Below, piece by piece: positions 1 to 64,000 of a DNA stretch of 64,000 bases; the first letter of the stretch is position 1, and every line of letters begins with the position of its first letter. The stretch spans positions 1-64,000 of the forward strand of contig SVDY01000005.1 in NCBI GenBank assembly GCA_015057665.1, read 5' to 3'. A model generated the notes under the pieces. The model did no database searches and was not told the origin of the DNA. It worked only from the letters and a program-made list of their open reading frames with translations. The position numbers and the translations under genes were made by a program. This stretch comes from Lachnospiraceae bacterium. Its GTDB lineage: Bacteria; Bacillota; Clostridia; Lachnospirales; Lachnospiraceae.

Positions 1-665
1 ACAAGTTCCACATCATCTACATCCGTGGCAGATACCTTTACATAACCGGGTGTTGTCTGATTAAATAACCATTTGAGTACTGAGGTATGCTCCAATGGTG
101 CAACATAATAAAGCTGTCCATCCACGTTCTGTAAAGACATGGATCCAACTCTTACCTGACTTCCTAAACTTGGTATATCACCAAGTTTTTTATCTGCCAG
201 CTTATCAGCAAGTGCTTCATCAATGATTGGCACCTGTTCAAGATCAATATAATCCATCTGTTCGGAAAAACCAACTTCTTTAATCTCACCAATCAGATTT
301 CTATGAGCCTGATAATTGAATAATGGACTGCTATAAGCCATTAAACCAAGATATAGTATAACTGCACCGATTGCAGCAATACGTGCCGGTTTATAGGCAT
401 ATAAGACGCTTATCACCATACTTACAAGGAAGAAAGTAAGTAAGACGCCAAAAGCATTTAAACTTAAATCAAGCACTAAAGTGCCGTTAAAAAAATTCAC
501 CACAATTAATACAAGATAAACAATCAAAAGCCATTTCATCCACTGTAAAAAAGGCTTGCCTGTCTTTACTTTTCCTGTATTTTTATGATGTTTTCGATTC
601 TGAAACCATTGATACCATGGCTGGCTTTCCAGCCATCTTCTAATTTCCTGTTCAAAAGGATTCAT
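1..665 (-). CDS. membrane protein, unrecognised, partial (3' end outside window)
   Basis: An open frame runs leftwards from an ATG at the right end to the window edge with no stop, about 221 residues visible. The ATG is preceded by AAAGGG at a good distance. The N-terminus is polar and tryptophan-rich (MNPFEQEIRRWL...), followed by three hydrophobic segments at about residues 43-59, 68-89 and 95-111. After these comes a soluble, presumably extracytoplasmic region that is not finished here. I do not recognise the family. It is transcribed in the same direction as rsmE and starts 66 bp after the rsmE stop, so it may be the last gene of the heat-shock/methyltransferase transcript. The reading frame and start are secure; the function is unknown. 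Confidence 0.75.
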   Translation of the reverse strand, partial: MNPFEQEIRRWLESQPWYQWFQNRKHHKNTGKVKTGKPFLQWMKWLLIVYLVLIVVNFFNGTLVLDLSLNAFGVLLTFFLVSMVISVLYAYKPARIAAIGAVILYLGLMAYSSPLFNYQAHRNLIGEIKEVGFSEQMDYIDLEQVPIIDEALADKLADKKLGDIPSLGSQVRVGSMSLQNVDGQLYYVAPLEHTSVLKWLFNQTTPGYVKVSATDVDDVEL

Positions 666-731
666 AGATTATCCCTTTCTTTCTGATAAATAATATTTTG
701 CTTGTAAACAAATAGGCAATGCATGAAAAAA

Positions 732-1469
732 TTATTCCTCTAATTGGAACATAAGAATAGAAAGCATCGTCATGCCAGCTGTCTCTGTTCTTAAAATACG
801 TCTTCCAAGAGTCAGAGTCTTTGCACCGGTCTCCAATGCCAGTTCAATCTCACTGTCATCAAAACCGCCTTCCGGTCCAATAAAAATACCGATTGACTTT
901 TTGCTTTTCATGGAATCCACAAGCTTTCTTGCTCCTTCAATGCCCTCTGCATTTTCATAAGGAACAAGGCAGGCATCCATCTCAGAAGCATATTTCACCG
1001 CCTCTTTAAAAGACATCACATCTTTTACTTCCGGAATAATGCCTCGTTTGGACTGTTTTGCTGCACTTAGAGCAATTCCATTCCAGCGTTCAATCTTCTT
1101 ACCGGCTTTTTTATCATCCAGTTTTACAACACATCTCTTCATAGCCACAGGAACAATACAAGCCACACCTAGTTCCACCGTCTTTTGAATGATCTGTTCC
1201 ATCTTATCGCCCTTTGGAAGCCCCTGAAACAACGTAATCTTTGCAGAAAGCTCACGGCTGGTTCCCATAATATCTTCAATATTTAAAATGACTGTATCAT
1301 CAGTAAATTCCTTAATAGAGCACAAATACTCCCTATCCTGCCCATCACTGATTAATACCTCTTCGCCCTTCTTCATTCGAAGAACATTCCTAATATGATT
1401 ATAATCATCCCCGGTAATATGAATATCCTGCCCGGAATGAACCCCATCATCTATAAAAAATCGATACAT
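732..1469 (-). CDS. rsmE: 16S rRNA (uracil-1498-N3)-methyltransferase RsmE
   Basis: SPOUT-class RNA methyltransferase of 245 residues, the usual RsmE length, which methylates U1498 of 16S rRNA in the 30S subunit. The C-terminal trefoil-knot motifs are present: IGPEGGF near residue 195 for SAM binding, and LGRRILRTETA at about 221-231. The N-terminal PUA-like part begins MYRFFIDD. The ATG is preceded by AAAGAGG. It follows prmA in the same direction, as in many Firmicutes, but here the two are separated by about 400 bp holding a large imperfect palindrome, so cotranscription with prmA is less certain than usual. Confidence 0.95.
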   Translation of the reverse strand: MYRFFIDDGVHSGQDIHITGDDYNHIRNVLRMKKGEEVLISDGQDREYLCSIKEFTDDTVILNIEDIMGTSRELSAKITLFQGLPKGDKMEQIIQKTVELGVACIVPVAMKRCVVKLDDKKAGKKIERWNGIALSAAKQSKRGIIPEVKDVMSFKEAVKYASEMDACLVPYENAEGIEGARKLVDSMKSKKSIGIFIGPEGGFDDSEIELALETGAKTLTLGRRILRTETAGMTMLSILMFQLEE

Positions 1470-1534
1470 AAATACCTCTTTTTTCTTAATACAAACTAAC
1501 TATTATAGCCATGGTAAATCCTATAAACTGAATT

Positions 1535-1863
1535 AAGCCATTTAATTTTTTGTGAATCTATTTCAAATTTGAGATTGTTCTTAAAGACGATTTTGATTTT
1601 CTCCATTGTCGGAGGTTTAGTTATTCTTAATGAGAAAAAAGAAACAATACCAGTAAAAACGATTTGTTTGAGCTCAATAAAATCAACAGCCTAAACATTT
1701 GATGCGAGTTAGAGTTTTTACGGGAACATTCATAAACATTATCGATTCCAATGTTCCTTTTGTCGAATTTTAGAATAACTTGCCGATCGTAAACAGGAGA
1801 AAAGAAAAATCGGATTCTAAGAACAATTTAAATAGATGTATTCACAAAAAAATTAAATGGCTT
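1535..1863. repeat. 330-bp imperfect palindrome (MITE-like) between prmA and rsmE
   Basis: The outer 23-24 bp arms (1535-1557 and 1840-1863, starting AAGCCATTTAATTTTTT) are complementary except for one extra base. The similarity continues inwards with indels through about 110 bp per side, for example TTGTTCTTA in both arms and GTAAAAAC at 1653-1660 against GTTTTTAC at 1714-1721. The whole segment therefore folds on itself. It has no open frame of note. It starts 5 bp beyond the prmA stop. The shape suggests a non-autonomous palindromic element or a long hairpin RNA; no clear target-site duplication is visible. It fills the only gene-free stretch over 300 bases in this part of the window. Confidence 0.75.
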
Positions 1864-1867
1864 TCAT

Positions 1868-2833
1868 TTACTCTTTACATGGCTTCCCTGTAATAGACAC
1901 CCAATCATTCATTCTTGTAATCTCAAGAATCTCAAATCCATTGGCAACCATGGCTTCCTTCACATCTTCTTCCTTTGTATTAATAATACCGGAAGTAATG
2001 AAAATACCGTCTTCCTTTAAGAAATCTGCCGCGATACCGGAAAGAGGAATAATAACGTCAGCTAAAATGTTGGCAACCACGATGTCATAGCAATGGCTTC
2101 CCAAGGATGCTTTAAATTCTTCATCTGCAAGCAGATTACCCTGAAGAGCTGTATATTCTTCTGCTGTAACACCATTAATCTCGCAGTTTTCTAATGTAGC
2201 ACTGATTGCATTTGGATCAATGTCTGTACCTACAGTCTTTTCCACACCCAGTTTTAAACCGATAATAGATAAGATACCACTTCCACATCCAACGTCAAGA
2301 AGAGTCTGATGAGGTTTAATATGTTTCTTAAGCTGTGAAATACAAAGCTTTGTTGTCTCGTGAGAACCTGTACCAAAAGCAGTACCCGGATCAATCTGAA
2401 TCACAAGGTCATCTTCTTTTTGATCTTCTAATACTTCCCATGTTGGTTTGATAACGATATTGTCATCTAAACGGAAAGGCTTAAAGAACTGCTTCCAGTT
2501 GTTGATCCAGTCTTCCTCTTCTGTTGTATCAAAAGAAATCTCTCCTGTTCCAATTGGAAGGAACTGTGCGATATTTTCAAGTTCAGCTTTTACTTTTAAT
2601 ACCACATCTTCTAAATTTTCTTCTGCATCTACATAGAAACTGATTTTTGCTGTTCCATCATCCGGTGCGATTTCATCCGGAAGTAAATCTACATACATGG
2701 TTTTACGGTCTTCCTCAGAAAGAGGCACATGGTCAAGGATTTCAACGCCCTGAATTCCCATTTCTTCTAAAGAATAGGCGATCATATCAACTGCAGCAGT
2801 TGTTGTATCAATTGTGAGTTTATTCCACTTCAT
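1868..2833 (-). CDS. prmA: ribosomal protein L11 methyltransferase PrmA
   Basis: Class I SAM-dependent methyltransferase of 321 residues that trimethylates ribosomal protein L11. The substrate-side motif TAFGTGSHETT lies at about residues 151-161, the SAM-binding DVGCGSG at 180-186, and a VVANIL motif near 250. The N-terminal L11-recognition domain is present (MKWNKLTID). The ATG follows AAGGAG. It lies downstream of dnaJ in the same direction with a gap of about 100 bp, the standard Firmicute order. Confidence 0.96.
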   Translation of the reverse strand: MKWNKLTIDTTTAAVDMIAYSLEEMGIQGVEILDHVPLSEEDRKTMYVDLLPDEIAPDDGTAKISFYVDAEENLEDVVLKVKAELENIAQFLPIGTGEISFDTTEEEDWINNWKQFFKPFRLDDNIVIKPTWEVLEDQKEDDLVIQIDPGTAFGTGSHETTKLCISQLKKHIKPHQTLLDVGCGSGILSIIGLKLGVEKTVGTDIDPNAISATLENCEINGVTAEEYTALQGNLLADEEFKASLGSHCYDIVVANILADVIIPLSGIAADFLKEDGIFITSGIINTKEEDVKEAMVANGFEILEITRMNDWVSITGKPCKE

Positions 2834-2904
2834 ATATTTCTCCTTGTCAGGCTGCTGTCAAAAGACGCAGCTTACATTATTCCTATCCGGAATCTTTGTT
2901 TTCC

Positions 2905-2968
2905 GGAAACATTTCTTCTTGCCGGATTCTTTATTTCTCCCAGAAACGTTTCTTCTTGCCGGATTCTT
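2905..2968. repeat. direct repeat duplicating the 3' end of dnaJ
   Basis: A 27-bp stretch occurs twice, at 2905-2931 and 2942-2968, with two mismatches and an offset of 37 bp. The inner copy encodes the last residues of DnaJ (ESGKKKRF); the outer copy lies just past the DnaJ stop codon. This looks like a recent local tandem duplication of the gene's end. Confidence 0.8.
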
Positions 2969-4100
2969 CCTTACCTTCTTCGCCTTCTTTTTTGGCTGGT
3001 TCCACTTCTCCCATTGCTTCCTGGAATGCACGAAGGGCTTTTCTCTGAGCTTCTGTCATTCTCTCAGGAACTTTTACAACAAAAGTTACATAGTGATCAC
3101 CGCGCACATTTTTATTGCGGATGGTTGGAATACCTTTCTTGGAAAGACGAACTCTCGTATCTGTCTGTGTACCGGCTTTAATATCATAATCCATAGGACC
3201 GTCTATTGTATCAATCTTAATGGTTGCACCAAGTGCTGCCTGTGTAAAGCTGATTTCTTCTGTAGAAATGATATCGTAATCACGTCTTTGGAATTTTGGA
3301 TGTCTGCTTACCACTACAGATACTAATAAGTCACCTCTTGGACCTCCGTTTGTACCCGGTTCTCCTTTACCACGAATACGTACACTCTGTCCGTTGTCAA
3401 TGCCGGCAGGAATGGTCACGCGGATTTTCTTTCTGCGTTTTACATAACCGGAACCGGAGCAGTCAGAACATTTTTCTTTGATAATCTGTCCTGTTCCATG
3501 ACATTCCGGACATTCCTGAACATTTCTTACCATACCGAACATAGACTGCTGTGTATAAACGACCTGACCGGATCCGTTACAATTTGGACATGTAATAGGA
3601 CTGGTGCCTGGTTTTGCACCTGTGCCGTGACATGTTTCACATTCTTCTTTTAATGTAAGATCTAATTCTTTCTCTGTACCAAATACAGATTCTTCAAATG
3701 TAATTCGAACTGTTGTCTTTAAGTTGGCGCCCTGCATTGGACCGGATCTTCTGCTGGAACCGCCACCACCGAAGAAATCACCAAAAATATCGCCAAAGCC
3801 GCCGAATCCGCCGCCAAAGTCAAAGCCGTCAAAACCGCTAAAACCTCCACCGCCATAGCCGCCTGCCGTCTGATCAAAGGCAGCATGGCCAAACTGATCA
3901 TATTTCTGGCGTTTTTCCGCATCACTTAAGACTTCATAAGCTTCCGCAGCCTCTTTGAACTTTTCTTCTGCTTCTGCATTGCCCGGATTGGTATCCGGAT
4001 GGTATTTTTTTGCTACTTTACGGTAGGCTTTTTTAATATCGGCATCAGATGCACTCTTATCCACACCCAAAACCTCGTAATAATCTCTTTTTGATGCCAT
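2931..4100 (-). CDS. dnaJ: chaperone DnaJ (Hsp40)
   Basis: Type I Hsp40 of 389 residues, co-chaperone that stimulates DnaK ATPase activity and delivers substrates. The J domain carries HPD at residues 34-36, followed by a Gly/Phe-rich linker at about 79-117. Four zinc-binding CXXCXGXG motifs lie at about 154-220 ([32 protein letters not shown]), followed by the C-terminal substrate domains. A charged Lys/Glu tail (residues about 370-389) ends the protein. The start is preceded by GAAAGGTG. It is downstream of dnaK with a strong hairpin between the two genes. Confidence 0.97.
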
Positions 4101-4126
4101 GATATCACCTTTCTCTTATACGGACT

Positions 4127-4153
4127 TAAGAGAACACGATCTGTGTTCTCTTA
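4127..4153 (-). promoter_or_regulatory. intercistronic hairpin between dnaK and dnaJ
   Basis: A perfect 11-bp stem (TAAGAGAACAC against GTGTTCTCTTA) with a 5-nt loop, extendable by a few pairs, lies 27 bases upstream of the dnaJ start. It has no following T-run, so it is a poor terminator. It is more likely an RNA processing or stabilising hairpin that sets the DnaK:DnaJ ratio. Confidence 0.6.
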
Positions 4154-4254
4154 GGTCTGTTGCTCTATTTAAGTCTTTGTTTCAAGTTCTGATCCAGGTT
4201 TAAATGTCTTATCACTCTTTCGTGAATGACGTTCAAACGTATTCTGGCACCTTA

Positions 4255-6120
<1,866 letters not shown>

Positions 6121-6161
6121 TCATCAATAGTTCTATATGTTAAATTCTTGCTTTCAAAGTA

Positions 6162-6803
6162 TTAGTTTGCAACTTTAACCATGCTGAATCGTAATACCAT
6201 GTCTTTGTACATATAACCTTTTAAAAGCTCTTCTGCAACTACATTTTCTCCTAAGTTCTCGTCTTCGATATGCATTACTGCATTGTGGAAATCAGGATTG
6301 AATTCTTTGCCTTCTGCATTCATTGGTTCTACGTGACATGCTTCTAAAACAGATAAAAACTGTTTATAAATCTTGTCGATTCCCTGAACGTATGGGAGTT
6401 CTTTTTCTTCTTCTGTTAAAGTAGCCATTCCTCTTTCGAAGTTATCGATAACAGGAAGAAGCTTTTCTAACATATCTTTGGCTCCCATATCATACATCTT
6501 TGTAGTTTCCTTTGCTGTACGCTTTCTCGCATTTTCAAATTCTGCCATGAGACGCTGATATCTGTCCGTTAATTCTGCAACCTTTTCCTCACTCTTTGCA
6601 AGTTCTTTCTTAAGTTTTCTTGCAGAGAGTTTGTCTTTTAATGTTTCTTTTTCTTCTGCTTCCTCTTCGTCTGTCTCAGCTTCTTCATCTGCTAAAACTT
6701 CCATTTCTTCTTCGGAAACTTCTTCTGTTACAGTTTCTTCTGTAACTTCTTCTGCAGCTTCTTCTACAGTGTTTTCTTCCATGTTCTTATTCATGTCTTC
6801 CAC
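6162..6803 (-). CDS. grpE: nucleotide exchange factor GrpE
   Basis: GrpE, the ADP/ATP exchange factor for DnaK, 213 residues. A long, very acidic N-terminal stretch (about 60 residues, mostly Glu with Thr/Val) leads into the coiled-coil dimer helix and the conserved core (YQRLMAEFENARKRT... LLPVIDNFERG). The C-terminal beta domain ends LLKGYMYKDMVLRFSMVKV. The longest frame starts at GTG behind AAAGGCGG; an internal ATG three codons later is an alternative. It begins 18 bp after the hrcA stop. Confidence 0.95.
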   Translation of the reverse strand: MEDMNKNMEENTVEEAAEEVTEETVTEEVSEEEMEVLADEEAETDEEEAEEKETLKDKLSARKLKKELAKSEEKVAELTDRYQRLMAEFENARKRTAKETTKMYDMGAKDMLEKLLPVIDNFERGMATLTEEEKELPYVQGIDKIYKQFLSVLEACHVEPMNAEGKEFNPDFHNAVMHIEDENLGENVVAEELLKGYMYKDMVLRFSMVKVAN

Positions 6804-6821
6804 TTACAAGCGACCGCCTTT

Positions 6822-7850
6822 CTAATACTTTTTGTTAAAGATCTCATCCAGTTCACCGGTTAAGCTCTTTAATGTTTTTACAACTTTTTTATAATCCATT
6901 CTCTTCGGACCGATGATACCGATGGTACCTGTACCGCCTTCTTCCAATTCATATGTAGCGGTTACAATACTGCAGTCCTTTAAGTCCTGATTGGCATTCT
7001 CATCACCGATGTATACCTGAATTCCCTGAGTGCCGTCCTGACTTCTCTTGTCGTCCAGCAGCCTTGTGAGGGCCCGCTTTTCCACCAAAGTTCCAAGAAG
7101 TCTGGATGTCTGTTCTCTGTCACCCAGTTCCGGATAACGTAAGATATTGGCTGTTCCACCAGTATATACATCCACCTGATCGGCTTCATGAATGGTCTCA
7201 ACAATACCCTGGAAAATCTCTTCCAGAATAGCTGCATGCATGCCTGCCTGCATCTTCATAGTATGCACCAGTTCCAGATTAATATCCTTCAATGTAAGTC
7301 CCTGTAAGAAAGAGTTAAGAAGAATATTCATCTTTAATACATCTTCATTACTGAGTGCAGATTCTGTACGAATCATGTGATTCTTTACCACATTCCCTTC
7401 CATTACAATGACTGCAAGTAAACTTCTTGCATCCACCTGAGAAATCTGAATGAACTTAAGCCTTCCTTCTCTATATTGCGGGGAAGTAACCAGTGTAGCA
7501 TAATTCGTATTGGTTGCAAGAACAGTGGCAACCTGTTCTAACATCTTCTCCATACGGTCTACTCTGGTAAGAAGAGCTCTCTTTTCCTCTTCCTCCTGCT
7601 CACGTTCCATCATAATGCTGTCTACGTAAAAACGATAGCCCAGATCAGATGGAATTCTTCCAGCAGAAGTATAAGGCTGTACGATGTAGCCCATCTCTTC
7701 CAAATCTGCCATCTCATTACGGATTGTGGCAGAGCTTAATTTTAAATCAGTGTATTTGGAAATTGTTCTGGAACCAACCGGTTCGCCAGTCTCTAAATAA
7801 GTTGCAATGATTGCTTTTAGAATAACTTGTTTTCTTTCGCTTAATTCCAC
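6822..7850 (-). CDS. hrcA: heat-inducible transcription repressor HrcA
   Basis: HrcA, repressor of class I heat-shock genes, binds CIRCE operators and is kept folded by GroEL. The N-terminal winged-helix domain is clear (ELSERKQ... ETGEPVGSRTISKY... LSSATIRNEMADLEEMGYI...TSAGRIPSDLGYR). I placed the start at a GTG preceded by AAAGGAG with a 7-nt spacer, giving 342 residues. A longer frame with an ATG at 7916 would start inside the CIRCE palindrome and lacks a ribosome binding site, so I reject it. First gene of the heat-shock operon and probably autorepressed. Confidence 0.95.
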   Translation of the reverse strand: MELSERKQVILKAIIATYLETGEPVGSRTISKYTDLKLSSATIRNEMADLEEMGYIVQPYTSAGRIPSDLGYRFYVDSIMMEREQEEEEKRALLTRVDRMEKMLEQVATVLATNTNYATLVTSPQYREGRLKFIQISQVDARSLLAVIVMEGNVVKNHMIRTESALSNEDVLKMNILLNSFLQGLTLKDINLELVHTMKMQAGMHAAILEEIFQGIVETIHEADQVDVYTGGTANILRYPELGDREQTSRLLGTLVEKRALTRLLDDKRSQDGTQGIQVYIGDENANQDLKDCSIVTATYELEEGGTGTIGIIGPKRMDYKKVVKTLKSLTGELDEIFNKKY

Positions 7851-7909
7851 GCTGCCACTCCTTTCTAATCGTTTGAATTGTTGAATTATTATATTCAACT
7901 TTGTGTTTA

Positions 7910-7936
7910 TTAGCACTCATTCGTTTTGAGTGCTAA
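7910..7936 (-). promoter_or_regulatory. CIRCE operator (HrcA binding site)
   Basis: A perfect match to the CIRCE consensus: TTAGCACTC, nine bases, GAGTGCTAA. It lies about 60 bases upstream of the hrcA GTG start and just downstream of its promoter, the usual position for HrcA repression of the whole operon. Confidence 0.97.
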
Positions 7937-7947
7937 CATCTATTGAT

Positions 7948-7976
7948 AAATTAACACTTCTTATGGGAAGTGTCAA
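7948..7976 (-). promoter_or_regulatory. hrcA operon promoter (SigA type)
   Basis: Read on the minus strand: TTGACA (7971-7976), a 17-base spacer, then TAATTT (7948-7953). Transcription would start just ahead of the CIRCE element, which would then lie in the first transcribed bases. Confidence 0.75.
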
Positions 7977-8028
7977 GAGATTTTTTCTTTTTCATAATTT
8001 TTTCATATATCCCCTGCACAATTCTTTC

Positions 8029-9168
8029 CTACACAAATTCCCTTAGTACAATATTACTTAAATCCAACCCTTTTTTTGTAAATTTAATATACCCATTTTC
8101 TTCTGTTAACAATTTACTCTTTTTATATTTTTCTATGATTTCTCCGTATATAGATTCCAACGTCAATCCATATCGGCAATAAAAAGCCTCTTTAGATACC
8201 CCTTCTATCATACGAAGGCCAAGTATCATCTCTTCTGCCATCTGCTCTTCAATAGAAAGGGATTCTACTTCTTCTCTATCTGCCAGTTCTCTCCATGGGT
8301 GTCCCAAATATTCTTTCATCTGATCTGTATTTTTAAAACGAGTTTCACGAATACAGGAAGATGCCCCAAGTCCGAATCCAATATAATCCCCACGCTGCCA
8401 GTATAAGATATTATGCGCACACTCTTTTCCATATAATGCATAATTCGAAACCTCATAACGGTGATATCCATATTCCAAAAGTTTTTCTTCTGTTATCTCA
8501 TACATTTTCCGCTCTGTATCTTCATCGGGAATAAGAGATTCCAGTTTGTCATCATCATAAAAAGGTGTACCTTCTTCCACAATCAGACTATAGGCTGATA
8601 TATGTTCCGGTTTTAAAGAAAGAATCCGGTCTAAAGTCTCTTTCCAGGTGTCCAGGGTCTGATATGGAACAGCGGACATCAAATCTATATTAATATTGGT
8701 AAATCCGGTTTTTCTTGCAAGGTCGTAACCCTCCAAAAACTGTTCATAGCTGTGAATTCTGCCAAGATAGGAAAGTTCCTTCTCCTGCGTACTCTGAAGT
8801 CCAATGCTCAGACGGTTAATACCGCACTTCTTATACGTTAGAAGTTTATCCCAGGTTAATGTCCCCGGATTAGCTTCTGTACTGATCTCCGCTTCCGGAT
8901 GAAAAACCGCCTCGTTTTTCAATGTATTTATAATTCTTTCTGTCCATTCCGGTTCTAATATAGTAGGAGTTCCTCCCCCAAAGTAAACGGTTGTAACCTG
9001 ATACTCCTTTTCTCTTTGAAAAAAGCCTCTGATTTCTTCACAGAGGCTTTCTACATACTTTTGCATCGTTTCTTTATCAGAAACAAAGGACAAAAAGTCA
9101 CAATATTTACATTTGCGGAGGCAGAAGGGAATGTGGATATATACACCAAGATTCTTTTTCTGATTCAT
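8029..9168 (-). CDS. hemW: radical SAM heme chaperone HemW
   Basis: Radical SAM protein of the HemN/HemW family. The iron-sulfur motif CLRKCKYC gives C16, C20 and C23, and FGGGTPT lies near residue 64. The arrangement CxxxCxxC followed directly by Asp-Phe is the HemW form; the protein lacks the longer N-terminus of oxygen-independent coproporphyrinogen oxidase HemN, so heme delivery rather than decarboxylation is the likely role. The start was set at an ATG behind AAAGAGG (379 residues); a longer form by six residues has no ribosome binding site. Downstream of lepA, the common Firmicute pair. Confidence 0.9.
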   Translation of the reverse strand: MNQKKNLGVYIHIPFCLRKCKYCDFLSFVSDKETMQKYVESLCEEIRGFFQREKEYQVTTVYFGGGTPTILEPEWTERIINTLKNEAVFHPEAEISTEANPGTLTWDKLLTYKKCGINRLSIGLQSTQEKELSYLGRIHSYEQFLEGYDLARKTGFTNINIDLMSAVPYQTLDTWKETLDRILSLKPEHISAYSLIVEEGTPFYDDDKLESLIPDEDTERKMYEITEEKLLEYGYHRYEVSNYALYGKECAHNILYWQRGDYIGFGLGASSCIRETRFKNTDQMKEYLGHPWRELADREEVESLSIEEQMAEEMILGLRMIEGVSKEAFYCRYGLTLESIYGEIIEKYKKSKLLTEENGYIKFTKKGLDLSNIVLREFV

Positions 9169-9273
9169 AGCTGCCTCTTTTTCCATATGTTAATTATTTT
9201 TTGATGGAATCCTTAAAATTATTTAAAGAAATCCTCAAGTTGCTTTAAAGAAATAAAATATTTATAAAGCTAT

Positions 9274-11088
9274 CTATCTGTCATCCAATTTTAATACACT
9301 CATGAAGGCCTTCTGCGGAATCTCCACGTTACCTACCTGACGCATACGTTTCTTTCCTTCTTTCTGTTTTTCCAGAAGTTTCTTCTTACGTGTAATATCA
9401 CCGCCGTAACATTTTGCAAGTACGTCTTTACGAACCGCTTTTACTGTTTCACGGGCAATGATCTTACTTCCAACAGCAGCCTGAATTGGAATTTCAAACT
9501 GATGTCTTGGAATTTCTTCTTTTAATTTTTCACACATCTTTCTACCGCGCTCGTAAGCAGATTCTCCATGAACGATGAAGGAAAGGGCATCCACTTCCTC
9601 ACGGTTAATTAAGATGTCCAGCTTCACAAGCTCGGACTGCTGATATCCTTTCATTTCATAATCAAAGGATGCATAACCACGGGATCTGGATTTTAAGGCA
9701 TCAAAGAAGTCGTAGATAATTTCATTTAACGGAAGGTCGTATTTTAAAAGTGCTCTTGTCTCTTCCATATATTCCATACTGATATATGTTCCACGACGTT
9801 CCTGACAAAGCTGCATGATTGCTCCAACGAATTCTGTAGTCACCATGATCTCTGCATGAACGATTGGTTCTTCCATATATTCAATCTGAGTCGGTTCAGG
9901 AAGGTTTGTTGGGTTGGTAAGATCAATCACTTCCCCATCTGTCTTATGAACCTTATATACTACAGAAGGCGCTGTTGTCACAAGATCTAAGTTATATTCA
10001 CGTTCCAGACGTTCCTGGATAATCTCAAGATGAAGAAGTCCTAAGAAACCGCATCGGAAACCGAAGCCTAAGGCAATGGATGTCTCCGGTTCGAAGAAAA
10101 GTGCTGCATCATTTAACTGAAGTTTCTCAAGGGCGTCTCGAAGGTCCGGATACTTTGCACCATCGGCCGGATAAAGACCACAGTATACCATAGGGTTAAC
10201 TTTTTTATAACCCGGAAGAGGCTCTGCACATGGATTCTTTGCATCGGTAACTGTATCACCTACTCGTGTATCACGCACATTCTTTAAGCTGGCTGTAATA
10301 TATCCAACCATACCGGCAGATAATTCATCACAAGGAATAAACTGTCCTGCACCAAATGTACCTACTTCTACTACATCTGCTTCCGCACCGGTGGCCATCA
10401 TACGCATTCTGGTTCCGGCTTTAATAGTACCTTCTTTGATGCGGGCAAATACAATTACACCTTTATAAGAATCGTATAAACTGTCGAAAATAAGAGCCTG
10501 AAGAGGTGCATCAGGGTCTCCCTCCGGTGCCGGAATCTTCTCAACGATCTGTTCTAATACATCTTCTATGTTGATGCCTGCTTTGGCTGAAATCTGTGGT
10601 GCATCCTGCGCTTCAATGCCGATTACATCTTCAATCTCGTTGACAACACGCTGAGGTTCCGCACTTGGAAGGTCAATCTTATTGATAACAGGCATTACTT
10701 CAAGATCATGATCTAAAGCAAGATATACGTTTGCTAATGTCTGCGCTTCAATTCCCTGTGCAGCATCAACTACAAGGATGGCACCTTCACAGGCAGCAAG
10801 GCTTCTTGAAACTTCATAGTTAAAGTCTACGTGGCCCGGAGTATCAATTAAGTTAAATAAATAATCTTCCCCATTATTTGCTTTATATGCAATACGAACG
10901 GCCTGAGATTTGATGGTAATACCACGTTCTCTCTCAAGATCCATGTTATCAAGAACCTGAGACTGCATCTCTCTTGTTGTGAGAAGGCCGGTTTTTTCAA
11001 TGATTCTATCTGCCAATGTTGACTTTCCGTGGTCAATATGGGCTATAATACAGAAATTTCTGATATTTTTCTGGTTTACTTTTGCCAT
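9274..11088 (-). CDS. lepA: elongation factor 4 (LepA)
   Basis: Ribosome-associated GTPase LepA/EF4, 604 residues, full length. G1 AHIDHGKST at about residues 16-24, G3 DTPGHVDF, G4 NKIDLP, and the LepA C-terminal domain ending [19 protein letters not shown], a family signature. Translational GTPase that acts on stalled or mis-set ribosomes. It begins after the spoIIP stop in the same direction, an order (gpr-spoIIP-lepA-hemW) that is common in Bacilli and Clostridia and suggests cotranscription. Confidence 0.98.
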
Positions 11089-11161
11089 TTAATTATGTTC
11101 CTCCTAGAAATTCGCATAAATTAACTAATTAATTGTACATGAAAATGAAGGAAACCGCAAC

Positions 11162-12322
11162 TTATTTCTTTAGAACCTGATATAAAAGCTCTGCCAAAGG
11201 TTCCATTGCGTTTTTTGCTTCTTCCTTTGTATTGGTCTGTGCCCCCACTTCTACAAGAAGGCTTCTCGGTTTTAAATGAAGATTATATCGATAGCCTTTT
11301 AAATATATTTTTCTTGTTAGTCCGGGATACAAATCAGCAGCTTTTAACTGCATTTGAAGACTGAATGCCAGATTATCTTCTTTATTGGGATTTTGCAGAT
11401 ATGTAATATCTCCGTTTTTCGCTGTACGGCTAAGACCGTTGAAAAACATGATTTTAGCTGTATCCGCTCCATTTACTTTCGTAACCAGTTTCGTTCCTTC
11501 TTTTACCGCATCTCTGTGAAGATCAATAACTACTTCAATGGATGGGAACTTTTCCAATATCCTTTTTACACCATTTCCTGCATAGGTATAGGCTTTACTA
11601 CGGTCCAGTTTTCCGTTGATCATGTCGTAAAAAGACCTGTCATGATAGGTTTTGATCTGATATTTTTCTTCCAATATTCTAGTAAGTTCATCGCCGGTTC
11701 CGATAATCGTTTCTGATTTATCACTATTTTTACTATCAGCAAAGTTTTCGCTGCCATGAGTATGATAAATCAAAATCTTAGGTTCTTCTTTATTAAAATC
11801 AATAGACAAGTCTTTCGATGCAAGTTTTTCTCCGTTTAACTCACTAGACGTTACAGTTGTTGTACTGTCAACAGTATAAAAATTTTTCAAAAGAAATTCA
11901 TAATTCTTTAGCTGCTCCACGGAATATGTTTTTGCCTCTGTTTCATTGGCCTGGATTTCTATTTCCTGAAGACTTTCTTCCTTACCCTCATCCGTTTCCA
12001 GAAAATAGGCAGGAACGTCTGCTTTATAAGATAAAAAATCATCTGTATCTTCCCAATATTTATCACAATAATCCATAATTGGAAATACTTCTTCTCTTAC
12101 AGATTCGACCAGTCTTTCCACAAGACTTTCCGTTGTCATATTTTTTTCATTATAAGTAATAAGAGGAACCATTTGGGAAACAGAGAAAGACAGACCGGAA
12201 TAAAGAAATGTTTCTTTTTTAATTTTCCAATCTTTATCTTCTCTATTATAAAATATCATATGATTTATCACAAAAATGGCAGACATCCATAAAAGAGCCT
12301 GCCATGCATTCTTTTTTGTCAT
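11162..12322 (-). CDS. spoIIP: stage II sporulation protein P (SpoIIP)
   Basis: Cell-wall hydrolase (amidase and endopeptidase) of the SpoIIDMP complex that drives engulfment during sporulation. A single N-terminal membrane segment (about residues 5-22) anchors the protein. The catalytic region starts with ILIYHTHGSENF, followed by VVIDLHRDA and LLVEVGAQTNT, matching the SpoIIP domain. The start was set at an ATG behind AAAGGGA, giving 386 residues; a 12-residue longer frame lacks a good ribosome binding site. It lies 54 bp downstream of gpr, the classical pairing. Confidence 0.95.
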   Translation of the reverse strand: MTKKNAWQALLWMSAIFVINHMIFYNREDKDWKIKKETFLYSGLSFSVSQMVPLITYNEKNMTTESLVERLVESVREEVFPIMDYCDKYWEDTDDFLSYKADVPAYFLETDEGKEESLQEIEIQANETEAKTYSVEQLKNYEFLLKNFYTVDSTTTVTSSELNGEKLASKDLSIDFNKEEPKILIYHTHGSENFADSKNSDKSETIIGTGDELTRILEEKYQIKTYHDRSFYDMINGKLDRSKAYTYAGNGVKRILEKFPSIEVVIDLHRDAVKEGTKLVTKVNGADTAKIMFFNGLSRTAKNGDITYLQNPNKEDNLAFSLQMQLKAADLYPGLTRKIYLKGYRYNLHLKPRSLLVEVGAQTNTKEEAKNAMEPLAELLYQVLKK

Positions 12323-12376
12323 AGTTGTCCCTTTCTGCCCAATCCGTCCTGATTTCATTCTATGACTTTGCTTTAT

Positions 12377-13246
12377 TTATATGACTATTTCATTAATTGC
12401 TTCTGAAATTGTATAGCTGATCTTTTTCACTGCCTCATCGATATTTTTCGGTGTGACAAACATATCCAGCAGTTCAGGCACAATATAATGATTCAGACTC
12501 ATCTCATCAGCATCTTCTGTTAATAAAGACAATGCATCATTTACCAAAGTGGGAACTGCAATCACAGTGGGAACTCCAATCGCAATCACATCAACTCCAA
12601 CTGTTTTTTTAGATATCTCCTTTCGATGATTTCCCACACCAGATCCGGGAGCGATACCCGTATTACAAATCTGAATGGTTTTGTTCAGTCTCTTTACATT
12701 TCTTGCTGCAAGAGCATCTATCACAAGTAATACATCCGGTTTTATTTCCTTTACAGTACCTTTAATGATTTCTACTGTTTCAATTCCTGTCTGTCCCATG
12801 ACGCCTGGAATCAAAGCACTCACTAATCTGGCATTTTTCACAATTCCTTCTTTCATTAAATGTCTTGTAACAAACAAATTTTTAATTACATCAGGTCCAA
12901 GGGAATCAGAAGTTATCTGGTCGTTCCCAAGACCTGCAACCAGAATATGCTTATATTGCTTTAGAATATATGCCAGTCTTTTTGCAAGAAAACAGCTCAT
13001 TTCCTTATGATAGGATTCGTCCGGTAAGGATAAGTCCTCGCCTTCTATAGTAATATATGTTCCTATTGGTTTCCCGATTGTCTGCTCTCCATTTTTATTT
13101 AATATACGGATTATAGTTTCTTTCATATTGTGATTCTCATTGTAATTAATCTGAATAGAAACTCCATCCTCAATCTCAGTTTCCCCAAGATTTTCTGTAA
13201 TTTCCAGAGCAAGGTCCGTTCTGGTCTTCCATTTTTGTTCCTTCAT
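12377..13246 (-). CDS. gpr: germination protease GPR (spore protease)
   Basis: Aspartic-type protease that degrades small acid-soluble proteins at germination, 289 residues. The core motif NTGIAPGSGVGNHRKEIS and the VIDALAARN stretch are diagnostic. Near the N-terminus TDLALE (residues 10-15) matches the self-processing site by which the GPR zymogen loses its propeptide during sporulation. Upstream of spoIIP and divergent from rpsT. I did not find a convincing SigF/SigG promoter in the upstream region. Confidence 0.95.
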   Translation of the reverse strand: MKEQKWKTRTDLALEITENLGETEIEDGVSIQINYNENHNMKETIIRILNKNGEQTIGKPIGTYITIEGEDLSLPDESYHKEMSCFLAKRLAYILKQYKHILVAGLGNDQITSDSLGPDVIKNLFVTRHLMKEGIVKNARLVSALIPGVMGQTGIETVEIIKGTVKEIKPDVLLVIDALAARNVKRLNKTIQICNTGIAPGSGVGNHRKEISKKTVGVDVIAIGVPTVIAVPTLVNDALSLLTEDADEMSLNHYIVPELLDMFVTPKNIDEAVKKISYTISEAINEIVI

Positions 13247-13347
13247 ATTCTTACCTCATTTATAAATTGCCACATTTAGGCTTGATTTTTATTCATTTCC
13301 GATATATAGTATTTCCTGGTGAAAAAAACCTATACTTATAACACTCA

Positions 13348-13381
13348 ATTTGTAATAATTTTTAGAAAAATTATTACAAAT
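13348..13381. promoter_or_regulatory. 16-bp perfect palindrome upstream of the rpsT promoter
   Basis: ATTTGTAATAATTTTT and its exact complement flank a 2-base centre (AG). The palindrome ends three bases before the rpsT -35 box. It lies far from the gpr start on the other strand and has no gene reading into it, so it is not an obvious terminator. It could be an operator or an AT-rich UP-like activating element. Confidence 0.6.
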
Positions 13382-13384
13382 CCC

Positions 13385-13413
13385 TTGACAAAATGAAGGG
13401 TGAACACTACAAT
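13385..13413 (+). promoter_or_regulatory. rpsT promoter
   Basis: TTGACA, 17 bases, TACAAT: a near-perfect SigA promoter. It would give an rpsT leader of about 100 nt, long enough for S20 autoregulation, although none is shown here. Confidence 0.85.
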
Positions 13414-13517
13414 AGAGTGGTATGTTTACATTAGATTGTCCGTGTCCAATTTAATACAAAACAATGTAATTCAGTACAATTAGGTTATGTAATTAAAAAT
13501 ATTTGGAGGTGCTCAGA

Positions 13518-13781
13518 TTGGCTAACATCAAATCTGCAAAGAAAAGAATTAAAGTTATCGAAACTAAAACATTAAGAAACAAAATGATCAAATCTAAGAT
13601 CAAAACTTACGTAAAGAACGTTGAAGCTGCTATCGCTGCTGGTGACAAAGCTGTTGCTACAGAAAAATTAAATGCAGCTATCTCCGAAATCAGCAAAGCT
13701 ACTTCTAAAGGAATCTTCCACAAGAACACAGCTGCTAGAAAAGTTTCTAACTTAACAAAAGCTGTTAACAAAATGGCTTAA
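13518..13781 (+). CDS. rpsT: 30S ribosomal protein S20
   Basis: Primary 16S rRNA-binding protein S20, Lys/Ala-rich, 87 residues, beginning MANIKSAKKR. The start is a TTG seven bases after GGAGGTG; the longer frame from a TTG five codons upstream would include the ribosome binding site and is rejected. Monocistronic: own promoter upstream and a strong terminator downstream. It interrupts an otherwise leftward run of genes between gpr and the MerR gene. Confidence 0.97.
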   Translation: MANIKSAKKRIKVIETKTLRNKMIKSKIKTYVKNVEAAIAAGDKAVATEKLNAAISEISKATSKGIFHKNTAARKVSNLTKAVNKMA

Positions 13782-13810
13782 TTGATAGCGATAATTTTAT
13801 AATGAATATA

Positions 13811-13851
13811 CAAAAGGCTGTTTCATCCCTCTCAGAAACAGCCTTTTTTGT
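13811..13851 (+). terminator. rho-independent terminator after rpsT
   Basis: AAAAGGCTGTTTC and GAAACAGCCTTTTTT form a GC-containing stem around a short loop and end in a T-run. The gene on the other side (MerR type) converges, so it probably works in both directions. Confidence 0.9.
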
Positions 13852-13867
13852 ATGCATTTCTATAAAA

Positions 13868-14713
13868 TTATAAATTATGGAACAGGTTAACAAGATATAT
13901 CACAGCAAAGAAAACCATTGTTAAAATTGTCCCAGCCAGTGCGTCCTCCCCCCACATATAATATGTTGTAAAAAACAATATAATTTCCCATATAATCAAT
14001 GGCAGTATACGAATGCATAAAATCAATGTCTTCCTGCGTCCGATATCCATTGTTTTCGGTTCTTCCAATTCAGGATGCAACATCTCACAATGTACTGTGG
14101 AACCATATCTTCCATGAATACGCATGGCACTGTATTCTATTCCATCTAGAATGAACTCCGGATACATGCCCTCTTTTGTAATTGTAATATCCTTATTCTG
14201 GTCCTTAGCGTATTTTAAAAGAGCATCTGTAAATTCATGAGATGTATTTATAATTATATCTGGAATAAACATAAATTTCCTATTTGATTCGTATCTGGCA
14301 ACTTGTTTATAATCTTCTATAAGCTGATAAAATTTATTGCCCTTTTGTTCCTCTCTTTCGATATAGGACAAAAAGTAATCTGAATCGATCCTGTCTTTGG
14401 ATTCTCTTCTTAATTCCTCACACAGACGAATTACATTCAACAACTCAGCTCTCTCTATCTCTACCTGTTGTTTGCGTTTGGCAGCTGCATCACTTAAAGA
14501 AATATTGCCTATTAAAACACTTTTGATATCTTCTAGAGACATTCCTGTTTTTCGTAATACTCGAATTAATTTTAAATCTTGAATCTCGGCTTCACCATAT
14601 TCCCGATATCCATTAGACTCATTTCTTGTTGGATGAATCAGTTCCTCTTTTTCGTAAAAACGGATATTCTGCTTTGAGATACCTGTCAATTTTTCTACTT
14701 GTGATATATTCAT
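13868..14713 (-). CDS. MerR family transcriptional regulator with C-terminal membrane region
   Basis: 281 residues. The N-terminus is a MerR winged helix (MNISQVEKLTGISKQNIRFYE... GYREY), followed by a coiled-coil region at about residues 60-110. The middle part is a predicted sensory domain of unknown type. The C-terminal ~60 residues contain two hydrophobic segments (about 229-246 and 256-275), so the regulator may be membrane-anchored. A target gene is not obvious; the gene has its own MerR-type promoter and probably regulates itself. Confidence 0.85.
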   Translation of the reverse strand: MNISQVEKLTGISKQNIRFYEKEELIHPTRNESNGYREYGEAEIQDLKLIRVLRKTGMSLEDIKSVLIGNISLSDAAAKRKQQVEIERAELLNVIRLCEELRRESKDRIDSDYFLSYIEREEQKGNKFYQLIEDYKQVARYESNRKFMFIPDIIINTSHEFTDALLKYAKDQNKDITITKEGMYPEFILDGIEYSAMRIHGRYGSTVHCEMLHPELEEPKTMDIGRRKTLILCIRILPLIIWEIILFFTTYYMWGEDALAGTILTMVFFAVIYLVNLFHNL

Positions 14714-14746
14714 AATACTTACCTCCTTCAGTCTTCTTTTAAGCTC

Positions 14747-14777
14747 ATACTAAGGGATATAGTAAGTATAAGGTCAA
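14747..14777 (-). promoter_or_regulatory. promoter of the MerR gene with a 19-bp spacer
   Basis: On the minus strand TTGACC (14772-14777), 19 bases, TAGTAT (14747-14752). A spacer of 19-20 bp instead of 17 is the hallmark of promoters activated by MerR proteins, so autoregulation is likely (inference). Confidence 0.55.
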
Positions 14778-14796
14778 GAAAAAAAGAAAGAAAAAT

Positions 14797-15777
14797 CTAT
14801 TTTGAGCTGAATTTTATAATTAAAAGTTCAACAGACACACGGTCGATCCACTGACCGGTCTTTACCATCTCCTCTGCCAGAGCACATTCTTCCAGATTGG
14901 CAAGCAATTGCTTCTTAGAAAATCTCTCTGCCTGTTTGGCATATTTTTCCGCAATATAAGGAGAAAGCCCGCCGGCACTTCCCATCTCTTTGGAAGACTT
15001 ACGAAGTTCCTTCATATCTTTCATCTGAGCCATCAGCTGAAACTGTCTTGCAATCAGAAAAAGAATTCTCATTGGAGGTTCCTTAAGTGCTAAAAGCTGA
15101 TCATATAAGGCCATTGCCTTCTTTTGATTCTTAGAGGCCATAGCTGAAATCATCTCAAATATATGATTGGTAATCTCTACTGTTATAATCTCATCGATAT
15201 CTTTCCTGTCAATCACTTCTCTATCACCAACATAATCAGCAAGTTTGCTAATTTCATTCTTTAACTGATTCATATCCGATGATGTCAGGGATAATAGATA
15301 AGATAAATCATTCTGTCTAATCTTCTTCCCTCTTCTTGATAACAAGCCGGCACACCATGTTATTAATTGTTTCTCATCCGGTGCAGTACATTCACAAATA
15401 TATCCATGATCTTTAATATATTTATAGACTTTATTTCGCTTATCCACTTCCTGTTCTACCATGACAATAACAGTGGTATCCGGAAGCTTTTTTAACACTT
15501 CCAGATAATCCTCAGCAGCTTTTTTTAGGAAACCTGTATCTTCCAACAGGATTAGTCTTCTGTCCTGAAAAAAAGGCATGGTCTCTGCAATGGATGCGAT
15601 GGATGGAACATCTGCCTGTCTGCCTTCAAAACGAGAAAAGTTAATACTATCATCCGGATCTACTATAGCTGGACACAGAAGCTGCTTTGTCTGCTGCACC
15701 AGATAATGTTCATCTCCATATATTAGATAGATGGAATCAAAGGTTTCATTTTTTATATTTTCCTTAATATGCTTCAT
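14797..15777 (-). CDS. holA: DNA polymerase III subunit delta
   Basis: Clamp-loader delta subunit of 326 residues. Features of the family are IYLIYGDEHYLVQQT near the N-terminus, RLILLEDTGFL in the middle and a C-terminal collar domain (LLFLIARQFQLMAQMKDM). It opens the beta sliding clamp during clamp loading. It lies 41 bp downstream of comEC, the conserved comEC-holA order of Firmicutes. Confidence 0.95.
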   Translation of the reverse strand: MKHIKENIKNETFDSIYLIYGDEHYLVQQTKQLLCPAIVDPDDSINFSRFEGRQADVPSIASIAETMPFFQDRRLILLEDTGFLKKAAEDYLEVLKKLPDTTVIVMVEQEVDKRNKVYKYIKDHGYICECTAPDEKQLITWCAGLLSRRGKKIRQNDLSYLLSLTSSDMNQLKNEISKLADYVGDREVIDRKDIDEIITVEITNHIFEMISAMASKNQKKAMALYDQLLALKEPPMRILFLIARQFQLMAQMKDMKELRKSSKEMGSAGGLSPYIAEKYAKQAERFSKKQLLANLEECALAEEMVKTGQWIDRVSVELLIIKFSSK

Positions 15778-15818
15778 TTTACCCTATCCTCAAAATAATG
15801 TTTCATATTATATTGCAT

Positions 15819-18230
15819 CTATTTTACCATACCGTACCCCAAATAGGAAGTTTCTTTCCCCAATCTTATTTCAACTGCACCATGATACATTGTATAAAAG
15901 ATTTTCGAACCTGATTTTTGAATTCTTTGTACCGTTTCTTTGGCAGGATGCCCGTAATGATTCTCTGCCTCACAGGAAATAAGGGCTGCATCCGGTACAA
16001 AAGTTTTGAGAAGTTCCTCTTTTGTACCATTTGCTGAACCGTGGTGACCAACTTTTAATATCTGTTCCTTATCTTTATCCATGGAATATCTTTTTAAATG
16101 TCTGATCATCTCATTTTCTCCTTCCTTTTCCACATCACCGGTTAGAAGAATCTGTTGATGCCGTGTATTCAAAAGCAGCACCATGCTGTTCTGATTCTCA
16201 TCACCTGTATTATTATTTTTTGGGTAGACACAATAGAAAATACTGTCTTTTAATTTTACTTTGTCTCCCTGTTTTATATAAAATAACTTTGTATTATTTA
16301 TACGGGCTAACTCCTCAAGTTCCAACTGTTTGTCACTCTTTTCCTTTCTTATGGGAAGAATCAGATGATTTACAGGATAACCTGACTTTAATAATTCTTT
16401 CAAACCGGAAACATGATCTTCATCCATATGTGATAAAAACCAATAATCCACATGCTGAATTCCATAGTATTCAAGGGCAGGCCTGATCACATACTGTCCA
16501 ATATTTCTCTCGGATGTACTTCCCCCGTCAATCATACATACTTCTCCATATTCTGTATGATAAAGAATTCCATCTCCCTGCCCCACATCCAGCATAGTAA
16601 GAAAACAATCATTCCTTCCTGTACAATGAACAAAAACGCTGCCGCAGAAAAGCATAACAGGAATCATAAAATATGCTTTCTTTTTCCATTTTTTAAAAAT
16701 AAGATAAAACACCAGAATTCCACAGCACAAAAAAAGATAATAAGCCAGAGCAAATAGAGGTCCCCGATATCCGGCCTGCAGATAAGACAGAGGGAATTTT
16801 TGAGCTGTCTGACACAATATATCATATAGTTTCAAAATCCACTCTGACAGTCTGATACCTATATGGACAAGAGGTTCAAGTACAAGAAAAAAACATCCCA
16901 TGCCCCCCGCAAACAACAGAGGGACAAGAAACGTCATAAGCGGAATGACAACCAGATTTAACAAAAAACCTGCAACAGAAAATCCATAAAAAAAATATAA
17001 AGACAAGGGCAGTGTAAAAACAATAATAAGTCCTCCTGTAATCATGCTGTCTCTCAGCCTGTTATGCCCTGTTTTATATTGAAAAACAGAAAAGAGAAAT
17101 GGACATATTATTCCAACAGAGATCATTGCGCCAAAGGATAATAAAAAGCCACTGTCAAACAATCTGGCAGGAATCTCATATAACAGCCACAAGGCGGCAA
17201 ATGACAAAGCAGATGGCAGATCATAATAATATCCTTTCAGCTCAGCGATTAAATAAATGCATAACATAATGGCCGCTCTCAGACAGGAACTGCTCATTCC
17301 TGACATAATTGCATATAGAAGAATGCATGGAAAAGATGCTGTAACACTGATCGCATATCCTAATCCTGCTTTGCGAAGCAATTTGTATATTCCAGCTCCC
17401 AAAAGACTCATGTGCAGTCCGGATACCGCCAGTACATGACTGATACCGCCAAATTCATAAAGTTGTTTTTGTTCCTCTGTAAGATAATCTTTTTCACCAT
17501 AAGCCATGGCAATACCGATTCCCGAGTATTCTTCTTTCATATGTTTTCTGATATAATCTATTGCTTTTTGACGTATTTTATAGAGGCCGTCCTTAATCAG
17601 AAAACTGCCAAATCTCACTTCTACAAGCTCCGCTTCTTTTACAACAGCCAGAACTCCCCTGCCCTCTTCATAGGATTTTTGATGAAAACCACCTGGATTT
17701 GCAGGATATGGGAAACTGTCTATCCGTCCCTTTACTTTCATATAACTTCCAATAGGACCATTCGGTTTTTCATCAAGATATATCAGTAATTTCCCTCCCT
17801 GCCGGCTTCCATTTATCTGCAGCCGGTCAATGACAACAGAACAGGAATATTCCTTTTCTATCATATTATCAACCTGTCCTTCTATAATACATTTTCTGTC
17901 ATTGATATAAAGATTCAGATTGTCTTTATATTCATTCCATATATGACATCTGAATCCACCAGCCAAAAGACCGGCACAAAGTACAACCATCACCGGAAGC
18001 GGACGAAGGCGCATTCCGGGATTGTAAGTGGCCGCCAAGGTATTGAGCAAACTCATACTTTGGCTCGTCGCTGACATAAAAAAGCCGCCCTTTTTTAGAA
18101 CTACAATTACAAAACATATAATTGCAGCCAAACAAAGGGCAGCCAAAGCTGCCGTTCCATGAAACTGCCACATCCATACCTCTCCGAGTACAAATCCTGC
18201 CAGCGCACAAGGCAACGGTCTTTTATTCAA
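15819..18230 (-). CDS. comEC: ComEC/Rec2 competence DNA channel protein
   Basis: Membrane channel for single-stranded DNA uptake in natural transformation, 803 residues. An N-terminal DUF4131-type region with membrane segments is followed by the ComEC competence domain (about residues 230-520; VLAVSGLHMSLLG is a signature). The C-terminal metallo-beta-lactamase domain carries DVGQGDG and HMDEDHVSGL, with HHGS and GHP further on. All parts appear intact. The start is TTG behind AAAGGAG. holA follows, and comEA lies 3 kb upstream in the same direction. Confidence 0.93.
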   Translation of the reverse strand: MNKRPLPCALAGFVLGEVWMWQFHGTAALAALCLAAIICFVIVVLKKGGFFMSATSQSMSLLNTLAATYNPGMRLRPLPVMVVLCAGLLAGGFRCHIWNEYKDNLNLYINDRKCIIEGQVDNMIEKEYSCSVVIDRLQINGSRQGGKLLIYLDEKPNGPIGSYMKVKGRIDSFPYPANPGGFHQKSYEEGRGVLAVVKEAELVEVRFGSFLIKDGLYKIRQKAIDYIRKHMKEEYSGIGIAMAYGEKDYLTEEQKQLYEFGGISHVLAVSGLHMSLLGAGIYKLLRKAGLGYAISVTASFPCILLYAIMSGMSSSCLRAAIMLCIYLIAELKGYYYDLPSALSFAALWLLYEIPARLFDSGFLLSFGAMISVGIICPFLFSVFQYKTGHNRLRDSMITGGLIIVFTLPLSLYFFYGFSVAGFLLNLVVIPLMTFLVPLLFAGGMGCFFLVLEPLVHIGIRLSEWILKLYDILCQTAQKFPLSYLQAGYRGPLFALAYYLFLCCGILVFYLIFKKWKKKAYFMIPVMLFCGSVFVHCTGRNDCFLTMLDVGQGDGILYHTEYGEVCMIDGGSTSERNIGQYVIRPALEYYGIQHVDYWFLSHMDEDHVSGLKELLKSGYPVNHLILPIRKEKSDKQLELEELARINNTKLFYIKQGDKVKLKDSIFYCVYPKNNNTGDENQNSMVLLLNTRHQQILLTGDVEKEGENEMIRHLKRYSMDKDKEQILKVGHHGSANGTKEELLKTFVPDAALISCEAENHYGHPAKETVQRIQKSGSKIFYTMYHGAVEIRLGKETSYLGYGMVK

Positions 18231-18283
18231 TTATATTCTCCTTTTCGTCTGTGCATCTCAGCCATTTGATGACCAGACATATA

Positions 18284-19216
18284 CTATTGTTTGATTAAAT
18301 CCAGATTTCTTTCAATCGGCTGGCTGAAATCTATATTTGCTCTAAAACCGCTGATAGGTTTTCCATTCACCGTGAACTGAACCTTGCTGACACCGGCTCT
18401 TTCTGCCAGAGAATTTACAATCGCGTACACTGTGACCTCACCTGATATGTTCTCCAAAGGATCCAGAAATTCTTTACTAAGATCTACATAACAAATCAGA
18501 TCCTTTGTTACAGTTTTAAGCACTGTTGTACCTGCCGGAAGTGGTGAATGAAATTCATCTGTACTGATAATACTCTCAATAATCAACTGTTCCATTGGTA
18601 CATTATTCACTACCTGAATTGCAACTTCCTTTTTTATCAGTTTTGTACCGGTATCATCTGCAAAATATAAGATAGTCTTTTCTTCCTGGTTTACTCCCCA
18701 GTTTTCTTCCGTACCATCAATAAAATAATCCTTGCTCATCATACCAACAGGCTGACTGCTCAGGGTCATAAGAGGCGTTCCTGACACTTTAAACTCAACA
18801 GTCTGAATTTCTTCTATCTGGGTCAATGTTCTGACAATACTGGCACGAAGAAAAATCTCTTTGATACTGTCCAAGTTGGAATATTCCGTTGTAAAATCAA
18901 TGATCAGATTGGAATTTTCCAAGTAAATATCAGACCACACAATGTCCTGTGGAATGGAAGGCTGTCCTTCTAAAGTTTCCGGAGCATTTTTTAATCGAAA
19001 AAGAATCTCTTTTGCTTTTTCAATCCCCTGACTGTTACCTGTGAACTGATAAGGAACTTTATGGAAGGAGTAACCATCGGTAGAAATATAATAAAGTAAA
19101 ATGTCACCTTCCGGCTGTTCTTTCTTATCTCTTCTAGGCGAAAATATGCTTATCAAAATAACAAGAACCATTGTCATAATAATAAGAACCGGAATTCCAA
19201 ATACATATTTTTTCAT
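18284..19216 (-). CDS. GerMN domain protein, membrane-anchored
   Basis: 310 residues with an N-terminal membrane anchor (about residues 5-26) and no lipobox cysteine. Two GerMN-like domains follow, at about residues 40-150 and 170-300; the second carries TVYAIVNSLAERAGVSKVQF and the first LRASIVRTLTQIEEIQTVEF, so they look like internal repeats. GerM proteins act in spore formation and germination in Bacillus. Here the gene follows a response regulator and histidine kinase by 18 bp, so a cell-surface role linked to that signalling pair is equally possible. Confidence 0.85.
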   Translation of the reverse strand: MKKYVFGIPVLIIMTMVLVILISIFSPRRDKKEQPEGDILLYYISTDGYSFHKVPYQFTGNSQGIEKAKEILFRLKNAPETLEGQPSIPQDIVWSDIYLENSNLIIDFTTEYSNLDSIKEIFLRASIVRTLTQIEEIQTVEFKVSGTPLMTLSSQPVGMMSKDYFIDGTEENWGVNQEEKTILYFADDTGTKLIKKEVAIQVVNNVPMEQLIIESIISTDEFHSPLPAGTTVLKTVTKDLICYVDLSKEFLDPLENISGEVTVYAIVNSLAERAGVSKVQFTVNGKPISGFRANIDFSQPIERNLDLIKQ

Positions 19217-19234
19217 CTCATATCCCCTCTCATT

Positions 19235-20647
19235 CTATGACATATATTTTAGTGGGATTCTTACTGAGAAAGTAGTGCCTTCTCCCGGAACACTGTGTAC
19301 CTTAACAGCACCTTTATGAAGAAGAATTACCTCTCTTGTAATTGCCAGGCCCAGACCTGTACCGCCGGTTTCTCTTGATCTTGCTTTATCAACCCGGTAA
19401 AAACGTTCAAAGATATGTTCCTGATGTTTCTCATCAATGCCTTCCCCGCTGTCTTCCACTTTAAGATAGAAATACTTGTGGTCTGCGTTCAGATACACAC
19501 GTACCCAGCCGCCGTCTCTGTTGTATTTTATTCCATTCTCAATCAGATTGGAAATAGCAAGAGTAAGTTTAACCTGATCCACCTCTGCCATGACGGGACG
19601 AAACGGTTCAAAACCGATTTCAATATCACGATTGGCAGCAATTGGATTCAGACGTTTTATAATGGAATCTACAAGTTCATTCATATTGAGCTTTTCAACA
19701 TTTAATTTGGCAACCTTTTTGTCCATCTTAACAAGATCCAAAAGATCGCTGATAATAATGTTCTCCCTGTCAATCTCGGCAACGATATCTTCCATAAATT
19801 CCCGGTATAGTTCTACATCTGCATCAGGCATACAAAGCAGGGATTCAGCAAGAACCTTCATAGATGTCATAGGTGTTTTCAGTTCATGTGATACATTGGA
19901 CACAAATTCCTGTCTGGAAGCTTCTAAAGTCTGAGCTTTCACAAGAATATCATTAAATCCGCCTGTTAACTCCTGAAGCTCACGATATCCGTATGGTTTT
20001 AACTGTTCATCCGTATGTCCGTCCGCAATGTATTGTACATTTTTCTTTAAAGTTTTAAATTGTCCGGTTAACAAGCCGGCTGCTATGGCACTAAGTGCAA
20101 GGCCAACAGCAATAAACAAAATAACCAGACTGTGATACAGACTTCTCATCTGCTGTTCCATCCTAATCACATCTAAACAAGAAGAAATCACACATATAAC
20201 ACCTGTCACATTCCCTCCCGTAGAATCTGTAATCGGATATACGATTTCAATGTACTGGCCTTCTCTGTTGGAAAGTACCCCCGTATGACCTGCCATAACC
20301 TTTAATACATCTTCTGTCATCAGATATCGGTTATCTTCGATTCCAAATGTATCTTTTACGATTCTGAAATTCTGGTCAATAACCATGATACGGCCTTCCA
20401 TCAGTCCGGCAAACTGTTCAAGTTCTATTCCTAAAGATTCATTCATACTGGTAAACTGGAAACCGGAAGATTTGATTCGGTCCGCAACCATAATACATTT
20501 GCTTTGAACAGTTTCTGTCTTCTGGTTCCATAATTTAGCATTCTGAGATTCTATCATAAGCTTACCAAATATGGAAGGAATAAGAATAGAAAATAATGCT
20601 AACACAAAGAAAATGGCAAAACGCATACTGCCAAATACGTTTGCCAA
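19235..20647 (-). CDS. sensor histidine kinase (PhoR/WalK-like)
   Basis: 470 residues: membrane segment at about 10-28, an extracytoplasmic domain of about 140 residues, a second membrane segment at about 173-194, then HAMP. The dimerisation domain has the phosphoacceptor H254 in SHELKTPM. The ATP-binding domain shows NLIENGIKYN (N box), DSGEGI and GGTGLGLAI (G boxes). All motifs needed for kinase activity are present. The start is TTG, eight bases after the response regulator stop. Its partner is the upstream OmpR-type regulator; the signal is unknown. Confidence 0.93.
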   Translation of the reverse strand: MANVFGSMRFAIFFVLALFSILIPSIFGKLMIESQNAKLWNQKTETVQSKCIMVADRIKSSGFQFTSMNESLGIELEQFAGLMEGRIMVIDQNFRIVKDTFGIEDNRYLMTEDVLKVMAGHTGVLSNREGQYIEIVYPITDSTGGNVTGVICVISSCLDVIRMEQQMRSLYHSLVILFIAVGLALSAIAAGLLTGQFKTLKKNVQYIADGHTDEQLKPYGYRELQELTGGFNDILVKAQTLEASRQEFVSNVSHELKTPMTSMKVLAESLLCMPDADVELYREFMEDIVAEIDRENIIISDLLDLVKMDKKVAKLNVEKLNMNELVDSIIKRLNPIAANRDIEIGFEPFRPVMAEVDQVKLTLAISNLIENGIKYNRDGGWVRVYLNADHKYFYLKVEDSGEGIDEKHQEHIFERFYRVDKARSRETGGTGLGLAITREVILLHKGAVKVHSVPGEGTTFSVRIPLKYMS

Positions 20648-20654
20648 ATTCTTC

Positions 20655-21335
20655 TTAATCCTGATAAAAATATCCTTTACCCCACTTTGTATGAACGTAT
20701 TTTGGATTTTCAGGGTTAGGTTCTATCTTTTCGCGCAGACGTCTGATATGTACGTCTACTTTACGTTCCTGATCTGCACTGGTAGAATCTGTTCCCCAAA
20801 TCAGCTTAAGCAGATCTTTTCTGCTGTAAACTGTCTTCGGATTATGAACGAAAAGATCAATTAAGTCAAACTCCTTGGCAGTAAGGTCAACTTCTTTATC
20901 CCCTATATATACACTACGATTCGCCCTGTCAATATTGATACCGGAAGTCTTCTTCGTTTCAACACTCTTTTTCACACTTCTTCTCATAATTGCCTTCATG
21001 CGGGCTTTTACTTCCATAATATTAAATGGTTTCGTAATATAATCATCTGCACCATATTCCAAACCGAGAATCTTATCCATATCATCTCCTTTGGCGGTCA
21101 GCATAATAATCGGCACATTGGAAAATTCACGAATCTCCTGACACACTTCAAAACCACTCAGTTTTGGAAGCATCACATCAAGAAATATCATATCGTATTC
21201 ATTGTCTCTCGCAAGTGCAAGAGCTTCCTCTCCATCATATGCACAATCCACTTCTATGTCATCATGTTCCAGACTTATGCGAAGTCCTTTCACGATTAAT
21301 TTTTCGTCATCAACAATAAGCACTCTTTTTCCCAT
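20655..21335 (-). CDS. OmpR-family response regulator
   Basis: 226 residues. The receiver domain has D9/D10 and the phosphorylation site D53 in FLDVMLP, with LTAKG following. The C-terminal winged helix is of the OmpR/PhoB type (VDLTAKEFDLIDLFVHN... DVHIRRLREKIE). The start was chosen at the ATG after GGAGG; a form four residues longer is unsupported. It forms an operon with the kinase and the GerMN gene, and comEA lies just upstream. Confidence 0.94.
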   Translation of the reverse strand: MGKRVLIVDDEKLIVKGLRISLEHDDIEVDCAYDGEEALALARDNEYDMIFLDVMLPKLSGFEVCQEIREFSNVPIIMLTAKGDDMDKILGLEYGADDYITKPFNIMEVKARMKAIMRRSVKKSVETKKTSGINIDRANRSVYIGDKEVDLTAKEFDLIDLFVHNPKTVYSRKDLLKLIWGTDSTSADQERKVDVHIRRLREKIEPNPENPKYVHTKWGKGYFYQD

Positions 21336-21356
21336 ATCCGCCTCCAAATCGCTTAC

Positions 21357-21986
21357 TTAAACTTTAATAAAATCTTTAATCTGTTCAAAGATTCCCTCCT
21401 TAATTCCTTCTGCCTCCAGCAGCTCCTCTATGGTCTGAAAACTGCCTTTCTTATCGCGAAGCTTAAGTATGGATTCTGCCCGCTTCTGTCCAATACCGGG
21501 AAGCGTCATCAACTCATTCAAAGTCGCCCTGTTTACGTTAATCTTTTGATCTGTTTGACTTTGATCCTGATTGGTTTCGTTCTTTTGTTCTTCTTTTGAT
21601 AAAATATAAATCTTTCCTTCATCGGAAAGTGTTAAAGCAAGATTAACAGAATCTCTGTCTGCTGTTTCTGTAAACCCACCGGCTGCTTCCACTGCATCAA
21701 ACACACGGCTTCCTTCCGGAAAAGAATATACCCCGGGATTCTTGACCTGACCGCAGATATGAACCCAGATCAATTCATCCTCCGAATGATTGATATCTGC
21801 AGATAAATCTGACTTATCGGAAACATTTGACTTATCTGAAACATCTGAAACGTCTGAAATCTTTATACCGGCATACTCGGCATCCGTCTGTTCAATCAAT
21901 TCTCCTCCGGGAGACAAACTGCATCCTGTAAAAAAAATCAAAAGAAAAAGAAGAACGAATCTTCCTTTGTTTCTGCTATGTGTCAT
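21357..21986 (-). CDS. comEA: ComEA-family DNA-binding protein (lipoprotein form)
   Basis: 209 residues from an ATG after AGAGGTG. A lipoprotein signal peptide ends at FFTGC. Next comes a low-complexity linker rich in Ser-Asp-Val/Lys (DVSDVSDKS type). An SLBB domain follows (VHICGQVKNPGVYSF), then two helix-hairpin-helix motifs at the C-terminus (INVNRATLNELMTLPGIGQKRA) that bind double-stranded DNA at the cell surface during transformation. Lipid anchoring instead of the usual membrane segment is slightly unusual. It lies 21 bp upstream of the response regulator gene. Confidence 0.93.
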   Translation of the reverse strand: MTHSRNKGRFVLLFLLIFFTGCSLSPGGELIEQTDAEYAGIKISDVSDVSDKSNVSDKSDLSADINHSEDELIWVHICGQVKNPGVYSFPEGSRVFDAVEAAGGFTETADRDSVNLALTLSDEGKIYILSKEEQKNETNQDQSQTDQKINVNRATLNELMTLPGIGQKRAESILKLRDKKGSFQTIEELLEAEGIKEGIFEQIKDFIKV

Positions 21987-22122
21987 TCTATTCACCTCTA
22001 TAAACGACACATTTCTTATTTCTTTGTGAAGATAGTTCTATTCTATCGAACTTTATTTTTAAATACAAGCACTTTTTGTACTGTAAAACTTACAAATTTA
22101 TTACGAACTTTACATAATTTTT

Positions 22123-22560
22123 TTACTCCCATTGAAAGACAAGGATACCGGCAACGGCTATTGCCGCTCCTATGATTTTTCTCCATAAAAATGGACTTTT
22201 CTCTATTCCGAACAGACCGAAGAGTTCTATCAGGTAGGCAACTAAAATCTGTGACGTTACAATAAACAGTGCTGCTTTCCCAGGACCCATGGCTGACATG
22301 GCAAGAATAACTGTAAGAGTGATAAAAGCACCAAGAACTCCTCCAAGAAGCATGTATTTTCTGTCCACCTGTAACAGATCCAAAAATCTATGATTTCCTT
22401 TCTCGTAAAAAAACCAAATTCCAAGACACAATAAAAATCCTGTAAATTGAACAAAGGTATTTGTTACCCATTGCCCGCTTGTTTTGGATACTTCTGTATT
22501 GAACACGCCTTGTATACTCATCAACGCACCGGACAGTACCGCAATTATCATACCAAACAT
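22123..22560 (-). CDS. DMT-superfamily small transporter (DUF606/YdcZ type)
   Basis: 145 residues with about five hydrophobic segments. The start MFGMIIAVLSGALMSIQGVFN, the centre GPGKAALFIVTSQILVAYLIE and the end IIGAAIAVAGILVFQW fit the DUF606 half-size drug/metabolite transporter family. Two such halves usually pair; no second copy is adjacent, so it may work as a homodimer. Substrate unknown. A long palindrome covers its promoter and ribosome binding site region. Confidence 0.8.
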   Translation of the reverse strand: MFGMIIAVLSGALMSIQGVFNTEVSKTSGQWVTNTFVQFTGFLLCLGIWFFYEKGNHRFLDLLQVDRKYMLLGGVLGAFITLTVILAMSAMGPGKAALFIVTSQILVAYLIELFGLFGIEKSPFLWRKIIGAAIAVAGILVFQWE

Positions 22561-22567
22561 AAAACAA

Positions 22568-22613
22568 CCCTCATACTATAATAATTTCATTTACTATAAT
22601 TATAGTATGAGGG
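22568..22613 (-). promoter_or_regulatory. 15-bp inverted repeat over the leader of the DMT gene
   Basis: CCCTCATACTATAAT (22568-22582) and ATTATAGTATGAGGG (22599-22613) are perfect complements around a 16-base loop. On the transcribed (minus) strand the downstream arm contains GAGGG, the likely Shine-Dalgarno of the DMT gene eight bases before its ATG, so the hairpin would hide it. The arms also contain TATAAT. Operator or translation-control hairpin. Confidence 0.65.
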
Positions 22614-22660
22614 CAATGTCTCAATTATATACGATTTTCTTCTAAATTATTTTCTTTAAA

Positions 22661-23848
22661 TTAAGCCATAACCTCTTCGATAACAGAAGATAAAATGGCT
22701 GTCATTTCATCCACATGTTCTTTTTCAATAACTAAAGGAGGAATGAAACGAAGTGTATTGGCACCTGCAGAAATAATCACAAGTCCTTTTTCCAATGCTT
22801 TCTTTACAATGGAACTAACAGGCCCATGGAATTCAAGTCCCTGCATGAGACCGATCCCTCTGTGTTCTTTAATGCAGGCATATTTGTCTGCAAGTTTTTC
22901 TAATTCATCGTAAAGATATGCACCGATTTCATTTACATGGTCAACAATATTCAGTTCGTCATAAAGATCATATACAACAGATACAGCAGCTGTGGCAAAT
23001 GGATTGCCTCCATAAGTTGTACCGTGATCACCCGGAACAAGAACATCGGAAACTTTGGAAGATGTTACAAAAGCACCTACAGGCACTCCACAGCCGAGAG
23101 CTTTTGCAAGAGCCATAACATCCGGTTTCACACCGTAGAGTTCATGGGCATACATAGCACCACAGCGTCCCATGCCGCACTGTACTTCATCAAAAATGAG
23201 AACTATATCTTTCTCATCGCAAAGTCTTCTAAGACCTTCTAAAAATTCTTTGTCACCAGGATAAATCCCGCCTTCACCCTGAACTACTTCACAGATAATA
23301 CCGCAGGTCTTGTCATTTACTTTAGAAATCACATCTTCCAGATCATTAAAATTGGCAAATACAGCTCTGCATCCTTCCGGCACGAAACCTTCCTGATATT
23401 TCTCGTTACCGGTTACCGAAAGAGCCCCCTGGCTTCTTCCATGAAAAGAGTGATACATGGCGATGAATTCATAATCTTCCCTCTTTTCTTTTTTATAAGC
23501 GTATTTTCTGGCAACTTTTAATGCTCCTTCAATGGCTTCTGTTCCACTATTTGTAAAAAATACTCTTCCCATTCCCGTGGTATTCACAATCTTAGTCGCC
23601 GCATTAATAGCCGGCACATTGTAATAAAGATTAGAGGTATGTAAAATCTTATCAATCTGGTCTTTTAACGCCTGTTTATAAGTTTCATTGCCGTAACCTA
23701 AAGCAAATACAGCAATACCTGCTGCAAAATCCAGATATTTCTTCCCTTCGATATCATAAAGATAAACGCCTTCCCCTTTTTCAAATACCACAGGAAAACG
23801 ATTATATGTTTTCATAAGGACCTGATCGGCCTGTTTCATGTAATCCAT
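22661..23848 (-). CDS. argD: acetylornithine aminotransferase
   Basis: Class III PLP aminotransferase, 395 residues, converting N-acetylglutamate semialdehyde to N-acetylornithine. The PLP lysine lies in ALAKALGCGVPVGAF, and IFDEVQCGMGRCG is the conserved aspartate motif. The start ATG follows AGAGGAG. It is the fourth and last gene of the argCJBD operon. The context separates it from the closely related ornithine and GABA aminotransferases. Confidence 0.95.
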   Translation of the reverse strand: MDYMKQADQVLMKTYNRFPVVFEKGEGVYLYDIEGKKYLDFAAGIAVFALGYGNETYKQALKDQIDKILHTSNLYYNVPAINAATKIVNTTGMGRVFFTNSGTEAIEGALKVARKYAYKKEKREDYEFIAMYHSFHGRSQGALSVTGNEKYQEGFVPEGCRAVFANFNDLEDVISKVNDKTCGIICEVVQGEGGIYPGDKEFLEGLRRLCDEKDIVLIFDEVQCGMGRCGAMYAHELYGVKPDVMALAKALGCGVPVGAFVTSSKVSDVLVPGDHGTTYGGNPFATAAVSVVYDLYDELNIVDHVNEIGAYLYDELEKLADKYACIKEHRGIGLMQGLEFHGPVSSIVKKALEKGLVIISAGANTLRFIPPLVIEKEHVDEMTAILSSVIEEVMA

Positions 23849-23920
23849 GGTGTCTCTCCTCTTGGAATCATCGATCCCTTTTGTCTAACTTTAATCTAAT
23901 TTAATTCATGTGCTGCAGAA

Positions 23921-24841
23921 CTAAAACAAAGGTTCTTTTAGAATAGCGGTTCCGATACCTTTCGCTGTAAAGAACTCAAGAAGCAGACAGTGTGCCATTC
24001 TTCCATCCAGAATATGTACTCTGGAAACACCTTCTTCAATCGCCTCAATACAGTTGGTAAGTTTTGGAAGCATGCCTCCGCCAACAATGCCATCTTCAAT
24101 AAATGCTCTTGCCTGATCTAAGTCCATCTCTGAGATAAGAGTATCTTTGTCAGCCGGATCAATAAAAATACCTTCGATATCAGTCAGGAATACGAGTTTC
24201 TCCGCATTCATGCTTTTAGCAATGCCGCATGCAGCATCATCTGCATTGATATTATATGTTTCTCCCTTTTCATCTACACCGATCGGAGCAATAACAGGAA
24301 TAAAATCGTCATCCATAAGTGTTTCCAGAAGCTTTGTATTTACTTCTTTAATATTACCTACGTAACCGATATCCTTTCCACCTGCAAGTTTCTTCTCTAC
24401 ACGTAGCATACTGCAGTCTTTACCGCAAAGACCTACAGCCCGTACGCCCAGTTCTTCCATCATACCGACTAAACCTTTATTTACTTTGTATAAAACCATC
24501 TCGGCAATCTCCATAGTGTCTTTGTCAGTCACACGGAGACCATTGACAAACTGGGGTTCCTTACCTGTTAAACGTACCCATTTGTTGATTTCTTTCCCAC
24601 CGCCATGAACAATGATCGGTTTCATACCGATTAATTTAAGAAGAGCCACGTCCTTGATTACATTATGTTTTAATGTATCGTCAAGCATGGCACTGCCGCC
24701 GTATTTTACAACAATCACACTGCCGCGGAATCTTTGGATATATGGAAGTGCTTCTAATAATGTGCTGGCTTTCACCATATCGATATCGATATTCGCTTCT
24801 TTCATCTGTTTGAAAACATCGTCTTTCTTTTTTTCTGTCAT
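23921..24841 (-). CDS. argB: acetylglutamate kinase
   Basis: Amino acid kinase family enzyme that phosphorylates N-acetylglutamate, the second step of arginine synthesis. VVKYGGSAM binds phosphate; [11 protein letters not shown] and the C-terminal GGGMLPKL... [13 protein letters not shown] motifs fit ArgB. An N-terminal helix before the kinase core (residues 1-25) is typical of hexameric, arginine-inhibited ArgB. The start was set at the ATG after AGAGGTGG, giving 306 residues. Confidence 0.96.
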
Positions 24842-24914
24842 CGTTTGCCACCTCTGCCTAGTCATTTTTTCTTAAATTGCAAGCCCTTATAAAGGATCTG
24901 ACAAAGAAATCTTT

Positions 24915-26144
24915 TTATGAACGATAATCCGCATTAATACTTACATATTCGTATGTAAGGTCACATCCCCATGCTGTAGCTTCATATTCACCATCATGCA
25001 CATTCACTTCACATCTTACAGGGTTTGCAGATAAAATCTCAGTTGCCAGTTCTTCACTGTAATCTGTTGCAATACCGTCTTTTACAAGCTGAAGAGTTCC
25101 TGCCTCGCTTTCAAGAGAAATATCAACCTTTTCAGGATCAAAATTTACACCAGAGTAACCCATAGCACAGATAATACGTCCCCAGTTTGCATCTTTGCCA
25201 AATACAGCAGCCTTTGTAAGGGAAGATGTTACAACGGATTTGGCAAGTGTTTTTGCTTCCTCTTTGGAAGCCGCACCATAAGCTGTTACCTCAAATAATC
25301 TGGTACATCCTTCTCCGTCACCGGCAATCTGCTTGGAAAGGCTTTCGCAAATATAAGTTAAGGCTTCTTTGAAAGCTTCGTAATCTTCATTCTCTTCTGC
25401 CATCATTCCATTTCCCGCCATACCGTTGGCAAGAACAAATACAGTGTCATTGGTTGATGTATCGCCGTCTACAGATACCATGTTAAAGGTATCTTCCACG
25501 ATTTCTGAAAGTGCTTTCTGAAGTAATTCCTTTGTAATAGCCGCATCTGTTGTAATAAAGCCCAGCATAGTTCCCATATTCGGATGAATCATGCCAGAAC
25601 CTTTACACATGGCACCGATTGTTACTGTCTTACCGTCAAGTTCTAAGGTAACTGCCGCCTGTTTTTTGCAGGTATCTGTTGTAAGAATGGCTTCCGCCGC
25701 ATCTTCTCCTCCTTCTATCTCTGAAGAAAGAGCTTCGGGAAGCATATTACATCCTTTTAAAATTACATCTAATGGAAGCTGCTGTCCGATCACACCTGTA
25801 GAGCAGACTAATACTTCTTCCGCTTGGATTCCCAGAGCCTTTGCAGCTTCTTCCATCGTTGCTTTTACGTTGGCAATACCCTGTGCACCGGTACAGGCAT
25901 TGGCATTGCCGCTGTTTACAACGATAGCTCTGGCCGTTTCATAATTCCCAATGGTATCTCTGTCTACAAGAACAGGGGCTGCTTTTACCACATTTCTTGT
26001 AAAAACACCTGCACTTACGGCCGGAACATCACTCAAGATCATAGCCATATCTTTATTTGTCTTATTTGGTTTCACGCCGGCACGAAGACCTGCTGCTTTA
26101 TATCCTTTGGCAGCTGTGACACCGCCGTTTATTATTGTATACAT
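24915..26144 (-). CDS. argJ: bifunctional glutamate N-acetyltransferase/N-acetylglutamate synthase ArgJ
   Basis: ArgJ recycles the acetyl group from N-acetylornithine to glutamate, and in bifunctional forms also uses acetyl-CoA. The protein is self-cleaved into two subunits before a threonine nucleophile; the site here reads PNMGTML, with Gly rather than the more usual Ala before the Thr. KGSGMIHP and the TTDA motif flank it. The start was placed at an ATG behind GAGGTG, giving 409 residues; a longer frame contains that ribosome binding site. Presence of ArgJ means the cyclic acetyl pathway, so argA is not needed. Confidence 0.96.
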   Translation of the reverse strand: MYTIINGGVTAAKGYKAAGLRAGVKPNKTNKDMAMILSDVPAVSAGVFTRNVVKAAPVLVDRDTIGNYETARAIVVNSGNANACTGAQGIANVKATMEEAAKALGIQAEEVLVCSTGVIGQQLPLDVILKGCNMLPEALSSEIEGGEDAAEAILTTDTCKKQAAVTLELDGKTVTIGAMCKGSGMIHPNMGTMLGFITTDAAITKELLQKALSEIVEDTFNMVSVDGDTSTNDTVFVLANGMAGNGMMAEENEDYEAFKEALTYICESLSKQIAGDGEGCTRLFEVTAYGAASKEEAKTLAKSVVTSSLTKAAVFGKDANWGRIICAMGYSGVNFDPEKVDISLESEAGTLQLVKDGIATDYSEELATEILSANPVRCEVNVHDGEYEATAWGCDLTYEYVSINADYRS

Positions 26145-26183
26145 AGTTTTAAACACCTCATTCATGAATTTTTAATAGGAACA

Positions 26184-27224
26184 TCATGGGAACATCGGAG
26201 GCTGCATTAATCCTTCTTTTTCATCCAGGCCGAACATAAGATTCATATTCTGAACCGCCTGGCCTGCGGCACCTTTTACCAGATTATCCATGGCTCCCAT
26301 CATAATGACTCTTCCTGTTCTCTTATCTACTTTAATATTCACATCCACAAAATTGCTGCCTTCTACCCAGCGTGTTTCAGGACATTCACCCTGGTTTAAT
26401 ACACGTACAAAATATTCATCTTTGTAATATTTCTTATAAATCTCTCTGATTTCTTCTTCTGTGATGTCCTTTGTCAGATTAGCATAAGCAGTAATCAGAA
26501 TTCCTCTATTCATTGGAACAAGATGAGGGGTAAAATTAAGTTTTACCTCTTTTCCTGATGCATAGGTAAGCTGTTCTTCAATCTCCGGTGTATGTCTGTG
26601 ATTTGCGACACCGTATGCTTTTATGTTCTCATTCACTTCGCAGTAAAGATTAGCTACCTTTGCACCCCTGCCCGCACCGGATGTACCGGATTTGGCATCG
26701 ATAATAATCGTATTCATATCGATAAGTCCCTCTTTCGCAAGAGGATAGATGGAAAGCGTGGAGCAGGTCGGATAACAGCCCGGATTGGCAAGAAGTCTTG
26801 CATTCTTGATATCTTCTCTGTTAATCTCACAGAGACCATATACAGCTTCTTCAATAAGCTGAGGACTCTTATGCTCAATCTTATACCATTCTTCATAGGT
26901 ATTCACATCTTTAATACGGAAATCCGCACTTAAATCTATAATCTTTGTATGAGAAAGCATTTCTTCATTTACAACGGAAGCTAAAAATCCCTGTGGTGTA
27001 GCTGTAAATATTACATCTGCTCTCTTACATAATTCTTCCATATTATCATCTAAACATCTGGCATCTACCAACTCAAACATATTACGGTATATAGATGCAT
27101 AATTCTCATCTACATAACTTCTGGATCCATACCAAACGATCTCTACTTCTTTATGTCCCATGAGAAGCCTTACAAGTTCAGCTCCCGCATAACCGGTAGA
27201 ACCTATGATACCTGCTTTAATCAT
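26184..27224 (-). CDS. argC: N-acetyl-gamma-glutamyl-phosphate reductase
   Basis: NADPH-dependent reductase of 346 residues, third step of arginine synthesis. GIIGSTGYAGAEL is the nucleotide-binding motif, NPGCYPT holds the catalytic cysteine near residue 148, and HRHTPEIEEQL fits the ArgC family. The ATG follows GAGGAGAG. First gene of argCJBD; its promoter region carries candidate ArgR boxes. Confidence 0.96.
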   Translation of the reverse strand: MIKAGIIGSTGYAGAELVRLLMGHKEVEIVWYGSRSYVDENYASIYRNMFELVDARCLDDNMEELCKRADVIFTATPQGFLASVVNEEMLSHTKIIDLSADFRIKDVNTYEEWYKIEHKSPQLIEEAVYGLCEINREDIKNARLLANPGCYPTCSTLSIYPLAKEGLIDMNTIIIDAKSGTSGAGRGAKVANLYCEVNENIKAYGVANHRHTPEIEEQLTYASGKEVKLNFTPHLVPMNRGILITAYANLTKDITEEEIREIYKKYYKDEYFVRVLNQGECPETRWVEGSNFVDVNIKVDKRTGRVIMMGAMDNLVKGAAGQAVQNMNLMFGLDEKEGLMQPPMFP

Positions 27225-27252
27225 CTCTCTCTCTCCTCTTCAAGCCGATATA

Positions 27253-27304
27253 TTTTGCATAAAGGATGAAAATTATACATATTTATGCATCTTTTATGCA
27301 TAAA
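27253..27304 (-). promoter_or_regulatory. argC operator region: ArgR-like boxes and promoter
   Basis: TTTATGCAT (27282-27290) and ATGCATAAA (27296-27304) form a perfect inverted repeat with a 5-base centre; a third TTGCATAAA lies at 27255-27263. On the minus strand TATAAT (27272-27277) is a good -10 box lying between the boxes. The pattern fits ArgR/AhrC control of arginine genes by arginine as corepressor (inference). The whole argC-argG gap of about 355 bp holds only these control sites and A/T-rich sequence. Confidence 0.6.
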
Positions 27305-27452
27305 TTTTCATCTCTAATACAATTGTCACAATTATACTCCTATTTTCTATCTAATGCAAGTAAAAATAAAATTCTAGTTTAAAGCATTTAAAATCAAGGT
27401 GCTTTTAGCGCATTAAATCAAAAAATTATTTCAAATTTCACAAAAAAAGTAC

Positions 27453-27481
27453 TTGCATAATATGCAAAATAGTTGTATATT
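27453..27481 (+). promoter_or_regulatory. argG promoter overlapped by an ArgR-like palindrome
   Basis: TTGCAT (27453-27458), 17 bases, TATATT (27476-27481). The perfect palindrome TTGCATAATATGCAA (27453-27467) covers the -35 box and shares its half-sites with the boxes in front of argC, so one repressor probably controls both directions. Confidence 0.6.
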
Positions 27482-27580
27482 AATTTTGTTGCAGTTCAAT
27501 ACACGAAACTGTTACGAGTTAAAGTCTATACTTATCGGTTTGATATTAAATATAGATGCATTTTTAAGGAGGACATAAAT

Positions 27581-28801
27581 ATGAAAGAAAAAGTAATCTT
27601 AGCTTATTCAGGAGGTCTTGATACTACTGCTATCATTCCTTGGTTAAAGGAGAACTACGACTATGAAGTAATTTGCTGCTGTATCGACGTTGGACAGGAA
27701 AGCGAACTTGACGGATTAGAAGAAAGAGCGAAATTCTCCGGAGCTGAAAAATTATATATTCTTGATGTTGTAGATGAATATGTAGATGAATATATCATGC
27801 CTTGCGTACAGTTCGGCGCTGTATACGAGAACAAATACTTACTCGGCACATCCCATGCAAGACCGCTTATCGCCAAAAAATTAGTAGAAATCGCAAGAAA
27901 AGAAAATGCAGTAGCTATCTGCCACGGTGCAACAGGTAAAGGAAATGACCAGGTACGTTTCGAATTAGGTATCAAAGCTTTAGCACCGGATCTTAAGATT
28001 ATCGCTCCTTGGAGATGTAACGATACATGGAAGATGCAGTCCCGCCAGGATGAGATTGACTACTGCCACGCACACGGCATCGATCTTCCATTCTCTGCTG
28101 ATTCCAGCTACAGCCGTGACCGTAACTTATGGCACATCAGCCACGAAGGTCTTGAACTGGAAGAGCCTGACAAAGAACCAAACTATGACCATCTTCTTGT
28201 TCTTAGCGTAACACCTGAGAAAGCTCCCGATGAAGGCGAATATGTAACACTTACATTTGAAAAAGGTGTACCTGTTGCAATCAACGGCGTACAGAAAAAA
28301 GCTTCCGATATCATCCGTGACCTTAACAAATTAGGCGGCAAACACGGCGTTGGTATCATCGACATCGTTGAAAACCGTGTGGTTGGTATGAAATCCCGCG
28401 GCGTTTATGAAACACCGGGCGGAACAATTCTTATGGAAGCACATACACAGTTAGAAGAATTAATTCTTGACCGTGATACATTATCCTTAAAGAAAGAACT
28501 TTCCAACAAATTTGCCAACTTAGTATACGAAGGCAAATGGTTTACACCTCTTCGCGCTGCCCTTCAGGCATTCGTAGAGTCCACACAGGAAAGAGTTACC
28601 GGTGAAGTTAAGATGAAACTTTACAAAGGCAACATCATCAAAGCCGGCACTACTTCCCCATATTCTCTCTACAGCGAAGCATTGGCTAGTTTCACTACAG
28701 GAGAACTTTACGATCATCACGACGCAGAAGGATTTATCAATCTCTTTGGTCTCTCCTTAAGAATGAGAGCTCTTCTCGATCTTGAAAGAGAAGGAAAATA
28801 A
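27581..28801 (+). CDS. argG: argininosuccinate synthase
   Basis: ATP-dependent ligase joining citrulline and aspartate. The PP-loop AYSGGLDTT lies at residues 8-16, [14 protein letters not shown] follows in the middle, and [11 protein letters not shown] is conserved. The start ATG stands behind AAGGAGGA, giving 406 residues; a longer open frame (from 27473) begins within the promoter and is rejected. Transcribed away from argCJBD. argH lies 2 kb downstream in the same direction, separated by two unrelated genes. Confidence 0.97.
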
Positions 28802-28843
28802 GCCTGACATAGGAATAATATAAAACTATTTATATAAAATTTA

Positions 28844-28917
28844 AAAGCAGCATATGAAGCTAAAATCGCTACTCCTTTGTAGATTATAATTGATCGGTAT
28901 GTCTCATATGCTGCTTT
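28844..28917. terminator. hairpin between convergent argG and GH13-like gene
   Basis: AAAGCAGCATATGA and its exact complement (28904-28917) form a 14-bp outer stem around 46 bases that include a small inner stem (CTAC/GTAG). It sits between two converging genes and probably ends transcription from either side. Its architecture, outer stem with an inner stem, resembles the repeat elements near 34.1 and 52.7 kb, but the sequence is different. Confidence 0.6.
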
Positions 28918-28923
28918 ATCTTG

Positions 28924-30153
28924 TTATTTTTTAGGTAATATATTAAATTGATATGTACCTTTGCTAAAATCAAACTCACATCTTCCATCCCATTCCTTTC
29001 CTTCACACATAAGAACAAAAAGATGCGTTTTTTTCTCTGTCACTAATTCTTTTCTTTTGCAAATCGGTGCAAAACAGTCATATTTGCCATAAGACAATAA
29101 CTTCTCAAATGCTTCCAGCTCCGTCTTGCTAAAATTTTTTAAATAATCAGGTATGATTTCTATCATATGCCCGGTTGCAAGTAGAATGGCGATCTCCATG
29201 AGTCTTCGTTTCGGTGTCCAGGCAGATTGATCCCAGCTTAAATAGGACCAGGAAGGAATTCCTCTTTGCCGGGCAGATACGCATACAGCCAGACGGTTAC
29301 GTATAGGTTCTGCATTTTTCATCTTTAGGGCATCCATCACCGCACTGCCATTCCAATGCACATCACTCTCAAAAGTCTGATCTTCAATTATATCAAACCC
29401 GCCCTTTTCAATCCATGGAAGATAATCGTCACCAAAACCTGTGCCGCCTTCCGGAATACAGCAAGCGGATGGATAGCTGTGAATGATATCTGTCACACAT
29501 GTTTTTATGATTTGCCAGTCACAATTCAAATACCAATTTACCGCATCAACAATTACACCATCTATTCCTGTATTCATCCAAAAAGTTAATATTTTCTTTA
29601 CATAAGATTGAAAATCTTTGGAATGCCAATTGTATTGTGGTTCATGATTTCCATCGTATCCCCAGTAAGACCAGTACCATGCTCCTGCTTCGCTGCTGTA
29701 TGCCCATCTTCCACCTTGTAAGAAATGGCTTCCTTTTTTTTGAATTTCGTGCTCATCTTTCCAACAGAAATACTGCTTTTCTTTGGAGTTCACACCATTC
29801 CGTTTGTCCTTGCAGGCATTTTTCCACGTGTCTGAATGAAGTTCTCCGTAACCAAAATTCATGAAAACCAAAACCTTTAACCCCTGCTGATGCACCTCAT
29901 CTACCAGCTCTGTAAATTTATTCATGGTATCCGCAAGAAAAATATTCGGCTTAAAATAATCTTTAACACGAAGTCCCCACCACGGATAAAAACCACTGCT
30001 CAAGTATGGGGCTGTAATTTGTAAAGCATGATATCCTGTTTGTTTTAATTTTGGAAGTTCTTTTATTATCTGCTTGTATGTATATCGATCCTGCTCCGGC
30101 ATATACCGCTTTATAAAAACACATTGATGCCACCAATGTTCTTTGTGATTCAT
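28924..30153 (-). CDS. GH13-like (alpha-amylase family) hydrolase, cytoplasmic
   Basis: 409 residues, no signal peptide. A TIM-barrel glycosidase pattern is visible: GYHALQITAPY (strand 2), GLKVLVFMNFGYGELH (strand 3, with DEVHQQG), GIDGVIVDAVNW with the likely nucleophile Asp, IPEGG with the likely acid Glu, and SWDQSAW as a candidate for the third acid. The motifs are weaker than in true amylases and the second-region histidine is not obvious, so specificity is unknown and could include transglycosylase or isomerase activity. It lies between argG and argH on the opposite strand with no carbohydrate genes around it. Confidence 0.75.
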   Translation of the reverse strand: MNHKEHWWHQCVFIKRYMPEQDRYTYKQIIKELPKLKQTGYHALQITAPYLSSGFYPWWGLRVKDYFKPNIFLADTMNKFTELVDEVHQQGLKVLVFMNFGYGELHSDTWKNACKDKRNGVNSKEKQYFCWKDEHEIQKKGSHFLQGGRWAYSSEAGAWYWSYWGYDGNHEPQYNWHSKDFQSYVKKILTFWMNTGIDGVIVDAVNWYLNCDWQIIKTCVTDIIHSYPSACCIPEGGTGFGDDYLPWIEKGGFDIIEDQTFESDVHWNGSAVMDALKMKNAEPIRNRLAVCVSARQRGIPSWSYLSWDQSAWTPKRRLMEIAILLATGHMIEIIPDYLKNFSKTELEAFEKLLSYGKYDCFAPICKRKELVTEKKTHLFVLMCEGKEWDGRCEFDFSKGTYQFNILPKK

Positions 30154-30324
30154 ATGTTTCGATACCTTCTTTCCTGATTTATAAATCGTATTGCTGCTTT
30201 GATTATATCATAAACGAATTGAATTCATCCATATAGCGTACCATACCGCCTGAAAAAGAAATTGAATAATGAGCAACTATTCATACCATACTAATATCAC
30301 TTAAGTAAATGAAAGGACACCATA

Positions 30325-30732
30325 ATGAAAAACTATTATTCAGCTTTAGAGCCTCTTTTCTTTTTATTTTTTGGCGGTATTACTTATTACCTGATAGAAA
30401 TTCTTTATCGTGGCCGTTCTCACTACAGTATGTTTCTATGTGGCGGTCTCAGCTTTTACTGCATCAGTCTTTTTAACCGACGATACTCCTCTTCCCTTCA
30501 TCTAATCACCAGAATGATTCTCTGTACTTTTATCATCACTTCTTTGGAATTGCTATTCGGAACCATATTTAACCTTTATCTCCATAAACAGGTTTGGGAC
30601 TACTCGAATCAATATTTCAACTACAAAGGTCAAATATGCCTTACATTCTCCATTTTTTGGTTCTTCTTATCCCTGCCAGTATTATTTCTTGAAGAAATAA
30701 TACGAATGTATTCTCCTATTAATACTGCATAA
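30325..30732 (+). CDS. CmpB-type putative ABC transporter membrane protein (PF06541-like)
   Basis: 135 residues with four hydrophobic segments. Around the third, the VWDYSNQYFNYKGQICL stretch matches the conserved WDYS...N..G.ICL pattern of the family described as putative ABC-transporter type IV (CmpB). A ribosome binding site (AAAGGA) precedes the ATG. No ATPase gene is near, so the transporter label is only a family name. It stands alone between the GH13-like gene and argH. Confidence 0.75.
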   Translation: MKNYYSALEPLFFLFFGGITYYLIEILYRGRSHYSMFLCGGLSFYCISLFNRRYSSSLHLITRMILCTFIITSLELLFGTIFNLYLHKQVWDYSNQYFNYKGQICLTFSIFWFFLSLPVLFLEEIIRMYSPINTA

Positions 30733-30877
30733 AAACACATATAAATTCAACATTTTCCTTGTAAATACTACTTTTTTCCGTTAAAATATAGGTTTAGATA
30801 TTGTATTCAATCCATTACCAGTTTAAAGCAATACAATTGATATGATTTATATAAAATGATAGAAAAGAGGATATTTT

Positions 30878-32263
30878 ATGGCACAATTATGGGGCGGCCG
30901 TTTTACAAAAGAAACGGACCAGTTAGTTTATAATTTTAACGCATCTATTACCTTCGATCAGAAATTCTACCGACAGGATATTAAAGGTTCCATAGCTCAT
31001 GTGAAGATGCTTGCAGCAAGCGGCATTCTGACGGAAGAAGAAAAAGATCAGATTCTTGCAGGACTTTCCGGTATTTTAAGAGATGTGGAGGAAGGTACAC
31101 TTGAGATTTCCAGCAAATACGAAGATATTCACAGCTTTGTGGAAGCAACTTTAATTGATCGTATTGGCGATGCAGGTAAGAAGCTGCACACAGGAAGAAG
31201 CCGTAATGATCAGGTTGCTCTTGATATGAAACTTTACATCCGAGATGAAATCGGTGAGATGAAAGAACTTCTTATCACATTAATGAAGGTACTTCAGCGT
31301 ATTATGGAAGAAAACGTTGATACTTATATGCCAGGTTTTACACATCTTCAAAAAGCCCAGCCGCTCACACTGGCTCACCACATCGGTGCATACATGGAGA
31401 TGTTCAAACGAGATTTCGGGCGTTTGTTTGATATCTATGACAGAATGAACTATTGCCCATTGGGATCTGGCGCTCTCGCAGGCACTACATATCCATTAGA
31501 CAGAGAGATGACTGCTTCTCTTCTTTCCTTCTACGGTCCGACACTTAACAGTATGGATTCTGTAGCGGACAGAGATTATTTAATCGAATTATTATCTGCC
31601 ATGTCTACTATTATGATGCATCTTTCCCGTTTCTGTGAGGAAATCATCATTTGGAATACTAATGAATATCAGTTTGTGGACATTGACGATGCATACAGTA
31701 CAGGCAGCAGCATTATGCCTCAGAAGAAAAATCCTGACATTGCAGAACTTGTAAGAGGCAAGACAGGCCGTGTATACGGAGCACTTATGTCTATCCTTAC
31801 CACTATGAAAGGACTTCCTCTTGCATATAACAAGGACATGCAAGAAGACAAAGAACTGACATTTGACGCTATTGATACTGTTAAAGGCTGTCTTGCTCTC
31901 TTTACAGGCATGGTCGATACTATGTCTTTTAGAAAAAAGGTAATGGCTGATAGTGCAAAAAATGGCTTTACAAATGCTACGGATGCCGCTGATTACCTTG
32001 TAAACCACGGCGTTCCATTCCGAGATGCACACGGTATTGTAGGCCGCCTTGTTCTTACCTGTATTCACAAAGGAATTTCTTTAGACGAGTTGTCTTTAGA
32101 AGAATATAAAGAAATCAGCCCTGTATTTGAAGAAGATATCTATGAAGCAATCAGTTTAAAGACATGTGTGGAAAAACGAAATACCATTGGTGCTCCTGGT
32201 CAGGAGGCAATGAGAAAAGTAATTGAAATCAACCGTGCATTTTTAGAAGAGATTTCTTGTTAA
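30878..32263 (+). CDS. argH: argininosuccinate lyase
   Basis: Fumarase/aspartase superfamily enzyme, 461 residues, releasing arginine and fumarate. MAQLWGGRF opens the protein; the signature GSSIMPQKKNP carries the catalytic serine loop; HTGRSRNDQ is the substrate-binding motif. The start follows AAGAGG. It completes argC-J-B-D-G-H; argF and carbamoyl phosphate synthase are not in this window. Confidence 0.97.
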   Translation: MAQLWGGRFTKETDQLVYNFNASITFDQKFYRQDIKGSIAHVKMLAASGILTEEEKDQILAGLSGILRDVEEGTLEISSKYEDIHSFVEATLIDRIGDAGKKLHTGRSRNDQVALDMKLYIRDEIGEMKELLITLMKVLQRIMEENVDTYMPGFTHLQKAQPLTLAHHIGAYMEMFKRDFGRLFDIYDRMNYCPLGSGALAGTTYPLDREMTASLLSFYGPTLNSMDSVADRDYLIELLSAMSTIMMHLSRFCEEIIIWNTNEYQFVDIDDAYSTGSSIMPQKKNPDIAELVRGKTGRVYGALMSILTTMKGLPLAYNKDMQEDKELTFDAIDTVKGCLALFTGMVDTMSFRKKVMADSAKNGFTNATDAADYLVNHGVPFRDAHGIVGRLVLTCIHKGISLDELSLEEYKEISPVFEEDIYEAISLKTCVEKRNTIGAPGQEAMRKVIEINRAFLEEISC

Positions 32264-32282
32264 GAATACATAAGAGGAATTT

Positions 32283-34049
32283 ATGAAAATTTTAAAAAAA
32301 CTAATTATGACCGTTTTCATATTCGGCATTTTCTTCCTTACCGGCTGCGGTATCGAAGTCAAAACCAATATGACAATTAATAATAAGTTTGAAGGAACGA
32401 AAGTCATATCCTGTTTTGTATCGAAACAGGATATGAAGCTTCATTTTAAAGACGAAAGTTCCAAAATTGAAGCAATGCTTGAAAACCATTGTCCAGGATG
32501 TTTTGACTATACTATCAATGAGACAAAAACGGGAACCGAATATGTTTTTACTCTTTCCTTCACATCTCTTGATAATTATAAGGCTGCTTTAACTACGGTT
32601 TTAAATTTCAGTCCTGATGTAAGGTTTCAGGGAATTGACAGTGTGTTTTCCAAATCTATTGATTTATCAGAAAATTTCACTTCCATCGATCTTCTTCGCT
32701 GGTTCGAAATTTTACTTACAGAAGAATATAGTATTACAGAAGCACAGCTTGAAAAAATGTGGGATATAAAAGAAACAACTCTTACATGGTTGGACCAGAC
32801 ATATCACTCTCCTTCTTCTTCCATACAAGTATCCGATCATAGTGTTTCTTCCTTTGATGGAATTTCTATCTTTACAGAGGAAAAAGATGACCGTGGCTTT
32901 ATCAGAAGAATCCAATTTGCAATTCCAAAAGAAACTCTGGATAAACGTGTCATTGAGTTGGAACAGATTTTTGAAAACATAAAACCGGAGGGAACAACGG
33001 GCATATGGACAACAACTGATACGGGCAAGATTTACGAAATGACATTTACGGCGGAGCATTTTACAGCTCTGTCTGAAAAAACAGGAGAAATTCTTGGAAA
33101 GAAAACTCAAAATATAAGTGATTCCCGATCCATTGTTCCTGAATATCTGCTAAGAATGAACGTGGAATACAGTGAAACTTTGGATTTTAGCGGCTTTGCA
33201 TGTACACCTGCAGGTGAAGTTCCTGTCGCTTATTATTTTAAGCCGAATTCTATGACAACATTAGATTCTGAGCGGATTCAAAAAGAAATTAACAATGCTT
33301 TTATTCCAAAAGAATATGACAATGGCTATTACCGAATTTTTAACGGAAACTGTTCTACCCTTAAAATTACAACTTTGGGTACTATGCATCTTCCGGTTTT
33401 AAAATGTGACATTCATACAACTTTGAAAACGGATACGGTTTTTAAAAGAGAATTTGCCTTTACATTGGATCCTATTTTAGATTCAGAAGAATATGAACTG
33501 CTTTCTTCCTTTTTAAATTCAAAGGATATAGATCATGTTTCCATGAAATTGGACAAAGATAACAAACATTTGTTATTAACAATTTACCAATCCGGATCCG
33601 TGGAAGATATAAATCTATCTTCAGAGCTTCTTTTTGGCATAGAAAGGATTTCTATTTCACGTGTTAAACCTTCCTTTTTTGATATTATCTCAAAAAGTAC
33701 TCCTACTGAGATCATTGAACAATTTGATCTTACTGATTTTTTGGGTCCCGTATCAGAAAACTATACTTTAACCTATACATTTAGCAATCAATCAAAAAGC
33801 CAGCTTGTAAATGGCTATATTAAGAAGTCGAATGACGAAACTATAGCTGTCACTGACATAGAAGACAACAGTTTTATCTATGAAAATAATGATACTCTGT
33901 TTACTTCTCATATCATCAGCAGTTCACCGTCTCTCATTGGAATCTCTTTGTTCTTTGTTCTGGTTCTGCTTATATTGATTGGACTTTTTTTCTTCATAAA
34001 GAAAAATCCAATGAAACGAACCTTATCCGAGGAGGACTCTGTAAATTGA
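32283..34049 (+). CDS. large lipoprotein with C-terminal membrane segment (LppM-like start)
   Basis: 588 residues. A type II signal peptide ends with FFLTGCG, so the mature protein is lipid-anchored; a second hydrophobic segment (about 545-570) with a basic tail would anchor the C-terminus as well. The first mature residues (VKTNMTINNKFEGTKVI) resemble the LppM/DUF3153 type beta domain, and similar-looking stretches recur (for example MNVEYSETLDFSG and TLTYTFSNQS), hinting at three or four repeated beta domains. Function unknown. It starts 19 bp after argH and may be cotranscribed with it by chance of position. Confidence 0.75.
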   Translation: MKILKKLIMTVFIFGIFFLTGCGIEVKTNMTINNKFEGTKVISCFVSKQDMKLHFKDESSKIEAMLENHCPGCFDYTINETKTGTEYVFTLSFTSLDNYKAALTTVLNFSPDVRFQGIDSVFSKSIDLSENFTSIDLLRWFEILLTEEYSITEAQLEKMWDIKETTLTWLDQTYHSPSSSIQVSDHSVSSFDGISIFTEEKDDRGFIRRIQFAIPKETLDKRVIELEQIFENIKPEGTTGIWTTTDTGKIYEMTFTAEHFTALSEKTGEILGKKTQNISDSRSIVPEYLLRMNVEYSETLDFSGFACTPAGEVPVAYYFKPNSMTTLDSERIQKEINNAFIPKEYDNGYYRIFNGNCSTLKITTLGTMHLPVLKCDIHTTLKTDTVFKREFAFTLDPILDSEEYELLSSFLNSKDIDHVSMKLDKDNKHLLLTIYQSGSVEDINLSSELLFGIERISISRVKPSFFDIISKSTPTEIIEQFDLTDFLGPVSENYTLTYTFSNQSKSQLVNGYIKKSNDETIAVTDIEDNSFIYENNDTLFTSHIISSSPSLIGISLFFVLVLLILIGLFFFIKKNPMKRTLSEEDSVN

Positions 34050-34075
34050 AACAGGTAAAAAGATTGCTTTAAAAA

Positions 34076-34195
34076 TAGGATTCATAAATAAAAAATGTGC
34101 AGCATTTTGCGCAAATCCCATATGGTTACAATGTCTTGTAACTTAAGGTTTTGGCAAAGTTGCTGCACATTTCTTATATTATGATAATAATCCTA
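34076..34195. repeat. nested palindromic element, copy 1
   Basis: Outer stem TAGGATT/AATCCTA; middle stem AAATGTGCAGCA (34093-34104) with TGCTGCACATTT (34161-34172); inner stem GTTACA (34125-34130) with TGTAAC (34137-34142). A second copy of the middle and inner parts lies at 52.7 kb. It sits between convergent genes and may terminate both. Confidence 0.8.
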
Positions 34196-34200
34196 ATCTT

Positions 34201-35043
34201 TTACTGATGAATCTTCACTTCTAACTGATTGAATGGAATTTCAATTCCTCGTTTATCAAATTCCACTTTGATATCTTCCAACACTGCCCATCTGATTTTC
34301 CAGTATTCATCCATCGGTACCCAGAAACGAAGACCCATGTCTACACTGCTTGCACCGAAATTAGATACATAAATCTGTACAGGACGTTCTTCGCTAATAA
34401 CTGCAGATTCCTGACGATTTACAATAGAAGCTAATACTTCTTTTACTTCTTTAATATCCTGATTATAGCTGATTCCAATCAGCAGGTCTACTCTTCTAAA
34501 TTCCTGACGTGTAACGTTTGTTAAACTGCAGTTGGAAATAATACCATTTGGAATTACAATAGTCTGATTATCTCCTGTTTTTAAACGTGTGTAGAATAAG
34601 TCAATATCCATAACTGTTCCTTCATTACCGGAATTGTCTTCTTTGATATAATCTCCAATCTGGAATGGTTTTAAGATAAGAATCAGTACACCGCCTGCAA
34701 TATTAGACAAACTGCCCTGAAGTGCAAGGCCGACAGCCACACCGGCAGAACCTAATAAAGCAATAATAGAAGAAGATGCAACCCCTAATTTGGTTACTGC
34801 GGAGAATATCACAACTGCTTTTAGACCAAGATTAACAAAGGAATAGAAAAATCGCACTACACCTTTATCTAACTTGTCTGTTAACACTTTTTCGACGATT
34901 TTAGCTGCTTTTTTTGCAATTTTAAATCCTATGACTAAAATAAGCAGGGCAACAACAAGATCACCTGCAAAGGCAATTAAAGTATCCAATAAACCTTCTC
35001 CATACTGAAGCAGTTTATCAAATGACATCTGTTTAATATCCAT
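34201..35043 (-). CDS. small-conductance mechanosensitive channel, MscS family
   Basis: 280 residues with three membrane segments near the N-terminus. The pore helix is visible in GSAGVAVGLALQGSLSNIAGG, rich in Gly and Ala as in MscS TM3, followed by the beta domain (GDYIKEDNSGNEGTVMDIDLFYTRLKT, VIPNGIISN). It releases solutes on hypo-osmotic shock. It is a single-gene unit between a palindromic element downstream and the terminator of asd upstream. Confidence 0.93.
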   Translation of the reverse strand: MDIKQMSFDKLLQYGEGLLDTLIAFAGDLVVALLILVIGFKIAKKAAKIVEKVLTDKLDKGVVRFFYSFVNLGLKAVVIFSAVTKLGVASSSIIALLGSAGVAVGLALQGSLSNIAGGVLILILKPFQIGDYIKEDNSGNEGTVMDIDLFYTRLKTGDNQTIVIPNGIISNCSLTNVTRQEFRRVDLLIGISYNQDIKEVKEVLASIVNRQESAVISEERPVQIYVSNFGASSVDMGLRFWVPMDEYWKIRWAVLEDIKVEFDKRGIEIPFNQLEVKIHQ

Positions 35044-35108
35044 TTTAGTTTTTTCCTTTCTATTGTTTGATAATTTTTAAGCCAAATAATAAGATACTTA
35101 ATTTAACA

Positions 35109-35145
35109 TAAAAAGTCAAGCCCGGTGTATCCGGCTTGACTTTTT
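35109..35145. terminator. terminator after asd
   Basis: AAAGTCAAGCC and GGCTTGACTTT form a stem around a 13-base centre, with T-runs on both strands. It ends the ilvD-ilvB-asd transcript and could act on reading from the other side. Confidence 0.85.
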
Positions 35146-35164
35146 AACCATACATTTCTTTCAA

Positions 35165-36250
35165 TTATTTCTGTGTAATATATCCCTTTGCTGTTAAGAG
35201 TTCAGCACAAAGAAGTGCTCCGCCTGCAGCGCCTCTAACTGTATTGTGGGATAATCCGATAAATTTGTAATCATAAACGGTATCTTCTCTTAAACGTCCC
35301 ATAGAGATACCCATACCACGTTCAAAATCAACGTCTAACTGAACCTGTGGTCTGTTATCTTCTTCCATATACTGAATAAACTGCTTTGGTGCTGTAGGAA
35401 GTTCTAATTCCTGAGGAAGACCTTTAAAATTAACCCATCTTTCGATGATTTCTTCTTTTGTAGGTTTCTTTCTGAATTTTACAAATACAGCTGCTGTGTG
35501 GCCGTTTAATACAGGTACACGGATACACTGTGTTGTAATCTTAGGCTCCGCTGCTTTTACGATCACACCGTCTTCTACCTTACCAAAGATACGAAGCGGT
35601 TCCTGTTCACTCTTCTCTTCTTCACCGCCAATGTACGGAATGATGTTTTCCACCATCTCAGGCCAGTCTTTAAATGTCTTACCTGCTCCGGAGATTGCCT
35701 GATATGTAGTTGCCACTACTTCATATGGTTCAAATTCACGAAGTGCATATAATGCAGGAGCATAACTCTGGATAGAACAGTTTGGTTTTACAGCAACAAA
35801 ACCTTTTGTTGTTCCAAGACGTTTTTTCTGAGCTTCAATGACTTTAAGATGTTCCGGATTTACTTCAGGAACTATCATTGGTACATCCGGTGTCCATCTG
35901 TGGGCACTGTTATTGGAAACTACAGGAGTTTCTGTCTTTGCATATGCATCTTCGATGGCACGGATTTCCTCTTTGGACATATCTACTGCACTGAATACGA
36001 AATCAACTGTGGAAGCAACTGCATCTACGTCATTCACGTTCATAACCACAATATCTTCAACCGCTTTTGGCATTGGTGTGGACATCTTCCAACGTCCGCC
36101 TACTGCTTCTTTATATGTTTTTCCTGCAGAACGGGGACTTGCTGCGATTGTCACCACTTCATACCATGGATGATCTTCCAGGAGAGAGATAAATCTCTGT
36201 CCTACCATTCCTGTTCCGCCTAAAATACCTACTTTAAATTTCTTTTCCAT
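35165..36250 (-). CDS. asd: aspartate-semialdehyde dehydrogenase (archaeal/fungal-type)
   Basis: 361 residues from an ATG that overlaps the ilvB stop by one base (TAATG) behind GAGGAG, so translation is coupled. GILGGTGMVGQRF is the NADP motif; KPNCSIQ holds the catalytic cysteine near residue 155; a GHTAAVFVKF stretch follows. The long insert and the NNSAHRW and GAGKTFKDWP motifs belong to the archaeal/fungal-like branch rather than the classic E. coli or Bacillus type. It makes aspartate semialdehyde for lysine, threonine and methionine, which fits with isoleucine synthesis next door. Confidence 0.93.
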   Translation of the reverse strand: MEKKFKVGILGGTGMVGQRFISLLEDHPWYEVVTIAASPRSAGKTYKEAVGGRWKMSTPMPKAVEDIVVMNVNDVDAVASTVDFVFSAVDMSKEEIRAIEDAYAKTETPVVSNNSAHRWTPDVPMIVPEVNPEHLKVIEAQKKRLGTTKGFVAVKPNCSIQSYAPALYALREFEPYEVVATTYQAISGAGKTFKDWPEMVENIIPYIGGEEEKSEQEPLRIFGKVEDGVIVKAAEPKITTQCIRVPVLNGHTAAVFVKFRKKPTKEEIIERWVNFKGLPQELELPTAPKQFIQYMEEDNRPQVQLDVDFERGMGISMGRLREDTVYDYKFIGLSHNTVRGAAGGALLCAELLTAKGYITQK

Positions 36251-37950
36251 TATGCCTGCTCCTCTCTGCTGTCTAAATCTTCCTGTGTAAAACAGGATTC
36301 GATGGCTCCACCCGGTGCTACCATCGGCCATACTTTGTCATTATTATCGATCATACAATCGATTACAAATGGACGTCCTAATTCTTTTGCATATGTAAAT
36401 GCTTCTTCGAATTCTTCAATCGTAGTAACTCTTCTTCCCTCTGCACCGAGTGCTTCTGCAAGTTTTACGAAGTCCACATTGTCAGTAAAAGTTGTATGTG
36501 AGTATCTCTGTCCGTAGAATAAAGTCTGCCACTGTCTTACCATACCAAGTACATGGTTATTGATTACAACCTGAATAATCGGAATCTGGTATCTTGCCGC
36601 TGTGGCAATTTCATTCATATTCATACGGAAACAGCCGTCACCGGCTACGTTTACAACCAACTTGTCCGGACATCCCATCTTTGCACCTAGGGATGCTCCA
36701 AGACCATAACCCATAGTGCCAAGACCACCGGAACTTAAAAATGTTCTAGGTTTGGTAAATTTATAGAACTGGGCTGCCCACATCTGATGCTGGCCTACTT
36801 CTGTAGTAATCACTGCATCTCCATTGGTAAGTTCATAAATCTTTTCAATCACGCCGGGACCTGTCAATACATCCTTGTTATAAGTAAGAGGATATTTATC
36901 AATTAATCCTTTTACTTCCTTTAACCATTCTTTGTGATCCTGCTGTTCAAAACGCTTATTTAAAATACTTAATACTGCTTTAATATCGCCGATTACCTGA
37001 ACGTCGGATTTGATATTTTTATTAATTTCAGCCGGATCCACATCAATATGAAGAATAGTTGCATTTCTTGCAAATGTCTTCGCATTGCCGATTACACGGT
37101 CACTGAAACGGGCGCCAAGGGTAATTAACAAGTCACAGCTTGAAATACCAAGATTGGATGCTTTCGTTCCGTGCATTCCTACCATACCGGTATAATACGG
37201 ATTAGTTCCGTCAAATGCACCTTTACCCATAAGAGTATCTGCAACAGGAGCATTTACTTTATAAATAAATTCTTTTACTACTTCATGAGCATCCGCACTG
37301 ATACATCCTCCGCCCAGAAGTACAAATGGACGTTTGGAACTTAAGATTGCATCCACTGCTTTTTGAATATCAGTTTCCCTGATCATATGAGCAAGAGGAT
37401 GAATCTTCTTAGGCTCAATTGGTAAGAAAGGTGCAGAATTTGCAGTTACGTCTTTTGTAACGTCTACAATAACAGGACCTTTTCTTCCAGTATTGGCAAT
37501 CTCAAAAGCTCTGCGGATTGTTTCAGCAAGTTTGTTTACATCTTTTACAATAAAGCCATGTTTTGTTACAGGGGTTGTAATACCTGTAATATCAACTTCC
37601 TGGAAACTGTCTTTACCAAGAAGAGGTGTTCCTACGTTACAGGTAATAATTACCATAGGAATGGAATCCATATATGCAGTCGCAATACCGGTTACAAGGT
37701 TTGTTGCTCCAGGGCCGGATGTGGCAAAGCATACACCAACACGGCCTGTTGCTCTTGCATAACCATCAGCTGCATGGGATGCTCCCTGTTCATGGGAAGT
37801 GAGGATATGTTTGATTCTGTTCTGATTTTTATATAATTCGTCGTATACGTTTAAAATTGTTCCGCCAGGATAACCAAATACGGTGTCTACACCCTGTTCC
37901 ACGAGACATTCAATAATAATCTGGGATCCATTTAACATGGTTGGTTTCAT
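36250..37950 (-). CDS. ilvB: acetolactate synthase large (catalytic) subunit
   Basis: Thiamine-diphosphate enzyme of 566 residues, first common step of valine/leucine and isoleucine synthesis. TSHEQGASHAADGYARATG includes the catalytic Glu; the ThDP motif runs from GDGCFRMNMNE to the VINN pair. No regulatory subunit gene (ilvN/ilvH) follows: asd is directly coupled instead, so the small subunit, if any, is elsewhere. ilvD lies upstream. Confidence 0.95.
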   Translation of the reverse strand: MKPTMLNGSQIIIECLVEQGVDTVFGYPGGTILNVYDELYKNQNRIKHILTSHEQGASHAADGYARATGRVGVCFATSGPGATNLVTGIATAYMDSIPMVIITCNVGTPLLGKDSFQEVDITGITTPVTKHGFIVKDVNKLAETIRRAFEIANTGRKGPVIVDVTKDVTANSAPFLPIEPKKIHPLAHMIRETDIQKAVDAILSSKRPFVLLGGGCISADAHEVVKEFIYKVNAPVADTLMGKGAFDGTNPYYTGMVGMHGTKASNLGISSCDLLITLGARFSDRVIGNAKTFARNATILHIDVDPAEINKNIKSDVQVIGDIKAVLSILNKRFEQQDHKEWLKEVKGLIDKYPLTYNKDVLTGPGVIEKIYELTNGDAVITTEVGQHQMWAAQFYKFTKPRTFLSSGGLGTMGYGLGASLGAKMGCPDKLVVNVAGDGCFRMNMNEIATAARYQIPIIQVVINNHVLGMVRQWQTLFYGQRYSHTTFTDNVDFVKLAEALGAEGRRVTTIEEFEEAFTYAKELGRPFVIDCMIDNNDKVWPMVAPGGAIESCFTQEDLDSREEQA

Positions 37951-37973
37951 ACTTGTATCTTCCTTTATAGTGA

Positions 37974-38021
37974 TTCATCTATAGTTATTGATCTATAGTT
38001 ATTCATCTGTAGTTATTCATC
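37974..38021. repeat. 14-bp tandem repeat, about 3.4 copies, before ilvB
   Basis: TTCATCTATAGTTA, TTGATCTATAGTTA, TTCATCTGTAGTTA and a partial fourth copy stand head to tail between ilvD and ilvB, 24-71 bases upstream of the ilvB start. Sequence drift between units is one base each. No known binding site matches. Confidence 0.85.
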
Positions 38022-38060
38022 CGAAAAGTTCAAGTCTGTCCCTTTCGAATGTTTCGGTTC

Positions 38061-39722
38061 TTACAGTTCTAATACGGCGCCTCTGTTGCCGGATGTTACC
38101 ATAGTTGCATAACGGGCTACGTAACCTTCTTTAATCTTAGGCTCTCTTGGAGTCCATGCAGCTTTTCTGGCTGCCATCTCTTCCTCGGATACTGCCACAT
38201 TTAAACTGTTGTTTGTAATATCAATCTGAATAAGATCTCCTTCTTCAATAAGGGCAATCGGTCCGCCAACTGCTGCTTCCGGAGACACATGTCCAATGGA
38301 AGCGCCTCTGGATGCACCGGAGAAACGTCCGTCTGTAATGAGTGCCACTTCAGAGCCAAGTCCCATACCCATAATAGCAGATGTAGGATTTAACATTTCT
38401 CTCATACCCGGACCGCCTTTTGGTCCTTCGTAACGGATTACCACCACATCACCGGATTTAATCTGACCGCCTTTAATGGCTGCAATAGCATCTTCTTCAC
38501 AATCAAACACTCTTGCCGGTCCTTCATGTTTCATCATCTCCGGGGCAACTGCAGATGCTTTTACAACTGCTGTATCCGGAGCAAGATTGCCTTTTAAGAT
38601 GGCAATTCCGCCAGTTTCCATATATGGATTTTCAGAAGGACGGATTACTTCAGGATTCTTATTGTAACATCCGCTGATGTTCTCTCCTACTGTTTTACCG
38701 GTTACTGTCATCAAATCCAGATTTAAAAGATTTTTCTTGGATAATTCATTCATAACTGCATATACGCCGCCGGCTTCATTCAGATCTTCCATATAAGTAG
38801 GACCTGCCGGTGCAAGATGACAGAGATTTGGAGTTTTTGCACTGATCTCATTGGCAATATCAAGGTTTAAATCCACTTTTGCTTCATGAGCAATGGCCGG
38901 AAGATGAAGCATGGAGTTTGTAGAACATCCAAGAGCCATATCTACAGTAAGGGCATTTAAGAATGCTTCTTTTGTCATAATATCTCTTGGCTTAATATCT
39001 TTTTCTACCAGTTCCATAATCTTCATGCCTGCATGTTTGGCAAGACGGATTCGTTCAGAATATACGGCAGGAATGGTTCCATTGCCGCGAAGACCCATGC
39101 CGAGTGCTTCTGTCAGACAGTTCATGGAATTAGCTGTATACATACCGGAACAGGAACCGCATGTCGGACATACCTTCTGTTCCATCTCCAGTAATTCTTC
39201 ATCGGACATGAGACCTGCCGCATGTGATCCTACTGCTTCAAACATGCTGGAAAGAGATGTCTTACAGCCTTTGACACGTCCTGCAAGCATAGGACCGCCG
39301 CTGACAAAAATAGTAGGAATGTTAAGACGTGCAGCTGCCATCAAAAGACCAGGCACGTTTTTATCACAGTTTGGAACCATTACAAGACCATCCAGTGCAT
39401 GGGCAGTAGCCATACATTCTGTACTGTCCGCAATCAGTTCTCTTGTGACAAGGGAATATTTCATTCCTTTATGTCCCATGGCAATACCATCGCAGACTGC
39501 GATAGCCGGAAATACAATAGGTGTTCCTCCTGCCATAGCTACGCCTAATTTGGCGGCCTGTACAATCTTATCCAGGTTCATATGTCCCGGAACGATCTCA
39601 TTGTAAGAACTTACAATACCAATCAGTGGACGGTTCATTTCTTCTTCTGTATAGCCAAGGGCATTAAATAAAGATCTGTGAGGAGCCTGCTGAGGTCCCT
39701 TTTTTACCTGATCACTTCTCAT
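38061..39722 (-). CDS. ilvD: dihydroxy-acid dehydratase
   Basis: Iron-sulfur dehydratase of 553 residues in branched-chain amino acid synthesis. Cluster ligands are visible in NCDKNVPG and [26 protein letters not shown] and [10 protein letters not shown] are family signatures. It starts the ilvD-ilvB-asd operon and has a candidate operator over its promoter. ilvC, ilvE and leu genes are not in this window. Confidence 0.97.
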
Positions 39723-39799
39723 ACTTTTATCCTTCTTTCTGTAAAATATTTGGGTCTTTCATCAACTGCACTGTTAAAGTGCTGATTTCTATTCATCAT

Positions 39800-39835
39800 A
39801 TCACAAAATATAGTGTACTACAAGCAAATAGTACA
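39800..39835 (-). promoter_or_regulatory. ilvD promoter with operator-like inverted repeat
   Basis: On the minus strand TTGTAG, 17 bases, TATGAT forms a fair promoter. The inverted repeat TGTACTA (39814-39820), eight bases, TAGTACA (39829-39835) covers the -35 region, a position suited to a repressor. I see no T-box or attenuator structure in the leader. Confidence 0.5.
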
Positions 39836-39892
39836 TAAATCCAAAGGAATTTCTCATAGCTTTTCTGTGAACATTTTCCAGATTTATCCAAA

Positions 39893-40984
39893 TCATCTTA
39901 TTTCGTTATGGTTCAGTAAAGCTGTGCTGTATAAAAACAGTACATCTTTATGATTGAAATCAACAAACTGGTCAAGCCTCTGCCAAGGGATATAACGAAT
40001 ATCGATCAAAGTTACTTTCGAATATCCCTCTGCCAGAAGGGGAGCAATACTGCTTCCGAAAGAATCACGAAAGAGAATCAGCTCTTTTTTTGTATTGATT
40101 TCAGGATTGGAAATTGTAATAAGGGACAATGATCCGCTAAGATAGGTTTCATACATATCATTCCCTTCCGCCTTATCCATGTTATATACAGGAATCTGCC
40201 GGTCATTTTCAAAATCATAGACATGATACCGGTCTATAATCGAATTGGTGAGACAGACAATGGAATCTTCTTCCAGAGGAAGTGCCCATTGGCCGCTATA
40301 GACTCCCCGGAAAGGCCGTTCCAGTTCGAGAACATCATATTTCCCTGTGATGCTGCTTCCCATCTGTCTGCTTATTCCTTCCGCAGTATCTGGAAGAGTT
40401 TCCTGTCTCCAATGGGAATCCGTCCGATAATAATCCTCAATGGACAGAGTGTCCGTAATGTCAATATAAGTCATATATGACATCTCATCTTTCATTTGAT
40501 CCATGAAAATGGAATAATCTATGGTAAGTTGTCCATCTTCTCCGGCAAGAAAATAATTCTTATCGGGAATCATGGAAAAATAAACATTTGAACCGCTGTC
40601 TTTCAAATAAGTATCATAAATAGACCGAAATACTTTAGATGCATTCTTCATGGATACTTCATTCATGGGATAAACCATCTCAGCAGCATATCCGGATTCC
40701 ACGTATATATCATTGTTATTCTTTTTCCTGAAAACATACTGTTCTATCCATGCCTTTATACTGCGGAAACTATCCCGGAAAGGAAACTGATCCAGAACAT
40801 AATCCTCAAATTCTGTCATAAACCGGCCGGACTGGATCTGCGACAGGGTAACAGAAGGAAAATCTTTTAAAGGGCGGCGCTCGGAAACGGAAAATTCCTG
40901 ATCCTGATGCATTACAGAGCATAAAAACATGCATGCAAAAAACAAACTAACTATATATGTTATCATTTTATTTTTTCTATTCAT
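39893..40984 (-). CDS. DHHW-family surface protein (SGNH/AlgX-like), O-acylation partner
   Basis: 363 residues with an N-terminal signal-anchor (about residues 8-22), so it faces outside. The catalytic pieces of the SGNH/DHHW group are present: YYRTDSHW near residue 190 (Asp-His) and FRDSFGSS near 310 (Ser). These proteins work with MBOAT acyltransferases to acetylate cell-wall or capsular polymers. It begins 11 bp after the MBOAT gene. The polymer modified here is not known. Confidence 0.85.
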   Translation of the reverse strand: MNRKNKMITYIVSLFFACMFLCSVMHQDQEFSVSERRPLKDFPSVTLSQIQSGRFMTEFEDYVLDQFPFRDSFRSIKAWIEQYVFRKKNNNDIYVESGYAAEMVYPMNEVSMKNASKVFRSIYDTYLKDSGSNVYFSMIPDKNYFLAGEDGQLTIDYSIFMDQMKDEMSYMTYIDITDTLSIEDYYRTDSHWRQETLPDTAEGISRQMGSSITGKYDVLELERPFRGVYSGQWALPLEEDSIVCLTNSIIDRYHVYDFENDRQIPVYNMDKAEGNDMYETYLSGSLSLITISNPEINTKKELILFRDSFGSSIAPLLAEGYSKVTLIDIRYIPWQRLDQFVDFNHKDVLFLYSTALLNHNEIR

Positions 40985-40995
40985 ACCGCTCCTTT

Positions 40996-42402
40996 CTAGA
41001 ATCTGAAATAGAGAAACGGATTAAAAGATCCGTCCACCAGATAAGCTGTTACAATAAGAAGAAGGATTAAGATTCCCATACTTTCCGCCACTTCAAACAG
41101 CTTATTATCACGAAAAGACTCTTTTACTCTCATATATATTTTCTTTCCATATGGTAAAGAAGCGCCACAGGCTGTCAAAATCAGCAGACCATAATGACGG
41201 AGATAATATAACAATTCTTTTGAAATCACTGGAAGACCTGCTCCGCCAAACATGGCTTTCAAATAATACACCAATCTTCCGCTGTCTGTGCCATCAAAAA
41301 TGACAAAACTGATTACAATGAAAAACAACACATAGATATGGTTCCATATCCTTGCTCTTTTTAAATATCCGCCAAGCCAGAATTTCTCAATTACTAACAA
41401 AACTCCAAAATATAATCCCCATAAGATGAAATTCCATCCGGCTCCATGCCAGAATCCGGTGAGAAACCATACGATAAAAATATTGAAACAAAATCGTCCC
41501 ATAGGAACCCGGTTCCCACCGAGAGGAATATAAACATAATCTCTGAACCAGGAACCAAGAGACATATGCCATCTTCTCCAGAATTCACTTATGCTTCCGG
41601 ATATATAAGGATAATTGAAATTTTCAATAAAGTGAAAACCAAGCATTTTTCCAAGTCCTATAGCCATATCAGAATAACCGGAAAAATCAAAGTAAATATG
41701 AAGGGCATAACAGATACCGTATAGCCAAAGATAGGCTACAGATAAGTCCGAAGACCCCTTGACAATTTCACAAAATTCTCCTAACGGATTGGCAAGAAGA
41801 ACTTTTTTTGACAGGCCAAGAACAAATCTGCTGATCCCATTCCCAAAATGATAGAAATGGATTTGTCTATGGTCTAATTGTTTCTCAATATCTGTATAAC
41901 GAACGATAGGTCCCGCAATCAGCTGTGGAAACATGGAAATATACAGGGCAAACGAAATGATGTTCTTTTTGGCACCTGCATCACCCCGGTATACATCCAC
42001 CAGATAACTTATAATCTGAAATGTATAAAAGCTGATTCCAATTGGCAGTCCGATTCCCGGAAGAGGCAGATTCATCCCAGTCAGCTGATTTAGGTTTAAC
42101 ATAAAAAAATCAGCATATTTGAACACACCAAGATAACCCACACTGCCTGCAACAGCCAGGATAAAAATCCATCTTCCCTTTGTGCTTTTTTTGTATGTTT
42201 CTATCAAAATTCCTGCTATATAGGCCAATACAATGGCAAGGATCATCCATAAGACAAATACAGGTTCTCCCCACCCATAAAAGAACAAACTAGCCAGAAG
42301 AAGCCATAAATTTTTTAAAGATCCCGGCAGCAGATAATACAAAAAAAGCACAACGGGAAGAAAATAGTATAAGAAAGTTATACTTGAAAATAACATACTC
42401 AT
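40996..42402 (-). CDS. MBOAT-family membrane O-acyltransferase (AlgI/DltB-like)
   Basis: 468 residues with about ten membrane segments. MBOAT features include GISFYTFQIISYLVDVYRG, the conserved WRRWHMSLGSWFRDYVYIPLGG block and FLTGFWHGAGWNFILWG with the catalytic histidine. It moves acyl groups across the membrane to an outer acceptor, here presumably helped by the adjacent DHHW protein. The two genes form an operon, with a small lipoprotein gene just upstream. Confidence 0.94.
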   Translation of the reverse strand: MSMLFSSITFLYYFLPVVLFLYYLLPGSLKNLWLLLASLFFYGWGEPVFVLWMILAIVLAYIAGILIETYKKSTKGRWIFILAVAGSVGYLGVFKYADFFMLNLNQLTGMNLPLPGIGLPIGISFYTFQIISYLVDVYRGDAGAKKNIISFALYISMFPQLIAGPIVRYTDIEKQLDHRQIHFYHFGNGISRFVLGLSKKVLLANPLGEFCEIVKGSSDLSVAYLWLYGICYALHIYFDFSGYSDMAIGLGKMLGFHFIENFNYPYISGSISEFWRRWHMSLGSWFRDYVYIPLGGNRVPMGRFCFNIFIVWFLTGFWHGAGWNFILWGLYFGVLLVIEKFWLGGYLKRARIWNHIYVLFFIVISFVIFDGTDSGRLVYYLKAMFGGAGLPVISKELLYYLRHYGLLILTACGASLPYGKKIYMRVKESFRDNKLFEVAESMGILILLLIVTAYLVDGSFNPFLYFRF

Positions 42403-42452
42403 TCCTCCGTGTGCTTTTTCATGGCTATAAAGCCCTATTATTCAACTTGTGT

Positions 42453-43016
42453 TTATACGAGGCTTTCCTCAATGATAACTTCCGCACCATCGTAAGAAGC
42501 TGTAAGTTTTGTCTTAAATGTTTCAATAATCTCTGCGTTGCCAAACGCTGCAACAACATGAGCATCAGACAATGTTACGATGATAAGAGTATCAGGGAAT
42601 CCGCACATCCACTGTCTGTTCATAATGCTGTCTTTTAATGCAGTAGTAAATGTCTCCATATCAGCGCCATCCTTTAACTGATAAGAACCGCATGTAAAAG
42701 TATTTGCATTCATCATATGCATAAGAGAAGCTGCATTGTCAATATTCTCTGCAATACTTGCAGGAACACCCAGTGTTGCGTCAAGAGCTTCAAGGTCTGC
42801 TAAAGCAAATGCACCAGGAGCATCCATAACTGAGTTTTCCATATCTCCACCTGCTGCAGGGAACTTTTCATCATCCCCGTAAGTTTCCCATACTGTATTG
42901 AGAACTGTTACTGCATCCGCATCTAATTTGGTATTGTTATCTTTGCTGCCGCCTCCGCAAGCTGTAAGAGAAAACATCATAACAGCTACCATCATAATAG
43001 AAATAAACTTTTTCAT
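42453..43016 (-). CDS. small lipoprotein, function unknown
   Basis: 187 residues from an ATG after AAAGGA. The signal peptide ends FSLTACGGG, a standard lipobox. The mature part has an Ala/Asp/Met-rich composition with no known motif; it could be a DUF4358-type protein, a kind often placed beside MBOAT genes, but I am not sure. A frame extension upstream runs through a 15-bp tandem repeat and has no ribosome binding site. It lies just upstream of the MBOAT/DHHW pair in the same direction. Confidence 0.7.
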   Translation of the reverse strand: MKKFISIMMVAVMMFSLTACGGGSKDNNTKLDADAVTVLNTVWETYGDDEKFPAAGGDMENSVMDAPGAFALADLEALDATLGVPASIAENIDNAASLMHMMNANTFTCGSYQLKDGADMETFTTALKDSIMNRQWMCGFPDTLIIVTLSDAHVVAAFGNAEIIETFKTKLTASYDGAEVIIEESLV

Positions 43017-43040
43017 TCTTTGTTTCCTTTCATACAAATG

Positions 43041-43090
43041 TTCTTTGATACAAGTATTCTTGATACAAGCTTTCTTGATACAAGCTTTCT
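43041..43090. repeat. 15-bp tandem repeat upstream of the lipoprotein start
   Basis: TTCTTGATACAAGCT repeats three times (first copy has one extra base and one change), ending 25 bases upstream of the lipoprotein start. Because the unit is 15 bp it keeps frame with the gene and would encode repeated KKACI units if translated. Confidence 0.85.
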
Positions 43091-43221
43091 TTAAAAATTG
43101 ATATCCTTCATCCCTTAAGTACCCTGTCGGCACAAGGATTTATATAGTATACCAGATTACATTCGAAATATCCAGTCTTTTTAAAATAAAGTGTCTATGT
43201 TTAAACTAAAGTATCTATGTT

Positions 43222-43902
43222 TTATGATAATTCTTCAATATAAAGAATACCCTCAGTTTCAGAGAGCTGATGGATCAACTTGGTGTGACTCTGTTTTGTG
43301 TCGAGTTTTAAAGTCATGAATGCAATAATACCGCCTTTTGTTCCCTGTCTCGGCTTAGATACCTGGATATCATCGACTCTGATCTTACGGGAATGACACT
43401 CTTCAATCAAAGCATTCAATGCTTCATTGGTCTCAACACTTACGTAAAGTCTTAAGACTTTGGACTTCTTTAAAATCTTACGTTCCACATCTTTAAATAC
43501 AGTCATAATAAACAGAATGGCTGCACCTACTGCAATAGCACCTTCATAGAATCCAATTCCGATTGCAAGACCAATACATGCCGCAGACCAAAGACCGGCT
43601 GCCGTTGTCAAACCTTTGATCTTGTTATTCCCGGTAACCATAATGGTTCCGGCGCCAAGGAAACCGATACCGCTGATTACCTGTGCTCCAAGTCTGGTAG
43701 GATCACCGGAATTAAACATATTAAAAATATACTGATTCGTCAGCATAACAAGGCAGGCGCCAAGACATACTACCATATAAGTTCTGGAACCGACTGGCTG
43801 ATTTTTAACCATTCGTTCCGTACCAATAATTCCTCCGATTACCATTGCAAGAATCACACGTATTACAATGGATATAAGATTCAATTCTCTTAATAACTCC
43901 AT
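43222..43902 (-). CDS. MgtC/SapB family membrane protein
   Basis: 226 residues from an ATG behind AAGGAGAG. The N-terminal half has four to five membrane segments with the conserved GGIIGTERM, PVGSRTYMVVCLGACLVM, and GAGTIM motifs of MgtC. The C-terminal ~75 residues form a cytoplasmic ACT-like domain. Members of the family help adaptation to low magnesium or affect the membrane ATPase; the role in this organism is not known. Single gene with its own leader. Confidence 0.92.
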   Translation of the reverse strand: MELLRELNLISIVIRVILAMVIGGIIGTERMVKNQPVGSRTYMVVCLGACLVMLTNQYIFNMFNSGDPTRLGAQVISGIGFLGAGTIMVTGNNKIKGLTTAAGLWSAACIGLAIGIGFYEGAIAVGAAILFIMTVFKDVERKILKKSKVLRLYVSVETNEALNALIEECHSRKIRVDDIQVSKPRQGTKGGIIAFMTLKLDTKQSHTKLIHQLSETEGILYIEELS

Positions 43903-44003
43903 GACTCTCCTTCTTTCCACTCCATTTACATCTTAATTTTTGTATATTTTTACAATATTTATTCTATTATAATAGTCTATTTTGTAAGATGTGTCAACTA
44001 AAG

Positions 44004-44744
44004 TTAAATAAACAGCCTCTTCTTACCTTCTTCACAAAACCGGCTCATCTTACCATCAGATATAAGATAGGATTCCCCGTAGATTTCTGCCATTCCATCA
44101 TATACCATGACATAACTTCCATCTACAAGTACAATAAATCTTTGTCCAAAACTGTCCTCAAAAGTAATATCTTCAAACAGCCTTCTTCCGTCCAGATAAT
44201 TGTCTTTTACTCTCTGGTAATGAGGAAGTACATTTACACTGCATAATCCCAGGCCCACTGTAAAACGCTCAAATCCCGGATCTATAGATTCCCCTTCTTC
44301 TTCCGGCTGAACATAAACAATATCTGCAGCATTCATGGAACCGGCACTGATTCCCATTACGATTCCCTGAAAATGTTTCATCTTTTCCCGAAGACCTAGA
44401 TATTTAAAATAAGCATTCTGCGTAGGAACGTGCCCTCCTGCCAGCATAATAAAATCCGAATCATCCACGAATTCCTGAATATGCTCATCATTTCTTGCAT
44501 CCACCATGATCAGTTTTTCAAAAGTCAGGCCATGATACGTAAATGCCTTCTCAAAGGTATCTCTCATCTCATCATTTAAAGACAGATTGCATGGATAAGC
44601 GGCAATGATAATTCCTACAGAATTTGGTTTCCACCATCTTCTCATGTTATCTGTAAATTCATTCCGGCAGTCTAAGATACAAGGCATAGATAAGCCTTTC
44701 GGAACATTATCGTCACAGGGACTGCTTGTCAGAAATACTACCAT
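44004..44744 (-). CDS. peptidase S51 family protein (peptidase E/cyanophycinase-like)
   Basis: 246 residues. The nucleophile serine is in VMGISAGSMNAAD, the S51 nucleophile elbow; AGGHVPTQNAYFKYLGL follows the family pattern, and HYQRVKDNY may supply the histidine. Cytoplasmic (no signal). Peptidase E cleaves Asp-X dipeptides; cyanophycinase degrades cyanophycin. The exact substrate cannot be read from sequence. Its start overlaps the ribosome-binding end of the small gene upstream, so the two are translationally linked. Confidence 0.85.
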   Translation of the reverse strand: MVVFLTSSPCDDNVPKGLSMPCILDCRNEFTDNMRRWWKPNSVGIIIAAYPCNLSLNDEMRDTFEKAFTYHGLTFEKLIMVDARNDEHIQEFVDDSDFIMLAGGHVPTQNAYFKYLGLREKMKHFQGIVMGISAGSMNAADIVYVQPEEEGESIDPGFERFTVGLGLCSVNVLPHYQRVKDNYLDGRRLFEDITFEDSFGQRFIVLVDGSYVMVYDGMAEIYGESYLISDGKMSRFCEEGKKRLFI

Positions 44745-44745
44745 C

Positions 44746-44919
44746 CTATTCTCCCTTTTGATTCTCTGCTTCTTTTAACAGAGCTTCTAAAAACGCTCTC
44801 TCTTCTTCTTCCAATTCTGTACTTTCCAGAAGTTCAAGGTCAATTGTAATATCATAATATTTGCCGGATTCTTCATCATAGACAGTTACTACCAGATTTG
44901 TCTTTTTGTTTTCTTCCAT
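44746..44919 (-). CDS. small acidic protein (57 aa), coupled to the S51 peptidase
   Basis: An open frame of 57 residues starting MEENKKTNLVVTVYDEE behind AGGAGA. Its last codons contain the GGAG used by the next gene, whose ATG begins two bases after the TAG, so translation of both is coupled. The first half reads like a small beta domain and the second is an acidic helix rich in Glu and Leu. Family not recognised; a DUF1292-type protein is one possibility. Confidence 0.65.
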   Translation of the reverse strand: MEENKKTNLVVTVYDEESGKYYDITIDLELLESTELEEEERAFLEALLKEAENQKGE

Positions 44920-44986
44920 CTTATGTGTTCTCCTGTTATTGAAACTCTCCCTCTCGGGCTTTTTATAAATAATATGTTATCTATAG

Positions 44987-45017
44987 AAAAAAAGCCGAAG
45001 CACAAGCTTCGGCTTAT
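44987..45017 (-). terminator. terminator after tRNA-Trp
   Basis: On the minus strand AAGCCGAAGC and GCTTCGGCTT pair around a 4-base loop and run straight into a T-tract, 4 bases after the end of the tRNA. Confidence 0.9.
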
Positions 45018-45020
45018 CAG

Positions 45021-45091
45021 CAGGGGTGGAGGGGATCGAACCCCCGTTTACAGTTTTGGAGACTGTTGCTCTACCGCTGAACTACACCCCT
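45021..45091 (-). tRNA. tRNA-Trp (anticodon CCA)
   Basis: The cloverleaf closes fully: acceptor AGGGGTG/CACCCCT (7 bp), D-arm GTTC/GAGC, anticodon arm ACAGT-CTCCAAA-ACTGT with CCA anticodon, and T-arm GGGGG-TTCGATC-CCCTC with one G-U pair. The discriminator base is G, as in bacterial tRNA-Trp. The CCA end is not encoded. Stand-alone gene with its own terminator. Confidence 0.95.
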
Positions 45092-45203
45092 ATATTCTAT
45101 TTGCCAAGTCATCAACGACTCAACAATGATTATTATACATATGAGCTTCCCTTTTGTCAACAACTATTTCAAAAAATTATTAATATTTTTTAAATAATTC
45201 AAA

Positions 45204-45944
45204 CTACTGAAACAAAAGCATACAAATCCCCATTAATACAGGCTGATGTATCATATATATGATTAAACTGTGCTTTCCAAACCAGCTGAAAAAAGGGATT
45301 TTCGGTTCCAGCAGACGTTTGAGCCACTCTGCTTTCTTCAAATAAAAGCTAAAGCAGTATCCTGTCAGGAATAAGAAAAACCAGGGAAGAATCGGAAAAT
45401 AATCAGAGGAATAAAAACCTGCGTAAGGAAAACCAAAAGGAACAAGCCATTTTATCTTATAAAGTGCAAATGTAACTGCGTATAAGATAGTATCTCCGAT
45501 ACCAAGATAACCCTTTGTCACATTGCGGAATAACACAAACAGGAACAAACTTATCACGGCTGTCAGCAGCCATGTTTTTTCGTTCACTATCTTTTTAAAA
45601 GGTATCAGTAATAGTAAAGAACATCCCAGAAGATTTAATATTCCAAAATATACTGCGGCTTGAGGACTGAACACTACAGTTACAACAGTTATAATCAGAC
45701 CGCATAGATTCAGCAGAATTCCTCTCTTCCATAAGTTTCTGCTAAAGGATGCACATAAGCCGCAGATCAGAATAAATGAAATACAGATGGATTGCTGCCA
45801 GATATAACCGAAGGGATTTGAAAGCCATCCCGGATAGCGTCTATAGAGAATAAAGACATCATAACTGAAATGATATCCAATCATGCTGAGTATGGTTAAC
45901 CCGCGATATGCATCTAATAATTCATAACGTCTTTTTTTCTCCAT
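45204..45944 (-). CDS. DUF1624/HGSNAT-catalytic-type membrane protein
   Basis: 246 residues with seven or so membrane segments. The opening RYELLDAYRGLTILSMIGYHF matches the DUF1624 (heparan-alpha-glucosaminide N-acetyltransferase catalytic domain) start with its Asp-x-x-Arg-Gly and His. FPILPWFFLFLTGYCF and WFGKHSLIIYMIHQPVL are also typical. It probably transfers acyl groups across the membrane; acceptor unknown. Single gene between tRNA-Trp and radA. Confidence 0.85.
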   Translation of the reverse strand: MEKKRRYELLDAYRGLTILSMIGYHFSYDVFILYRRYPGWLSNPFGYIWQQSICISFILICGLCASFSRNLWKRGILLNLCGLIITVVTVVFSPQAAVYFGILNLLGCSLLLLIPFKKIVNEKTWLLTAVISLFLFVLFRNVTKGYLGIGDTILYAVTFALYKIKWLVPFGFPYAGFYSSDYFPILPWFFLFLTGYCFSFYLKKAEWLKRLLEPKIPFFSWFGKHSLIIYMIHQPVLMGICMLLFQ

Positions 45945-46037
45945 GATGTTGCTGCTCCTTCATTATACTTATAAATAGTTATAAATTCGATTTTATACGA
46001 AATACAGGATTCCTGCTTTCATATCATCCTGTCATTT

Positions 46038-47405
46038 CTAAAGATGCTTCAAGGCATCATATACATTGGTTACACCTACAAGATCCATTCCCAGTTTCTC
46101 CGGTTCTATCATACCTTCCATGTTACTGTAAGGGAGAATACAGCGTTTAAATCCCATCTTCTTCGCTTCACGGATTCTTAGTTCTGCCTGGAAAACGCCT
46201 CGAATCTCTCCTGTCAGACCGACTTCTCCAAATACAATAGTCTTAGAATCCAAAGCCTTGTTCTTATAGCTGGATGCAATGGCCATTATAATACCTAAGT
46301 CCATGGCTGGTTCTGTAATCTTCATGCCGCCTGTCAGGTTCACATAAGCGTCACAACCGCCAAGATGGAGTCCTGCCTTCTTTTCCAACACTGCCATCAG
46401 AAGGCTTACTCTGTTGAAATCGATTCCTACAGCTGTTCTTTTGGGAAGCTGGAAACTAGTCGGTGTAACAAGAGCCTGAATTTCCAAAAGAATCGGTCTG
46501 GTTCCTTCCATGGAACAGACTACCGCAGACCCGGATGCATCCAAAGGTCTTCCACTGAGCATAAATGCAGATGGATTCTGAACCTCTATCAGTCCTTCTT
46601 TTCTCATTTCAAACACACCGATTTCATTGGTAGAACCAAATCGATTCTTAACGCCTCTTAAGATACGGTAAGAGGCATGACGTTCTCCTTCAAAGTAAAG
46701 AACTGTATCCACCATATGCTCTAAAGTTCTTGGGCCTGCTACTACCCCTTCTTTTGTCACATGGCCAACAATGAAAATGGCTGTATTTTTCTTTTTTGCC
46801 AAAACCATCAAACGCCCTGTAATCTCACGAACCTGAGAAATGCTTCCTGGCGCCGAACTGATTTCTTCACTGCACATGGTCTGAATTGAATCAATGACAA
46901 CCATCTCCGGTTCAGAATTCTCAATTGCAGATTCAATCAGTTCCATATCCGTCTCACACAGGAGATACAACTCTTTTTCAAAAGTCCCAAGACGTTCTGC
47001 ACGCATACGGATCTGCCGGAGAGACTCCTCCCCTGAAATATATAATACTTTTCTTCCTGCATTACTCATATTTCTGCATATCTGAAGAAGAAGTGTTGAT
47101 TTGCCGATTCCCGGATCACCGCCCACTAAAGATAAAGAACCTTTCACGATTCCTCCTCCAAGTACCCGGTCCAACTCCTCCATACCCGTGGTCAGACGTT
47201 CCTCTTCCTTTGTGGAAATATCAAAAAGACGGGTGGGAACGTTCCCACCCGCACACTTGCTTTTTTCCTTTGTCTTTGCAGACACGGTGACTTTCTCTTC
47301 CACAAAGGTGTTCCATCTTCTGCAGCCCGGGCACTGCCCAAGCCATTTGGCTGATTCATAGCCGCATTCCTGGCAGAAATACATGGTCTTTGCCTTTGAT
47401 GCCAT
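46038..47405 (-). CDS. radA: DNA repair protein RadA
   Basis: 455 residues. N-terminal zinc finger with C11, C14, C25 and C28; Walker A GDPGIGKST at about 96-104; the RadA-specific KNRFGST motif near residue 253; C-terminal Lon-like domain. It drives branch migration of recombination intermediates. It lies downstream of clpC with one small gene between, a typical Firmicute neighbourhood (clpC-radA). Confidence 0.97.
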   Translation of the reverse strand: MASKAKTMYFCQECGYESAKWLGQCPGCRRWNTFVEEKVTVSAKTKEKSKCAGGNVPTRLFDISTKEEERLTTGMEELDRVLGGGIVKGSLSLVGGDPGIGKSTLLLQICRNMSNAGRKVLYISGEESLRQIRMRAERLGTFEKELYLLCETDMELIESAIENSEPEMVVIDSIQTMCSEEISSAPGSISQVREITGRLMVLAKKKNTAIFIVGHVTKEGVVAGPRTLEHMVDTVLYFEGERHASYRILRGVKNRFGSTNEIGVFEMRKEGLIEVQNPSAFMLSGRPLDASGSAVVCSMEGTRPILLEIQALVTPTSFQLPKRTAVGIDFNRVSLLMAVLEKKAGLHLGGCDAYVNLTGGMKITEPAMDLGIIMAIASSYKNKALDSKTIVFGEVGLTGEIRGVFQAELRIREAKKMGFKRCILPYSNMEGMIEPEKLGMDLVGVTNVYDALKHL

Positions 47406-47419
47406 AGATAGATCCTCCG

Positions 47420-47836
47420 TTATACTCTTTCAATAAATACATGTGCTGTCTTCTGGGCATTCAAAGTAACACTAATGCTTACTTTACCGCCAAAATTGGT
47501 TCTCATCTGACCAATATTGCTGTTGTTTACAAATACGCGGTATACTTTATCTTCTTCCAGTTCTAATGTAACCTGCACATCTTCCTCTGCTTCTACTGTA
47601 AAGGATACAGCATCCACCCCGACCATAAAATTCTTCACAGTACTTCCCGGAACAGATTCATATACAAATCCTCCGTTCTTCTCAAGCTTGGTAATCTCAT
47701 GGAATGTTTTTACTTTATATAAATCGCCATCGAACTCAAAGTCGGTCAATTTTGTCTTTTCGGAAAGTGTATAATTACCGAAACTTAATGTGTTGTCTGC
47801 TTCTACACGGATCAGTTCATTGATTCCTGCCATCAT
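47420..47836 (-). CDS. conserved small protein, function unknown (labelled endosialidase in some relatives)
   Basis: 138 residues from an ATG behind AGGAGG; a longer form lacks support. No signal peptide. It appears all-beta with short strands (LIRVEADNTLSFGNYTL, VTLELEEDKVYRVFVN). I recall near relatives in Lachnospiraceae carrying the name 'endosialidase', but there is no catalytic motif visible and the name is probably a propagated label. It sits between clpC and radA, 14 bp before radA. Confidence 0.75.
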   Translation of the reverse strand: MMAGINELIRVEADNTLSFGNYTLSEKTKLTDFEFDGDLYKVKTFHEITKLEKNGGFVYESVPGSTVKNFMVGVDAVSFTVEAEEDVQVTLELEEDKVYRVFVNNSNIGQMRTNFGGKVSISVTLNAQKTAHVFIERV

Positions 47837-47922
47837 CTTATCCTCCTGTAAAAATAGTGTGGTCATGCCTGTATTAGATACTTTAATTATAGTACAGATT
47901 CCTCATATTTTCCACAAAAATT

Positions 47923-50370
47923 CTATACAAAGACAAGTTTTTCATCCTGAACTTTAATGAAAATCTCTGATTCAGAATCTACTTCTCCAGCAAGAATTGC
48001 ATCGGCCAGAGGATCCTCCAGCATGGACTGCAGAGCACGTTTTAACGGACGAGCACCGAATTTTTCGTCCTTCCCCTTTCTAAGAATCAGTTCATAGGCT
48101 TCCTCTGTAAAATGAAGATTTAAGTTCATCTGCTTCTTGATTCTCTTTGCAAATCCTTCTCCGAGAAGTTTTAAAATCTCCTTCATGTGTGCTTCATTTA
48201 AAGCATGAAATACAATAGTAGCATCAATACGATTCAAAAATTCCGGTTTAAAGAGCCGTTTGACTTCTTCCATTACACCGGATTTCATGTTTTCATGATT
48301 CCGTTTCTCATCGCTCTCCGTTGCAAATCCAAGAAGCTTTGGTGCCATGATCCGCTGGGCGCCTGCATTGGAAGTCATAATAATAACCGTGTTTTTGAAA
48401 TCGATCTGACGTCCTGTGGAGTCTGTTATATGTCCATCGTCCAATACCTGAAGAAGAATGTTAAACACGTCCCCATGAGCTTTTTCAATTTCGTCAAACA
48501 AAATTACAGAATATGGATTTCTCCTTACTTTCTCAGAGAGCTGTCCTCCTTCTTCAAATCCAACATATCCAGGAGGTGAACCGATGAGTTTGGAAACACT
48601 GTGTTTTTCCATGTATTCAGACATATCAATCCGGATCATATTATTCTCACTGCCATAAACCGCTTCCGCAAGAGCTTTGGAAAGCTCTGTCTTTCCAACA
48701 CCAGTCGGTCCAAGGAAGAGGAAAGAACCAATCGGCCTGTTCGGATCTTTTAATCCCACACGTCCTCTTCTCACTGCTTTGGCTACAGCTTTTACTGCTT
48801 CATCCTGTCCAATCACACGTTCATGAAGAATATTCTCCAGATTGCTGAGCCGCTCCTGTTCTGTCTTATTCAGCTGGTTTAACGGAATTCCTGTCCATAT
48901 GGAAATAACCTCCGCCACATCTTCTTCTACAATCATAACGGAAGATGTTTTCTGAGTTCTCTCCCATCGAAGCTTTGATTTTTGTAATTCCTTTTCAATC
49001 TGTTCTGCTTTCTGCTTATATTCGCTCGCCTTCTTATATCGGCGTTTCATAAGAGACTGTTCCATCTCCCTCATGGCTTTTTCGTATTCTTCTTCCAGAT
49101 TTTTAAGCTGTTCCGGCGCTTTATACAGATCCATCTTCTTTCTGGATGCGGTCTCGTCAATTACATCGATTGCTTTATCCGGCAGAAAACGGTCGCTTAC
49201 GTAACGTTTTGACATGGCTGCGGCAGCATAAAGAGCTTCTTCCGTAAATGTCACGCCGTGATGCATTTCATAAGGCGCTTTGATTCCTTTTAGAATCTCT
49301 ACAGTCTCTTCTATGGTCATTTCTTTGACTTCCACTGGCTGAAATCTTCTCTCAAGGGCGGCATCCTTTTCAATATGTTTCCTGTATTCATCCCTGGTTG
49401 TTGCACCAATAAACTGTATCTCACCACGGGCAAGAAATGGTTTTAAAATATTTGCTGCATCAATGGCTCCTTCTGCTCCTCCGGCTCCGATTAAGGTATG
49501 GATTTCATCCATAAATAAAAGCACATTTCCTTCTGCCATTACCTCCTGAAGAAAACGTTTGATACGTTCCTCAAATTCACCCCGGTATTTGGATCCCGCA
49601 ATCATACCTGGAAGATCTATAGTAAGAAGTCTTTTTCCGGAAAGCATGGAAGGCACTTCCTCCCTTACGATCATCTGAGCAATGGATTCCACAATCGCAG
49701 TTTTCCCAACTCCAGGCTCCCCAACCAGACAAGGATTATTCTTTGTTCTGCGGCTCAGGATCTGCATCACACGGGTAATCTCTGCATTTCTTCCAATGAC
49801 AGGATCCAGTCTGCCTTCTTTTGCTGCCAGAGTCAGATCGTTACTGAACTGATCAAGCATAGAAGGTTTATTCCCTTTTTTGGTCTTTCCGTCATTTTTA
49901 AAAAGAGCATATTCGCTTTTGATTTCTTCAGGTTTCAATCCAATGGTCTGTAAAATGTCAACAAAAATCTTCTGTATATTCATCTTAAGAGACTCAAGCA
50001 TCTTGTAAGCAGCACATTCTTTTAATTTTAACAGGGCAAGTAAAATATGTTCTGTTCCTATCTGATAAGCCCCGTAATAACGTGCCTGGGATTCACTGTT
50101 TTCCAAAACCTCTTCTGCCTTTGGTGTATATTCCAAATGATTTTCTTCTTCCCAGAAATGATCGGAAATCACCGTATCCTGAATCACCTTTTCAATGGCT
50201 TCCTGATTCAGATTATTTTCTTTTAGAATTTTTGCTGCAAGGCCCTCTCCTTCCCACAAACATCCGATCAAAAGATGTTCTGTCCCGACAGTGCCCTGTC
50301 CAAGAGTTTCCGCTGCTTCTTTGGCAAATGAAATTACCATGGCAGCATTTTTTGTATATTCCAGTCTCAT
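47923..50370 (-). CDS. clpC: ATP-dependent Clp protease ATP-binding subunit ClpC
   Basis: 815-residue AAA+ unfoldase. Two N-terminal Clp repeats (about residues 1-140), first AAA+ domain with Walker A GEPGVGKT at 217-224 and Walker B LLFMDEIH, a middle domain with UVR-like coiled coil (about 420-480), second AAA+ with GPTGVGKT near 550, and an LGF loop near LLGFATES for ClpP docking. It feeds proteins to ClpP. A GntR-type regulator gene lies just upstream instead of ctsR-mcsA-mcsB. Confidence 0.96.
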
Positions 50371-50389
50371 ATGGTCCTCCTGTCAATCT

Positions 50390-50761
50390 TTATAGTCCAA
50401 ACTGCTGATACATATTATGTACCAGCCATGTCATCTCTTCTTTGGAAATGCCTTTGCAGATTCCCCGTGCCACGATCATCTCCATATCCCTATATAAAGC
50501 CTCCATCTCGGAATCTTTATCATGAATCACCGCAACCACAGCTCCTCTTCTTCTGTCAAGCTGAAGGTAGCCTTCTTCTCGAAGAATGGCATACGCCTTA
50601 TTCACAGTGTGCATATTCACTCCCAGAATCTCTGCCATCTGGCGGACAGACGGAAGAGACTGCCCTTCTTTTAATTTATCCTGGGCTATGGCAACGACGA
50701 TCTGATTCTTTAACTGCATATAGATTGCCTCTGAACTGTTAAAATCAATCTTTATAATCAT
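50390..50761 (-). CDS. GntR-family transcriptional regulator (YtrA-like, short)
   Basis: 123 residues. The winged helix fits GntR (EAIYMQLKNQIVVAIAQDKLKEGQSLPSVRQMAEILGVNMHTVNKAYAIL in segments), with a short C-terminal helical tail typical of the YtrA subgroup. 19 bp upstream of clpC and in the same direction, so it probably governs that operon. YtrA-type regulators usually sit before ABC transporter genes, so this pairing is unusual. Confidence 0.9.
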   Translation of the reverse strand: MIIKIDFNSSEAIYMQLKNQIVVAIAQDKLKEGQSLPSVRQMAEILGVNMHTVNKAYAILREEGYLQLDRRRGAVVAVIHDKDSEMEALYRDMEMIVARGICKGISKEEMTWLVHNMYQQFGL

Positions 50762-50792
50762 CCGTTACGCCTTCTTTCATTCGTAGATTTAT

Positions 50793-50816
50793 TTATAGAG
50801 TTACTTATAGAGTTAC
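50793..50816. repeat. 12-bp perfect tandem duplication before the GntR gene
   Basis: TTATAGAGTTAC occurs twice in direct succession, ending 32 bases upstream of the GntR start. Confidence 0.85.
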
Positions 50817-50892
50817 AAATATAATAAATATAATGTATGTCACTTGTTATAGTGTAAGTGTAACAAAACACACCCTAAAATGCAAGATGTAC

Positions 50893-50931
50893 AAGGAACA
50901 AAAAAAAGAGACTGCATGACAGCCTCTTTCC
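50893..50931 (-). terminator. terminator after the PadR-HAAS operon
   Basis: On the minus strand AGAGGCTG and CAGTCTCT pair (one G-U) around a short loop and lead into a long T-run. It closes the transcript of the three upstream genes. Confidence 0.8.
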
Positions 50932-50943
50932 CGTTTTATCTGT

Positions 50944-51480
50944 TTAGTATTCTAAATGTTCTAAGGTTTTTGCATTTGCTTTTACTGTGACACTTTTTAC
51001 TGCATCCAGATAGTAATTTTTAATAACACTGTTCTTTAAATTTTGTAAAAAGTCATCTTTACATTTCATAACGAATTCAAATTCATTGATTACTCTGCCT
51101 GTATGGATCTCTATTTGTCCATCATATCCTGATATATAATTTGGATCATAGTCAAAAAATTCATTGGTATCATAGTCAACATATTCCATAAAACTTCTTA
51201 CATAGTCAGGATTGGCAATTACTTCTACTCTCACCTGTCCATCTTTTAACTGTTTATCTTCTACCAGATCCAAAGGTTTCGTTGTATAATTATTGACCCT
51301 TATCTTATTATCACTCAACGGAATCACATATTCCATAGTTTCCACTTCACTCTTTTCCGTGCCTAGAATGACTTCTCCGCCATAGGTAAACTGACTATAT
51401 TCTCCAAAGGCAATTCCTGCACCGATTCCTGTCAGTAAAATGCCTGCCAGAAATATTCCAAGTACGATTTTATTCCTCAT
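50944..51480 (-). CDS. membrane-anchored protein of PadR-HAAS module, unknown
   Basis: 178 residues. An N-terminal membrane segment (about residues 5-26) is followed by an extracytoplasmic domain with many Tyr and Asp residues (FFDYDPNYISGYDG). No domain recognised; it is plausibly the outer sensor or effector controlled by the HAAS protein encoded just before it (1 base apart). Confidence 0.7.
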   Translation of the reverse strand: MRNKIVLGIFLAGILLTGIGAGIAFGEYSQFTYGGEVILGTEKSEVETMEYVIPLSDNKIRVNNYTTKPLDLVEDKQLKDGQVRVEVIANPDYVRSFMEYVDYDTNEFFDYDPNYISGYDGQIEIHTGRVINEFEFVMKCKDDFLQNLKNSVIKNYYLDAVKSVTVKANAKTLEHLEY

Positions 51481-51481
51481 T

Positions 51482-52213
51482 TTATATTCTCCTCCATTTA
51501 CTTCCTGCCAAATATGCCACAGAATTCACTGTCATAGCTGCTCCCAGTATTCCAATTGTTATGCCTGTAACCGGATAACCCAGTACAAGAAGAACAACCA
51601 GAAAACCCAGACATAAAATCATTCCCATTCCGGTAATGCCAAACACAAATAGAACGAATCCATACATTACTTTTCGAATCAGACGGAATAGGGCTTTTAT
51701 AAAGGAGATGAAATAGTGTCCCAGGCCTTTTCTCTTTTTCTTTTGGACAGGCTGTTCCATGCCCGCTTCTTTCCTCTCCTGATTCTTATGAAATAAACCT
51801 TTTATAAATAAGAAAGGAGCAAGTATACATTTAAGAACAAAAGATGCAGTCTTCTTCATTGCGCTTTTGCATGCGGATACTATCTTTCTTGTTTTTTCTT
51901 TTAAAGATTCCCAGAATCCCTTTCCTGCTTCCCCGGCATTCTTCAATACTTTTTTGCTGCCTGACTGAACTTTCTCAAATGCTTCCATTTTCTTCTTTTC
52001 TGTAAAATCAGGCTTAACATGATATGCATCCAATATATCAGATGCAAGTTCTTCTACTGTACCAAAAGCAGCAACAGCCTCTTCCTCAGACAGTCCTTCT
52101 GCCATCTTCATATCAATGTGCTGTTCATATTCTGCCATAATATCTTCTATCTCGTCTTCCTTCAGCATATGTAATAGTTTGGACAGCTTTTTTAAATACT
52201 CATTTTTATTCAT
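51482..52213 (-). CDS. DUF1700/HAAS-domain membrane protein
   Basis: 243 residues. The first ~70 residues are a HAAS signalling domain (YLKKLSKLLHMLKEDEIEDIMAEYEQHIDMKMAEGLSEEEA in pieces: MNKNEYLKKL, EDIMAEYEQH, LSEEEAVAAFG), then a basic helical stretch and several hydrophobic segments near the C-terminus. Such proteins partner PadR regulators in membrane signalling. The start overlaps the padR end by 8 bases, so translation is coupled. Confidence 0.88.
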   Translation of the reverse strand: MNKNEYLKKLSKLLHMLKEDEIEDIMAEYEQHIDMKMAEGLSEEEAVAAFGTVEELASDILDAYHVKPDFTEKKKMEAFEKVQSGSKKVLKNAGEAGKGFWESLKEKTRKIVSACKSAMKKTASFVLKCILAPFLFIKGLFHKNQERKEAGMEQPVQKKKRKGLGHYFISFIKALFRLIRKVMYGFVLFVFGITGMGMILCLGFLVVLLVLGYPVTGITIGILGAAMTVNSVAYLAGSKWRRI

Positions 52214-52529
52214 TGTTTTTATGCTCCTTTAAAAAATTACAGACCTTGGACTGAAACTCTTCCCATTCTGCTTCCAGTGAATCAAGATATAAGATACCGG
52301 AGGCAGTAATATGATAATATTTTCTAGGCGGTCCTTCTGTGGATTCTCTCAAATAAGTTTCAAAATATCGTTCATTGGTGAGACGTTTCAGGAGCGGATA
52401 GATGGTGCCTTCTTTTACATCAACAACTTTTGACACCTCTTCTACCAATTCGTATCCGTACATGTCCTTTGTTCTGACCGATTCTAAAACAATCAGTTCC
52501 AGGACTCCTTTTTTGAATTGTGAATTCAT
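52206..52529 (-). CDS. PadR-family transcriptional regulator
   Basis: 107 residues beginning MNSQFKKGVLELI at an ATG behind GGAGGAGG; a longer frame by 19 residues has no ribosome binding site. MYGYELVEEVSK and GTIYPLLKRL are the PadR signature. It heads the three-gene operon and probably represses it until a ligand or partner signal is received. Confidence 0.93.
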   Translation of the reverse strand: MNSQFKKGVLELIVLESVRTKDMYGYELVEEVSKVVDVKEGTIYPLLKRLTNERYFETYLRESTEGPPRKYYHITASGILYLDSLEAEWEEFQSKVCNFLKEHKNNE

Positions 52530-52561
52530 TGTTTTCCTCCTCCTTATTTCTGTTATTATAT

Positions 52562-52610
52562 TATACCAGCTACTATGCAATGTCAAGTACTAATATTTTA
52601 CTAATAGTTA
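52562..52610 (-). promoter_or_regulatory. padR operon promoter and possible operator
   Basis: On the minus strand TTGACA is followed by TATAAT (15-base spacer) or by TAATAT (17-base spacer). Upstream of the -35 the stretch TATTAGTA is repeated twice (TATTAGTAAAATATTAGTA), which could be a PadR binding site. The exact -10 is uncertain. Confidence 0.55.
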
Positions 52611-52659
52611 CGGGTATTTTAGTTCTATGGAAATGAAGTTTCCCATAGGACTAAGAAGG

Positions 52660-52796
52660 GGATGTTGCAAAATATCTGCCAGAATAAAAAATGTGCAGCA
52701 ATTTGCACGAAAAACGCATCGTCACAATGGCCTGTGACCTAAGTTTTTTGGCAAATTGCTGCACATTTCTTTTCGAAATTTATTTTTGCAACATCC
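52660..52796. repeat. nested palindromic element, copy 2
   Basis: Outer stem GGATGTTGCAAAA (52660-52672) with TTTTGCAACATCC (52784-52796); middle 18-bp perfect stem AAATGTGCAGCAATTTGC (52689-52706) with its complement (52751-52768); inner stem GTCACA/TGTGAC around ATGGCC. It follows the mtaD stop directly and may end that transcript. Confidence 0.85.
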
Positions 52797-52804
52797 TTTT
52801 CTAT

Positions 52805-54094
52805 CTAATGTTTCATACGATTTATAATTTCATTTGCTTTGGCATATACTTCTTCTGCCGGAACACCTATAAAGAATTGTCCATTCTCATAGAGTACTCT
52901 GCCGTTTACCATCGTCATCTTTACATTCATCTTGCTTCCGCTATATACAATATTTTTTGCAATATTGTTAAGCGGCTGCATATTTGGCTGATGAAGATCA
53001 ATCATGATAAGGTCAGCAAGTTTCCCCTCTGCCAATACGTCTGCATCTTTGAGTCCCATTGCAAGGGCTCCATTTACAGTAGCCATACGGAGTACCTCAT
53101 TGGCATCTAATGCTGCCGCATCCATGGCTTTGATCTTAGCAAGAGCTGTCACTAAGAACATTTCACGGAACATATCAAGACAGTTGTTGCTTGCAGGTCC
53201 GTCTGTGCCGATTGCAACAGGAATTCCTTTCTCAAGCATATCACAGGTTCTGGCAATTCCGCTTGCTAATTTCATATTAGATGCAGGATTTGTCACTGCA
53301 TAGATGTTCTTCTCTTTTAAAATATCAAGATCTTCGTCTGTCATATAGATACAATGATAATGAGCACCTCCAAAATCAAGAAGGCCAAGTTCATTAAACA
53401 GTGCTGTCGGTGTTTTGCCGTATCTCTCCAGGCAGCCCTCTACTTCTGATGCGCTCTCGGAGCTGTGCATACTAATCGGAGCTTCATACTTATGAATCAG
53501 TTGAGAGAGTCGTTTCATGTTATCTAAAGAATTGGTATATTCTGCATGGAATCCGAACTGGAATGTTACCAGTTTATCCGGATCATTATATTTGTTATAC
53601 CACTCTTCCAGCTTTTCAAAAGACTGTGAAAAATTATTAAGACCGCCAACCATAACCGTTCTGAATCCACATTCCTCTGTTGCCTGAGCAATTGAATCCG
53701 GTGTCAGATACATATCAAAATTAGCAGTGATACCGCTTGTCAGGTATTCCATAATACCAAGTTTGGTAAGATGATAGATATCTTCTTCTGTAAGTTTTGC
53801 TTCCATAGGGAATACCTGCTGATTGAGCCAGTCAAGTAATGGAAGGTCATCTGCGTAGGAACGTAAAAATGTCATAGCGGAATGAGTATGAGCATTTTTA
53901 AAACCAGGCATGATCACATTTCCGTCTGCATTGATCTCTCTTGCCCAGATAGTGTCCTTTAAAATAGGAGATTCTGCATCTAAGTTGTCCCCTACATATG
54001 ATATCCTGTTTCCTTTTACATGGAGTTCTCCTAAAAAGACAGGTCTGTCTTCTTCCATAGTCAGGATTCGGGCATTATATATACGAATATTCAT
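52805..54094 (-). CDS. mtaD: 5-methylthioadenosine/S-adenosylhomocysteine deaminase
   Basis: Amidohydrolase-fold deaminase of 429 residues. The metal-binding HTH lies at residues 69-71 (NAHTHSAM), MHSSES and the IGTDGPASNN motif follow in order with the further histidines and aspartate. It converts methylthioadenosine to methylthioinosine, or S-adenosylhomocysteine to S-inosylhomocysteine. Neighbouring genes (mtnA, purine nucleoside phosphorylase) favour the methylthioadenosine role. No signal peptide. Last gene of the cluster. Confidence 0.92.
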   Translation of the reverse strand: MNIRIYNARILTMEEDRPVFLGELHVKGNRISYVGDNLDAESPILKDTIWAREINADGNVIMPGFKNAHTHSAMTFLRSYADDLPLLDWLNQQVFPMEAKLTEEDIYHLTKLGIMEYLTSGITANFDMYLTPDSIAQATEECGFRTVMVGGLNNFSQSFEKLEEWYNKYNDPDKLVTFQFGFHAEYTNSLDNMKRLSQLIHKYEAPISMHSSESASEVEGCLERYGKTPTALFNELGLLDFGGAHYHCIYMTDEDLDILKEKNIYAVTNPASNMKLASGIARTCDMLEKGIPVAIGTDGPASNNCLDMFREMFLVTALAKIKAMDAAALDANEVLRMATVNGALAMGLKDADVLAEGKLADLIMIDLHQPNMQPLNNIAKNIVYSGSKMNVKMTMVNGRVLYENGQFFIGVPAEEVYAKANEIINRMKH

Positions 54095-54121
54095 TCTATA
54101 CTCCTTTTATCTGTTGTTTGA

Positions 54122-55189
54122 TTATTCTTCAAAAAGTTTTGCAAGGCTTTCTGTGTAAGGAGGTCTCATAATTCCTTTTTCTGTAATAATACCTGCGATC
54201 AGTTCATGGTCTGTTACATCAAATGCAGGATTAAAACATTTCACATCTGCCAGTGCCATAGGCTGTTCATAGAATTTGGAACGGATCTCATCTTCATCGC
54301 GAAGTTCAATTACAATATCATCCCCTGTCTTACAGTTCATATCGATGGTAGAGGTAGGACCCAGTACATATACAGGAATTCCGTAGTGTTTTGCAAGAAT
54401 CGCCACACCGCTTGTTCCAATCTTGTTTGCAGCATCACCATTAGCCGCTACACGGTCACAGCCAACAAAACAGGCCTGAACCCAGCCGTTTTTCATGACC
54501 ATGCTTGCCATATTGTCGCAGATCAGGGTTACATCCACACCGGCTTTATGTAACTCGTAAGATGTTAAACGAGCTCCCTGGAGAAGAGGTCTTGTCTCAT
54601 CTGCAAATACTTTCACATTAATGCCTTTTTCCTGGGCCATAAGCATAGGACCGATTGCTGTTCCGTAACGGGATGTTGCAAGAGGACCTGCATTACAGTG
54701 TGTCAAAACACCGTCTCCTTCTTTTAATAAAGAAAGACCAAATTCAGAGATTGCTTTACACATGGCAATATCCTCTTTCTGAATTGCAATGGCTTCTTCT
54801 CCAATCAATTCTACGATCTGGGCCACAGATTTGTCTTTGTTCGCAACAACCATCTTATCAATACGATTTACAGCCCAGCTTAAATTCACAGCTGTTGGTC
54901 TGGAAGAATTGATATACTCTTTGTCTTTTAAGAACTGTGCATAGAAATCGTCAAAATTTTCCCCTTTGTTCTGCTGTGCAAGACAGAACATACAATAGCC
55001 TGCACAAATACCGATAGCAGGTGCACCACGTACTGCCAGAGATTTGATGGCGTCATACATTTCCTGGGCTGTAGATAATGTTAAATATTCCAATACATTC
55101 GGAAGTTTGGTCTGGTCAACAATAATAATGCTCTTGCCATCTTCGCTTAAATGGACGTTATCTGCTAAAATTTCGTATTTTCTGCTCAT
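54122..55189 (-). CDS. mtnA: methylthioribose-1-phosphate isomerase
   Basis: 355 residues, eIF2B-like fold, converting 5-methylthioribose-1-phosphate to 5-methylthioribulose-1-phosphate. The catalytic cysteine motif [16 protein letters not shown] and the aspartate motif [17 protein letters not shown], as well as the [11 protein letters not shown] start, mark it as MtnA rather than an eIF2B subunit or ribose isomerase. 27 bp before mtaD. Confidence 0.96.
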
Positions 55190-55240
55190 AATTCATTCCT
55201 GTTCTACCTGTGATTTTATCATCAGGATTCTATTTATCTT

Positions 55241-55275
55241 ATCTTTTATCCATATCTTTTATCCAGATCTTGTGT
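55241..55275. repeat. 13-bp tandem repeat before mtnA
   Basis: ATCTTTTATCCAT, ATCTTTTATCCAG and a partial third copy, 52-86 bases upstream of the mtnA start. Confidence 0.8.
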
Positions 55276-55327
55276 CCCTGGCTTCTGTACTTATCATGTG
55301 TCCGGGAAGCACCTCATTCTGACTTTA

Positions 55328-56266
55328 TCAGCGGAAATCAAAACCCACTTTAAATGCCCGGGAAGAAAAGGCTTTATCATAATCTTTTACATCCCAAAGT
55401 TCGATAGGCGGAAGATTCACCAATCCTTTATCCAATAAAGTAAGTGCCGGAGGAAATGGACCGCAACGGCTTCCCATAATCGTAATCTCGTTTACTACAA
55501 AATAGCTTAAATCTATATTCGTTGTCCCCGCATAAGTACTCTTAATGACAATGGTTCCCTTCTTGCGGACGATATTCTTCGCTAGTTCAATTCCGGAAGG
55601 AGATCCCGTAGCATCAATGACAATCTCAAATGTTTCGTCACCCAGATCTTTTTCTGTCTTTGTTTTGGCTGCTTTCTTAAAATAATCCCATTTTTCCGGG
55701 TGTCTGCCAATGACAGTCAGATCTGCCCCTGTCAGAGAAACTACCTGGGCGATCATAAGTGCCAGTCTTCCGTCGCCAATGACAGCCACATTGTCTTCCG
55801 GTTTTATATGAAGCTGATTTGGAATCTCCAGTGCCGCTGCCAAAGGTTCCACATAGATTGCCTGCTCTGTTGGCAGTTCATCCGGCACGGGATGAATCAG
55901 ATGATTGGCTAACACAAAATATTCTTCGAAAGTTCCATCAAGGCCTTCCATGCCGATCACTTTACGTGTCAGACAATGCTTTTCTCTTCCGGTTCTGCAA
56001 TAAAGACATTCTCCGCATCCTTCATTCAGTTCTCCGACCACTCTCCTGCCGATCAGATTCACATCATCCGATGCTTCTACCACACCGACAAACTCATGTC
56101 CTAACACACCCCTGAAATCCGGACGGTAGCCGGCAATGACTTCTCTGTCCGTATTGCAGATAGCAGACAGAAGAACACGAATCAGACTGTGTCCCGGGGT
56201 TGGAACCGGCTTCTCATAATCCTCAAGATAAACCGGCTTTGATCCATCAAAATATAATGCTTTCAT
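55328..56266 (-). CDS. MDR-family zinc alcohol dehydrogenase-like protein
   Basis: 312 residues, shorter than classic ADH (about 350). The N-terminal domain has a structural-zinc quartet (CGECLYCRTGREKHC), GHEFVGVVE with the catalytic-site Glu, and ICNTD in place of the CGTD region; the Rossmann fold shows VAVIGDGRLALMIAQ, a variant of GxGxxG. The substrate is unknown; from its place between the phosphorylase and mtnA it may act on a product of methylthioribose breakdown, for example methylthioacetaldehyde. The leader contains repeated AAAAGG motifs. Confidence 0.82.
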   Translation of the reverse strand: MKALYFDGSKPVYLEDYEKPVPTPGHSLIRVLLSAICNTDREVIAGYRPDFRGVLGHEFVGVVEASDDVNLIGRRVVGELNEGCGECLYCRTGREKHCLTRKVIGMEGLDGTFEEYFVLANHLIHPVPDELPTEQAIYVEPLAAALEIPNQLHIKPEDNVAVIGDGRLALMIAQVVSLTGADLTVIGRHPEKWDYFKKAAKTKTEKDLGDETFEIVIDATGSPSGIELAKNIVRKKGTIVIKSTYAGTTNIDLSYFVVNEITIMGSRCGPFPPALTLLDKGLVNLPPIELWDVKDYDKAFSSRAFKVGFDFR

Positions 56267-56273
56267 TTTTCCA

Positions 56274-56297
56274 CCTTTTCACCTTTTCGCCTTTTCA
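56274..56297. repeat. 8-bp tandem repeats over the dehydrogenase ribosome binding site
   Basis: CCTTTTCA, CCTTTTCG, CCTTTTCA stand head to tail, 8-31 bases upstream of the dehydrogenase start. In the transcript each unit reads as an AAAAGG, so the gene has several Shine-Dalgarno-like sites in a row. Confidence 0.8.
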
Positions 56298-56374
56298 CCA
56301 TTCCGGCACAGATGATATGCCGCTGTCCGGCAGTAGTTGTAATATCTCTACGCGTCCTTTATCTCATTCTTTAT

Positions 56375-57214
56375 CTATTTCTTTAACTCGTTGTAAATAT
56401 TAATGATACATGCAGTAATCAGTCTCTTGAAATCTACTGCTACACGATCTGCTGTCTCCTGCACTTCTTCATGAGAAAGAGGCTGGTCTAACATACCGCA
56501 TCCAAGGTTTGTAATACATGAAATACCACAGACCTTCATACCCATATGATTAGCCGCTACTGCTTCTGCTGCTGTACTCATACCTGCCGCATCTGCTCCA
56601 AGGATTCTGCACATCTTCACTTCATGAGGTGTTTCAAAATTAGGACCGGTAAGCTGGATATAAACACCTTCCTGAAGTTTAATATTCAGTTCTTTTGCAG
56701 TGTTTCTGATAATATCCTGCAAATCTTTCTTATAAATATCACTCATATCAGGGAAGCGGAGTCCAATCTCATCAATATTTGGTCCAATGAGAGGAGATGG
56801 AACAAAATTCATAATATGATCTGTAATCATCATAAAGTCACCGGCCTCATAGTCGTAATTCAGACCACCGGAAGCATTGGTAAGGAAGAGAACCTTCGCA
56901 CCCATCATCTTCATAAGACGAGTTGGCAGAACTACATCTGTCATCGGATAACCTTCATAATAATGTACGCGTCCCTGCATACAAACAACAGGTACACCAT
57001 TCACATAACCGAAGATATAACGGCCTTTATGTCCTGGAACTGTGGATACAGGAAATCCTTCAATGTCACTGTAGCTTAATGTATCTACAACATCGATTGT
57101 CTCGCCGAAATCACCAAGACCGGATCCTAAAATAAGGGCGATCTCAGGTTTAAAATCAATTCTTGCCTTTACGCTTTCATAACATTTTAATAATTTTTCA
57201 TATACTGGATTCAT
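56375..57214 (-). CDS. purine nucleoside phosphorylase (trimeric type)
   Basis: 279 residues of the PNP-I (PunA) family. The start is the ATG after GGAGG. GSGLGDF lies at 30-36, PGHKGR near 65, FLTNASGGL near 120, GMSTAAEA near 195 and ITN near 219. It splits inosine- or guanosine-type nucleosides with phosphate. In this cluster methylthioinosine is a logical substrate, giving hypoxanthine and MTR-1-phosphate; the AA in GMSTAAEA replaces the usual VPE and is worth checking. Confidence 0.92.
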   Translation of the reverse strand: MNPVYEKLLKCYESVKARIDFKPEIALILGSGLGDFGETIDVVDTLSYSDIEGFPVSTVPGHKGRYIFGYVNGVPVVCMQGRVHYYEGYPMTDVVLPTRLMKMMGAKVLFLTNASGGLNYDYEAGDFMMITDHIMNFVPSPLIGPNIDEIGLRFPDMSDIYKKDLQDIIRNTAKELNIKLQEGVYIQLTGPNFETPHEVKMCRILGADAAGMSTAAEAVAANHMGMKVCGISCITNLGCGMLDQPLSHEEVQETADRVAVDFKRLITACIINIYNELKK

Positions 57215-57362
57215 AGGTTTTCCTCCGTTATACATATATTTTAACCTTACAAAATAAGGTTATGATTAAAAATGATTATACCAATTTTTACCCTCTGTGA
57301 CAAGGAAGTTTGTCTCCTCCCTGACAATAATCCAATAAAAATATTGTAACTGATTCCGGATT

Positions 57363-57836
57363 CTACACGCCCGGATCTGTAAGCAGCAAATCTCCGTCCG
57401 CAGCAGTAGTTGCAAGCACGTCACACCGTTCATTACCTGGATGTCCCGCATGGCCTTTTACCCAGATAAAGTTTACTTGATGAATCTTTTTCGCCTCTAA
57501 AAGCCTCTTCCAAAGATCTATATTTTTTACCGGCTCCTTCTTTGAATTCTTCCAGTTATTTTTAAGCCAGCTGTCGATCCATCTGTCATTGAATGCCTTT
57601 ATCAGATATTGTGAATCGGAATAAAGATCTACCTCACATGGTTTTGTCAAAGCTTCCAATCCAACAATAGCGGCCATCAGCTCCATTCTGTTATTTGTCG
57701 TTTTTTTGTATCCTGCTGAAAACTCTCTTTCATGAAGATTGCCTTTGGAATCAATATACTGAATCACGGTTCCGTATCCTCCTGGACCATCCGGATTGCC
57801 TCTGGCTGAACCATCTGTATATATAGTAACTTTCAT
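57363..57836 (-). CDS. rnhA: ribonuclease HI
   Basis: 157 residues. The four catalytic acids are in YTDGSARGNPDGPGG, NNRMELMAAI, YSDSQYLI and GHAGHPGNERCD. It removes RNA from RNA-DNA hybrids. It is a bacterial type 1 enzyme without an extra N-terminal hybrid-binding domain. Upstream of the MTA cluster in the same direction, but likely independent. Confidence 0.96.
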   Translation of the reverse strand: MKVTIYTDGSARGNPDGPGGYGTVIQYIDSKGNLHEREFSAGYKKTTNNRMELMAAIVGLEALTKPCEVDLYSDSQYLIKAFNDRWIDSWLKNNWKNSKKEPVKNIDLWKRLLEAKKIHQVNFIWVKGHAGHPGNERCDVLATTAADGDLLLTDPGV

Positions 57837-57951
57837 AAATACCTCCGTCTGTTATTTGTCGTTTTCTATGCCGAACTATTTCATTCAAATCTTATCAAAA
57901 GTATATCTATTTCCAAATTTCCTGTCAACGTAACCTCTTCTATATCTTCTA

Positions 57952-57980
57952 TCATATTTATCATTTTTTATTCATATATT
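57952..57980 (+). promoter_or_regulatory. candidate SigE promoter of spoIVA
   Basis: TCATATT (57952-57958), 14 bases, CATATATT (57973-57980), a close match to the mother-cell SigE consensus as I remember it (KMATATT, 14-15 bases, CATACAHT). spoIVA is a known SigE gene in Bacillus. Confidence 0.5.
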
Positions 57981-58044
57981 TACATGAGCAATTACTGTAA
58001 TAACAAGAAGCAGAATAGAAATCAGGAAAGTGAGGATTACATAT

Positions 58045-59517
58045 ATGGAAACAGCCAGTCTTTACAAAGATATTCAGGGACGTACCGGCGGAGATATCTA
58101 TCTTGGAGTGGTAGGGCCCGTACGCACAGGAAAATCAACCTTTATCAAACATTTTATGGAACTTCTTGTTCTTCCGGGAATGGAACCTTCTCCCCTTCGT
58201 GACCGTGCAAAAGATGAACTGCCTCAATCTTCAGGTGGAAAAACCATCATGACAACAGAACCAAAATTTATTCCCCAGGAAGCTGCAAAAGTTCAGATAG
58301 ATGAGGAAATCACTCTTAACATCCGTCTCATTGACTGCGTCGGTTATATGGTGGAGGGAGCCTCCGGACATATGGAAAACAGTCAGGAACGGCTTGTAAA
58401 AACCCCTTGGTATGACTATGAAATACCTTTTACAAAAGCGGCAGAAATCGGTACCCGAAAAGTCATTACGGAACATTCCACTGTGGGCATTGTAATCACA
58501 TCCGATGGTTCCTTTGGGGATCTGACTCGGGCTGCATACGAGGCTGCTGAAGAGAGAACCATAAAGGAATTGAAACAGCTTCATAAACCTTTTATCCTTC
58601 TTTTAAATTCGCAATATCCACACAGCCAGGATGCAAAACAGCTTGCCGAAAAGCTATCAACAGCTTATGACTGTAACGTTCTTCCAATCAGCTGTGAACA
58701 GCTCCGGAAAGAAGACATTTATCGTATTATGAAAAGTATTCTTCTGGAATTCCCCGTTACTGCCCTCAACTTCTATCTTCCCAAATGGGTAGAATCTTTA
58801 TCAGTGGATCATTGGCTTAAATCAAGCCTGTTAGAAACAATACAGTCTTCATTTTCATCTATTATAAAAATGAAAGATCTCTATGGAATGGCTTTCCCAG
58901 AAAATGAATATGTAGAGTCATTAAAAATCGATTGCATTGATCTTTCTACTGGAAAAGTAAATATCTCCGTTCACTTTGACGATTCCTATTACTACAGGAT
59001 TATCAGTGATATGATAGAGATTCCAATTTCCAATGAATATGAATTTATGGATACGGTACGTGAACTTGCCAGCAAAAAAAGAGAATACGAAGAAGCTGCC
59101 GCTGCCCTCAATCAGGCACGACAGGCGGGCTACGGCATTATGAAACCGACCCGTTCTGATGTAACTTTAAAAGAGCCAGTCATCATCCGTCATGGTGGAA
59201 AATTCGGTGTGAAAATTCATGCCAGTGCCCCTTCTATTCATCTAATCAAAGCAAATATCTCTACGGAAATTGCTCCAATCGTAGGAACGGAAGATCAGGC
59301 AAAGGATCTGATCAACTACATTAAAGAAGAAGCCTCAAACGGTGAAGATTCCATCTGGAATGTAAACATTTTCGGTAAAACTATGGAACAGATGATTGCA
59401 GACGGCATTCAGGAGAAAGCTTCAAAGATACATAAGGAAAGTCAGTTAAAACTTCAGAACACTATGGAGAAAATTGTAAATGAAGGCAATGGAGGAATGG
59501 TCTGCATCATAATCTAA
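58045..59517 (+). CDS. spoIVA: stage IV sporulation protein A (SpoIVA), spore coat ATPase
   Basis: 490 residues (Bacillus 492). ATP-driven polymer that forms the base layer of the spore coat. Walker A GPVRTGKST at residues 24-32, preceded by DIQGRTGGDIYLGVV; a switch-like DCVGYMVEGASGH motif and a C-terminal targeting region ending GMVCIII. The start ATG has AGG at a suitable distance; a form five codons longer at GTG is less supported. Single gene, with a terminator shared with the convergent carboxypeptidase gene. Confidence 0.97.
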   Translation: METASLYKDIQGRTGGDIYLGVVGPVRTGKSTFIKHFMELLVLPGMEPSPLRDRAKDELPQSSGGKTIMTTEPKFIPQEAAKVQIDEEITLNIRLIDCVGYMVEGASGHMENSQERLVKTPWYDYEIPFTKAAEIGTRKVITEHSTVGIVITSDGSFGDLTRAAYEAAEERTIKELKQLHKPFILLLNSQYPHSQDAKQLAEKLSTAYDCNVLPISCEQLRKEDIYRIMKSILLEFPVTALNFYLPKWVESLSVDHWLKSSLLETIQSSFSSIIKMKDLYGMAFPENEYVESLKIDCIDLSTGKVNISVHFDDSYYYRIISDMIEIPISNEYEFMDTVRELASKKREYEEAAAALNQARQAGYGIMKPTRSDVTLKEPVIIRHGGKFGVKIHASAPSIHLIKANISTEIAPIVGTEDQAKDLINYIKEEASNGEDSIWNVNIFGKTMEQMIADGIQEKASKIHKESQLKLQNTMEKIVNEGNGGMVCIII

Positions 59518-59545
59518 AAAGAGGAGCGAAACCGCTCCTCTTTCT
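59518..59545. terminator. bidirectional terminator between spoIVA and the M32 carboxypeptidase gene
   Basis: AAAGAGGAGCG and CGCTCCTCTTT pair perfectly around AAAC, with A/T runs on both sides. It starts directly after the spoIVA stop. Confidence 0.9.
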
Positions 59546-59552
59546 GCTCCTA

Positions 59553-61058
59553 TTATAATTCATATAATGCAGAATATTTTTTAATAAGGTATTCCACGTA
59601 ATAATCCGGGTTGAAAGCTTCTCCCGTTGTCTCTAAAAGAAGTTCCTGCGTATTCTTAGATTCACCAAATCGATGAATGTGTTCTTTCAGATATTCCTGA
59701 ATCGGTTTTAAATTTCCCTCTTCCAGATAGGATTCCAGAGGCATCTCTTTCTCCATGTAATGATAAAGCTGTGCTGCGATGGCACTTCCTAATGCATAAG
59801 ATGGGAAGTAACCGATCATTCCGCCTGACCAGTGCATATCCTGAAGTATTCCTTCTGAATCAGTTGGAGGTACAACTCCTAAGTACTCTTCATATTTCTG
59901 ATTCCAGATCTTTGGTAATTCCATTACATCCACATCGTTTTCAAAAATCATCTTTTCCATCTCGTAACGAATCATGATGTGGAACGGATACGTCAGCTCA
60001 TCTGCTGCTGTACGGATGAGACCAGGTTCGGAGTAGTTAATGGCTCCATAGAACTCATCAAGAGAAACATCTCCAAGCTGTTCCGGGAAAAACGCCTGAA
60101 TCTTACTATAGAGATTCTTCCAGAAAGCTTTACTTCTTCCGAAATTATTCTCGTATAGTCTGGACTGGGATTCATGCATACTCATGCCTGCTCCTCCTCC
60201 GATTGGAGTAAGAGTGATTTCATCATCGATATCCTGCTCATAAAGTGCATGTCCAGTCTCATGTATCACGCAGAACAGAGCATATTCCAGTCCATTTTCA
60301 CGATAGAAACTGGTCAGTCTTACATCATGATTGTGAAGATTCGTCGTGAATGGGTGCATGCTTTCTGCAATCACACCCCGGTCCATATCAAAACCTACAT
60401 ATTCGGAAAGAAAACGGGCCATTTTTTTCTGTGTATCAATGTCATATGATCTATGGAGGCAGTCTCTTGAGATAAATCCTTTCTTTTCACGAATTTTCTG
60501 TACAAGAGGCACCAGTTCTGTGCGGAGCTTTCCAAAAAAGCCATCTAAGATCTCTGTTGTAAATCCTTCCGCAAAATCTTCCAGCTGCACATCATATAAA
60601 GGCTGGCCTTCTTTCTGTTTGTAGGAGGCAAATTTCTTCGTATAAGCAATAATATCCTTTAAGACAGGAGCAAAGGCTGCAAAATCATTATTTGTCTTTG
60701 CATATTCCCATGCAGACTTGGATTTTGCAAGGAGAAGCTGGTATTCCTGATATTCCTGTGGCGGAATCAGTTCCAGATCCTCGAAATTCTTCTTTACATT
60801 CTTTACAATGGCTTTCTCATAGGCAGTAAGTTCTGCCTGCTCTTTTTCTGTGGAAAGGGCCCAAAGTAAATCTTTTACTTCCTTGTTGATCAATGCTTTA
60901 TATCTCTCGCCGGATAATATGGCTACTGCCTTAGATGTATTGGCAAGTGCTTTCTTAGGTGCTAATGTACTGTTATCCCAGCTTAATAAAACAAGGGCTG
61001 TACGATAGGCATAGGCTTTATCCAGATGCGGCTTTAACTGTTCAAATAACTGACTCAT
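59553..61058 (-). CDS. M32-family metallo-carboxypeptidase
   Basis: 501 residues, as in Thermus/Pyrococcus carboxypeptidase Taq. Zinc motif HETGH at 266-270 with the third ligand in HESQSRLYENNFG around 298; the family DxRxT-like pattern appears as HDVRLTS near 244-250. Cytoplasmic, no signal peptide; it trims C-terminal residues from peptides. Downstream gene of the MATE exporter in the same direction. Confidence 0.95.
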   Translation of the reverse strand: MSQLFEQLKPHLDKAYAYRTALVLLSWDNSTLAPKKALANTSKAVAILSGERYKALINKEVKDLLWALSTEKEQAELTAYEKAIVKNVKKNFEDLELIPPQEYQEYQLLLAKSKSAWEYAKTNNDFAAFAPVLKDIIAYTKKFASYKQKEGQPLYDVQLEDFAEGFTTEILDGFFGKLRTELVPLVQKIREKKGFISRDCLHRSYDIDTQKKMARFLSEYVGFDMDRGVIAESMHPFTTNLHNHDVRLTSFYRENGLEYALFCVIHETGHALYEQDIDDEITLTPIGGGAGMSMHESQSRLYENNFGRSKAFWKNLYSKIQAFFPEQLGDVSLDEFYGAINYSEPGLIRTAADELTYPFHIMIRYEMEKMIFENDVDVMELPKIWNQKYEEYLGVVPPTDSEGILQDMHWSGGMIGYFPSYALGSAIAAQLYHYMEKEMPLESYLEEGNLKPIQEYLKEHIHRFGESKNTQELLLETTGEAFNPDYYVEYLIKKYSALYEL

Positions 61059-61074
61059 AATTACTTATCTCCTT

Positions 61075-62460
61075 TTATTTTTTTAATACTGCTTTTTCAC
61101 GCCATTTTCCTCTTCGATAGAAAATAACCGTAAGGGCTGCCCCGATTAACCAGGATGTTACAAGGGAATAGAACATACACTTTGGATCTCCAAGAGGATT
61201 TTCCGGAGTTTTGGATAAGTGTACGAATAAATAAGCTAAAGGTACTCGCAGAACTACGGTCTGCACAATAGAAATCCACATAGGTGTCATGGTATCTCCT
61301 GCTCCGCGCATAATACCGGAAAGACACTGGGTAACACCAACTGCAATATAACCTACTGCAAGGATCCGAAGCATGGTCATACCTACATTTACAAGTTCGA
61401 CAGTGTCTGTGAAAAATCCCATAAGATATTTGCCGAAGAATAAAATAACAAGAGTAATACAGGTAGAAGTGATGATACCAATCATTGTTCCCTGCTTTGC
61501 TCCCTCGGATACTCGTTTGTGATCTCCTGCTCCAATATTCTGTCCCGCATAGGTTGTCATAGCCGTTCCAAAGGACATGTTCGGAAGCATGGCAAATCCG
61601 TCTACACGCATGATTACTACGTTTGCAGCAATAAATAATTCTCCGAAAGTATTGGTAAGGGACTGGGATAAGAGCATGGACATGGAAAGGATTCCCTGTG
61701 TAATACCGGATGGAAGTCCGAGACGGATAACATTATCATAGATACCGCTTTGAAGCTTAAAGTATTTTACGCCAAAATCAAACATGTCAGACATTTTCAT
61801 CAGTTTACGGAAACATAATATTGCTGATACTCCCTGGGCAATGGCTGTCGCATAAGCAACACCTGAAACACCCATATTTAATTTGGCAACAAAGATAAGA
61901 TCCAGTACAATATTTAAAAAGCTGGCAACCATAAGATAGAACAGAGCTGAGACAGCATCTCCAAGACCTCTCAAAATACCACACAGAATATTATAATATG
62001 CAAGACCTGCAATGCCGATAAATAAAATCTGAAGATAGGAAGTACACCAGTCAATAATACTGGACGGAGTACCGAGAAGTTCCAGAAGCGGTCTTGCTCC
62101 CAATGTTGCTGCAATCATAATAAAGATAGACGCAATTCCCGTCAAAGTAATACAGTTACCGATTGTGACGGACAATTCTTCTCTCTTTCTCGCTCCATAA
62201 AACTGAGATACCATAATAGTAGCCCCTGTACTGATACCGACAAACAGAACAATTAACAAGTTAAAAATCGGTGTCGCACTTCCTACTGCGGCAAGAGCAT
62301 TATCTCCTACATATTTACCAACTACCACACTGTCTACAGTGTTATAAAGCTGCTGTGCCAGGTTCCCAAGCAGCATTGGAAAGGTAAAGATCAAAATCTT
62401 CTCCCATGGTCTTCCCACTGTCATATCGACAGCAGAAAAAAGTTTTCGAAACTTTTCCAT
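61075..62460 (-). CDS. MATE-family multidrug/metabolite exporter
   Basis: 461 residues with 12 predicted membrane segments in two halves (QLYNTVDSVVVGKYVG in the first, AGQNIGAGDHKRVSEG in the second). The N-terminus (DMTVGRPWEKILIFTFPMLLGNLAQQ) is typical of Clostridial MATE proteins. It exports cationic compounds by Na+ or H+ antiport; substrate unknown. It is followed directly by the carboxypeptidase gene. Confidence 0.93.
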   Translation of the reverse strand: MEKFRKLFSAVDMTVGRPWEKILIFTFPMLLGNLAQQLYNTVDSVVVGKYVGDNALAAVGSATPIFNLLIVLFVGISTGATIMVSQFYGARKREELSVTIGNCITLTGIASIFIMIAATLGARPLLELLGTPSSIIDWCTSYLQILFIGIAGLAYYNILCGILRGLGDAVSALFYLMVASFLNIVLDLIFVAKLNMGVSGVAYATAIAQGVSAILCFRKLMKMSDMFDFGVKYFKLQSGIYDNVIRLGLPSGITQGILSMSMLLSQSLTNTFGELFIAANVVIMRVDGFAMLPNMSFGTAMTTYAGQNIGAGDHKRVSEGAKQGTMIGIITSTCITLVILFFGKYLMGFFTDTVELVNVGMTMLRILAVGYIAVGVTQCLSGIMRGAGDTMTPMWISIVQTVVLRVPLAYLFVHLSKTPENPLGDPKCMFYSLVTSWLIGAALTVIFYRRGKWREKAVLKK

Positions 62461-62532
62461 TATTATCCTCCTTTTTTGTTTTTCACATGAATGTTGCTCT
62501 CTGGAATAGATGATTCATCCGATACATGGATA

Positions 62533-62562
62533 AATCCGAAAAGTTTTTCTGCTTTTCGGATT
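62533..62562 (-). terminator. hairpin after the Ntn-hydrolase-like gene
   Basis: AATCCGAAAAG and CTTTTCGGATT pair perfectly over 11 bp, 11 bases past the gene's stop. The following T-run is short, so termination may be partial. Confidence 0.65.
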
Positions 62563-62572
62563 GTTTAAGTTA

Positions 62573-63190
62573 TTATGCTTCTATATATTCAAATAAAATG
62601 TTATTATTTACTGTCTTGTCATTCCGGGATCCATTGAGAATGGTCTGTTTAAACACTTTCTCCACCTCGTTCTGCGTGATTGCATGAGTGCTTTCAAAGA
62701 GCTGCTTGCATACTTTCTTGTGATCGTAGTTGCTTCCATAAAGAGCCGACCAGCGGATTCCAAAGTCATTTAAAAGATTTTTCTGAATACTTAAGGATCC
62801 ATTATAATTATATACGTGCATGAACAATGGATTTCTCACAAGATCCCTGGACTGCGTGTGGAGCATCTTCCCGCAGACAATAATGCTGAAAAAACATTTC
62901 TCTCCCGTCTTAGCCAGCTCTTCCTCTGCCATCCTTGCACGATGTTCAATGGCTTCTGACATATTTACATTATCAAACATGGATTCTTCTTTAATCCCGC
63001 GTTCCAAAACAGGCTCAAGAATTGCTTTACAATATGGAATCTTTCCTGCAAATGCAACAATAAAATCTTCATTTATTTTAAAAACCTTACGGTAATTCTC
63101 ACTTAAGACCTGTCCCTGTTTGTCAAGAACACGCTGATCCCCGGCTACTACAATAAAGTTCTTATTCCCACCGGCTAATACTAAACTCAT
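62573..63190 (-). CDS. proteasome-fold Ntn-hydrolase-like protein, uncharacterised
   Basis: 205 residues from an ATG preceded by AGGAGG. After loss of Met the chain starts with Ser (S-L-V-L-A-G-G), and the order of residues follows proteasome beta subunits: Ser1 where the Thr1 nucleophile stands, Asp17 in VVAGDQR, Lys34 in NYRKVFKI (Lys33 in the archaeal subunit, one residue offset) and the VAFAGK turn after it. It is not HslV, which begins TT, and no hslU/clpY gene or Pup genes are near. The C-terminal half has no known match. Activity is not proven. Its promoter faces that of the encapsulin operon. Confidence 0.75.
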   Translation of the reverse strand: MSLVLAGGNKNFIVVAGDQRVLDKQGQVLSENYRKVFKINEDFIVAFAGKIPYCKAILEPVLERGIKEESMFDNVNMSEAIEHRARMAEEELAKTGEKCFFSIIVCGKMLHTQSRDLVRNPLFMHVYNYNGSLSIQKNLLNDFGIRWSALYGSNYDHKKVCKQLFESTHAITQNEVEKVFKQTILNGSRNDKTVNNNILFEYIEA

Positions 63191-63376
63191 ATGCTGATCC
63201 TCCTGTCTGAAACCGTTCCAGCCACACTTTATCTTTCGTTCCAATTTACATGGTACAAATTACTCTATGTGCATTTTATCACAATTTTATTTATGTGAAA
63301 ATATGTTTTTTTGTAAACTATGATAAATAAAATAGAATTTTTTTCTCCTGGCTCTTCTTATTAATGCTACTTTAAT

Positions 63377-63405
63377 TTGACTTGAAATGCAGATTCTGTT
63401 AAGAT
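63377..63405 (+). promoter_or_regulatory. promoter of the encapsulin operon
   Basis: TTGACT, 17 bases, TAAGAT, about 36 bases upstream of the ferritin start. The 250-base gap between the two divergent genes holds this and A/T-rich sequence; I see no clear Fur- or PerR-type palindrome. Confidence 0.55.
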
Positions 63406-63440
63406 AAACATAACTTAAAGAATAAAAGGAGGATATAATT

Positions 63441-63803
63441 ATGCCTAGTTTTCCAAATCCTTTTCCAGGAAATGTAGAAAGAAAAATGTCAAATGCGGAA
63501 CTGATGCAGGCTCTTCGTCACGACATCGCAGGTGAGCTGGAAGCGATTTTCCTTTATGATGCCCACTATCATGCAACAGATGACCCTGTAGCTAAAGCTA
63601 TTTTGGCAGACATTAGAGATGAAGAAAAAGTACACGTTGGAGAATTAATGACTCTTATGCGTCATCTTGACCCAAAAGAAACAGCATTCTTCTTAGAAGG
63701 CGAGGAAGAAGTTCATGAAATGTTAGAAGAACTGGGAATCGTGAAAAAAGAAGGAGAAATTGCTCCGGCAGCAGGCCCAACAGTAGGAAGCCTGGTAGAA
63801 TAG
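63441..63803 (+). CDS. encapsulated ferritin-like protein (EncFtn)
   Basis: 120 residues. Iron-storage cargo of encapsulin shells. Ferroxidase residues E32, E62 and H65 sit in GELEAIFLYDAH and RDEEKVH, the same numbers as I recall for Rhodospirillum EncFtn; E34 and Y39 are conserved. The last eight residues PTVGSLVE form the cargo-loading peptide (consensus around TVGSL) that docks inside the shell. Start behind AAAGGAGG; the shell gene follows 18 bases after the stop. Confidence 0.95.
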   Translation: MPSFPNPFPGNVERKMSNAELMQALRHDIAGELEAIFLYDAHYHATDDPVAKAILADIRDEEKVHVGELMTLMRHLDPKETAFFLEGEEEVHEMLEELGIVKKEGEIAPAAGPTVGSLVE

Positions 63804-63821
63804 TGTAAAGGAGGACTGACC

Positions 63822-64000
63822 ATGGATTATTTAGGAAGAAATGATGCACCAATCTCCGCTGAATTATGGCAGCAGATTGATGAAACAGTAATTAATAACG
63901 CAAAACAGCATATGGTTTGCCGCCGTTTCTTAAATATCTACGGACCTTTAGGAGCTGGCACATCTTATGTTGCAGTTGATTCAGCAGCAAAAGACGAATC
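63822..64000 (+). CDS. encapsulin shell protein, partial (3' end outside window)
   Basis: 59 residues visible, starting MDYLGRNDAPISAELWQQID at an ATG behind AAAGGAGG. The pattern (W..ID.......K......R.F..I.GP.G) matches the N-terminus of family 1 encapsulins (HK97-fold, linocin M18 type). The upstream cargo with a fitting C-terminal tag confirms it. The gene is cut by the window edge. Confidence 0.93.
   Translation, partial: MDYLGRNDAPISAELWQQIDETVINNAKQHMVCRRFLNIYGPLGAGTSYVAVDSAAKDE

Follow-up and report, generated by a model that had tools for sequence, protein, structure and literature searches.

The window, that is, the whole stretch of 64,000 nucleotides that was analysed, carries near one end a gene for a proteasome-like Ntn-hydrolase (the Ntn gene and Ntn protein in the following). 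The gene, its functional codons and its neighbours are arranged as follows, with residues numbered in the translation unless given as mature.

58030–59517, plus strand: spoIVA (Pfam), in a conserved convergent arrangement with the Ntn gene and directly adjacent to it in both sister species
59553–61058, minus strand: M32 carboxypeptidase gene (Pfam), between spoIVA and the Ntn gene in this species only, absent at this site in the sisters
61075–62460, minus strand: MATE transporter gene (Pfam), likewise between spoIVA and the Ntn gene in this species only and absent at this site in the sisters
62533–62562, no strand assigned: 12-bp hairpin directly 3' of the Ntn stop codon, with a T-run scored on the plus strand only
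62573–63190, minus strand: Ntn-hydrolase gene of the proteasome-like family (PF00227), 205 amino acids plus stop
62828–62866, minus strand: genus-specific loop, residues 109–121 (13 residues), joining two strands of the second sheet, pLDDT about 65
63044–63046, minus strand: codon for Gly49 in FAGK, counterpart of the oxyanion-hole Gly47, invariant in 26/26 sequences
63086–63088, minus strand: codon for Lys35 (mature Lys34, in YRKVFK), invariant in 26/26 sequences including 16 HslV, spaced as in clostridial HslV
63137–63139, minus strand: codon for Asp18 (mature Asp17, in VAGDQR), Asp or Glu in all relatives and nearly invariant when HslV is added
63185–63187, minus strand: codon for Ser2 (predicted nucleophile Ser1 once Met is removed), invariant in relatives; in the model, residue 2 aligns with residue 1 of many 20S beta chains
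63199–63204, minus strand: Shine-Dalgarno sequence AGGAGG, 8 nt upstream of the ATG of the Ntn gene
63441–64000, plus strand: divergent encapsulin operon, comprising an EncFtn-like cargo gene (63441–63803) and a shell gene that begins at 63823 and runs past the window; the operon extends to L029:4638

The translation of the Ntn gene starts MSLVLAGGNKNFIVVAGDQRV...ENYRKVFKINEDFIVAFAGK. Its ATG start is well supported, because it is preceded by a strong Shine-Dalgarno sequence, AGGAGG also lies a few bases 5' of the matching ATG in both sister species, and the stop-to-stop frame of the sister orthologue L003 comprises 207 codons against an ORF of 205 amino acids, so that a longer start is impossible there. 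Serine follows immediately after the start methionine, without a propeptide. Removal of methionine by methionine aminopeptidase is normal when serine comes next, and with serine at residue 2 it would therefore leave Ser1 at the N-terminus. The layout given in the original prediction, with Ser1, Asp17 and Lys34 followed by a FAGK turn, was found in this 205-residue translation. The hairpin after the stop codon may mark the end of a single-gene transcript.

A proteasome-type Ntn fold had also been proposed, and both profile and structure searches agreed with it. The protein matched PF00227 (Proteasome) in Pfam with E=1.4e-8 and 35.1 bits (cut-off 22.4); among the sister orthologues, L003 scored just above this cut-off and L002 below it, and the group is therefore highly divergent. 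An AlphaFold2 model built from the three orthologues only reached a pLDDT of 53 and was used for topology alone; when this HslV-free model was submitted to Foldseek, the top matches were all proteasome subunits. With 26 homologues, of which 16 were HslV, the pLDDT rose to 90.2 and the pTM to 0.88, a confidence that is partly borrowed from the 16 HslV rows of the alignment. Foldseek with the latter model agreed with a proteasome fold (E 5e-10), and VIA-align superposed it on 20S beta subunits with Z scores of up to 19.9 (187 residues at 3.1 Å), residue 2 falling on the catalytic Thr1 (residue 1) in many of the 20S beta chains. The model contains all expected strands as well as H1–H4, with helices H51-64 and H74-95 (= H2) and only five residues between strands E28-30 and E36-40, and it ends in a strand (198–204) with no helix beyond, the protein itself ending at residue 205. 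Neither the single protein nor a three-row profile (A1) gave a significant match to PDB sequences. On the basis of the models, the predicted fold is that of a proteasome beta subunit (Ntn alpha-beta-beta-alpha).

The Ntn gene is carried by all three genomes of its genus. When 387 genomes of the same family were searched with a broad profile, matches were obtained in 5 of 334 genera, one of them (L078) probably spurious. L009, L010, L020 and L078 were set aside, their profile matches being partial and weak, and the ORFs read in L009, L020 and L078 included nothing recognisably proteasome-like. In a PF00227 scan of 295 genomes of the order, no other protein matched, and tblastn and pattern scans of plasmids, phage records and viral contigs returned no relatives of the Ntn protein. 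PADLOC gave no match, and a defence system was discarded as a candidate. The description of the gene as stand-alone, with no unfoldase partner, holds genome-wide: HslU (TIGR00390) gave nothing above cut-off in this genome or in the two sister genomes (89–94% complete), and the PF00227 scan found no second such gene in this genome, hence no candidate alpha subunit.

The position of the protein relative to HslV was assessed by tree building and profile comparison. In the tree, HslV is split from all other sequences with a support of 100/97, subject to long-branch caution, whereas the non-HslV side has long branches, is unresolved internally and so gives no phage-to-host direction. Comparison with hhalign gave 95% for L008, 93% over 184 columns for L007 and 90% for L012, against 47% for HslV. 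A profile of the non-HslV sequences (A3), in which the Ntn protein is included and several lineages are mixed, fitted archaeal beta (2.7e-6) and alpha chains (8e-5) better than HslV (5.6e-4). These results weigh on the suggestion that the protein is a divergent HslV (ClpQ) whose HslU was lost or that is served by a different AAA+ unfoldase, for instance ClpX. Such an origin would account for the Asp17/Lys34 spacing and the FAG motif, both as in clostridial HslV, and AAA+ proteins of the ClpX type are present in the genome; it is nevertheless quite unlikely, given the grouping with non-HslV relatives across the 100/97 branch, the hhalign and profile results, the change from Thr to Ser, the additional 13-residue loop and the lack of hslU. 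The claim that the protein is neither HslV nor PrcB is upheld by the separate placement of HslV and the missing HslU on the one hand, and by the lack of a propeptide and of a second PF00227 gene on the other. The N-terminal domain of connectase was also matched by relatives (L008, E=0.0028; L003, E=0.055), and connectase sets a precedent for a proteasome-like ligase (PMC8665760), so a connectase-like ligase or site-specific transpeptidase that joins proteins through a Ser1 acyl-enzyme was considered. We regard this as very unlikely, since the matches are weak and lie under the Pfam cut-off and the model has H1–H2 but not the two-helix insertion, the opposite of connectase.

Conservation was evaluated at three depths. 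In the orthologues of the three species, Ser1, Asp/Glu17 and Lys34 are kept down to 55% identity. An alignment of nine sequences, consisting of the Ntn protein and relatives 17–55% identical to it, has only six invariant columns (Met1, Ser2, Arg20, Lys35, Gly49 and Gly107), and position 18 is occupied by Asp or Glu in 9/9 sequences; residues 2, 18 and 35, named beforehand as the positions to check, are thus all kept, with Asp or Glu at 18. In the alignment of 26 sequences including 16 HslV, Ser2 aligns with Thr1 of HslV. Among the three orthologues, pN was 0.22–0.29 and pS 0.74–0.81, the synonymous differences being saturated, and between-species identity amounted to 55–63% for the Ntn protein, 70% for spoIVA and 81% for rnhA. 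By these sequence comparisons the gene evolves faster than its neighbours, yet is under purifying selection. The loop at residues 109–121, which is missing from HslV, L007 and L008, contains four residues that are invariant in the genus (His111, Asp116, Asn120 and Pro121) and may influence specificity. Cysteines 54, 99, 106 and 161 are likewise invariant across the three orthologues.

Beyond the genus, the closest relatives are only 17–25% identical to the Ntn protein, and all non-HslV relatives collected, except L028, start with Met-Ser. Within Lachnospiraceae, the best two distant relatives of full length, L007 and L008, are both prophage-borne. The Ser1 protein L008 (L032:3033-3788) is flanked by a late-type phage transcription regulator and a small terminase subunit, with the genes for large terminase, portal and major head protein downstream, and L007 (L033:9120-9854) lies in a prophage close to genes for tail fibre, holin and endolysin. 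A further Ser1 protein of 190 amino acids (L077:1501-2073), located on a 3.4-kb contig, adjoins by eye a transposase-like gene and an XRE-type regulator. In the clostridial proteins L014, L016, L017, L036 and L041, a matching N-terminal domain is followed by a long C-terminal part that by eye is phage-tail-like, as in the description of FC4 (PMC8665760). L028:1488-2724 and L016:1501-2808 are tandem genes, each encoding a proteasome-fold domain fused to a tail-like C-terminal part; one product starts Met-Ser and the other MKKI-Ser, and the latter might have a short propeptide or be a partner without catalytic activity. The patchy distribution and the phage-borne relatives could be taken to mean that the gene is a decaying prophage remnant or encodes an inactive structural protein. 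This is extremely unlikely, however, because in three species whose proteins diverge by up to 45% the gene is intact, pN is far below pS, and both the catalytic residues and the start site have been retained.

In all three species the Ntn gene converges with spoIVA, and rnhA lies on the far side of spoIVA. On the divergent side the sister species carry a Fic gene, and no motif common to the upstream regions of the three orthologues was clear by eye. A gap of 250 bp between the Ntn gene and the encapsulin cargo gene had been pointed out, and it is present (63190 to 63441); a functional link across it is not supported, since encapsulin was not detected in either sister genome, both of which carry the Ntn gene. 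An encapsulin partnership of the Ntn protein was rejected on the same grounds, the encapsulin neighbour is judged incidental, and the presence of the operon here probably reflects a gain in this species or a loss in the sisters. The case for a sporulation role from adjacency to spoIVA is weak, because the genes are convergent and do not form an operon. The same adjacency bears on the proposal that the protein is not a general peptidase but a specific, phage-inherited maturation enzyme, acting for example on a spore-coat or structural protein. Its nearest relatives are encoded in the packaging and tail regions of phages, clostridial relatives carry tail-like domain fusions (cf. FC4, PMC8665760), and the gene has kept its place beside spoIVA; the window locus, however, contains no phage genes, and the convergent, non-operonic arrangement perhaps reflects mere inherited gene order. 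We consider a maturation enzyme unlikely.

The interpretation we favour, with moderate confidence, is a stand-alone, proteasome-like N-terminal-serine hydrolase that belongs to the non-HslV side together with phage-linked relatives from Firmicutes. Its predicted activity is, in the best reading of sequence and model, that of an unfoldase-independent N-terminal-serine peptidase. Briefly, methionine aminopeptidase would expose Ser1, no propeptide being involved; the amine of Ser1 and Lys34, positioned by Asp/Glu17, would then activate the serine hydroxyl, and mature Gly48 (translation residue 49) would form the oxyanion hole. Because HslU is missing, the substrates would most likely be peptides, unfolded stretches of protein or a single specific protein, handled without an unfoldase. 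The assembly would most likely be a small oligomer or a ring; in the proteasome, rings are built by H1–H4. As to its origin, a phage-borne gene probably entered one Lachnospiraceae genus and then became fixed beside spoIVA, so that the present gene is probably phage-derived. In a bolder version, which strikes us as quite improbable, the phage-derived Ser1 enzyme was domesticated in this one genus and took on a dedicated task, for instance the ligation or site-specific processing of a particular host protein, with loop 109–121 serving as specificity lid; if true, the proteasome fold would thereby gain a new activity.

Proteasome-like homologues of this kind have been surveyed by Fuchs, Alva and Lupas in 2021, who described 22 of them, five being Firmicute clusters (FC1–FC5), and predicted more (PMC8665760). 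For the Firmicute clusters, whose nucleophile is Thr1 or Ser1, neither function nor partners are known, and several group II members are similar to both alpha and beta subunits (PMC8665760). The family had originally been called uncharacterised, with no described function. It had already been recognised: because the 2021 survey contained Firmicute-specific clusters, the Ntn protein represents an uncharacterised branch within a known family and not a new kind of machine. Similarly, the serine nucleophile in place of threonine is present as predicted but not unusual, given that nearly all non-HslV relatives start Met-Ser, that CodWX is cited as an N-terminal-Ser proteasome-fold protease in the reference list of PMC5506225, and that Ser1 was allowed in the 2021 survey. 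What is specific here is the chromosomal fixation in a single genus combined with the mobile setting of the nearest relatives.

The Ntn protein resembles FC1–FC5 in its Firmicute origin, proteasome-like fold, Thr/Ser1-Asp17-Lys33 site and lack of a known partner or function (PMC8665760), but has in addition the genus-specific 13-residue loop, and it lacks the C-terminal phage-tail-like domain of FC4 (PMC8665760). With HslV/ClpQ it shares a compact subunit without C-terminal helix and the Asp17/Lys34 spacing of the clostridial forms, from which it differs by having neither HslU nor propeptide residues, by Ser for Thr, by the extra loop and by its place on another tree branch. The 20S beta subunits (PrcB, archaeal PsmB) are alike in fold (Z 19.9), residue-1 nucleophile, Asp17-x-Arg19, Lys and Gly47, whereas the Ntn protein has no alpha subunit or self-cleaved propeptide and is only about 12% identical to them. 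Connectase (MJ0548) is likewise proteasome-like, stand-alone and found in few taxa, but it is without H1–H2 and carries two inserted helices between S3 and S4, the reverse of the Ntn model. Anbu possesses a C-terminal helix H5 (coiled coil) that the Ntn model does not have. The phage-associated homologues PPH and AAH are similar in being proteasome-like proteins of phages or prophages (PMC8665760); PPH, however, has about 140 residues and no H2 (PMC8665760), compared with 205 residues and an H2 in the Ntn protein. Apart from HslV, Anbu, BPH and connectase, no proteasome-like homologue has a known function, and connectase exemplifies the unexpected activities that may be hidden there. As a small protein that stands alone without propeptide or partner, is under selection and has phage-borne relatives in its family, the Ntn protein provides a simple test case for the role of the Firmicute branch and for the conversion of a proteasome-fold gene from phage to host use.
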